34,286 nt of DNA. Source: Verrucomicrobiota bacterium (lineage in GTDB: Bacteria > Verrucomicrobiota > Verrucomicrobiia > Chthoniobacterales > UBA10450). This document shows positions 1 through 34,286 of this stretch, piece after piece. The notes below the pieces were generated by a model. That model saw nothing but the letters and a program-made list of their open reading frames with translations, was not told the DNA's origin and searched no databases. The first letter of the stretch is position 1. Every line of letters starts with the position of its first letter. Both the position numbers and the translations under genes were made by a program. The stretch is taken from contig QHPY01000171.1 of assembly GCA_003219215.1 (NCBI GenBank), positions 1 to 34,286 of the forward strand. Direction: 5' to 3'.

Positions 1-287
1 CCGAGCACGGCTAAACGCCGCTCGATATTGAATTGCTTTACGATGGTGGCGAAGCGGGTTTCGATTTTGTGCGAAACGAACCAGCGCTGATCGTAATGCG
101 CGAGTTTTTTGAACGGCGGCGTTTTTTCGCGCAGAAAATCTTTTGACAGCAACCAGCGATTGTACGGCGGCATGATTTCCGCGCCGACAATCGTAATGGT
201 GCCGCGCTTGTCGTGCTTGCGAACGCCTTCGCACGCGCACGCGCCGCCGATGCCGCTTCCGATAACCAAGTAATCACGCCGGATCAT
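1..287 (-). CDS. FAD-dependent pyridine nucleotide-disulfide oxidoreductase, N-terminal part (cut by window edge)
   Basis: Reading leftward from an ATG at 287, about 95 codons stay open to the window edge. The product begins MIRRDYLVIGSGIGGACACE, a dinucleotide-binding GxGxxG fold at residues 10-15. A basic/acidic turn (ITIVGAE) and PPYNRWLLSKDFL follow. That layout matches the N-terminal FAD domain of ferredoxin/rubredoxin/nitrite-reductase-type reductases, which carry a PY(D/N)RxxLSK motif at the same place. The substrate and partner cannot be read because the NADH-binding and C-terminal domains are missing. No strong ribosome binding site precedes the ATG. A generic FAD/NAD(P)-binding oxidoreductase is the safe name. 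Confidence 0.72.
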   Translation of the reverse strand, partial: MIRRDYLVIGSGIGGACACEGVRKHDKRGTITIVGAEIMPPYNRWLLSKDFLREKTPPFKKLAHYDQRWFVSHKIETRFATIVKQFNIERRLAVL

Positions 288-389
288 CTTGAAAAAATTG
301 GACGATAAAGAGTTCGCGCGCGCAATGGTAGGGAAAAATGATTTCGACGGTTTAAATGTCGATCTAAGTAGTTGTCGTTGTTGTAGCTG

Positions 390-408
390 CCAGTCCAATC
401 CGGACTGG
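390..408. repeat. Perfect 7-bp inverted repeat in the gap before the reductase gene
   Basis: CCAGTCC at 390-396 and GGACTGG at 402-408 form a perfect stem with a 5-nt loop, in the 145-bp gap between spmAB and the leftward reductase. No T-run follows on either strand, so it does not look like a classical intrinsic terminator. It could be a Rho-type pause hairpin, an operator, or a dispersed repeat. Confidence 0.4.
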
Positions 409-432
409 GATTGTCTCTGGCGGCAGACGCCT

Positions 433-1797
433 TTATAACACCGCGCGGCAAATTACTACCGACGCAATGACTCCGGTCAGATCAGCCAGCAATCCGGCTG
501 GAATTGCGTGACGCGTCTGCTTGATCCCGACCGATCCGAAATAAACAGCCGCGACATAGAAAGTTGTCTCAGTGCTCCCATAAATCGTCGCCGCCATCAG
601 ACTGATAATGTTGTCCGGGCCGAGCCGGTGCACGACGTCGGTCAAAAGCGCCAGCGTGGCGCTTCCGCTCAACGGCCGCATCAAAGCCAGCGGCACGAGA
701 TCAGTTGGAAAATGCAACGGAGTCAGGATTGGGCTAAGCAGTTTCGTCAATAGATCGATTCCGCCCGCGCCTTTGAACATTCCAATCGCTACCAGCATCG
801 TCACCAGGAACGGGATGATTCGCAAGATGACGTTGAACGCTTCTTTCGCGCCTTCCACGAATTCGTCGTAAACCTTGATCCCGCGCGCGGCGGCGTAGAC
901 CGGGAAAAAGCTGAACAGAAACGGAATCGCAAGAATCGACAACGCGTTAACCATTCTCGCGAAAGGATTCTGTAACGTTGCGTCAGTTGGCATCGGGAGT
1001 CGGAACAGATCCGGCATCACCATGCGCAGAAAAAGCATCACAAAAAAGACCGTGAGCAGCACGAGCGCGATCAATCCCCACGGCGTCGGACGTGAAAGCG
1101 GCGGTTGGCCAAGCGATTCATCATCGAACGCAAATTTATCGGCGGACTGCGATTTCGAATACGCCGGTCGCGGCGCGGGTTCTTTTTTCTTCTTCGATCC
1201 TTCGCTGGTCACTGGGCGGAAGAACGACAATCGCTCGAAGAATTTCGCCGAAAGCACCGCCACAGTCGCGGCGCAAAGTGTCGCGAAAAATGCCGTGCCG
1301 ACGATCACCGTTGGTCGCGCCGACCCGGCTGCGGCCAGAATCGCTATCGCTGTTGCCGGAATGAGTTGCACCGAACTGGTGTTGATCGCCAGAAAAGTGC
1401 ACATCGCGTTCGAAGCGACGCCCGGTCGCGGGTTCAACGATTCCAAATCGCGCATCGCGCGCAATCCGAGCGGCGTCGCAGCGTTACCGAGCCCGAGCAT
1501 GTTCGCCGCCATGTTCATCAGCATCGAACCCATCGCGGGATGGTCCGGCGGAACTTCCGGAAACAATCGCTGCATCAACGGTCGCAATCCGTACGCGATC
1601 CGTTGCACAAGCCCGGCGCGCTCCGCCAAACGCATGAGACCCAGCCACAGTGCCATGATCCCGATCAATCCCAACGCGATCGTCACCGCTGTTTTTGCGC
1701 CATCGAGCGCGCCGCCGGTCACATCCTTAAGCCGATCGTTCCAACCGCCGATGGCGACCGCGAGCAACACCAGCGCTAGCCAGATGTAGTTCAGCAC
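433..1797 (-). CDS. SpmA-SpmB fusion, nucleoside-recognition (Gate) domain membrane protein
   Basis: This is a 454-residue polytopic membrane protein. The N-terminal half carries the SpmA-like Gate domain, including NMAANMLGLGNAATPLGL near residue 95 and further hydrophobic helices. A charged linker rich in K, P and S spans about residues 200-230. The C-terminal half is SpmB-like, with EGAKEAFNVILRIIPFLVTM, then LMRPLSGSATLALL and IYGSTETTFYVAAVYFG. In Bacillus these are two adjacent genes needed for spore core dehydration. Fused or paired homologues are widespread in non-sporulating bacteria, where the role is unknown, probably transport of a small solute. Nothing here indicates sporulation. 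The start ATG at 1797 gives an immediate hydrophobic segment. The gene stands alone between short gaps. Confidence 0.88.
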   Translation of the reverse strand: MLNYIWLALVLLAVAIGGWNDRLKDVTGGALDGAKTAVTIALGLIGIMALWLGLMRLAERAGLVQRIAYGLRPLMQRLFPEVPPDHPAMGSMLMNMAANMLGLGNAATPLGLRAMRDLESLNPRPGVASNAMCTFLAINTSSVQLIPATAIAILAAAGSARPTVIVGTAFFATLCAATVAVLSAKFFERLSFFRPVTSEGSKKKKEPAPRPAYSKSQSADKFAFDDESLGQPPLSRPTPWGLIALVLLTVFFVMLFLRMVMPDLFRLPMPTDATLQNPFARMVNALSILAIPFLFSFFPVYAAARGIKVYDEFVEGAKEAFNVILRIIPFLVTMLVAIGMFKGAGGIDLLTKLLSPILTPLHFPTDLVPLALMRPLSGSATLALLTDVVHRLGPDNIISLMAATIYGSTETTFYVAAVYFGSVGIKQTRHAIPAGLLADLTGVIASVVICRAVL

Positions 1798-1811
1798 GCC
1801 GGGAATTTTAA

Positions 1812-1838
1812 ACCACGAAGGCCACGAAGATCACGAAG
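1812..1838. repeat. Three tandem 9-bp units, (A/G)(C/T)CACGAAG type
   Basis: ACCACGAAG, GCCACGAAG and ATCACGAAG lie head to tail at 1812-1820, 1821-1829 and 1830-1838, just upstream (on the minus strand) of spmAB. They sit in non-coding sequence next to the palindromic element at 1865-1909. Short ACGAAG-type arrays are, from general knowledge, a recurring intergenic feature in Verrucomicrobia and Planctomycetes. No function is evident. Confidence 0.6.
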
Positions 1839-1864
1839 GATTTCAGAGGATGGGTTTTCTAGCC

Positions 1865-1909
1865 ACGTCGCTGCGCGACGTCCAGTCTTAGACGTGCCAT
1901 TGGCACGTC
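1865..1909. repeat. Double palindromic intergenic element
   Basis: Two palindromes sit side by side. ACGTCGC (1865-1871) pairs with GCGACGT (1875-1881) around a 3-nt centre. GACGTGCCA (1891-1899) pairs with TGGCACGTC (1901-1909) around one base. The flank GTCGCTACAG continues to about 1916. Shorter related palindromes built on CGACG/CGTCG occur at 8927-8945 and 26707-26723. The element lies between the divergent spmAB and satP and could act as a terminator-like or protein-binding repeat. Confidence 0.6.
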
Positions 1910-1934
1910 GCTACAGCCCGCTTTGTGATTGCAT

Positions 1935-1945
1935 TGTCGATCTTG
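1935..1945 (+). repeat. Intergenic copy of the dispersed TGTCGATCTTG word, upstream of satP
   Basis: This is one of 11 exact copies in the window. The intergenic copies are here, 19702-19712 (+) and 33340-33350 (-). Copies inside genes are at 13123-13133 (+), 13477-13487 (-), 15196-15206 (+), 15463-15473 (+), 16452-16462 (-), 17906-17916 (-), 21520-21530 (+) and 27650-27660 (+). This copy and the one at 19702 share a longer identical stretch, TTGCATTGTCGATCTTG, and each ends 16-19 bases before a start codon. TGTCGA (1935-1940) also pairs with TCGACA (1949-1954). Confidence 0.7.
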
Positions 1946-1964
1946 TCTTCGACAGACTGATGCC

Positions 1965-2543
1965 ATGAACGAATCCCGCGACATTACTGGCAATCCCGCT
2001 CCGCTGGGTCTCCTCGGTTTCGGCATGACTACGGTGCTGCTCAACCTTCACAATGCCGGTTTTTACGAACTCAACGCGATGATTCTGGCGATGGGCATTT
2101 GTTACGGCGGAATCGCGCAAGTCATCGCCGGGATGATGGAATGGCGAAAAGGCAACACGTTTGCCACCACTGCTTTTGTTTCCTACGGACTTTTCTGGCT
2201 CTCGCTCGTCACCATGATTGTCCTGACAAAACTCGGTTGGGGCGCAGCGTCGAACGACATCGCGATCGCGGCGTATCTCGCAATGTGGGGATTATTTACC
2301 CTCGTGATGTTTATCGGCGCGCTGCGGCTCAATCGTGCGTTGCAGATCGTCTTCGCCACGCTCACGATTTTGTTTTTTCTGCTCGCTTATGGCGATTTCG
2401 CGAACGCGAGCCCCGGTTTCAAACATTTCACCGGTTACGAAGGAATTTTCTGCGGCTTCTCCGCGATTTACACCGGCCTCGCGCAGGTGCTGAACGAACT
2501 GTATGGCAAAGTTGTTCTGCCACTCGGCCCGGTAAAGACGTAA
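1965..2543 (+). CDS. satP: Acetate/succinate uptake transporter, GPR1/FUN34/YaaH (SatP) family
   Basis: The 192-residue product has six predicted hydrophobic helices and the family signature [19 protein letters not shown] near its N-terminus, followed by [10 protein letters not shown] and [19 protein letters not shown]. Both stretches are diagnostic of the AceTr family. Length agrees with E. coli SatP (about 188 residues). It should move acetate or related monocarboxylates across the inner membrane. An upstream in-frame ATG at 1929 exists, but the residues it adds are polar and unlike the family. The ATG at 1965, directly before [12 protein letters not shown], is therefore preferred. The gene ends 4 bases before the convergent recN stop, so no terminator fits between them. 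Confidence 0.92.
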
Positions 2544-2547
2544 AGCG

Positions 2548-4212
2548 CTACTTTTCTTTCAACAAACTGGCAGCGAGTTGGAGCGCGGACTCGCTTTTGC
2601 CTCCGAGCATGCGCGCGATTTCTTCGCGGCGCGCTTTACCTGCGACTTCCTGTAAATTCGAAAACGTACGGCCGCGAACAACGTCTTTGGTCACGACAAA
2701 ATGCGATGAAGCAGCTGCCGCGACTGGCGCGAGGTGGGTGATACAAATCAGCTGATGCTCTCGTCCGAGCGTTTGCATCTTTGCCCCGACTGCATGCGCG
2801 ATCTCGCCGCCGACGTTGGTATCGATCTCGTCGAACACGAGAAGAGGAATCGCGTCATGAGCGGCGAGCGCGGATTTGATCGCGAGCATGAGCCGCGAAA
2901 TTTCGCCGCTCGAAGCGATCGCGCGCAACGGTTTTAACGGTTCGCCGGGATTCGGCGAGAAAAGCAGCTCGACCGAATCGAAACCGCTCGCGCGCGGTTC
3001 GTCCAGCGCGCTAAGTTTTGCTTCGAATTCTGATTGCCGGAATCCAAGATCGGCAAGATTCTTACGAATCGTTTCGGAAAGTTTCGGGGCCGCTTTCGCG
3101 CGCAGTTTGCGCAGCGCGTCACCCGCGCGATTCATTTGGCCGCGAACTTTTTCGATTTCTTTCGTAAGCCGCTCCAGTTCCGCGTCACGCCCTTCGATTT
3201 TCTGCATTCGTTCGGCTGCGCGTCGACCGAACTCAATCACTTCCGCAATCGAGCCGCCGTATTTCCGTTTTAATGTTTCGAAAAGGGAAACGCGCTGCTC
3301 GAGCGCAGCGAGTTGCTCCGGGTCGAGATCGAGCTTTTCAGCGTAATCGGAGAGTGATCGCGCAATTTCGGACAGCTGCACGACCGCCGCCGCATGTTCG
3401 GAAGAAAGTTCTGCGGTGGAGATGTCGATCTTTTCCAACTCGCGCAACAAGCGCTGTGTCTCTGCGAGCTGCGAGAGGACCGATTCGTCCGCCTCGGAAA
3501 GTTTGTTCGCCGCGGAGCCGGCCAATTCAATCAAGCGCTTGCTGCTGCTGCTCAATTTGTAGCGCTTCTCGATTTCGTCTTCCTCGTCGGTGACGAGGTT
3601 TGCCGAATCAATTTCAGTGATTTGATGACGAAGGAGATCGAGCTCCTGTTCGCGCGCGGTTTCGGCCGTGTTGAGCGCTATGTGTTCGGCCGCCAGCGTC
3701 TGTAATTGTCTGAAATGCTTTCGGTATTCCTCGACCTGCTCTTCGGCTCGCGCAAACGAGTCGAGCAGGTCGAGCTGCTTGTCCGGCGACAGTAGCGACT
3801 GGTGATCGTGCGGGCCGTGAAGATCGACCAATGCGTCACCGATGCTTTTCAAGATCGACAATGTTGTGGGCGAGCCGTTGATGAACTGACGATTATTGCC
3901 CGCGGCGGAAAGTGTTCGCTTAATGATAAGATCATCGGTGGACGGTTCGACGCCGGCCTCAATCAGCTGCGGGTTCAGCTTCTGTAATTCTTTGCCGGTA
4001 AAAATCGCTTCCGCTGTGCAAGTGTCGGCGCCGGTGCGGATGAGCGATTTGTCCGCGCGTTCGCCAAGTAAAAGCTGGAGCGCGCCGATGATGATCGATT
4101 TGCCTGCGCCGGTCTCACCCGTGATGGCGGTGAACCCAGGCGCAATCTGCCACTCGAGTTCTTCCACGAGCGCGAGGTTTTTGATTCGAAGCAGATTGAG
4201 GACGGCAGGCAT
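2548..4212 (-). CDS. recN: DNA repair protein RecN
   Basis: The 554-residue SMC-like ATPase acts in double-strand break repair and helps RecA-dependent recombination. The Walker A loop GETGAGKS is at residues 32-39, after LRIKNLALVEELE, the standard RecN opening. A long charged coiled-coil middle follows (about 150-370). The ABC signature SSGEISRLMLAIKSAL and Walker B LLVFDEIDTNVGGE (about 457-470) then precede ICITHLAPVAA. Length is typical of the family. The start ATG at 4212 gives the expected N-terminus. The upstream leader contains four tandem GTTGAG(A/G) units instead of an obvious ribosome binding site. It is convergent with satP and divergent from the TIGR03790 gene. Confidence 0.96.
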   Translation of the reverse strand: MPAVLNLLRIKNLALVEELEWQIAPGFTAITGETGAGKSIIIGALQLLLGERADKSLIRTGADTCTAEAIFTGKELQKLNPQLIEAGVEPSTDDLIIKRTLSAAGNNRQFINGSPTTLSILKSIGDALVDLHGPHDHQSLLSPDKQLDLLDSFARAEEQVEEYRKHFRQLQTLAAEHIALNTAETAREQELDLLRHQITEIDSANLVTDEEDEIEKRYKLSSSSKRLIELAGSAANKLSEADESVLSQLAETQRLLRELEKIDISTAELSSEHAAAVVQLSEIARSLSDYAEKLDLDPEQLAALEQRVSLFETLKRKYGGSIAEVIEFGRRAAERMQKIEGRDAELERLTKEIEKVRGQMNRAGDALRKLRAKAAPKLSETIRKNLADLGFRQSEFEAKLSALDEPRASGFDSVELLFSPNPGEPLKPLRAIASSGEISRLMLAIKSALAAHDAIPLLVFDEIDTNVGGEIAHAVGAKMQTLGREHQLICITHLAPVAAAASSHFVVTKDVVRGRTFSNLQEVAGKARREEIARMLGGKSESALQLAASLLKEK

Positions 4213-4218
4213 GCAGAG

Positions 4219-4246
4219 GTTGAGAGTTGAGGGTTGAGAGTTGAGA
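4219..4246. repeat. Tandem 7-bp repeat (4 x GTTGAGA/G) in the recN leader
   Basis: Units GTTGAGA, GTTGAGG, GTTGAGA and GTTGAGA run without gaps from 4219 to 4246, six bases upstream of the recN start on its leader side, within the 101-bp divergent gap. CAACTTTCAACT further right (about 4283-4294) partly complements the repeat. Perfect short tandem repeats can change copy number by slippage. Here that would alter the recN leader length, not its reading frame. Confidence 0.65.
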
Positions 4247-4313
4247 GTGCGGCGCTCTTGAAGATTTCAAACACTCGCCACCCAACTTTCAACTCCGAAA
4301 GCTCAATTTCTCG

Positions 4314-5906
4314 ATGAGGCGGTGTCGATCATCCCTCGTTCTCGGGATCGTGCTTATCCTAGTGATCGATCTTCGCGCTGAGCAACCACTCGCCGCATCG
4401 ACCATTGTCGTTTACAACAAGGCAGCCCTCGATTCGCCCGAGCTGGCAAGATTCTACGCGCAGCAACGCGGCATCGCCTCCGATCACATCGTCGGCCTGA
4501 CTTGCTCGACAGACGAAGAAATCACCCGTGAGGAATACGATGCAAACATCGCCGGGCCGCTGCGCGACACCTTCAAGACCCGAAAATGGTGGACGGTCCG
4601 GGAAACGTCCGAGCAACAAACGGCCGTGATGACGACTTCAATTCGTTTTGTCGCGGTGATCAAAGGCGTGCCGCTGAAAATCAAACCAAGGGAGGGTCCG
4701 TACCCGGGTGATCAATCGGCCGGCGGCCCTGTTAGCAGCCGCAACGAAGCGTCGGTCGACTCGGAGCTGGCAAGTCTTGGTTTATTTTCGCGGCAAATTT
4801 CCGGTCCGCTGCGGAATCCATATTTCCAGAGCTTCAAGACAATCGGCGACGTCGATAATCCCGTTCTATTACTGGTCTGCCGGCTTGATGCGCCAAAGGC
4901 CGAAACCGTGCGCCGAATGATTGTCGATTCGATCGCTACCGAAAAAAGGGGATTATGGGGCCGCGCCTACGTCGACGGGGCACGCGAGACCGCGGCCGGT
5001 TACGCGGTTGGCGACCAATGGCTCGCGGAAATTCCGGTGCAGCTGCACAAAGTCGGTGTGCCTGTCGTTTACGATAATTCCCCTGCAGTTTTTCCGGATG
5101 GTTATCCGATGACCGATTGCGCTCTTTATTACGGATGGCGCACAGAGAAGGCCGCGGGACCTTTTGCCCAACCGGAGTTTCGTTTTTCGCCGGGCGCAAT
5201 CGCAGTCCACATCCACTCTTTTAGCGCGATGACTTTGCGCGACCCGAATGCGAACTGGGTAGCGCCTCTCCTCTCGCGGGGCGCCGCGGCCAGTCTCGGT
5301 AATGTTTACGAGCCCTATCTCCGACTCACGGCGCATCTGAATATTTTCAACGATCGCTTGTTCAACGGTTTCACTTTTGCTGAGAGCGCGTATTCATCGA
5401 TCGAAGTTCTCTCCTGGATGTCGGTGATGGTCGGCGATCCATTATATCGCCCGTACGCGTCATGGTTGCAGATTGAAACCGCGGCCGATTCTTCAAAAAA
5501 GGACTCTTGGAAAATGTACCACGATTTCGCGGTGCAGAATTTTTCGAACGCATCGGCGCAATATCGTTCTCTGGCGCGGCAGGCCGCATCGCGCGTGCAC
5601 AACTGTCCGATGCTTGAAGATCTTGGACTGATGGAGATCGGCGATGGAAATTTAGCTGCGGCCACGAGCTACTTCGGCGAAGCGCGCACCTGTTATTCCA
5701 ATCGCGACGACATTCTGCGGGTCGTGATCGAGGAGGCGGACGCTTGGAGCAAACTGAAGAAGCCGAAACGCGGGATTGATTTATTGCGGAGCACGCTGCG
5801 AGTGGCGAGTGATGCTCCGGCGGCTCCGTTACTAAGAAACCTCGAACAGGAATTGCGTGGGCTATCAACAACGCCGACACCGAGACCGACGCCACGTTCC
5901 CGCTGA
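4314..5906 (+). CDS. Secreted TIGR03790 family protein of unknown function
   Basis: The 530-residue protein starts with a signal peptide (MRRCRSSLVLGIVLILVIDLRAEQ). It continues STIVVYNKAALDSPELARFYAQQRGI and HIVGLTCSTDEEITREEYDANIAGPLRD, the recognisable opening of TIGR03790 proteins. The middle contains VAVIKGVPLKI, NPVLLLVCRLDAP and GAIAVHIHSFSAMTLRDPNANWVAPLLSRGAAASLGNVYEPYL, the last rich in small residues. The C-terminal 130 residues are helical and TPR-like, and the protein ends in a Pro/Thr-rich tail. The family is widespread in environmental bacteria and no activity is established. The ATG at 4314 is chosen because the signal peptide follows at once. Confidence 0.82.
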   Translation: MRRCRSSLVLGIVLILVIDLRAEQPLAASTIVVYNKAALDSPELARFYAQQRGIASDHIVGLTCSTDEEITREEYDANIAGPLRDTFKTRKWWTVRETSEQQTAVMTTSIRFVAVIKGVPLKIKPREGPYPGDQSAGGPVSSRNEASVDSELASLGLFSRQISGPLRNPYFQSFKTIGDVDNPVLLLVCRLDAPKAETVRRMIVDSIATEKRGLWGRAYVDGARETAAGYAVGDQWLAEIPVQLHKVGVPVVYDNSPAVFPDGYPMTDCALYYGWRTEKAAGPFAQPEFRFSPGAIAVHIHSFSAMTLRDPNANWVAPLLSRGAAASLGNVYEPYLRLTAHLNIFNDRLFNGFTFAESAYSSIEVLSWMSVMVGDPLYRPYASWLQIETAADSSKKDSWKMYHDFAVQNFSNASAQYRSLARQAASRVHNCPMLEDLGLMEIGDGNLAAATSYFGEARTCYSNRDDILRVVIEEADAWSKLKKPKRGIDLLRSTLRVASDAPAAPLLRNLEQELRGLSTTPTPRPTPRSR

Positions 5907-5949
5907 TCGGTTATCTGCCTAATAAAGAATTCCCCTCGGTTCGCTTTGG

Positions 5950-6058
5950 GTCATTCCAAGCAGACCGAGGAATCTTTCAAAAGCTGATGGATCACACTGT
6001 TTCCTTAGCGTGACGTTCGCTCAGTAGGTGAGATTCTTCGCTTAAGCTCAGGATGACA
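5950..6058. repeat. MITE-like inverted-repeat element, copy A
   Basis: A 109-bp element begins GTCATTCC and ends GGATGAC(A), so its ends are inverted repeats. Its interior (GGATCACAC, GACGTTCGCTC, TGAGAT) aligns without gaps to copy B at 10610-10718, at about 80% identity by eye. It occupies the gap between the convergent ends of the TIGR03790 gene and lpxA, so it may also serve as a bidirectional terminator hairpin. CCTCGGT (5934-5940) and ACCGAGG (5964-5970) give an alternative pairing at its left edge. Confidence 0.75.
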
Positions 6059-6066
6059 AAGAGCGC

Positions 6067-6846
6067 CTAGCGAATGATCCCGCGTTCGGTTTTTTCGATG
6101 AACGCAACAATCTCGCGGACCTCTTCGCTCTGCGGCAGTTCCTTCCGGACCGCCTCCAGCGCTTGGGCGGTATTACATTTAGAGCGGTAGATCAGGCGAA
6201 ACGCCTCTTTGATCCATTTGACGTTTTCGGCCGGAAAATTTTTCCGTTCCAAACCAACGAGATTAACGCCGCGAATTTCCGCCGGATTCCCGTCCGCGAT
6301 CATGAACGGGGGAATGTCCTGGACGATCTTCGAGCAACCGCCGGTGATGGCGAAACGACCGATACGGCAAAATTGATGGACCGCGGTCAGGCCGCCCATG
6401 ACCGCGTTGTCTCCAACCTGCACATGCCCCGCGAGTGTTCCGTTGTTGGAAAAGACCACCTCGTTTCCAACCGCGCAATCGTGGCCGATGTGGCTGTAGG
6501 CCAGAAAATTTCCGCGACTCCCCACTCTGGTCTTGCCGTCGCTGGTGGTGCTCCGATTCACGGTGACGAACTCGCGAAACGTATTTTCGTCGCTGATTTC
6601 CAGAAACGTCGGCTCGCCCGCGTATTTCAGATCCTGTGTTTGCTGACCGATCGAGCAGTAGGCGTAAAATTTATTCTTCGCACCAGCTCGCATCGGTCCC
6701 TGCAGCGTAACATGATGTTGCAGCCAGCAATTTGCGCCGATCACGACATTTGCGCCGATTACGCAGTACGGGCCGACGATCGTTCCTGAACCGATTTCCG
6801 CGCCAGGATCGACAATCGCCGTCGGATGAATCTGCACGTCGCTCAT
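6067..6846 (-). CDS. lpxA: Acyl-ACP:UDP-N-acetylglucosamine O-acyltransferase LpxA
   Basis: LpxA performs the first step of lipid A synthesis, transferring a 3-hydroxyacyl chain from ACP to UDP-GlcNAc in the cytoplasm. The 259 residues (E. coli 262) open with hexapeptide repeats of the left-handed beta helix (IHPTAIVDPGAEIGSGTIVGPYCVIG). The catalytic-histidine segment YSHIGHDCAVGNE follows, then NNGTLAGHVQVGDNAVMGGLTAVHQFCRIG and GGCSKIVQDIPPFMIADG. A helical C-terminal domain ends the protein. It overlaps the upstream lpxC-fabZ stop by 4 bases (ATGA), indicating translational coupling in one lipid A operon. The downstream element at 5950-6058 probably ends the transcript. Confidence 0.96.
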   Translation of the reverse strand: MSDVQIHPTAIVDPGAEIGSGTIVGPYCVIGANVVIGANCWLQHHVTLQGPMRAGAKNKFYAYCSIGQQTQDLKYAGEPTFLEISDENTFREFVTVNRSTTSDGKTRVGSRGNFLAYSHIGHDCAVGNEVVFSNNGTLAGHVQVGDNAVMGGLTAVHQFCRIGRFAITGGCSKIVQDIPPFMIADGNPAEIRGVNLVGLERKNFPAENVKWIKEAFRLIYRSKCNTAQALEAVRKELPQSEEVREIVAFIEKTERGIIR

Positions 6847-8171
6847 CTATCGAGAAACGTGAACATCAATTCGCCTTCGGAAACGACCGCGTCGTTCACT
6901 ACGCAATGGCACTTGGCTTTCGCCAACCGTTCGCCGCGCGCCTTCGTCAGCTCGGCGTGAATGAACATCGTGTCGCCTGGCATCACCGGTTTGCGAAACT
7001 TCACGTCGTCTGCGCTCATGAAATAACCGATGCGGCTGCTCGTTTTTGCGAGCTTGAATAGCAACAAGCTTGCGACCTGCGCCATCGCTTCCACCTGCAT
7101 CACGCCGGGCATCACCGGATGACCGGGAAAATGTCCCTGAAAAAACGGTTCGTTGATTGTGACCGATTTCATGCCGACGCATTTTGTTCCGCTTTCATCG
7201 AAGCTGATGATCCGATCGACCATCAAAAAAGGATAACGATGCGGCAAAATTTGCATGATCTCTTCGCTGTCGAGCCCGCCGTCGCCTTTCGGTACCACGC
7301 GCGGCAGCGCAAGCGCGTTGCGACGCGATTGCTCCTTAGCGATGGCGCGAGCTAATTCTGCATTGGCTGCGTGCCCTGGTTTCACCGCAATGAGATGGCC
7401 GCGAATTCGGCAACCGACGAGCGCAAGGTCGCCGACAATATCGAGAATCTTATGCCTGACGAATTCGTCCTGGAAACGCAGTGGCTCTTTGCTTAGGACT
7501 GCGTCGCCGCGCACGACGACCGCGTTCTCGAGGCTGCCGCCTTTGATCAGATTTTTCTCAATCAGCGGCTCGACGTCTTCGTAGTAAACAAACGTCCGCG
7601 CCGGCGCGATCTCGCGCTCAAAAAGTTCCGGCACGATATCGGTCGACAAAAATTGCGTGAAACGATTGTTCGGCCCGGCTTGCGTGCATGAGACCCGGAA
7701 TCCATTGTCGTCGGGCAACAGGATGAGCATTGCGCCTGTTTTCGTTTCGATGTGCATCGGTTCGCGGACATGAAAAAATTTCCGCGGCGCCTCCTGCGCC
7801 GATACGCCAGCGCGTTTGATTACATCGACATACGCTTTTGCGCTGCCATCGCCGATCGGCGGTTCGTTCGCGTCCATTTCGACGATCGCGTTATCCACGC
7901 CCATCGCCGACAACGCCGCCAGCACGTGCTCGACCGTATGCACGCACATCGATCCTTCGCCGATCGTTGTCGCCCGCTCGACCGTTTTGAGATTGTCGAT
8001 CTTTGCATCAATTGTCGGCTCGTCCGGCAAATCCTTGCGCTTGAATTTGATTCCGTGATCGGCGGGCGCCGGATGCAACCTCAGCGAAACTTTCTCGCCG
8101 GTGTGCAGCGAGGTCCCACTGAAACCGGCCGCTTTCATCAGCGTGTGTTGAAATTCAGGCATGGAAGCCAT
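6843..8171 (-). CDS. lpxC-fabZ: Bifunctional LpxC-FabZ: UDP-3-O-acyl-GlcNAc deacetylase / 3-hydroxyacyl-ACP dehydratase
   Basis: This 442-residue fusion joins the committed lipid A step (zinc deacetylase) to the fatty-acid dehydratase that competes for the same 3-hydroxyacyl-ACP pool. The LpxC part (about 1-290) shows the zinc motif HTVEH at 78-82, PPIGDGSA, HKILDIVGDLAL and GHLIAVKPGHAANAEL. The FabZ part (about 300-442) shows MQILPHRYPFLMVDRI with the catalytic His, then GHFPGHPVMPGVMQVEAMAQ with the catalytic Glu. All key residues of both halves are visible, so both activities are probably present. Such fusions are known in Bacteroidetes and some relatives. Two ATGs (8171, 8162) are possible. 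8171 is given because AGGCG lies just upstream, but the shorter form starts nearer the LpxC core. Confidence 0.95.
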   Translation of the reverse strand: MASMPEFQHTLMKAAGFSGTSLHTGEKVSLRLHPAPADHGIKFKRKDLPDEPTIDAKIDNLKTVERATTIGEGSMCVHTVEHVLAALSAMGVDNAIVEMDANEPPIGDGSAKAYVDVIKRAGVSAQEAPRKFFHVREPMHIETKTGAMLILLPDDNGFRVSCTQAGPNNRFTQFLSTDIVPELFEREIAPARTFVYYEDVEPLIEKNLIKGGSLENAVVVRGDAVLSKEPLRFQDEFVRHKILDIVGDLALVGCRIRGHLIAVKPGHAANAELARAIAKEQSRRNALALPRVVPKGDGGLDSEEIMQILPHRYPFLMVDRIISFDESGTKCVGMKSVTINEPFFQGHFPGHPVMPGVMQVEAMAQVASLLLFKLAKTSSRIGYFMSADDVKFRKPVMPGDTMFIHAELTKARGERLAKAKCHCVVNDAVVSEGELMFTFLDR

Positions 8172-8213
8172 GACGCCTAACTAAACAAAGATTTCCGATT
8201 CTGACCAGAGGCG

Positions 8214-8921
8214 TTACTTCAGCTCAAAAAACCCGCAATCAAACGCCATCATCTTGTCGATGTTCGATACGCGAAACTGCTCGATTGAGGACCCATTGTC
8301 TTGCCAAACATCGGCCGCTTTCTCGCCATCTTTTCCAATCACAACCCGAACCAGATTGGTCCCTCCGCTGATCGTCGCCAACGGCAATCCATCCATCGTT
8401 TCCAGGAAACTTCCTTTGCTGTCGAATCCGATGCTGACATCAACGACCGATCGCGTATCGCTGACGAGCGGGTTCGGGACTAACTTCACGGAAGTGTGGT
8501 CCGATGCGCTACTCGGCGGTGAATCTACTTTTCCGGCGTCGTCCACTTTCAGGTGCGCGACCAAGTAACCGCGCGCGCGGTATTTACCGGGTGGCAAATC
8601 TTCGCCTGCATCGTTTTTGCCGTCCCAGGTCGTGCGGAGCGCGTTTTCGTCGATCGTGAAGTTGTCGATCTTCGCCTCGCGGTGCAGAACGCGGACGAGT
8701 TTGTCGTTGGAATCAAAAATCCCGAGACTGATCGTTCCTTCCATCGGCGGCGGAACGAACCGGAGCTGAACAGTTCGTACCGCGGATGCTGAGGGTGATG
8801 GCAACGGTGTTTGCTCTGGGGTTGGAGAACCCGCCGGAGTCGACGATGGCGATTCTTGACCGGCGGCGAAGCAGATCGCCGCTAGGCTGGTTAGAATCGC
8901 GAGGTTAATTTTCTTTCTCAT
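8214..8921 (-). CDS. Secreted protein with FlgD-like/Ig-type domain, function unknown
   Basis: A reading frame is open from 9029, but the ATG at 8921 is preferred because it gives a clean signal peptide (MRKKINLAILTSLAAICFAAG). The mature protein starts with a Ser/Thr/Pro-rich spacer (about 22-50). Then VQLRFVPPPMEGTISLGIFDSNDKLVRVL and TTWDGKNDAGEDLPPGKYRARGYL resemble the FlgD-like Ig fold (W(D/N)GxNxxGxxxPxGxY). The C-terminus (IGKDGEKAADVWQDNGSSIEQF) is not recognised. Total length is 235 residues. It lies 41 bases after the GH57 gene in the same direction, so it may share its transcript. A role in the envelope is inference. The region before its start contains a CGACG/CGTCG palindrome. 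Confidence 0.7.
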   Translation of the reverse strand: MRKKINLAILTSLAAICFAAGQESPSSTPAGSPTPEQTPLPSPSASAVRTVQLRFVPPPMEGTISLGIFDSNDKLVRVLHREAKIDNFTIDENALRTTWDGKNDAGEDLPPGKYRARGYLVAHLKVDDAGKVDSPPSSASDHTSVKLVPNPLVSDTRSVVDVSIGFDSKGSFLETMDGLPLATISGGTNLVRVVIGKDGEKAADVWQDNGSSIEQFRVSNIDKMMAFDCGFFELK

Positions 8922-8926
8922 TGTAG

Positions 8927-8945
8927 CGACGCTCTGTGAACGTCG
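8927..8945. repeat. CGACG/CGTCG palindrome between two leftward genes
   Basis: CGACG (8927-8931) and CGTCG (8941-8945) flank CTCTGTGAA. The left flank GTAG and the core resemble the palindromes at 1865-1909 and 26707-26723, suggesting one family of short intergenic repeats. It occupies most of the 41-bp gap between the GH57 gene and the secreted-protein gene. Confidence 0.45.
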
Positions 8946-8962
8946 TCCGATTTCAGCGACGG

Positions 8963-10591
8963 TCATGGACCGCCGCCACAGTAATAACGCCAATTGATGT
9001 TCGGGAAAAGATTGTCGCGCCATTCGCAATCGGCCAGGAATTTCTCATCCAGTTGTCCGGCGGCAAGCTGGTCGTGCAATTGATTGAAGCGGGTGAGGTG
9101 ATCGATCGTGCGCTTGGTCGCGTATTCGCGCGCGGTTCCGGTTCTCATTAGAAACGCCCAATCGCTCGACTGCGCCAGCAAAAGTTCGCGCGCGAGTTGT
9201 TTGAGACTGCGATCTTGTAGGGTGGGCGCTATGCCTGGCGATTTCTTCTCTGGTAACCGGAGCGGCTGCCCCCCAACGGAAAAGTCTTGCGCAAGTTTGC
9301 TCATCCGTGCCGCCGCTGCGTGCAAGTGCGGGTAGATCCACGAATTGTTTTTGTCGATCCAGACTTCGAGATGGCCTTTGTCGCCCCAACTTGATGCAGC
9401 CGGCTCGATCGTTTGTTGGGTGGGATCGGTCTCCAGATATTCGCTTGGAGTCGTTAGGCAAAAATCTTTTTGATCGAACGCGGCCTTACGGATGAACGAC
9501 TCGAGAAAGCGCGGCCCTTCAAACCACCAATGTCCAAACAGTTCCGCGTCGAATGGCACAACGACGGTTGGATCGATATTGAGGGCGGCGAGCTGCCGAA
9601 ATTGCGCGCACCGTTGTTCCAGAAAATGCGCGGCATGCGCGTCAGCAGCTTTTTCAGCCTCAGCCCGATCGTAAAGTTGCTTCTCCGCTTTGCGTCCAGT
9701 GATGCGGTGATATTTCACACCGGAAAATTTTCGCACGCCGCGCGCGATCGGCCCCAAATGCTCGAGTGGAAGATCGAATCCGACATCGCGGTAAAATTCG
9801 CGATACGCCGGATCGCCCGGATAACCTTCCTCCGCACTCCAAACCTGGCGGCTGGAATCGCGATCGCGCGCGAACGCAGCCGGACCGGCCGGCGTGTAAC
9901 AGGGCGCATAAATCGCGCGTTGCGGTGCCGGAGTTCCAAACAACAATCCGTGCGCGTCAAGAACAAACCAGCGGACATTCGCTTCCTGCAAAATCGTGTC
10001 GAGTCCGGGCGCATAGGCGCATTCGGGCAGCCAAAAACCGGTTGGCTCGGTATGAAAGACATCGATATGAACGTCCCGACCGATGAGAACCTGCGCGCGG
10101 GCGGCTTCGCGCGATTGCTGGTGAATCAGCGGCAGCAAACCATGGGTCGCCGCGCAGGCGATGATTTCCAGGGCGCCCACGTCGCGCAATTGTAGAAACG
10201 CAGCGAGCAAATCGCCGTTCCATTCGTTAACAAAGAAACGCCGGCTTGCTGAAAACAATTCGAAATAAAACTGCGCCAACTCCGCCAGTTCTGACTCGTT
10301 GCGATTTCGTCTTCGCTCACGCGCCGCGAGATCGATCAAGAGATCGACATGCCGGACGTAGCGTTCGCGTAAGAGATCGTCTTGCAACATCGCGCACAGC
10401 GTGGGCGTGAGCGACATCGTGAGCTTGAACGGAACGTCGTCGTTCACCAACCGTCGCATCATTTGCAGGAGCGGGATGTAAGTTTCGGTGATCGCCTCGA
10501 ACAGCCAGTCTTCTTCCAGAAAATGTTCATGTTCCGGATGCCGAACGAACGGCAAGTGGGCGTGAAGAATGAGCGCGAGGTGACCAGCCAT
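8963..10591 (-). CDS. Glycoside hydrolase family 57 1,4-alpha-glucan branching enzyme
   Basis: The enzyme cuts alpha-1,4 glucan chains and re-attaches them through alpha-1,6 links, making glycogen branches in the cytoplasm. The 542 residues show the five GH57 regions: ALILHAHLPFVRHP near the N-terminus; the His-rich AATHGLLPLI; GFWLPECAYAPGLDTIL with the nucleophile Glu; VVPFDAELFGHWWFEGPRFLE with the catalytic Asp; and SSWGDKGHLEVWIDKNNSWIY. The C-terminal helical domain (SDWAFLMRTGTAREYA) is typical of the branching-enzyme subgroup. The ATG at 10591 begins MAGHLALILHAH, as expected. No other glycogen genes are in the window. The MITE-like copy B lies 17 bases upstream. Confidence 0.93.
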   Translation of the reverse strand: MAGHLALILHAHLPFVRHPEHEHFLEEDWLFEAITETYIPLLQMMRRLVNDDVPFKLTMSLTPTLCAMLQDDLLRERYVRHVDLLIDLAARERRRNRNESELAELAQFYFELFSASRRFFVNEWNGDLLAAFLQLRDVGALEIIACAATHGLLPLIHQQSREAARAQVLIGRDVHIDVFHTEPTGFWLPECAYAPGLDTILQEANVRWFVLDAHGLLFGTPAPQRAIYAPCYTPAGPAAFARDRDSSRQVWSAEEGYPGDPAYREFYRDVGFDLPLEHLGPIARGVRKFSGVKYHRITGRKAEKQLYDRAEAEKAADAHAAHFLEQRCAQFRQLAALNIDPTVVVPFDAELFGHWWFEGPRFLESFIRKAAFDQKDFCLTTPSEYLETDPTQQTIEPAASSWGDKGHLEVWIDKNNSWIYPHLHAAAARMSKLAQDFSVGGQPLRLPEKKSPGIAPTLQDRSLKQLARELLLAQSSDWAFLMRTGTAREYATKRTIDHLTRFNQLHDQLAAGQLDEKFLADCEWRDNLFPNINWRYYCGGGP

Positions 10592-10608
10592 TGCAGATTT
10601 CTTTACTC

Positions 10609-10718
10609 TGTCATTCCGAGCGGAGCGAGGAATCTCCCAAAAGGTGAAGGATCACACCGATTACTTGGCGCGACGTTCGCTCTGTGGCTGAGATCCCTCG
10701 CGTTCGCTCGGGATGACA
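10609..10718. repeat. MITE-like inverted-repeat element, copy B
   Basis: The left end TGTCATTCCGAGCGG and the reverse complement of the right end, TGTCATCCCGAGCG, match closely. The imperfect inverted repeat extends about 28 bp inwards. The element fits exactly between the aspartate aminotransferase stop (1 base away) and the GH57 start. It would fold into a very stable hairpin in either transcript. The interior matches copy A at 5950-6058. It encodes no protein. Confidence 0.78.
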
Positions 10719-10719
10719 A

Positions 10720-11883
10720 TCAGAGCGTTCGGCAGAAATCCTGAAACCGGTCGAGCCCCTTTTTGATGATGTCGATGCTGGTGGCGTAGCTCAGTCGAAT
10801 AGTTCGGTCGTCCCCGAATGCTGCGCCGGGCACGACGGCCACGTTTGATTTGCTGAGCAATCGATCCGCAAAGTTTTGTGAAGTCAGTCCGAGTTGACTG
10901 ACATTCACCAAAACATAGAACGCGCCCTGCGGCTTCACTGCGGTCACGTTTGGAATTTTTGAAAGACGATCGAGCATGTAATTACGCCGCATATCGAATT
11001 CTTCGCGCATGTCGGCGACTGATTGCTGATCGCCTTTCAACGCCGCGAGCGCGCCGCGTTGCGAGAAGGAGGACGGATTCGCGGTCGTGTGGCTTTGAAT
11101 TGAATCGACCGCCTTCGCCACCGCCTCTGGCGCCGCCAGATAACCGAGTCGCCATCCCGTCATCGCATACGATTTGCTGAACCCGTTGACGGTGATGGTC
11201 AGATCGTAAGCTTCTTTCGAAAGCGACGCGATGCTGACATGCTTGGCGTCGTCATAAACAAGTTTCTCGTAAATTTCGTCGGACAAAATGTAAATGTCTT
11301 CTCCCCTAGCGACTTCAACAATCGCCTCCAGCTCTCCTTGCGTGTAAACCGAACCGGTCGGATTGCACGGACTGTTCATGATCAACATTTTTGTCCGCGG
11401 CGTCATCGCGTTTTCAAAATCTTCCGCGCGCATTTTCCAATTGTTGCGCTCCATCGTCGGCACGATCACCGGCTCCGCCCCGACGAGCCTTACCATGTCG
11501 GGATAACTGACCCAATACGGCGCCGGAATGATCACCTCGTCGCCCGGCTGACACGTCGCCAGAATTGCGTTGTAACAGCAATGTTTGGCGCCGTTGCTCA
11601 CGATCACCTGACCGGGGCGGTAAGTTAGTCCGTTATCCGCCGCTAATTTTTCCGCGATCGCCTGGCGCAACTCGGGAATGCCCGCGCTCGGCGTATACTT
11701 AGTGAAGCCGGCCTGCAACGCTGCAATCGCTGCGGTTTTGATGTGCTCCGGCGTATCGAAATCCGGTTCGCCCGCGCCGAAGCCGCAAACGTCAATTCCC
11801 TCTGCCTTCATCGCCTTCGCTTTGCTGTCGATGGAAAGCGTCAGCGACGGAGTCAGTTGGGCAGCGCGTTCGGAAATTTCCAT
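10720..11883 (-). CDS. aspC: Class I pyridoxal-phosphate aspartate aminotransferase
   Basis: The 387-residue fold-type I aminotransferase interconverts aspartate/2-oxoglutarate and oxaloacetate/glutamate. It shows FGAGEPDFDTPEHI, KYTPSAGIPELRQAIA, the cofactor-contacting MNSPCNPTGSVY and SDEIYEKLVYD. The Schiff-base lysine is in VNGFSKSYAMTGWRLGYLAAP (about K237), and a C-terminal Arg lies in IRLSYATS. This is the subgroup Ib pattern common outside gamma-proteobacteria, which often also accepts prephenate. That would fit the nearby aromatic amino acid genes, but specificity cannot be read from sequence. The ATG at 11883 is 33 bases after the NDK-like gene in the same direction, so co-transcription is likely. 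Confidence 0.92.
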   Translation of the reverse strand: MEISERAAQLTPSLTLSIDSKAKAMKAEGIDVCGFGAGEPDFDTPEHIKTAAIAALQAGFTKYTPSAGIPELRQAIAEKLAADNGLTYRPGQVIVSNGAKHCCYNAILATCQPGDEVIIPAPYWVSYPDMVRLVGAEPVIVPTMERNNWKMRAEDFENAMTPRTKMLIMNSPCNPTGSVYTQGELEAIVEVARGEDIYILSDEIYEKLVYDDAKHVSIASLSKEAYDLTITVNGFSKSYAMTGWRLGYLAAPEAVAKAVDSIQSHTTANPSSFSQRGALAALKGDQQSVADMREEFDMRRNYMLDRLSKIPNVTAVKPQGAFYVLVNVSQLGLTSQNFADRLLSKSNVAVVPGAAFGDDRTIRLSYATSIDIIKKGLDRFQDFCRTL

Positions 11884-11916
11884 ATCGATCTTTGCTTTTA
11901 ATTCAGGGAGCGCACA

Positions 11917-12993
11917 TTATTGGCGGCCGTAAAAGTTTTCAATCAAAGCTTTAAAGTTATTCTCCTCGACGCGGACAATCGCCATTTCGCGCTTCGCGTT
12001 CTCAATTGAGTCGGACGCGTGCGCAGCGTTAATCATAATAGTTTGTCCAAATTCTTTTCGAATCGAGCCGGGCGGCGCCTTCGCGGGATCGGTGGGGCCC
12101 AGTACTTCGCGAATTTTGCGAACTGCGTCTCCCCCCTGATAAACGAGGGCAATGCATTTTTCCGTGCCGGGTGTGTCGCGCTTTTCCGGAAGCGTGTCGC
12201 TCGGGCGCGCGCCCGCCATGAATTCGACGATGTCCTCCCATGCGTCGCGTCCCTTGTTGTGTCCTAATTTTTCCTGCAACACCGGTAACACCGGGCCGTA
12301 AAAGACCTCGGCTTGTGCCACGCTCATCCGGTGCACCTTGAAACCGACGATGTAGAGCCCGGTGCGCGAAAAAACTTCGATCACGCCGCCGGGCCGAATG
12401 TTTGGAAATTTGAAATTGTCGGGCTTAATTAAAACGAGCGTCTTTTCGATCTTGACGTCCTTCGGAAACTGGACGGCTTGATCGAGAACACCGCCGTCGC
12501 GGTCGGAAAATTCCGCCCAAAGTTTTAAATCGCGCTCGATCGCCTTGCCGTCGAATGCCGCCACCACCGCCGGCTCGAAGTAAGTGACTTTACCTGACTC
12601 GTCCGTGATGTAATCGCCGAAGGTATCACGAATGGTTTCACCGCTCGTATCTTCGTGAGAGATGTGACCGACGGTGTTGCGCATTTTTTCTGCAGCACCG
12701 GCACCTCGAAAAATCAAACACAAGACGCGTGCTCGCTGTCCTTGCTTTTCGCCAGTAAAATTTCTTAAGACATACGCCCTGATTAATTCCTGTGTCGCGC
12801 GATGATTCGGTTCCGTTTCGCTCACGATCGTCCCAGCGTAGCGCCGAATCAGCTCCTCGCTCGGTGCGAACATGCGCGCCGCCACCAGATCCAGACCGGT
12901 GCGTGAAATCAGCCGGGCGATGATTCCGCCGGTGCGCGATTTGCGCATCGAATACGGCGTAATGGTGGCGTAGGAAAGTTCCTCGGTCTGCAT
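11917..12993 (-). CDS. Tandem nucleoside diphosphate kinase-like protein (N-terminal copy degenerate)
   Basis: The 358 residues hold two NDK folds. The C-terminal copy (about 180-358) keeps EKTLVLIKPDNF, RTGLYIVGFKVHRMS, LGPTDPAKAPPGSIRKEFG and NAAHASDSIENAKREM. The phospho-accepting His lies in NAAHASDS (about residue 325), so kinase activity transferring phosphate between NTPs and NDPs is plausible. An extra segment near KLGHNKGRDAWED lengthens it. The N-terminal copy (about 1-165) keeps the outline (TPYSMRKSRTGGIIARLISRTGLDLV; HEDTSGETIRDTFGDYI), but the IKPD motif is changed to ITPYS and the His motif reads YFEPAVVAA. It therefore looks catalytically dead. Ordinary NDKs are about 140 residues. 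Confidence 0.88.
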   Translation of the reverse strand: MQTEELSYATITPYSMRKSRTGGIIARLISRTGLDLVAARMFAPSEELIRRYAGTIVSETEPNHRATQELIRAYVLRNFTGEKQGQRARVLCLIFRGAGAAEKMRNTVGHISHEDTSGETIRDTFGDYITDESGKVTYFEPAVVAAFDGKAIERDLKLWAEFSDRDGGVLDQAVQFPKDVKIEKTLVLIKPDNFKFPNIRPGGVIEVFSRTGLYIVGFKVHRMSVAQAEVFYGPVLPVLQEKLGHNKGRDAWEDIVEFMAGARPSDTLPEKRDTPGTEKCIALVYQGGDAVRKIREVLGPTDPAKAPPGSIRKEFGQTIMINAAHASDSIENAKREMAIVRVEENNFKALIENFYGRQ

Positions 12994-13066
12994 GTACGTT
13001 TGCCCGCGGCTTAAGATTAAACCGCGTTTTATGCAGAAAACCGTAGCCGCTAAAGGGTCGCCGAAC

Positions 13067-13903
13067 CTACCTGATCACCGCTAAAATCGCAACCCACTTT
13101 CCGCGTCGGTGCAATTGCAAGATGTCGATCTTGTTGCGCTTAAGCGCGCGCGTTACATCGCGTTCTTGCTCACGCAAAACCCCAGAAAGAATCAGCCAGC
13201 GCGCAGCTTTTAGTTTTGGCAAAATCTCAATCAACAGGTCGCTAAACAGATTCGCGGTAACAACGTCGACTTGGCCGCGGTAGCTCGTCCCGCGAAGGCG
13301 GCTCTTGCCCAATTTGCAGCGGCGCACGTCGCCGACGCGAAAATTCACATCGTGAACTTTGTTCGCACGGGCGTTTTCTTTTGCAGTCGAGATTGCAGTC
13401 GGATCGCTATCAATTCCAATCACGCGCGTTGCTTCAAAACGTTTCGCGGCCAGCGCGAGGATTCCGCTGCCCGTTCCAAGATCGACAATCGACCAGCCTG
13501 GTTTCCAGTTTCGCGTCAATTTCTCCAACAGTCGCAACGACATCGCGGTTGTCTCGTGTTCGCCGGTGCCGAAAGCTGCGCCAGTGGGAATGATAAGCTC
13601 TTTAGTTGAGAGCCGATTTTTTCGTGAGCGAACAACGGTCAGTCGCTGACCGATTCGGAGAGGTTTGGTTTTCTGCTTCCGCGAAAATCGTTTCTGCCAA
13701 TCGGCTGGAAGCTTTTCAACTTGTCCCCTGAATTGTGTCGCCAGGCTTTGCAGCTCGGTGCGGGAACTTGATGCGACTTCGAGCTGCAATTGTTTGCGAC
13801 CGGGCCGTTCGATGATCGCCAGTTCATTGCCCGCAATCGCGCGCAATTCCTTTTCGCTATCGTTCCACCACTTCTGACTCGCCAGTCGTCGCCATAAATA
13901 CAT
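13067..13903 (-). CDS. prmA: Ribosomal protein L11 methyltransferase
   Basis: PrmA transfers methyl groups from S-adenosylmethionine to ribosomal protein L11. The 278-residue product has a weakly conserved N-terminal substrate domain (MYLWRRLASQKWWNDSEKELRAIAGN). The typical core follows: LIIPTGAAFGTGEHETTAMSL, the SAM-binding IVDLGTGSGILALAAKRF, the acidic turn VIGIDSDPTAI, and TANLFSDLLIEILPKL where the family has an N-I/L motif. It ends with LSGVLREQERDV. The ATG at 13903 lies 33 bases from the divergent dioxygenase, so the two promoters must overlap the ends of the genes. Two copies of the TGTCGATCTTG word are inside this gene (13123, 13477). Confidence 0.93.
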   Translation of the reverse strand: MYLWRRLASQKWWNDSEKELRAIAGNELAIIERPGRKQLQLEVASSSRTELQSLATQFRGQVEKLPADWQKRFSRKQKTKPLRIGQRLTVVRSRKNRLSTKELIIPTGAAFGTGEHETTAMSLRLLEKLTRNWKPGWSIVDLGTGSGILALAAKRFEATRVIGIDSDPTAISTAKENARANKVHDVNFRVGDVRRCKLGKSRLRGTSYRGQVDVVTANLFSDLLIEILPKLKAARWLILSGVLREQERDVTRALKRNKIDILQLHRRGKWVAILAVIR

Positions 13904-13936
13904 GCGTTGAGTTGATGCAGGGAAACCTGTTAGCCT

Positions 13937-14902
13937 TTGCCTTCTTCAGTGAAACTTCACGGCATTCATCATATCACGGCCATTGCGAGCGATCCGCAGC
14001 GCAATGTTGATTTTTACACCCAAATCCTCGGCCTGCGTTTTGCCAAGCGCACCGTTAATTTCGACGATCCATCGACCTATCATTTATATTTCGGCGACCG
14101 GACCGGCCGGCCGGGCACCGCGATTACATTTTTTGCGTGGCCGGGTGCGCGTCGCGGGTCGCGCGGAACAGGACAAGTAATTGCAGCTAGCTTTGCCATT
14201 CCGTCGGGCTCGCTCGATTTCTGGAAATCGCGTTTCGAAGAGCATCATATTTTCTCCGAGCGACTCCCATCACGCTTTGAAGCGTCGGCCATTCGTTTAA
14301 CCGATCCCGATGGATTGCCGCTGGAGCTTATCGAAGCGGAGCAACTCGACGATATCGATCTTGAGTACGAAAGCGAAGCGCCGAATAAATTTGCCATTCA
14401 TGGATTTCACGCGCCAACGCTTGAAGTTCAGCAGGCCAAACCAACCAAAGAGCTGCTTAAGAATCTCGGCTTCGAATTGATCGCTGAGGAAAAAGCGCGC
14501 CGTCGCTTTTCATTGAATTCAAAATCGACCAGCGCGCAGGTGGATTTGATTGAACGCGCTGATGGACAGTTCGGAGTTAATTCCGCCGGTACGGTGCATC
14601 ACATCGCGTTTCGCTCTGCCGGCGAAAAGGAACAATTACGCTGGCGACAAAAACTGCTGGAGCTTGGTCTGCACGTCACGCCGGTGATCGATCGTTTTTA
14701 TTTTCACTCGATCTACTTTCGTGAGCCGGGCGGTATTTTGTTCGAAATCGCCACTGAAGGTCCCGGTTTTAGAGTAGACGAACCGGTCGAGCATCTTGGC
14801 GAAAATTTGAAATTACCGCCACAATACGAGGAGCATCGGGCTGAAATCGAGCGGGCACTGCCTCCGATTATGTTCGAATCGAAAGCTAAAGGAGTGGGTT
14901 AA
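13937..14902 (+). CDS. VOC-superfamily ring-cleaving dioxygenase, MhqO-like
   Basis: The 321-residue protein consists of two paired VOC (glyoxalase-fold) modules. The first opens LHGIHHITAIASDPQRNVDFYTQILGLRFAKRTVNFDDPSTYHLYFGD. The second starts IHGFHAPTLEV and contains TVHHIAFRSAGEKEQL and SIYFREPGGILFEIATEGPGF. The two histidines (HHIT, HHIA) and the glutamate in LFEIATEGPGF are the usual metal ligands. MhqO-type enzymes cleave hydroquinones or catechols in quinone and electrophile stress; the true substrate here is unknown. No ATG fits. TTG at 13937 has GGAAA 11 bases upstream, and GTG at 13949 (KLHGIHHI) is an alternative that lies closer to the conserved part. Confidence 0.87.
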   Translation: MPSSVKLHGIHHITAIASDPQRNVDFYTQILGLRFAKRTVNFDDPSTYHLYFGDRTGRPGTAITFFAWPGARRGSRGTGQVIAASFAIPSGSLDFWKSRFEEHHIFSERLPSRFEASAIRLTDPDGLPLELIEAEQLDDIDLEYESEAPNKFAIHGFHAPTLEVQQAKPTKELLKNLGFELIAEEKARRRFSLNSKSTSAQVDLIERADGQFGVNSAGTVHHIAFRSAGEKEQLRWRQKLLELGLHVTPVIDRFYFHSIYFREPGGILFEIATEGPGFRVDEPVEHLGENLKLPPQYEEHRAEIERALPPIMFESKAKGVG

Positions 14903-14916
14903 ATTTGACCGAAGGG

Positions 14917-14922
14917 TATAAT
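14917..14922 (+). promoter_or_regulatory. Possible -10 element for aroF
   Basis: A perfect TATAAT lies 28 bases upstream of the aroF ATG, in the 48-bp gap after the dioxygenase gene. The expected -35 position overlaps the end of that gene and is poor, so support rests on the -10 box alone. Confidence 0.35.
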
Positions 14923-14950
14923 TCCCGGTAAGTAACCGCCTTTTCACGCC

Positions 14951-15970
14951 ATGCTCATCGTAATGAACGCCAGCGCCGGGAAGGCCGAGATCGACAACGT
15001 CGTTCGCGTGGTCGAATCGCTTGGCTTCCGTGCGCACGTTATGCCGGGCGCGAACCGAACCGCGATCGGAGTCACCGGCAATCAGGGTGCGGTCGATCTC
15101 TCGCATTTTGAACATCTTCCCGGTGTTTCGGAAGCTATCCGTGTCACCAAGCCTTACAAATTGATCACGCTCGATCTGCGGCCAGACCGCACAATTGTCG
15201 ATCTTGGCGACGGCGCGCGCATCGGCGACGGCTCGCTTGCGATTATCGCCGGGCCGTGTGCGATTGAAAACAGCAAGCAAGCATTTGCGATAGCGGACGT
15301 GGTTCAGCGCAGCGGCGCGAAATTTTTCCGCGGCGGCGCATTCAAACCTCGCACGTCTCCCTACGCTTTTTCTGGTCTTGGCGAAGCCGCACTGAAAATT
15401 CTTGCCGACATTCGGAAGGAATTTGGTTTGAAGATCGTCAGCGAAGCGCTTGATCAAGCCAATGTCGATCTTGTCGAGAAATATGCCGACATGATTCAGA
15501 TCGGCGCGCGCAACATGCAGAATTTTACTCTGCTTCGGCGGGTCGGTCGCTCGAAATTGCCGGTGCTCTTGAAACGCGGAATGGCCGCGACATTGGAAGA
15601 ATGGTTGCTCGCGGCCGAATACGTGATGGCGGAGGGAAATTACAACATCGTTTTGTGCGAGCGCGGGGTGCGCACGTTCGCCCAGCACACGCGGAATACT
15701 TTGGACTTGGCCGCCGTTCCGGCGGTGCGGCGGATTTCACATTTGCCAGTAATTGTCGATGCTGCGCATGGAACCGGTCGCAGCTACATGGTCACGCCGC
15801 TGGCGCGCGCCGGTGTCGCGGTTGGCGCGGATGGTCTAATGATCGAAGTGCACGGCCGGCCCGACGAAGCGCTTTCCGACGGCGCGCAATCGCTAATGTT
15901 CGACGAATACGAACAAATGGTGCGCGAAGTTCGCCAAATTCACGACGTGATCTCGCGCAACGGCGCTTAA
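14951..15970 (+). CDS. aroF: 3-deoxy-7-phosphoheptulonate (DAHP) synthase, type I beta with N-terminal regulatory domain
   Basis: DAHP synthase condenses phosphoenolpyruvate and erythrose-4-phosphate, the first step of the shikimate pathway. The 339 residues begin with a ferredoxin-like regulatory domain ([18 protein letters not shown] to about residue 70), as in Thermotoga-type enzymes with feedback control. The barrel follows: [80 protein letters not shown] and [20 protein letters not shown]. Metal and substrate residues (Cys, His, Glu) are all visible. The stop codon overlaps the stop of convergent trpG. The nearness to trpG-trpE suggests an aromatic amino acid locus, although these genes run in the opposite direction. 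Confidence 0.95.
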
Positions 15971-16533
15971 ACTCGCAAAAAATTCGCGAGCAACTTACGT
16001 CCTTCGGTCGTCAGGATCGATTCGGGGTGGAATTGCACGCCGTGGATCGGAAGTTGCCGATGTTGCAGTCCCATAATCTCGCCGTCATCAGTCTGCGCTG
16101 TGATTTCCAGTGAATCGGGTAACGATTCACGCCGAACAATCAGCGAATGATACCGCGTTGCTTCGAGCGGCTCAGCTAAACCTTCAAAAACACCGCTGCG
16201 GTTATGATGAATTTTTGAAGTCTTGCCGTGCATTAACTTTTCTGCCTGCACAATTTCGCCGCCAAAAACTTGGGCGATGCATTGATGACCAAGACAAACG
16301 CCGAGAATCGGGACGCCCGGCCCCAATTCTCGAATTAGATCAGAGCTGATCCCGGTATTTTCCGGCCGCCCCGGGCCGGGAGAAATGCAAATGCGATCGG
16401 GTTTCAATTTTTTAACTTCATCGACTGAGGTTTCGTCGTTTCGCTTCACCACAAGATCGACATCCATCTCGCCGAAAAGCTGGACGAGATTGTAGGTGAA
16501 CGAATCGTAGTTATCGATAACGAGCAGTTTCAT
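15967..16533 (-). CDS. trpG: Anthranilate synthase glutamine amidotransferase component (TrpG/PabA)
   Basis: TrpG hydrolyses glutamine and passes ammonia to TrpE, which makes anthranilate. The 188-residue class I GATase has [36 protein letters not shown], the nucleophile Cys in [24 protein letters not shown], and the His/Glu pair in [14 protein letters not shown]. The frame is open further upstream, but the ATG at 16533 overlaps the trpE stop by 4 bases and gives the canonical N-terminus, so it is chosen. One polypeptide may serve both tryptophan and folate synthesis, because no separate pabA is seen here. Its TAA and the aroF TAA overlap in the tetranucleotide TTAA (15967-15970). Confidence 0.94.
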
Positions 16534-17992
16534 GGAGTCGTCGCGCGTGCAATGGCCGCGAGCATAGCTTTCGCCTTGTTGACGCACTCTTCAAATTCTC
16601 GCGCGGGATCGGAATCGGCTACAATACCGGCGCCAGTCTGGAAAAATGCTTGCCCGTTCTTCAAAATGATCGACCGGATTGCGATGCAGCTGTCATGCGA
16701 TCCGTCGAATCCGAAATAGCCGACAATGCCGGCATAAAACCCCCGGCGCGCTTTTTCTAATTCGGCAATGATCTGCATCGCACGGATTTTTGGCGCGCCG
16801 GACACGGTGCCCGCTGGAAACGTCGCGCGAATGGCATCGAATGCGTTCTTGTCCTCGCGCAACCGCGCCACAATGTGCGAGACAATGTGCATGACGTGAC
16901 TATAACGCTCGATCACCATTTGCTCGGTGACTTGAACGCTGCCGAACTCCGCCACGCGGCCGAGATCGTTGCGGCCGAGATCGATCAGCATTACGTGCTC
17001 AGCGCGCTCTTTTGGGTCGAAAATCAACGCGCGCGCGAGCTGCTCGTCCTCGGCTAAATCTTTGCCGCGCGGATAAGTTCCGGCGATTGGTCGCAGTTCG
17101 GCGGTGCGCTCGCGCACGCGCAGGTGAACTTCGGGTGAACTGCCAAGAACCGCGAAGCTAGGATCGAAATGTAAACAAAACATGTAGGATGAAGGGTTCC
17201 CGAAACGAAGCGCGCGATAGAGTTCGATAGGCGCACCCTCAAAATCGCTTTCGAAACGCTGTGAAAGGACAACCTGAAAAATGTCGCCGGCCGCGATTAG
17301 CTCTTTGGCTTTCATGACCATCGATTCAAATTCAGCGCGAGTTGTGTTGCTCGCGGGGAACGGAAGCTCTGCCGCCGGTTTGGCATCCACCGATTGCAGC
17401 GCGCGAGATTCGCCCAGCTTTCCTAACGTGCTTCCCAAATCTGCCTCCGCGTGTTCGTACGCCTGATCGACCGACGTTTTGCCGTCGATGTGCGCGTTAC
17501 AGACCAAGCGAAGTTTTCGAAATCGATGATCGAACACGAGCAGCATTCGCGGAATCATGAACATCATTTCGGGAAGTTGCAGATCGTCCCGCTGGTGAGT
17601 CGGCACCGTCGGTTCGAAAAAACGAATCACGTCGTAACCGATGTAACCGACTGCGCCGCCAACAAAATGGGGAACGTCCCGCGGCGCGACAAACTTAAAA
17701 CGCGAAAGGATCTGTTCGAGTTGCGTCAGTGGATCGCCTTCGTAATCGGCGCTGTTGAAAAGCACGAGCGGATCGAAACCGATAAAAGAGAACCGGCCGG
17801 ATTCTTCATTTCGTTCCGCGGATTCAAAAAGAAAACACGGACCGCTCCCGCGACCGGCGGGATCGATCTTCGCAAAAGCAGACACCGGCGTCTCAACGTC
17901 GGCGACAAGATCGACAATCAACGGGATGAGATTGCCGCGCTTCGCGAGCTCGCGGAATTCGTCCCGTGAGGGAGTAATATCGAAAGAAGGCA

Positions 17993-17993
<1 letters not shown>
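16530..17993 (-). CDS. trpE: Anthranilate synthase component I
   Basis: TrpE converts chorismate and ammonia to anthranilate, the first tryptophan-specific step. The 487 residues begin [20 protein letters not shown]. An N-terminal feedback segment [20 protein letters not shown] corresponds to the LLES-type tryptophan-binding motif. The chorismate-binding domain has [60 protein letters not shown] and [15 protein letters not shown]. The frame stays open upstream to 18158, but that part is the translated tRNA-Gly. The only sensible ATG is at 17993, whose A is also the last base of the tRNA CCA. No ribosome binding site precedes it, so the message is either read through from the tRNA or translated leaderless. 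Confidence 0.93.
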
Positions 17994-18067
<74 letters not shown>

Positions 18068-18084
18068 GCTTTCGAGGGGAACAA

Positions 18085-18112
18085 ATAATGGCCAGCCGTG
18101 CCAGGGGTGCAA
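18085..18112 (-). promoter_or_regulatory. Possible promoter of tRNA-Gly (and trpE-trpG)
   Basis: On the minus strand, TTGCAC (18112-18107) and CATTAT (18090-18085) are separated by 16 bases and lie 18 bases before the tRNA 5' end. Both boxes are only partial matches to sigma-70 consensus. An inverted repeat GTGCCAG (18098-18104) / CTGGCAC (18131-18137) overlaps this stretch. Confidence 0.35.
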
Positions 18113-18167
18113 CATTTAATTGAATCCAAACTGGCACCGGGCTGCATCTCACTACCAAAGGATCAAT

Positions 18168-18797
18168 ATGAAAACATTCCCTCTCTGCATTTGCTCAGTT
18201 GTGCTGGCTGTTACGGCCATGGCGCAACCTGCACCCCCCCCGCCTCCTTCGCCATCCCCGGCGGCGTCGATGACGGCCAGCGCCTCGCCCGCTCAGGATC
18301 TGGCGGATAGAATCCATCAACGGATCGAGAAAAAGCTAAAAGGTCATCACGGGATCGCGATTGATGGAGATGAAGCCGATCTTAAGAGGATCAAATCAGA
18401 CGATATTCCCGAATTCGTCATCCCGATTGTCGCGATCACAATGCTGACAATTTTTGGCGCGCCGGTCCTGATCGTCGCCGTGATCTTGTATTTCGGATTT
18501 TCAAAATCCCGAATGCAGCATCGCACCATTCGAATGCTGGCCGAGAAGGGCCAACCGATTCCACCCGCATTGCTCGCTCCGCCGGCGCCAGCCGTCCGTC
18601 AACGCTCGGATGTGCGGCGCGGTGTCGTTTTAACCATGGTCGGCCTCGGCCTGATGGTCTGGCTGGGCGCGGTCAATGATTGGGAGGGCGGCGCATGGTC
18701 GCTCGGTCTAATTCCTTTTCTTATCGGCGCCGGTTATCTGATCGTCTGGAAGTTGGAGGGAAAGAAGGACGTTTCGTCGTCGCCGCCGGCACCCTAA
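18168..18797 (+). CDS. DUF6249-type membrane protein with signal peptide
   Basis: The 209-residue protein starts with a signal peptide (MKTFPLCICSVVLAVTAMAQ), then a Pro/Ser/Ala-rich linker. A charged helix (DLADRIHQRIEKKLKGHHG) follows. A first membrane span is in PEFVIPIVAITMLTIFGAPV, and a short loop FGFSKSRMQHRTIRMLAEKG matches the pattern of DUF6249 proteins. Two more spans (VVLTMVGLGLMVWLGAV and LGLIPFLIGAGYLIVWKL) complete it. The ATG at 18168 is preferred over the one at 18120 because AAAGGAT precedes it and the signal peptide begins there. It lies 9 bases before the sigma factor, and this association suggests an input or target of that regulatory pair. Its function is unknown. Confidence 0.8.
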   Translation: MKTFPLCICSVVLAVTAMAQPAPPPPPSPSPAASMTASASPAQDLADRIHQRIEKKLKGHHGIAIDGDEADLKRIKSDDIPEFVIPIVAITMLTIFGAPVLIVAVILYFGFSKSRMQHRTIRMLAEKGQPIPPALLAPPAPAVRQRSDVRRGVVLTMVGLGLMVWLGAVNDWEGGAWSLGLIPFLIGAGYLIVWKLEGKKDVSSSPPAP

Positions 18798-18806
18798 TAT
18801 CGCGGC

Positions 18807-19340
18807 GTGGAGCTAACCGATGCTGGCCTTGTTGCCCGAGTTCTTGTCGATGACGACCAGCACGCTTTTGGCGAGCTGGTTCGTCGGCATCAGTCGAGCG
18901 TGCGAGGTTTGTTGCGCCAACTTACCCGCGGCGATCTCGCCCTCGCCGACGATCTGGCCCAGGACGCTTTTGTTCGTGCTTACAAAAACATTCGCAGCTT
19001 CCGCGGCGAAGCGAAATTTTCCACCTGGCTTTATCGGATTGCCTACAATTGCTTTCGCGAGGACGCGCGACGCCGGAAGGAGCTCGTCGGAATTAATGAG
19101 AAACAATGGCAAGCGGAGCAGGATCCACAGACGGTCGATCCAGGTCTAAGACATGATCTTATGCATGCACTTAGTTTACTGCCATTGCACGAGCGCTCGG
19201 CCGTTTTGCTTTGCTGCCAGAATGGATTATCACACGACGAAGCCGCGCGGGTGCTCGACATTCCGCTGGGCACGGTCAAAACAAATGTGTTGCGAGGGCG
19301 GGAGAAATTGAAAAAGACTTTGGCTGTCTGGGCGCAGTAA
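18807..19340 (+). CDS. ECF-type RNA polymerase sigma factor
   Basis: The 177-residue sigma-70 family factor has only regions 2 and 4. Region 2 spans HAFGELVRRHQSSVRGLLRQL, DLAQDAFVRAYKNIRSFRGEAKFSTWLYRIAYNCF and DARRRK, with the -10 recognition helix in the middle. Region 4 spans LSLLPLHERSAVLLCCQNGLSHDEAARVLDIPLGTVKTNVLRGREKLKK, an HTH that contacts -35 sequences. It starts with GTG at 18807, since no ATG fits before ELTDAGLV. Its stop touches the ATG of the next gene, so the two are translationally coupled. It probably controls its own operon, but no autoregulated promoter can be named. Confidence 0.94.
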   Translation: MELTDAGLVARVLVDDDQHAFGELVRRHQSSVRGLLRQLTRGDLALADDLAQDAFVRAYKNIRSFRGEAKFSTWLYRIAYNCFREDARRRKELVGINEKQWQAEQDPQTVDPGLRHDLMHALSLLPLHERSAVLLCCQNGLSHDEAARVLDIPLGTVKTNVLRGREKLKKTLAVWAQ

Positions 19341-19682
19341 ATGAACGAGCAGATCGAACAAGATTGGTTGGATCGAAAGCTGCAGGAAGCTGCGCTTTAC
19401 ATCCAGGATGACGGCTTTACCGCGCGCGTTTTGCGACAGCTGCCCGCCCCGCGACCGGCAGGTCAATTTCTGCGTCCGTTCATTCTGGTGGGAATGAGCG
19501 CACTGGCGAGTGCGCTCACCTACGTTTTGTCCGACGGTGGCCGCTTTATTTTGGTCGAGATGTTCAGATTGACGACGATTCCGACGTTGTGGGTGGTCGC
19601 GTTTGCATTGGCCAGCGGCATGTTAGTTATGGCCGGCGGCATCTTTGCTGCGATGTCTAAGACAAATCATCTTCAATCTTAG
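19341..19682 (+). CDS. Probable membrane-bound anti-sigma factor
   Basis: The 113-residue product starts directly after the sigma factor stop. Its N-terminal part is acidic and helical (MNEQIEQDWLDRKLQEAALYIQDDGFTARVLRQLPAPRP), followed by two hydrophobic spans (FLRPFILVGMSALASALTYVL and TLWVVAFALASGMLVMAGGIF). The position, small size and short cytoplasmic helix plus membrane anchor are those of anti-sigma factors. No zinc-binding HxxxCxxC motif is present, so the assignment rests on context. It would hold the ECF factor at the membrane until a signal arrives. Confidence 0.68.
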   Translation: MNEQIEQDWLDRKLQEAALYIQDDGFTARVLRQLPAPRPAGQFLRPFILVGMSALASALTYVLSDGGRFILVEMFRLTTIPTLWVVAFALASGMLVMAGGIFAAMSKTNHLQS

Positions 19683-19701
19683 ATTTGACTTAGATTTGCA
19701 T

Positions 19702-19712
19702 TGTCGATCTTG
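19702..19712 (+). repeat. Intergenic copy of the TGTCGATCTTG word, before the coiled-coil/wHTH gene
   Basis: This exact copy lies in the 46-bp gap after the anti-sigma gene and ends 16 bases before the next start codon. With the preceding TTGCAT it is identical over 17 bases to the copy before satP (1929-1945). Confidence 0.7.
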
Positions 19713-19728
19713 AGGGCCACAATAAGGG

Positions 19729-20121
19729 ATGCTAACAAACATCCCGAGCTCGACCCTTAAGCAACTTGTCCGCCTCTCCGAGCGCAAAGAAGCGTTGATG
19801 GCACAGATCCAGGAAATTGATCGCGAAATGATCCGCGTCCAGGACAAGTTCGGCATTCCGTCGCGTGAAGGAGATCAGCGGGCGCCGGTCACTGTTTCGC
19901 GCGCGCCTGGCGGACCAATTCGCCGGCGAAGCAAACGCGGTGCGTTAAAGGAGAAAATCATCCGAGTATTGCGCACCGCGGGAAAAAAAGGGGCGACTGT
20001 CGGCGATCTCTCGAAAAAATTAAAAGTGCCCAGTGCAAATCTTTACGTCTGGTTCAACGGCACTGGTAGAAGCGTACCTGGAATCAAGAAGGTCGGCGTC
20101 GCGAAATATCAGCTTAAATAA
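19729..20121 (+). CDS. Small coiled-coil protein with basic linker and winged-helix-like C-terminus
   Basis: This 130-residue protein has no confident family name. Residues 1-45 (SSTLKQLVRLSERKEALMAQIQEIDREMIRVQ) form a heptad-like coiled coil. Residues about 55-75 are Arg/Lys/Pro/Gly-rich (RAPGGPIRRRSKRGALKEK), like an AT-hook-type basic tail. Residues 76-130 (IIRVLRTAGKKGATVGDLSKKLKVPSANLYVWFNGTG to KVGVAKYQLK) look like a winged helix. That gives a dimerising, DNA-binding architecture, possibly a nucleoid-associated protein or regulator. The start ATG at 19729 is preceded by AAGGG at very short distance. It is 3 bases from the convergent ribF stop. Confidence 0.75.
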   Translation: MLTNIPSSTLKQLVRLSERKEALMAQIQEIDREMIRVQDKFGIPSREGDQRAPVTVSRAPGGPIRRRSKRGALKEKIIRVLRTAGKKGATVGDLSKKLKVPSANLYVWFNGTGRSVPGIKKVGVAKYQLK

Positions 20122-20124
20122 TTG

Positions 20125-21045
20125 TTAAACTTCGCGCGCTTGTTGGACGTCCCGGCGGATTTGTTGAACCAGCGCGTCCAGGTTCTCAAATTTCTCTTCC
20201 GGACGAAGGAATTTCAGGAAGCGAACTTCGACATCGTGGCCATAAATGTCGCGCTTGAAATCAAACAAATGAATTTCGAGCACGCGCTCGGATTTTCCGC
20301 CGCTCACGGTCGGGCGAACCCCAAGGTTGATCACGCCGCGATGCAACTCGCCGTCGATCCACGCTTCGGCGGCATAAACACCGTTCGGCGGGAATTGCTC
20401 GCTGTGCGCGCTTAGGTTTGCCGTCGGAAACCCAATTTTTTTTCCAAGATTGTCGCCGTGCGTCACCGTTCCGAGAATCGTGTATTCACGACCAAGCATT
20501 TCAGCAGCTTTCGCGAGGTCGCCTTTTTCGACCGCGTGTCGAATCGCTGTACTGCTCACGACCACGTCGTTTATCTTGACCGGTGGAATCCCTACGACGT
20601 CGAAATTAAATTGCGACCCAAGTTTTTTGAGAAGATCGAGATTGCCCCGGCGATTTTTCCCGAACGACCATTCATGACCGACACAGATTTCGCGGAGCGG
20701 CTTTGCATGAGCAACTAATTCTCCGACGAAATTTTCCGGCTCTGTCGCGGCGAATTGTTTGTCGAAAGTGATGACGAGCAAGTGCTCCACCCCGAGAGCG
20801 CGAATTAACGCGATTTTGTGTTGGGTTGCGCTCAGCAAATGCGGCGCCGCCTGCGGTCGCAGAACTTTTTCTGGATGCGGATCGAATGTCACGACGACAG
20901 GTGTTCCACCCGCAACCTGCGCGTGATTGGCTGAAGTCGAAATCACTGCCTGATGGCCGCGATGGACGCCGTCGAACACGCCGATGGCGAGAAATACCGG
21001 TCCGCGCAAGCCCTTAAGCTCCGGAATCGACCGCAGAATTTCCAT
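20125..21045 (-). CDS. ribF: Bifunctional riboflavin kinase / FMN adenylyltransferase
   Basis: RibF converts riboflavin to FMN and then FAD. The 306-residue protein has an N-terminal nucleotidyltransferase (FLAIGVFDGVHRGHQAVI with the HxGH-like motif, VVTFDPHPEKVLRP, CVGHEWSFGKNRRGN). The C-terminal flavokinase is IGFPTANLSAHSEQFPPNGVYA, INLGVRPTVSGG and LEIHLFDFKRDIYG. The frame is open far upstream, overlapping truB. The ATG at 21045, before EILRSIPELKGLRGP, is chosen because it clears the truB stop by 14 bases and gives normal family length. It is the last gene of the nusA operon, and this truB-ribF pairing is common in bacteria. Confidence 0.94.
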   Translation of the reverse strand: MEILRSIPELKGLRGPVFLAIGVFDGVHRGHQAVISTSANHAQVAGGTPVVVTFDPHPEKVLRPQAAPHLLSATQHKIALIRALGVEHLLVITFDKQFAATEPENFVGELVAHAKPLREICVGHEWSFGKNRRGNLDLLKKLGSQFNFDVVGIPPVKINDVVVSSTAIRHAVEKGDLAKAAEMLGREYTILGTVTHGDNLGKKIGFPTANLSAHSEQFPPNGVYAAEAWIDGELHRGVINLGVRPTVSGGKSERVLEIHLFDFKRDIYGHDVEVRFLKFLRPEEKFENLDALVQQIRRDVQQAREV

Positions 21046-21059
21046 TGTCGATCTCGCGG

Positions 21060-21782
21060 TCAGGCGCCGCGCATCCTTGAAACTTGTGGGAGCGAGAGAA
21101 TTCGCTGGGTAATTTCCTCGCGAGGCGTCTCTTTGATTTGAGCGACCGTGATCGCATTCGCGACATCGAATCGCCCGGACTTCGTCCGTCGGAGCGATTT
21201 TAAATGACCGCCGCAGCCAAGCACTTCGCCGATATCGTGCGCGTAGGTCCGAACGTAAAAACCTTTGCTGCACACCACGCTGAAATCGATCTCTGGCAGG
21301 CCGATCCGGTCAATGGTGTAGCGATAAACGCGGACAAAGCGGGGCTCGCGCTCCACCACTTTTCCTTGCCGCGCCAATTTATAGAGCGGCACGCCGGCGT
21401 GTTTCTTGGCCGAGACCATCGGCGGGATTTGATAAAAATCGCCGCGAAATTTCTCAAACGCCGCGCGAATTGCGGACTCGCTCAATTGAGGCACTGGTTT
21501 TGCCTCGACGACGTCACCTTGTCGATCTTGCGTGCTGGTGCTTGTGCCGAGCGTGAGCGTGCCGACGTATTCCTTGTCTTCACTCATCAGCAAATCCTGG
21601 ACTTTGGTTCCGCGCCCGATCGTTAACAAAAGCAGCCCGGTCGCGATCGGATCGAGGGTCCCACAATGGCCGACTTTTCTAATCCGAAGTTGGCGACGAA
21701 CGAGTGCGACGACGTCGTGCGAAGTCATCCCTTCGGCTTTGTCCACTAACAGAACGCCGTCAGGAGCCGCGACCGACAACAT
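21060..21782 (-). CDS. truB: tRNA pseudouridine-55 synthase
   Basis: TruB makes pseudouridine 55 in the T loop of tRNAs. The 240-residue product has GVLLVDKAEGMTSHDVVALVRR, the catalytic Asp in VGHCGTLDPIATGLLLLTIG, KEYVGTLTLGTSTSTQDRQGDVVE and FYQIPPMVSAKKHAGVPLYKLARQG. It ends after a short RTKSGRFDVANAITVAQI region without the C-terminal PUA domain of about 60 residues found in E. coli TruB. The start at 21782 has GGAGG nine bases upstream inside nrnA and overlaps that gene by 23 bases, so translation is probably coupled. A longer frame upstream is nrnA read in another frame. Confidence 0.95.
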   Translation of the reverse strand: MLSVAAPDGVLLVDKAEGMTSHDVVALVRRQLRIRKVGHCGTLDPIATGLLLLTIGRGTKVQDLLMSEDKEYVGTLTLGTSTSTQDRQGDVVEAKPVPQLSESAIRAAFEKFRGDFYQIPPMVSAKKHAGVPLYKLARQGKVVEREPRFVRVYRYTIDRIGLPEIDFSVVCSKGFYVRTYAHDIGEVLGCGGHLKSLRRTKSGRFDVANAITVAQIKETPREEITQRILSLPQVSRMRGA

Positions 21783-22740
21783 CACGAACTTCCTCCAGGA
21801 CTTTATTTTCGACCTCGGCGAGCGTACCGGGAATGCGCGCGCCGGCAGCCAGCACATGCCCGCCGCCGCCAAATTTTTCGCAGATGGCACACACATTCAC
21901 CTTTTCGCTTTTTGAACGCATGCTCACGCGCACTTTGCCGTCGGCTAGTTCTTCAAAAAACACGGCAACGATGACGCCGTGGATCGCGCGCAAATGATCG
22001 ATAAGCCCTTCGTTATGTTCCGGTAAAGCTCCGAGCTTCTTCGCCGTCGCCAGACTCAAACTAAAACTAGCGACCCGATCGTTTGCCTCGAATCGCATCG
22101 TGCCCAGAAGATCGCGTAAAAGCTCGGCCCGGCGGCGCGGATAATTCTCGTAAGTCAATTGACTGACGCGTCCGACATCGACGCCGGCGCGGACGAGCTC
22201 GGCCGCCATCTCAAAAGTTCGCGCGGTCGTGTTTGGATATTGAAAGGAACCGGTATCGGTTGAAATGGCGACGTAAAGATTTTCCGCAATCGCAGCATCG
22301 ATCGGTAGTTTTTCGCTCCGGATCAGTTCGAAAAGAATCTGCCCGGTCGCTGGCGCTTTCGGATTGATGTAAACGAGGTCGCCGTAACCCGGGTTGCTCG
22401 GATGATGATCGATGTTAATCCAAACTTTGGCCGAGCGCACGGCCGGCAAAGCGGTGCCAAGCCGATTTTGAATCGCAGTATCGAGCGCGATCGCAACGTC
22501 GACATCTTCCGGATCGGCCGGCGGTTTCGTGAGCAAATTCGCGCTCGGAAGGAAACTGTATTTCTCGAGCATGCCTTCTTCGTTCCAAATGCGCACGTCT
22601 TTGCCGAGCCGTTTGAGCGAGAGACCGAGCGCAAGCTGACTTCCGAGCGCGTCACCATCTGGGCGGACATGACTAAGAACGGCGAACCGCCCCCCTTCGC
22701 GCAAGGCCTGGCCGATTTGCTCGAACTTGGCTGCGCTCAC
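21760..22740 (-). CDS. nrnA: DHH/DHHA1 family bifunctional oligoribonuclease/PAP phosphatase
   Basis: NrnA-type enzymes degrade short RNA oligomers and can dephosphorylate 3'-phosphoadenosine 5'-phosphate. The 326 residues show the DHH domain (AVLSHVRPDGDALGSQLAL; VDVAIALDTA; WINIDHHPSNPGYG; AISTDTGSFQYPNTT). The DHHA1 domain follows, with VRVSMRSKSEKVNVCAICEKFGGGGHVLAAGARIPG. Metal-binding Asp and His residues are all present. The start is GTG at 22740, overlapping the rbfA stop by 4 bases. It lies between rbfA and truB, a position common for this family. Confidence 0.92.
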   Translation of the reverse strand: MSAAKFEQIGQALREGGRFAVLSHVRPDGDALGSQLALGLSLKRLGKDVRIWNEEGMLEKYSFLPSANLLTKPPADPEDVDVAIALDTAIQNRLGTALPAVRSAKVWINIDHHPSNPGYGDLVYINPKAPATGQILFELIRSEKLPIDAAIAENLYVAISTDTGSFQYPNTTARTFEMAAELVRAGVDVGRVSQLTYENYPRRRAELLRDLLGTMRFEANDRVASFSLSLATAKKLGALPEHNEGLIDHLRAIHGVIVAVFFEELADGKVRVSMRSKSEKVNVCAICEKFGGGGHVLAAGARIPGTLAEVENKVLEEVRDVVGRGS

Positions 22741-23087
22741 TCGTTTTTTCCGCTGTCGGAGTCGATTTGCTGCAAAATTTCGACTACGCGCGAGCCGCGC
22801 GCGACCGACTCATCGAGATGAAAAAGTAGATGCGGCGTGAATTTCATGGTCACACGACGCGCGAGCTCGGACTGAAAGGCAGGGCGATGTTCTTCCAGTT
22901 TGTTCATCACGTTCTCGCTACTTTCCGATCCCAGCACGCTGACAAAAACGTGTGCGCTTTTCAGATCGGAGGCGACTTCGACGTGGTTGATGGTGACAAG
23001 CGCCCCTTCAGAACTGATTTCGCGGGCGAGGATTCCGCTCAGTTCCCGTTTTACGACTTCGTTGACGCGCAGCATGCGATGTTTCAT
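22737..23087 (-). CDS. rbfA: 30S ribosome-binding factor RbfA
   Basis: RbfA is a small KH-fold factor that matures the 16S rRNA 5' end and helps 30S assembly in the cold. The 116-residue product fits: MKHRMLRVNEVVKRELSGILAREI, LVTINHVEVASDLKSAHVFVSVLG, FQSELARRVTMKFTPHLLFHLDESVARGSRVVEIL. The ATG at 23087 has AAAGGG upstream. It lies 18 bases after infB and overlaps nrnA by 4 bases. Confidence 0.95.
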   Translation of the reverse strand: MKHRMLRVNEVVKRELSGILAREISSEGALVTINHVEVASDLKSAHVFVSVLGSESSENVMNKLEEHRPAFQSELARRVTMKFTPHLLFHLDESVARGSRVVEILQQIDSDSGKNE

Positions 23088-23105
23088 GTGACCCTTTCAT
23101 TCCCG

Positions 23106-25295
23106 TCAGAGTTTTTGGGCGATAGCCTCGAGCTGATAGCACTCAATGACGTCGCCCACGTGGTATTCGCTGAAATCGCCAAGCTTGAGGCCGCATTCCA
23201 AACCGGAGCGCACTTCTTTCACGTCGTCCTGGAAGCGGCGGAGTGTTGAAATACCACCGTCATAGACCGGTTGTCGTTTTCGTAGGATGCGGGCACGACC
23301 GGTGCGAGCGATTCGGCCGTCGGTGACCAAACAGCCCGCCACGATCCCCCTGCTGAGCTCGAACACTTGCTTTACTTCGGCATGACCGAGAACAGTTTCG
23401 CGGAATTCCGGCTCGAGTAATCCGGCCATCGCGTCTTTGATCTGATCGAGCAACTCGTAAATGATGCTGTAAAGCTTGATCTGGACGCCTTCGCGTTTCG
23501 CCGCAGAAACAGCCATGTTTTCAACTTTGGTGTTGAAGCCGATAACAACGGCACTCGAGGCGCTTGCGAGCAAAATGTCCGATTCCGAAATTGGTCCGAC
23601 ACCGGCGTGAATCAGTTCGAGATCTACTTTCTTGCTTTCGATTTGTTTCAACGCCGCGCTCAATGCCTCGAGCGATCCTTGGGCGTCGCATTTCAAAACG
23701 AGACGAAGAATTTTTTTGCCGGTGGCTGACTCAAGAAGAGTTTCAAGCGTTGCGCGCTGAGGCACCGTCAGTTTCTCGGCACGTTTCGCCTGCAAGCGTT
23801 CGTCGCTTAAAGTTTTTGCGGCGCGCTCCGATTCCATCACTAAGAACTCATCGCCCGCGTTTGGGAGTCCGGTAAACCCGAGAACTTTCCCCGGCGTCGA
23901 AGGACCGGCTTCTTTAACCGGTTTGCCGCGGTCGTCGATCAGTGATTTCACTTTGCCGGAGTAATCTCCGCAGATGAAGGGTTCGCCGACTTTCAGCGTG
24001 CCCATCTGCACAATCACGCTCGCGGTGGGGCCGCGGCCCGGCTCCACTTGCGCTTCAATGACGGTGCCGCGTGGTCTGGCGGTGGGGGACGCTTTCAAAT
24101 CCATCACTTCCGCCTGCAAAAGCATCATCTCGAGCAGGTGATCGATTCCTGTTCCGCGCGTTGCCGAAACTTCGCAGACGATAGTTTTGCCGCCCCAATC
24201 TTCCGGGGTCAGCTCGCGTTCCTGGAGCTGCTTCTTCACCTTGTCGATGTTCGCCGACGGCAAATCGACTTTGTTAATTGCCACCATGATTTCGACGTGC
24301 GGCGCGGCCTTGGCGTGATTGATCGCCTCGATCGTTTGCGGCATGACACCATCGTCTGCCGCCACAACCAGGACGACAATGTCGGTGACGTTCGCACCGC
24401 GTGCGCGCATCGCGGTAAACGCGGCGTGACCGGGCGTGTCGATGAACGTGATCTTTTGTCCTTTGTGATCAACCGTGTAAGCACCGATGTGCTGAGTGAT
24501 TCCGCCGGCCTCGCCCGCTGCGACTCGCGTTTTACGGATCGCATCCATCAGCGACGTTTTGCCGTGATCGACGTGGCCCATGAAAGTGATGATCGGTGCG
24601 CGCGGTTTAAGTTCCTCCGCTTTTTCAATGACCGGCGGCGGTGGCGCGACCACGACTTGCTCAACCTTGTGCACGCCTGCGCCTTTTTCGCGGCGCTCTT
24701 TCTCGAGAACGAATCCGTGGCTCTCGGCGATCTTCGACGCGATATCGGGCTCGATCGTCTGATTGATGTTCGCAAAAATATTGAATACCATCAGCTCGGC
24801 GATGAGTTGATGCGGTTTTAAACCAAGCTCGGCCGCAAGCTGCTTCACAATGATCGGCGGCTTGATGTGAATGATTTTTTGTGTCGGCGCCTCGGCTTCG
24901 GTTGGAGCCGTTTCAACTGCGGCTGACCCGTCAGTTGTCGTTGTCGGTTGAGCCGATTCCGGTTTCTTGGGCGGCGCCGTCGGCGCTTCCAATGAAGCGC
25001 GAATCCGCGAGATTGGCGGCAAAACGCCATCCGCCGTTTTTTTCTGCGGATGCTTCTTGTCGATTAGGGAGACGCTTTCAACCGCCGGGCGATGAACTAC
25101 GCCTGGCTTCGCCTGCAGCTTTTCTTCTGCAGCGCGATGGACCGGCGTTTTTGGATGCGCAGGCGCGGGCGCCGGTTTCGGATACGCTTCTACTTTCTTT
25201 TTCGGAATCTTCGCCTTGGCTGGGGCAGGCTTATGCGCGGCAACTGGTTGGCGGGCTGCAGGTTTTTTCGCCGCGGTTTTCGATTTTGTTGCCAT
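23106..25295 (-). CDS. infB: Translation initiation factor IF-2
   Basis: IF-2 is the GTPase that brings fMet-tRNA to the 30S subunit. The 729-residue protein has a low-complexity Lys/Pro/Ala N-terminus (1-130), an IF2_N-like helical part ([29 protein letters not shown]) and the G domain. The P loop [10 protein letters not shown] is at about 239-248, [15 protein letters not shown] at about 283, and NKVD at about 338. Domain II contains [19 protein letters not shown]. The C-terminal part ([44 protein letters not shown]-like [14 protein letters not shown]) is complete. Length is short to normal for the family. The start at 25295 follows the nusA stop by 20 bases, with a hairpin in between. Confidence 0.97.
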
Positions 25296-25312
25296 TTCAG
25301 AAAATTATTCAT

Positions 25313-25331
25313 GGCTCAAGCCCCTTGAGCC
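25313..25331 (-). promoter_or_regulatory. Hairpin across the nusA stop codon
   Basis: GGCTCAAG (25313-25320) and CTTGAGCC (25324-25331) form a perfect 8-bp stem with a 3-nt loop. The nusA stop codon (25316-25318) sits in the stem, 18 bases before infB. There is no T-run, so it is more likely an intercistronic RNA structure (stability, processing or reduced read-through) than a full terminator. Confidence 0.5.
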
Positions 25332-26590
25332 GAGCCCGCTTCCTGCGTTACATCTTGCTGATGGACGGCGTCGTGAATTTCACGCGCCTTTGCTTCGTCC
25401 ACGCCAAGGATGTCTACCAAATCTTGAACATCGGCGGCGTGCAAGCCTTCCAAATTGGTAAAGCCGGATTTCACCAGCGTTACCGCTTGTTCTTCGCTGA
25501 TCGGCAACGCGCCGGCAAGCGTTTGCGCCGCTTGCGCAACCTTTTGTTCCACCGCCGTTGTGGCCGACGTGTCTTTATCGATATTAATTTCCCAACCGGT
25601 GAGTCGTGAAGTCAGGCGCGCGTTCTGTCCTTTTTTGCCGATTGCAAGGGAAAGTTGATCTTCATCCACCGAAATCTGCGCACTCTTTTTCTCAGGATCG
25701 AAGGTTATGTTCTTCACCTTCGCCGGCTTGAGGGCTTCGAGAATGAACTCCTTCGGATCGGAGCTCCAACGTATGATGTCGACCTTTTCGTTGTTGAGTT
25801 CGCGGACAATATTTTTGACGCGCGATCCGCGCATGCCGACGCACGCGCCGACCGGATCCACTTTCTCGTTTGCGCTCCAGACCGCGATTTTGGTTCGGTA
25901 ACCCGCCTCGCGCGCGATGCCGCGAATTTCCACGGTGCCATCCGCAATCTCGCTCACTTCCAATTCGAACAGACGGCGCACAAAATTCGGATGGCTGCGC
26001 GAGATGATGATCTCGGGACCGCGCAATCCATTTTCCACCGCGACCACATAAGCGCGAAGGCGGTCGCCGACATTGTAATCTTCCACGACCACGCGTTCGC
26101 GCTGCGGCATAACGGCTTCAAATTTTCCAAGATCGAGAATTACATCCGAGCGATCGAACCGGCGCACGGTGCCGCTGACGATTTCGCCGGCGCGGTCCTT
26201 GAATTCCTCGTAGATCATTTCCTTCTCGACCTGACGGATACGCTGCATCATTGCCTGTTTGGCGGTTTGCGCGGCGATGCGTCCAAAATTTCGCGGCGTC
26301 ACTTCCATTTCAACTGTGTCGCCGACTTTTGCCTCCGGTTTGATCCTTCGCGCTTTCGCGAGCGCGATCTCGTCCTGCGGATTCGTCACGTCGTCGACCA
26401 CGACGAGATTAGCCAGCGCACGGATGTCGCCGGTCCGCGGGTCGATGTCGATCCTCAGATCACGGGCGGCGCCGACACTCTTCTTCGATGCCGAAAGAAG
26501 CGCAGTGGAAACCGCTTCGAGCAGGATTTCGCGTTTGATCCCGCGCTCCCGCTCCAGGTAATCCAGCATGGCGATGAATTCAGCGTTCAT
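25316..26590 (-). CDS. nusA: Transcription termination/antitermination protein NusA
   Basis: NusA binds RNA polymerase and nascent RNA and modulates pausing, termination and antitermination. The 424-residue protein has an N-terminal polymerase-binding domain (MNAEFIAMLDYLERERGIKREILLEAVSTALLSA). An S1 domain spans about 130-200 (GEIVSGTVRRFDRSDVILDLG). KH1/KH2 domains follow (VDPVGACVGMRGSRVKNIVRELNNEKVDII; LSLAIGKKGQNARLTSRLTGWEI). It ends in one helix-hairpin-helix-like repeat (AVTLVKSGFTNLEGLHAADVQDLVDILGVDEAKAREIHD). It heads the operon. rimP, which usually precedes nusA, is not here; the upstream 148 bp are non-coding and highly structured. Confidence 0.96.
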   Translation of the reverse strand: MNAEFIAMLDYLERERGIKREILLEAVSTALLSASKKSVGAARDLRIDIDPRTGDIRALANLVVVDDVTNPQDEIALAKARRIKPEAKVGDTVEMEVTPRNFGRIAAQTAKQAMMQRIRQVEKEMIYEEFKDRAGEIVSGTVRRFDRSDVILDLGKFEAVMPQRERVVVEDYNVGDRLRAYVVAVENGLRGPEIIISRSHPNFVRRLFELEVSEIADGTVEIRGIAREAGYRTKIAVWSANEKVDPVGACVGMRGSRVKNIVRELNNEKVDIIRWSSDPKEFILEALKPAKVKNITFDPEKKSAQISVDEDQLSLAIGKKGQNARLTSRLTGWEINIDKDTSATTAVEQKVAQAAQTLAGALPISEEQAVTLVKSGFTNLEGLHAADVQDLVDILGVDEAKAREIHDAVHQQDVTQEAGSAQGA

Positions 26591-26599
26591 AAAACATCC

Positions 26600-26723
26600 A
26601 GTCCGCAGACCAAAAGGAGTGGGACATCATTTCCCACTCCAATCAGCGCGGACTAGACGCTGAACTTACCCTTTTCGAGGGAGAGCGTCAAGCTGCGGGG
26701 TTGAACGACGCTCGCGGAGCGTC
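26600..26723 (-). promoter_or_regulatory. Structured leader upstream of nusA (three inverted-repeat structures)
   Basis: Read leftward, three hairpins precede the nusA ATG (26590). Hairpin 1 is GACGCTC/GAGCGTC at 26707-26713/26717-26723. Hairpin 2 has outer arms GACGCT (26656-26661) and AGCGTC (26684-26689) around CCCT/AGGG (26669-26672/26678-26681). Hairpin 3 has outer arms AGTCCGC (26600-26606) and GCGGACT (26648-26654) around GGAGTGGGA (26616-26624) and TCCCACTCC (26632-26640). On the nusA strand the inner stem of hairpin 3 is followed by TTTT, like a weak attenuator, and the outer stem ends just before a GGA that could be the ribosome binding site. The same DNA is also the upstream region of the rightward GT39 gene. 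Confidence 0.55.
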
Positions 26724-26738
26724 CAACATCTGACCTCA

Positions 26739-28169
26739 ATGACCACGCGCGCCGCCAATTTGTCGATCGTCATTCTCGTTTGGGCTGCGCTTTATTTGCC
26801 GGCGCTCGGCTCGCTTGCGATCAAAGGCGAAGAAGGCCGTCGAATTTTGCCCGGAATCGCAATGCTCGAAACCGGCAACTATCTTGTGCCGCAGGTCGGT
26901 GGTGAAACCTACTTTCGGAAACCGCCGCTGATCAATTGGCTGGTCGCTGCCTCATTCAAGATCTCTGGGCACCAGAACGAATGGACCGCGCGCATGCCGT
27001 CGGTCATTTCTGTTCTTTTGGTTGCGCTCGCTTTTGTCACTGTTGCGCGTCCCAGTCTGGGGCCGCTTGGGTCGACCATCGCCGCGCTCGTCTGGCTGAT
27101 TAACGCGGGAATCATCGAGAAAGGGCGGCTGGTCGAAATTGAAGGGCTTTATGTTTCGCTTTGCGCGCTTGCGATCATTTTCTGGTTGAGTTTTTGGGAG
27201 CAAAAAAAATCGGCCTGGCTCACTTGGACGGTTCCATTTGTTTTTCTCGGCCTAGGCTGGCTGGCGAAAGGGCCGCTTCATCTTTTATTTTTTTACGGCG
27301 TCGTGGTCGCGGTCATTTGGAAAGAGCGAAACTGGCGAGCGTTCTTCCATCCGGCGCATTTCGTCGGCATGGTGGTGATGCTTGGAATTTTCGCAGCCTG
27401 GGCGATTCCTTTTTTGCGAGCCACTGGTCACGCGACGGCGACAACCAAATGGTCGCAACAATTCACTGGCCGGCTCCGTGGAACTGACTTCGAATTTGGC
27501 CGTTGGATTTTTAACATTCCGCACGGCGTTCTTTATCTCTTGCCATGGGTAATCTTTCTGCCTCTGGCGCGATCCGGAAATTTTGCCGTGGAGAAAGATC
27601 GACAACTTGCGAAAGCGTTGGCTTGGGGTGCGCTCGTTCCTTTTGTCGTTGTCGATCTTGTACCGGGATCGATTCCGCGGTACGGGATGCCGGCGCTTGT
27701 GCCCGCGTGCTGGCTGCTCGCTATGACTTTCTGCGAGGAAAATCTTCGCTGGCCACGATGGCTTGGCGGCAAATTATTTTCTTTTAACGCGCGTCGCCGC
27801 ACGATTATTGGCATCGTCGTTCTGGCCTGCCTTGCGATGTGGACTTACGCGATCGCGATTGTTCCGAAAATGGACCGGCGGCAACGGATCAAACGCCTCG
27901 CCGCCCAGATTCAAGCGGCAATCCCACAAGCGGAGGCTGTTTACGCGCTTGATCCAAATTATCAGCCGATCTTTTTTTACATGCGCTCGAAACTGGTTTA
28001 CGCGAGCGAGATTGATGAAGTGCCAATCGACGCGCGCTATTTGTTGGTGCGCCCGGAACGAGAACAGGAAGTACTGGAAAGCAATCGTTGGGCGCCGCGT
28101 CAGCCCCATCGTATCATGCGGAGTACCGATTACCGAAAAGAATCCATTTTGTTGCTGAAGATCGATTAA
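26739..28169 (+). CDS. Glycosyltransferase family 39 (ArnT/PMT-like) membrane protein
   Basis: The 476-residue polytopic membrane enzyme probably transfers a sugar from a polyprenyl-phosphate donor to a lipid or protein on the periplasmic side. The N-terminus has a membrane span, then the acidic loop IKGEEGRRILPGIAMLETGNYLVPQVGGETYFRKPPLINWL, the hallmark of this superfamily. Its usual DE pair reads EE. About ten further spans follow, including GLGWLAKGPLHLLFFYGVVV. A soluble C-terminal domain (from about 385) ends the protein. The acceptor is unknown; lipid A modification is possible given lpx genes in the window, but they are not adjacent. It is divergent from nusA. Confidence 0.85.
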   Translation: MTTRAANLSIVILVWAALYLPALGSLAIKGEEGRRILPGIAMLETGNYLVPQVGGETYFRKPPLINWLVAASFKISGHQNEWTARMPSVISVLLVALAFVTVARPSLGPLGSTIAALVWLINAGIIEKGRLVEIEGLYVSLCALAIIFWLSFWEQKKSAWLTWTVPFVFLGLGWLAKGPLHLLFFYGVVVAVIWKERNWRAFFHPAHFVGMVVMLGIFAAWAIPFLRATGHATATTKWSQQFTGRLRGTDFEFGRWIFNIPHGVLYLLPWVIFLPLARSGNFAVEKDRQLAKALAWGALVPFVVVDLVPGSIPRYGMPALVPACWLLAMTFCEENLRWPRWLGGKLFSFNARRRTIIGIVVLACLAMWTYAIAIVPKMDRRQRIKRLAAQIQAAIPQAEAVYALDPNYQPIFFYMRSKLVYASEIDEVPIDARYLLVRPEREQEVLESNRWAPRQPHRIMRSTDYRKESILLLKID

Positions 28170-28178
28170 GCGGTGGCA

Positions 28179-28184
28179 TTGACA
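28179..28184 (+). promoter_or_regulatory. -35 box of the MarR-RND operon
   Basis: A perfect TTGACA lies at 28179-28184. A 17-base spacer puts the -10 region inside the palindrome at 28199-28222 (weak hexamer TAGTTA at 28202-28207). Repressor bound to the palindrome would therefore block the promoter. Confidence 0.45.
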
Positions 28185-28198
28185 CTGCTCTGAGTTCG

Positions 28199-28222
28199 AA
28201 TTAGTTAGCATGCTAACTAATT
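28199..28222. promoter_or_regulatory. 24-bp perfect palindrome, probable MarR operator
   Basis: Each half-site is AATTAGTTAGCA and the two halves are perfect reverse complements without spacer. The core TTAGCATGCTAA is close to the known SlyA-type box TTAGCAAGCTAA, and it ends 5 bases before the marR-like start codon. This position and symmetry fit an autoregulatory operator for the adjacent MarR protein and its efflux genes. Confidence 0.78.
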
Positions 28223-28226
28223 TGCT

Positions 28227-28712
28227 TTGAACAAGGATATCGATGTATTCGGTCCGCTCTTGCACGGCACCGCCCGCGCTTGGCGGCTGAAATTGGATGA
28301 GCGGTTGAAGCCAATGGGTCTGAGCCAGGCTAAATGGCGAACGCTTATGCATTTGTCAATCGCGCCCGGGCCGTTGACTCAGGCCGAAATTGCCGCGCAC
28401 CTCGGCATTGAAGAACCGACGTTGGTCACATTATTGCATCGACTGGAAAGCGATCGCTGGGTCGCGCGGAAGAACTCACCACACGATCGCCGTTGCAAAA
28501 CGGTGCATCTCGCGCGGCGCGCGCAACGCGTCATCGCCCAAATTAGCGCGGCGGCATTCAAGCTTCGCCACGAATTGTTGGATGACATTTCAGCGTCCGA
28601 ACTGCGCACTTGTATCCGGGTGTTGGATCAGATCCGGCAGAAAGCGGAGAAGGGGAATGGGAACGGAAAACACTCTGGCAGGCTGCGAGTTGGAAAGAAC
28701 GGCCAAGACTGA
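28227..28712 (+). CDS. MarR-family transcriptional regulator
   Basis: The 161-residue winged-helix regulator has an N-terminal dimerisation helix (DVFGPLLHGTARAWRLKLDERLKPMGLSQAKWRTLMHL). The HTH follows (LTQAEIAAHLGIEEPTLVTLLHRLESDRWVARKNSPHDRRCKTVHL), ending with the wing that carries the DxRxK signature. A C-terminal dimerisation helix precedes a Gly/Asn/Lys-rich tail. Start is TTG at 28227, because a stop lies just upstream in frame and no ATG fits. No ribosome binding site is visible. With the palindrome directly in front and an efflux adaptor after it, it likely represses its own operon until a phenolic or toxic compound binds. Confidence 0.9.
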   Translation: MNKDIDVFGPLLHGTARAWRLKLDERLKPMGLSQAKWRTLMHLSIAPGPLTQAEIAAHLGIEEPTLVTLLHRLESDRWVARKNSPHDRRCKTVHLARRAQRVIAQISAAAFKLRHELLDDISASELRTCIRVLDQIRQKAEKGNGNGKHSGRLRVGKNGQD

Positions 28713-28773
28713 GATGGGCATTCAATTAGAATCAGGAAATGGAGCAGTCACCGAAGTTCAGGAGAGAAGACGC

Positions 28774-29928
28774 GTGAAAACAAGTCGGGTCTCGAGGCAG
28801 CGCATTCCGCGTTGGGGTATTTTACTCTTCGTAATCCTCGCCGCCTTCGCGGTGGCGCGGACGTTGCAGCGCGGGGTTGAAACGGCCAAAACGACGCAAC
28901 CGCCGGTTCGACCGGTGCTGGTGGCAAAAGTGATCAGCAAAGACGTGCCGCTTTATCTCGACGAAATCGGTACCTGTGCCGCGTATGAAACCGTTCAGGT
29001 CCAGGCGCAGGTCAGCGGGCAAATCATCGCGCGCCATTTTCAAGACGGCGCCGATGTAAAAAAAGGCGATCTGCTTTTCACAATTGATCCGCGACCGTAT
29101 CAAGCCGCCCTCGAGCAGGCGCAAGCGCAGGCAACGTTGGATCAGATTACGATGAAGCGACAGCAGGAACTGCGCGCTCGCAATGTTATCTCACCGCAAG
29201 ACCTCGACACGGCTCAGGCCAACGCGCACAAGTCCGAAGCGGCGGCGGCGGCCGCTCAGGTGAATATTGATTTTTGCTACATCAAATCGCCGATTAACGG
29301 TCGCGCTGGGCTGCGACTTGTCGATGTTGGCAACATAGTCTCAGGCAACACAGGCAGCGGCGCCGTGTTGCTTACGATTCAGGGCCTGGATCCGATTTAC
29401 ACCGACTTCACCGTGGCCGAGACCGATTTGGCATTAGTGCGGAAATATCTCGGCGGCCCAAACGTGAAAGTGCAAACGTATTCGCCAGACGCAAAAATCC
29501 CACCCCGTGTCGGCGACTTATATTTCATCGATACCGCGGTCCAGCCCGGTTCGGGCACCGTGAAAGCGCGCGGGGTGACGCCGAATCCGGACCACGCACT
29601 GTGGCCATCGGAATTTGTGCGTGTTCGTTTTATTCTGGACACGATTAAAGACGCGCGGCTGGTTCCACAACAAGCGGTGCAGATTAGCCAAAGTGGCCCG
29701 TTCATATTTGTGTTGAAGCCGGATAATACGGTCGATCTGCGGCCGGTAAAACCCGGACAGCGGCAAGATGGCGATCTCATGGTTGTTGAAAGTGGCATTG
29801 AGCCCGGTGAAACAGTCGTCGTGACTGGACAACTCGCGCTTGCGCCGGGGACGAAGGTCGATCCCAAACCTTACAACGCTCCGAATGGACCGAGCGATCA
29901 AGCTGCCGCCAGCAAAAGCGCGATGTAA
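28774..29928 (+). CDS. RND efflux periplasmic adaptor subunit (MdtA/AcrA-like)
   Basis: The 384-residue membrane-fusion protein links an RND pump to an outer-membrane channel. The frame is open much further upstream. GTG at 28774 is chosen because AGGAGA lies 8 bases before it, whereas the ATG at 28714 has no such site. The product opens with a basic stretch and one membrane anchor (WGILLFVILAAFAVARTLQ). VQVQAQVSGQIIARHFQDGADVKKGDLLFTIDPRPYQAAL follows (lipoyl-like half), then an Ala/Gln-rich helical hairpin and CYIKSPINGRAGLRLVDVGNIV (second half). The beta-barrel and membrane-proximal domains (IYTDFTVAETDLAL; VESGIEPGETVVVTGQLAL) complete it. No TolC-type gene is nearby. Confidence 0.92.
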   Translation: MKTSRVSRQRIPRWGILLFVILAAFAVARTLQRGVETAKTTQPPVRPVLVAKVISKDVPLYLDEIGTCAAYETVQVQAQVSGQIIARHFQDGADVKKGDLLFTIDPRPYQAALEQAQAQATLDQITMKRQQELRARNVISPQDLDTAQANAHKSEAAAAAAQVNIDFCYIKSPINGRAGLRLVDVGNIVSGNTGSGAVLLTIQGLDPIYTDFTVAETDLALVRKYLGGPNVKVQTYSPDAKIPPRVGDLYFIDTAVQPGSGTVKARGVTPNPDHALWPSEFVRVRFILDTIKDARLVPQQAVQISQSGPFIFVLKPDNTVDLRPVKPGQRQDGDLMVVESGIEPGETVVVTGQLALAPGTKVDPKPYNAPNGPSDQAAASKSAM

Positions 29929-29937
29929 CGCTTTTTT

Positions 29938-32900
29938 ATGGAGCGTTCTGATCAACATGACGGCGCGCCGGATGGCGAACACGAATCGCAAGATCGATCC
30001 CGCGGCCGCGGGATAAGATCGACATCCGCAGCACCGAAAGAAGCTAAATTAGTTCCGGTTAAAGGCACCGGACTTTCAGGTCCGTTCATTCGGCGGCCGG
30101 TGATGACGGTCCTTCTCACGTTGTCAGTCATCGTCGCGGGAATCGCGACTTACAACAAACTGGCCGTAAACGATCTGCCGGCGGTCGATTATCCGATCAT
30201 TCAAGTCACCTGCTCTTATCCCGGCGCCGATCCGGTCACGATGGCTAACAACATCGCTACGCCGCTTGAAAAACAATTCCTGCAAATTCCCGGACTCGAC
30301 ATCATCACCAGCCAGAGCACGCAGAGCAACACCTCGTTGACTCTGCAATTTGTTCTGAGCAAAAGCATTACCGACGCGGCGACTGACGTGCAAGCCGCGA
30401 TCCAACGCGCGACCGGCAAATTGCCGATCGATTTGCCGAGTCCGCCGACGTTCACTAAAACGAACCCGAACGATCAGGCAGTTTATCTGCTCGGGCTGAT
30501 GTCGGACACGCTGACCGACGGCGATCTATATAAATACGCATCCACCGCGGTGGCACAGCGCATCGCGATTCTCCCCGGTGTCTCGCAGGTAAACATTTAT
30601 GGAGTGCAAGGCGCGATCCGGATCAAGGCCGATCCAGCGGGTCTGGCGTCGCGCGGGCTGACAATGGATGATGTCGCGAATGCGATCAAGGCGGGAACGG
30701 TTTACTCCGGCGCGGGACAATTCGATGGGCCGCATCGCACCTTCGTTCTTCAGCCGAATGGCCAGATCGATCAGGCCGAAGGTTATCGCAATCTAATCGT
30801 CGCGCGGAACAAGGATCGTTCGCCGGTTTATCTGCGCGATATCGCCGAAGTTAAACAAAGTGTGCAGGACGAGCGCACGTCTCGCTTCTTTTGGGTGCGC
30901 GGATTTAATCCGCCGGGCTCAATTGTTGTGCTGGCGGTTTCGCGACAAGCCGGCGCGAATGCGGTCGAAGTGGCGAATTCGGTCAAGGCGCTTTTTCCCG
31001 AGCTACGCGCGAGTTTGCCGGGATCGATCACGTTCACGCCGGTATTCGATCGATCGCAGACAATTGTTAATTCCGTCCACGATGTGCGGGCGACGCTCCT
31101 GATTGCTTTCGTGCTGGTGGTGATGGTGATTTACGTTTTTCTCGGTCGGGCAACGGACACGCTCATTCCCGCCGTCGCGCTCCCGCTTTCCTTGCTGCTC
31201 ACGTTCGCGGTGATGAACATGCTCGGATTCTCGATCAACAATTTGACGCTGATGGCGCTGACTCTCGCGATCGGGTTCTTGGTCGACGACGCAATTGTCT
31301 TTTTGGAAAACGTGATCCGCCGCGCTGAGCACGGCGAATCGATTGTCAAAGCGGCTTACAATACGGCCGGTGAGATTTCGTTCACGATTCTGTCGATGAC
31401 GCTTTCACTAGCCGCCGTTTTCATCCCGCTGGTCTTTTTGCCGGGATTACTCGGCCGCATTTTCCAGGAATTTTCCATTACCATTATTGTCGCGATCCTT
31501 GCTTCCGGTCTTGTCTCTCTGACTCTGACGCCGCTGATGTGCGCGCGCATTCTTGGTGAACGCCGAGCCGGCCATAAACGCGCGCGGATGGAAAAGTGGA
31601 CCGGCGATTTCATCCAGCGCGTGATAGCCGCATACAGCCGGGCCTTGGACAAATTCTTGGACCGGGCGTGGCTGACAATTCCGATTTTGCTCGGCTGTAT
31701 TATCGGCCTTGTCTTTTTCTTCACTCACTTGCCTTTTACCCTGCTACCGGTCGGAGACAGCGGTTTTGCCCGCGGCGTCTTTATTGCCCAGGAAGGTTCG
31801 TCACCGGCGCAGATGCGCGAGTTCCAGCAAAAGGTGAATCAAAAAATCCAAGCGGAACCGAGTGTCGACAAATTTTTCACGCTCGCCGGTTCGGGATCGC
31901 GAAGCTCGTCATCTCAGGCGATCATCTTTTGTATTTTTAAACCACGCGATCAGCGTGATCCGATCGAGCAATGCCTTTTGCGGTTGCAAAGATCGATCAG
32001 TTCGATTCCCGGCATCACCGCGGTGATATCGCCGAGTCCGGTGCTGCAAATCAACGTCGGCGCGACGAACCAGACGCAGGGGCAGTACGCTTACACCATC
32101 AGCGGGATCGTTCCGCAAGACGTCTACGGTGCGGCCAATCAAATGATGACGAATCTGCGCGGCTTCAAGGGCTTCGCTTCGCTTCGTTCCGATTATTACA
32201 ACAACACGCCGAACCTGACGATTAACATCGATCGTGAACGCGCCGCCACTTACGGCGTTTCTACGTCGGCGATCCAAAGTTTACTGAAGAACGCGTATTC
32301 GCAGAACTACGTCTATTTGATCAAACAGCCGGACGACCAATATCAGGTCATCCTCGAAGTGAAAGACAATGAGCGGGCTCAGCCGAGAGATCTGGATAAT
32401 TTATATGTGCGGAGCAACACCGGCAGCCCGACTAACCAAAGCGGCGGCGGCACTGGGATCGGCGCTATTACTACCACCACTGGAACCAGCTCGGACCTCG
32501 TTCCCCTCCGGGCGGTGACATCGACCGGTCAGGTTGTCGGGCCGCAGGCCGTAAACCATTTCGATCAGTTCACCAGTGTCACCATTAATTTTAATTTGCT
32601 GCCGGGCGTCGCGATCGGCGACGCGACCAAATTCATCGAAGACTCGTTCGCGCAGGTGCATCGACAATATCCCAGCATTCAAGCGACCTTCCAGGGCGAA
32701 GCGCTTGTGTTCCGACAACTTTTCCAGGCGCTGCCGCTGCTTTTGATTGCCGCCATTTTCGTCATGTACGTGATCCTCGGAATTCTTTACGAAAGCTATG
32801 TGCACCCAATCACGGTCTTGTTTCCAGCAATCGTGCCGGCCGTCGTCGGCGGGCTGTTCACGTTGTGGATTTTTGGGTCGACCTTGTCGCTCTACAGCGT

Positions 32901-33327
32901 GATCGGACTCTTTCTTCTTCTCGGCATCGTGAAGAAAAACGGAATCATGGTTGTCGACTTTGCATTGCAACGAATCGACGAAGGCTGGGACTTGCGCTCG
33001 GCAATCCACGAAGCCAGCGTCGAACGCTTTCGTCCGATTATGATGACAACGCTGGCCGCGTTGATGGGCGCCATTCCGCTCGCGCTCGGATTCGGTCAAG
33101 ACGCGTCATCGCGTCGGCCGCTCGGTTTAGTGATCGTCGGCGGGCTTATTTTCTCGCAAATGGTCACGCTCTTTGTCACTCCGGTCATTTATCTCTGGCT
33201 GGAATGGTTCCAGGAGCACGTGCTCGATAAAGTCCCGTTCTTGCGGAGCGCTCACACTCATCACGAAGGCGAGCCGGGCCCCGCTAAGGAAGGCGAGTTC
33301 GGGCCAATTCCCGTCGGTGTACGCTAG
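29938..33327 (+). CDS. RND multidrug efflux permease (MdtB/MdtC-like)
   Basis: The 1129-residue inner-membrane proton antiporter extrudes drugs with the adaptor before it. After a 45-residue hydrophilic extension the usual start appears (LSGPFIRRPVMTVLLTLSVIVAGI). Then come LPAVDYPIIQVTCSYPGADP, FLVDDAIVFLENVIRRAEHG with the proton-relay Asp pair, and a second half with the relay lysine in LGIVKKNGIMVVDFAL and RFRPIMMTTLAALMGAIPLALGFG. A Gly/Thr/Ser-rich insertion (GSPTNQSGGGTGIGAITTTTG, about residues 830-850) lengthens a periplasmic loop. ATG at 29938 lies 9 bases after the adaptor stop with no clear ribosome binding site. No better in-frame start lies before the first membrane helix. Confidence 0.94.
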   Translation: MERSDQHDGAPDGEHESQDRSRGRGIRSTSAAPKEAKLVPVKGTGLSGPFIRRPVMTVLLTLSVIVAGIATYNKLAVNDLPAVDYPIIQVTCSYPGADPVTMANNIATPLEKQFLQIPGLDIITSQSTQSNTSLTLQFVLSKSITDAATDVQAAIQRATGKLPIDLPSPPTFTKTNPNDQAVYLLGLMSDTLTDGDLYKYASTAVAQRIAILPGVSQVNIYGVQGAIRIKADPAGLASRGLTMDDVANAIKAGTVYSGAGQFDGPHRTFVLQPNGQIDQAEGYRNLIVARNKDRSPVYLRDIAEVKQSVQDERTSRFFWVRGFNPPGSIVVLAVSRQAGANAVEVANSVKALFPELRASLPGSITFTPVFDRSQTIVNSVHDVRATLLIAFVLVVMVIYVFLGRATDTLIPAVALPLSLLLTFAVMNMLGFSINNLTLMALTLAIGFLVDDAIVFLENVIRRAEHGESIVKAAYNTAGEISFTILSMTLSLAAVFIPLVFLPGLLGRIFQEFSITIIVAILASGLVSLTLTPLMCARILGERRAGHKRARMEKWTGDFIQRVIAAYSRALDKFLDRAWLTIPILLGCIIGLVFFFTHLPFTLLPVGDSGFARGVFIAQEGSSPAQMREFQQKVNQKIQAEPSVDKFFTLAGSGSRSSSSQAIIFCIFKPRDQRDPIEQCLLRLQRSISSIPGITAVISPSPVLQINVGATNQTQGQYAYTISGIVPQDVYGAANQMMTNLRGFKGFASLRSDYYNNTPNLTINIDRERAATYGVSTSAIQSLLKNAYSQNYVYLIKQPDDQYQVILEVKDNERAQPRDLDNLYVRSNTGSPTNQSGGGTGIGAITTTTGTSSDLVPLRAVTSTGQVVGPQAVNHFDQFTSVTINFNLLPGVAIGDATKFIEDSFAQVHRQYPSIQATFQGEALVFRQLFQALPLLLIAAIFVMYVILGILYESYVHPITVLFPAIVPAVVGGLFTLWIFGSTLSLYSVIGLFLLLGIVKKNGIMVVDFALQRIDEGWDLRSAIHEASVERFRPIMMTTLAALMGAIPLALGFGQDASSRRPLGLVIVGGLIFSQMVTLFVTPVIYLWLEWFQEHVLDKVPFLRSAHTHHEGEPGPAKEGEFGPIPVGVR

Positions 33328-33647
33328 CAAGCGGGACTGCAAGATCGACATCTGACTTCCCGCATCCTGAAGCTCGCCTCCGCGCAAGTGGGGTATTTTC
33401 ATTGTGTGGAATAAGCCCTGCTTCTTTCGAAAGGCGGTTTAACCCGATTTTGTGGCAAAAATGAAAACTGTACTGCTGACCATTTTGCCGTGTAAGATCC
33501 ACATCCTCCGGAAAGGTAATGTCCAGGCTTCGCAAATTGGGTCAGCTCCTGCTCCGGTCGTTGTCATTAGTGCCGATGCTACCAGGCGGCAAGTCAATCG
33601 CCTAACGTGATTTCTAACCGAGATGTGAAGGAGGCCTGCCAGAGTAC
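33328..33647 (+). other. 320-bp gap between the RND pump and the response regulator
   Basis: I see no convincing gene here. It holds GCGGGA (33331-33336) / TCCCGC (33358-33363), an inverted repeat with the TGTCGATCTTG word (minus strand, 33340-33350) in its loop. A second pair is GGCAAAA (33454-33460) / TTTTGCC (33483-33489). A 49-codon frame (33461-33610) is open but resembles nothing. Towards the right lies the AAGGAGG ribosome binding site (33628-33634) of the next gene. The promoter of the response regulator must be in this gap, but I could not identify it. Confidence 0.5.
33340..33350 (-). repeat. Intergenic copy of the TGTCGATCTTG word in a stem-loop after the RND gene
   Basis: On the plus strand it reads CAAGATCGACA. 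It starts 12 bases after the pump stop codon and lies in the loop of the GCGGGA/TCCCGC inverted repeat (33331-33363). A near copy, TAAGATCGACA, occurs inside the pump's N-terminal extension at 30014-30024. Confidence 0.65.
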
Positions 33648-34181
33648 ATGAGCACACCAAATCAATGGGAAGATCCCTCGGCGGACCTCGCCAAAATGAA
33701 AATCCTCATCATTGACGACGAACCGGTGAACGCGGCCCTCCTCGAAGAGATTCTAGTCGAGGCAGGCTACACTCGTTTCGAGTCGATCCTCGATTCCAAA
33801 CTCGCCCTGCAGATCTACAAAACATTTTTGCCTGACCTCGTCCTGCTCGATTTAATGATGCCGCCTCCCGACGGGTTCGCCATTCTGGAATCGCTCCGTG
33901 CCGATGCTGGCGATACATTTCTGCCGGTCGTGATTCTGACTGCGGACACGAATGAGGAAACCAAACGGCGTGCGCTGGAGGCCGGCGCGACCGACTTCTT
34001 GCTCAAGCCGTTCGATCACGTTGAGGTCGCGCTGCGTATTCGTAATCTGCTCAAGAGTCGCCGTGCGCACCAGCTTCTCGACAACCAGCGCGCCGCTCTC
34101 GAAGATGCCGTTCGCGATCGCACCGCTGAACTGCGAGCAACCGTGGCTCAATTACAGAAGACAAACTGGCTGCCTTCATAA
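33648..34181 (+). CDS. Response regulator receiver protein with C-terminal coiled coil
   Basis: The 177-residue protein has a CheY-like receiver domain: acidic pocket MKILIIDDEP, phospho-acceptor D68 in LVLLDLMMPPPDGFAIL, the switch Thr in PVVILTADT, and the Lys in FLLKPFDHVEVALRIRNLL. A helix follows, LKSRRAHQLLDNQRAALEDAVRDRTAELRATVAQLQKT. This is the linker usually leading into a histidine kinase or cyclic-di-GMP output domain, but the frame stops at NWLPS. AAGGAGG lies 13 bases before the ATG at 33648; an internal ATG at 33696 (MKILIIDDEP) is also possible. It is either a stand-alone relay protein or the remnant of a longer one. The last 105 bases of the window show no further gene. Confidence 0.85.
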   Translation: MSTPNQWEDPSADLAKMKILIIDDEPVNAALLEEILVEAGYTRFESILDSKLALQIYKTFLPDLVLLDLMMPPPDGFAILESLRADAGDTFLPVVILTADTNEETKRRALEAGATDFLLKPFDHVEVALRIRNLLKSRRAHQLLDNQRAALEDAVRDRTAELRATVAQLQKTNWLPS

Positions 34182-34286
34182 AGCGTTTGGTGTTAGCTCG
34201 CGGGGGCCTCCCAGATTGCCATTCACCTTCTGCCGGTTGATACATCGGCATGCGCGCAATGGTCTTTGAGAAAACTGGCACGCGGC

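Follow-up and report, generated by a model that had tools for sequence, protein, structure and literature searches.

The closest described counterpart of the element reported here is the rimP-leader, located in the nusA-infB 5′ UTR and defined by a terminator stem of the form GGGc..gCCC and a U-stretch, 4-130 nt before the first gene (Naville and Gautheret, 2010; PMC2965389). It is described there as having no visible antiterminator, with RimP as a possible regulator and NusA as the best candidate, and the same paper reports that the E. coli operon is repressed by NusA. In Bacillus subtilis, NusA is reported to autoregulate its synthesis through termination in the leader, about 75% of intrinsic terminators in this bacterium being stimulated by NusA (PMC12288461). 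The rimP-nusA operon of Streptococcus agalactiae reportedly yields both short and long transcripts that share a single start, with termination 31 nt after the transcription start site (TSS; PMC4448216), and the E. coli metY-nusA-infB transcript is reported to be cleaved by RNase III (PMC5371410). Attenuators of this kind have been known since 2010. Here we describe a leader that directly precedes nusA in a genome of the phylum Verrucomicrobiota with no detectable rimP, and we consider it quite probable, on the sequence evidence set out below, that this leader of a rimP-less nusA operon is a minimal NusA-stimulated transcription attenuator limiting NusA synthesis.

The window, a stretch of 34,286 nt, contains a 148-bp gap between the start of nusA and a divergent mannosyltransferase-like gene (26739, plus strand), and the downstream operon read from the leader is nusA-infB-rbfA. 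The features to which the text refers, all on the minus strand, are the following.

25316-26590, minus strand: nusA (424 aa), the regulated gene and proposed regulator, with NusA_N and KH_5 above the Pfam cut-off
26594-26660, minus strand: outer stem, 26659-26648 with 26606-26595, 12 bp, perhaps 13, around terminator and U-tract
26595-26599, minus strand: GGATG, a weak likeness of a ribosome-binding site, whose bases pair within the outer stem (from sequence and fold)
26612-26615, minus strand: U-tract TTTT of the predicted intrinsic terminator, its four T columns invariant in 52 family loci
26616-26640, minus strand: inner terminator hairpin GGAGTGGGA / TCCCACTCC, 9 bp (26640-26632 with 26624-26616) and a 7-nt loop
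26663-26691, minus strand: predicted nusA promoter, -35 TTGACG (26691-26686), 17-nt spacer, -10 TAAGTT (26668-26663)

The encoded NusA (25316-26590) is short at 424 aa, and its second KH and helix-hairpin-helix region fall under the Pfam cut-offs.

On the minus strand the 148-nt gap folds at -67.7 kcal/mol, against -46.5 kcal/mol for shuffled sequences (z -5.5; 0/200 shuffles as good), and the plus strand also beats its shuffles (z -4.2), an excess that inverted repeats predict. The minus-strand leader forms a single long hairpin composed of the inner terminator stem, a short middle helix and the outer stem. A strong 9-bp inner stem followed by TTTT on the nusA strand had been proposed in the initial annotation, and the pairing 26640-26632/26624-26616 and a terminator scan both bear this out: the scan detected 2 terminator-like sites between 26400 and 26900 (expected 0.6 ± 0.8), of which inner hairpin and TTTT form the stronger. 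Stem and tract read GTGGGA/TCCCAC plus TTTT, the stem ending 25 nt before the nusA ATG, and the U-tract, of only 4 T, is partly paired in the complete fold, where the short middle helix takes up part of it. Five of the eight modelled inner-stem pairs are invariant across 51 distinct family sequences, and this RNA hairpin, situated as it is between promoter and nusA, probably stops transcription. A dispersed repeat was considered and rejected, the gap matching genome-wide only itself and two weak stretches of 17 and 19 nt; in the same genome, model R1 scores this site at 86.6 bits and its opposite strand at 27.8 bits, the other matches being four with E 0.6-5.1 (150 of 1028 first-look candidates scored). 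Nor does the window contain a known Rfam element at gathering level; below that level there were only chance-level snoRNA matches (E up to 5).

Conservation was assessed in three nested samples. A NusA match was found in 93 of 98 relatives; 57 genomes of the host family matched, from which G049 (match not NusA) and L023 and L053 (contig ends) were removed to leave 54 loci, and most family analyses rest on 52 of these, as G006 and G046 were later additions (L001 duplicates L004). The rest of the order is represented by 36 of 37 genomes (no match in G079), and the phylum outside the order by 136 genomes with NusA, 113 of them in the main analyses and 18 in a second batch, with G131, G145, G173, G181 and G229 left out for split or fragmentary matches. 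The 52 family leaders share one plan, with which two further leaders agree: TTGAC (followed by G in 49), 16-17 nt, TAnnnT, six nt (42/52), a CTAG-type arm, the GTGGG hairpin, a T-run, GTC, a closing arm and ATG. Invariant columns in the family alignment number 19, including GTGGG, CCCACT, TTTT and GTC. The GTC after the U-tract (26608-26610, minus strand), invariant in the 52 family leaders, lies beyond the expected termination point, and in other families GTC, GTCTC and ATCC are, by eye, frequent at the corresponding place.

A GTGGG/CCCAC-type stem with T-run occurs before nusA in 54/54 family loci, 12/36 loci of the rest of the order and 104/131 further phylum loci, that is, in 170 of 221 loci examined by this looser signature (first batch 52/52, 12/36 and 89/113; second batch 2/2 and 15/18), and by the same finder 24/36 and 27/131 loci of the order and phylum sets, respectively, lack it. 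The signature and its cut-off were chosen after the relatives' sequences had been inspected; reverse complements gave 0 in every set (second batch 0/20) and one shuffle per sequence 0/201. Across 153 positive loci the stem pairs change compatibly: position 2 of GTGGG is T-A in 90, T-G in 44, C-G in 18 and other in 1, and position 5 is G-C in 138, A-T in 8 and G-T in 7. The distance from hairpin to AUG varies phylum-wide.

Within the host family the -35 element of the predicted promoter reads TTGAC in 52/52 loci, with a final G in 49/52, and the -10 element T-A-n-n-n-T in 52/52 when the spacer is taken as 16 or 17, whichever fits best. Beyond the family, TTGAC stands 49-56 nt upstream of the terminator arm in all 12 of the other order loci with a terminator, and within 110 nt upstream in 61 of 89 terminator-bearing phylum loci (background, 21/336 windows). 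Because this conserved promoter lies just upstream, the nusA transcript probably starts at about 26658-26655, at the 5′ arm of the hairpin. A nusA transcript starting downstream of 26600, which the initial annotation had named as evidence that would speak against a leader, is thus not what the sequence predicts, the predicted start preceding the hairpin. That the hairpin might instead be the terminator of an upstream gene was rejected: that gene is divergent, a conserved promoter lies in between, and the fixed distance of the promoter places the hairpin in the leader and not at an upstream gene's end. Tandem repeats like CCAACGTCCAACGTCC occur in runs upstream of the nusA promoter in L039, L043 and L054.

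The absence of rimP, also claimed initially, was confirmed by profile searches, which found RimP (PF02576) in 0/98 relatives and 0/145 Verrucomicrobiota genomes, and PF17384 in 0/145 Verrucomicrobiota genomes, the same searches being positive in 10 of 14 control genomes. Set against the rimP-leader as described, the locus has the GGG(c)...(g)CCC stem with U-stretch, the base after GGG being A and not c, and lies 25 nt before the ATG, within the 4-130 nt range, in a 5′ UTR downstream of a predicted promoter. It resembles the rimP-leader in its stem of G-rich 5′ arm and C-rich 3′ arm, its U-stretch, its position in the nusA-infB 5′ UTR and its lack of a clear antiterminator. It differs in that rimP comes first there, whereas here the leader directly precedes nusA, and RimP was not found (0/98, 0/145); we therefore class it as a rimP-less variant and do not count it among the standard rimP-leaders. 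A further difference is that the host family encloses the leader in an outer stem, of which the rimP-leader section of PMC2965389 gives no description. The Rfam family RF01770, the rimP leader of Gammaproteobacteria, shares the operon position, and the E. coli leader it matches has the same kind of terminator (GGGCTTTAGGCCC-TTTTTTT before rimP). RF01770 gave no gathering-level match in the window nor, under stricter filters, in the 145 phylum genomes, and among 14 control genomes it matched only E. coli (102 bits), so that annotation relying on it misses the element. The B. subtilis attenuator is likewise an intrinsic terminator situated in the nusA operon leader, with NusA reported as its sensor, and a terminator between promoter and nusA operon is predicted here too, as is the promoter; there, however, rimP (ylxS) is the first gene, and the NusA response, reported as demonstrated, is here inferred. 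The reported S. agalactiae leader terminates very near the TSS, as is predicted here, and differs in the presence of rimP and in phylum.

An all-species scan of contigs, with a pattern picked after inspection of the relatives, returned at least 114 matching stretches, and recovered the same leader type in two further Chthoniobacterales contigs (L152, L164). Among the 114 matches listed, 59, from many phyla, are followed on the same strand by RimP (38) or by NusA only (21) no more than 2 kb away, and in 56 of the 59 no more than 150 nt away. The other 55 of the 114 matches listed have neither over that distance (Bacteroidota 17, Pseudomonadota 14, Bacillota 13, others), many of them probably ordinary terminators. 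Of the 21 NusA-only matches listed, 20 lie within 160 nt of nusA; 7 belong to Verrucomicrobiota, and the other 13 listed to Chloroflexota (6), Planctomycetota (4), FCPU426, Elusimicrobiota and Pelagibacterales. RimP was found in 0/13 genomes of these five other phyla with the motif directly before nusA (among the matches listed; genome completeness unstated), and in 9/9 rimP-adjacent genomes by the same search. The latter figure serves as a positive control only, as these genomes were selected by their RimP hit (9 of the 38 listed loci were taken, and L104, with NusA at 478 nt, was left out). A motif directly before nusA leaves no room for an intervening rimP, and what the 0/13 adds is absence elsewhere in the genome. 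Judged from these sequences, the leader stays with nusA when rimP is lost, and its retention despite that loss points to NusA controlling its own production.

The outer stem had been noted initially as ending beside a putative ribosome binding site, and it does adjoin the start codon: its 3′ arm stops 4 nt short of the nusA ATG, and its outermost pairs may precede the transcript start. Individual folds contain it in most of 51 family leaders (L044 was left out, its leader being incomplete in the sequence taken). An alternative 5′ hairpin, AGUCC/GGAUU, replaces it in L049, L051 and L055 of genus g11. In a family alignment fitted to the model, and hence one that favours the structure, 87.9% of outer cells are paired, one outer pair occurs as U-G in 32, U-A in 12 and A-U in 7, and three outer pairs are changed on both sides. 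The overall count of pairs changed on both sides, 4, came out the same with the arms slid by +1. The outer-stem covariation score exceeds all 500 shuffles and falls when the arms are slid; four of five pair-count measures were reached by 0-4 of 500 shuffles, and that of further pair types by 140/500. RNAalifold on the plain alignment did not recover the outer stem. On the points raised at the outset, sequence comparison finds the stems conserved in relatives and the outer stem covarying within the family.

Against shuffled flanks the host family has a median rank of 0.03, and six other families lie at or below about 0.05 while many do not, so the outer stem is best supported, from sequence comparison, as a trait of the host family and some others and not of the phylum. 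A phylum-wide outer stem was rejected on between-family swaps (mean of family medians 0.40, where 0.5 is chance; KS p 0.01; 6/39 families <0.1); against shuffles by family the mean is 0.36 (KS p 0.001; 7/39 families <0.05), and the host family, f19, f25 and f28 are supported in both tests. In an initial swap test the 9 order loci reached p 0.12 and the family p 0.008; within the family a leader's own pairing beat all swaps in only 3/43, and the pattern missed 9/52 leaders. The 52 loci taken from other phyla had a swap rank of 0.40, a weak signal (p 0.04). In the 52 family leaders the mean predicted unpaired probability at -18..-4 falls from 0.38 to 0.26 when the 5′ arm is included, with a decrease in 41/52, and accessibility of the AUG is unaltered by that arm (0.52 vs 0.49); on this modelling the outer stem may hide the ribosome-binding site. 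Leaders of family f5 (L059-L061, L063, L064) have, by eye, no T-run terminator and keep complementary GACCGA ... TCGGTC flanks, and look as if the outer stem had outlived the terminator.

From the computed features (hairpin, promoter sequence, conservation, outer-stem covariation and no detectable rimP) we infer how the proposed attenuator may work. RNA polymerase would start at about 26658-26655, transcribe 16-20 nt, and then meet the GGAGUGGGA/UCCCACUCC hairpin and U-tract. With NusA plentiful, the pause or hairpin would be stabilised and most polymerases would release an RNA of ~45 nt; with NusA scarce, polymerases would read into nusA-infB-rbfA. In the host family the read-through leader would close the outer stem, its 5′ end pairing with the stretch before the AUG, and the closed stem may add a layer of translational repression. 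By analogy, NusA is the most likely sensor, since RimP, found in 0/145 genomes, cannot be the sensor here and the reports on B. subtilis, S. agalactiae and E. coli supply precedents. Of the autoregulatory attenuator first suggested for this gap, the well-supported part is the nusA-proximal hairpin, for which promoter, phylum-conserved terminator stem, family covariation and the rimP-leader and B. subtilis precedents argue; the version built of three structures is not supported.

The same anatomy would serve a constitutive partial terminator, which lets a fixed fraction of polymerases through to nusA and senses neither NusA nor anything else, and such a device would also fit the lack of support for an antiterminator pairing between the 5′ arm and the 5′ arm of the terminator (median rank in the family 0.19; KS p 0.07 across families). 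It is unlikely, in our estimate, given that sequence, beyond pairing, is conserved across phyla, that the element lies directly before nusA where rimP is missing, and that NusA feedback is reported in both B. subtilis (PMC12288461) and E. coli (PMC2965389). A NusA response alone does not, for its part, explain the sequence conservation, since some 75% of B. subtilis intrinsic terminators reportedly respond. Somewhat less likely again is a hairpin acting mainly after transcription, by hiding the ribosome-binding site or as a 5′ stability or RNase III element, with an incidental T-run: the family does support the outer stem, which reduces predicted pre-AUG accessibility in 41/52 leaders, and the reported RNase III cut in the E. 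coli transcript (PMC5371410) offers a parallel, but terminator and T-run are far more widely conserved than the outer stem, the hairpin-AUG distance varies across the phylum and AUG accessibility is unchanged.

The last rival, a termination/antitermination switch in which the 5′ arm alternates between two partners, the 5′ arm of the terminator and the arm that follows the U-tract, appears very improbable. When the growing leader is folded step by step, the terminator 5′ arm does take part in structures at 30-40 nt, with energies of -7.6 to -13.3 kcal/mol, yet the terminator wins once transcribed and the alternative pairing is not clearly above shuffles in family or phylum; a riboswitch-like antiterminator pairing under selection was accordingly rejected on the ranks given above. 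The NusA-stimulated attenuator thus remains the preferred reading. As far as the literature searched extends (open-access work and few subscription papers), conservation of such an attenuator directly before nusA across a rimP-less phylum appears to be new, and in the open-access literature the same applies to the leader's occurrence before nusA where genomes from other phyla lack rimP, and to the outer stem in the host family. Without its usual first gene, the leader directly before nusA makes these rimP-less genomes natural experiments that argue against RimP, and with about 65 nt, one promoter and one hairpin it offers a very simple test system for NusA autoregulation, suited also to asking why stem sequence, beyond pairing, is so conserved. 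More tentatively, and as a possibility we would not yet call probable, the rimP-leader could really be a nusA-leader: an ancient, sequence-specific, NusA-sensing terminator staying with nusA through rimP losses in several phyla, to which Chthoniobacterales-like Verrucomicrobiota would have added the outer stem, making a two-level switch of termination followed by ribosome-site occlusion.

The gap had been read initially as three stacked structures, of which the nusA-proximal hairpin is real and the other two persist in none but the closest relatives. In the second repeat (26656-26661 / 26684-26689) the -35 box and the start of the transcript make up the two arms, and all 6 pairs are present in 3/52 family loci and 2/5 of the genus. 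The third (26707-26723), a perfect 7-bp hairpin, occurs in 4/52 family loci, or, with two G-T pairs allowed, in 9/52 against 77/1040 shuffles; the two closest relatives keep a version with G-T pairs, and the other two of the genus have lost it. With no conservation past the closest relatives, both were rejected as RNA structures, and as they overlie or precede the conserved promoter they probably fall outside the nusA transcript; the idea of three stacked regulatory structures is unsupported. The third repeat was also rejected as a dispersed repeat, its own genome holding this site and one other, unlike inside. Upstream of the promoter lies a near-palindrome, GTTGGACGCTCCGCGAGCGTCGTTCAAC (26700-26727), which two close relatives keep with G-T pairs and two others of the genus have lost, possibly an operator for the divergent gene.
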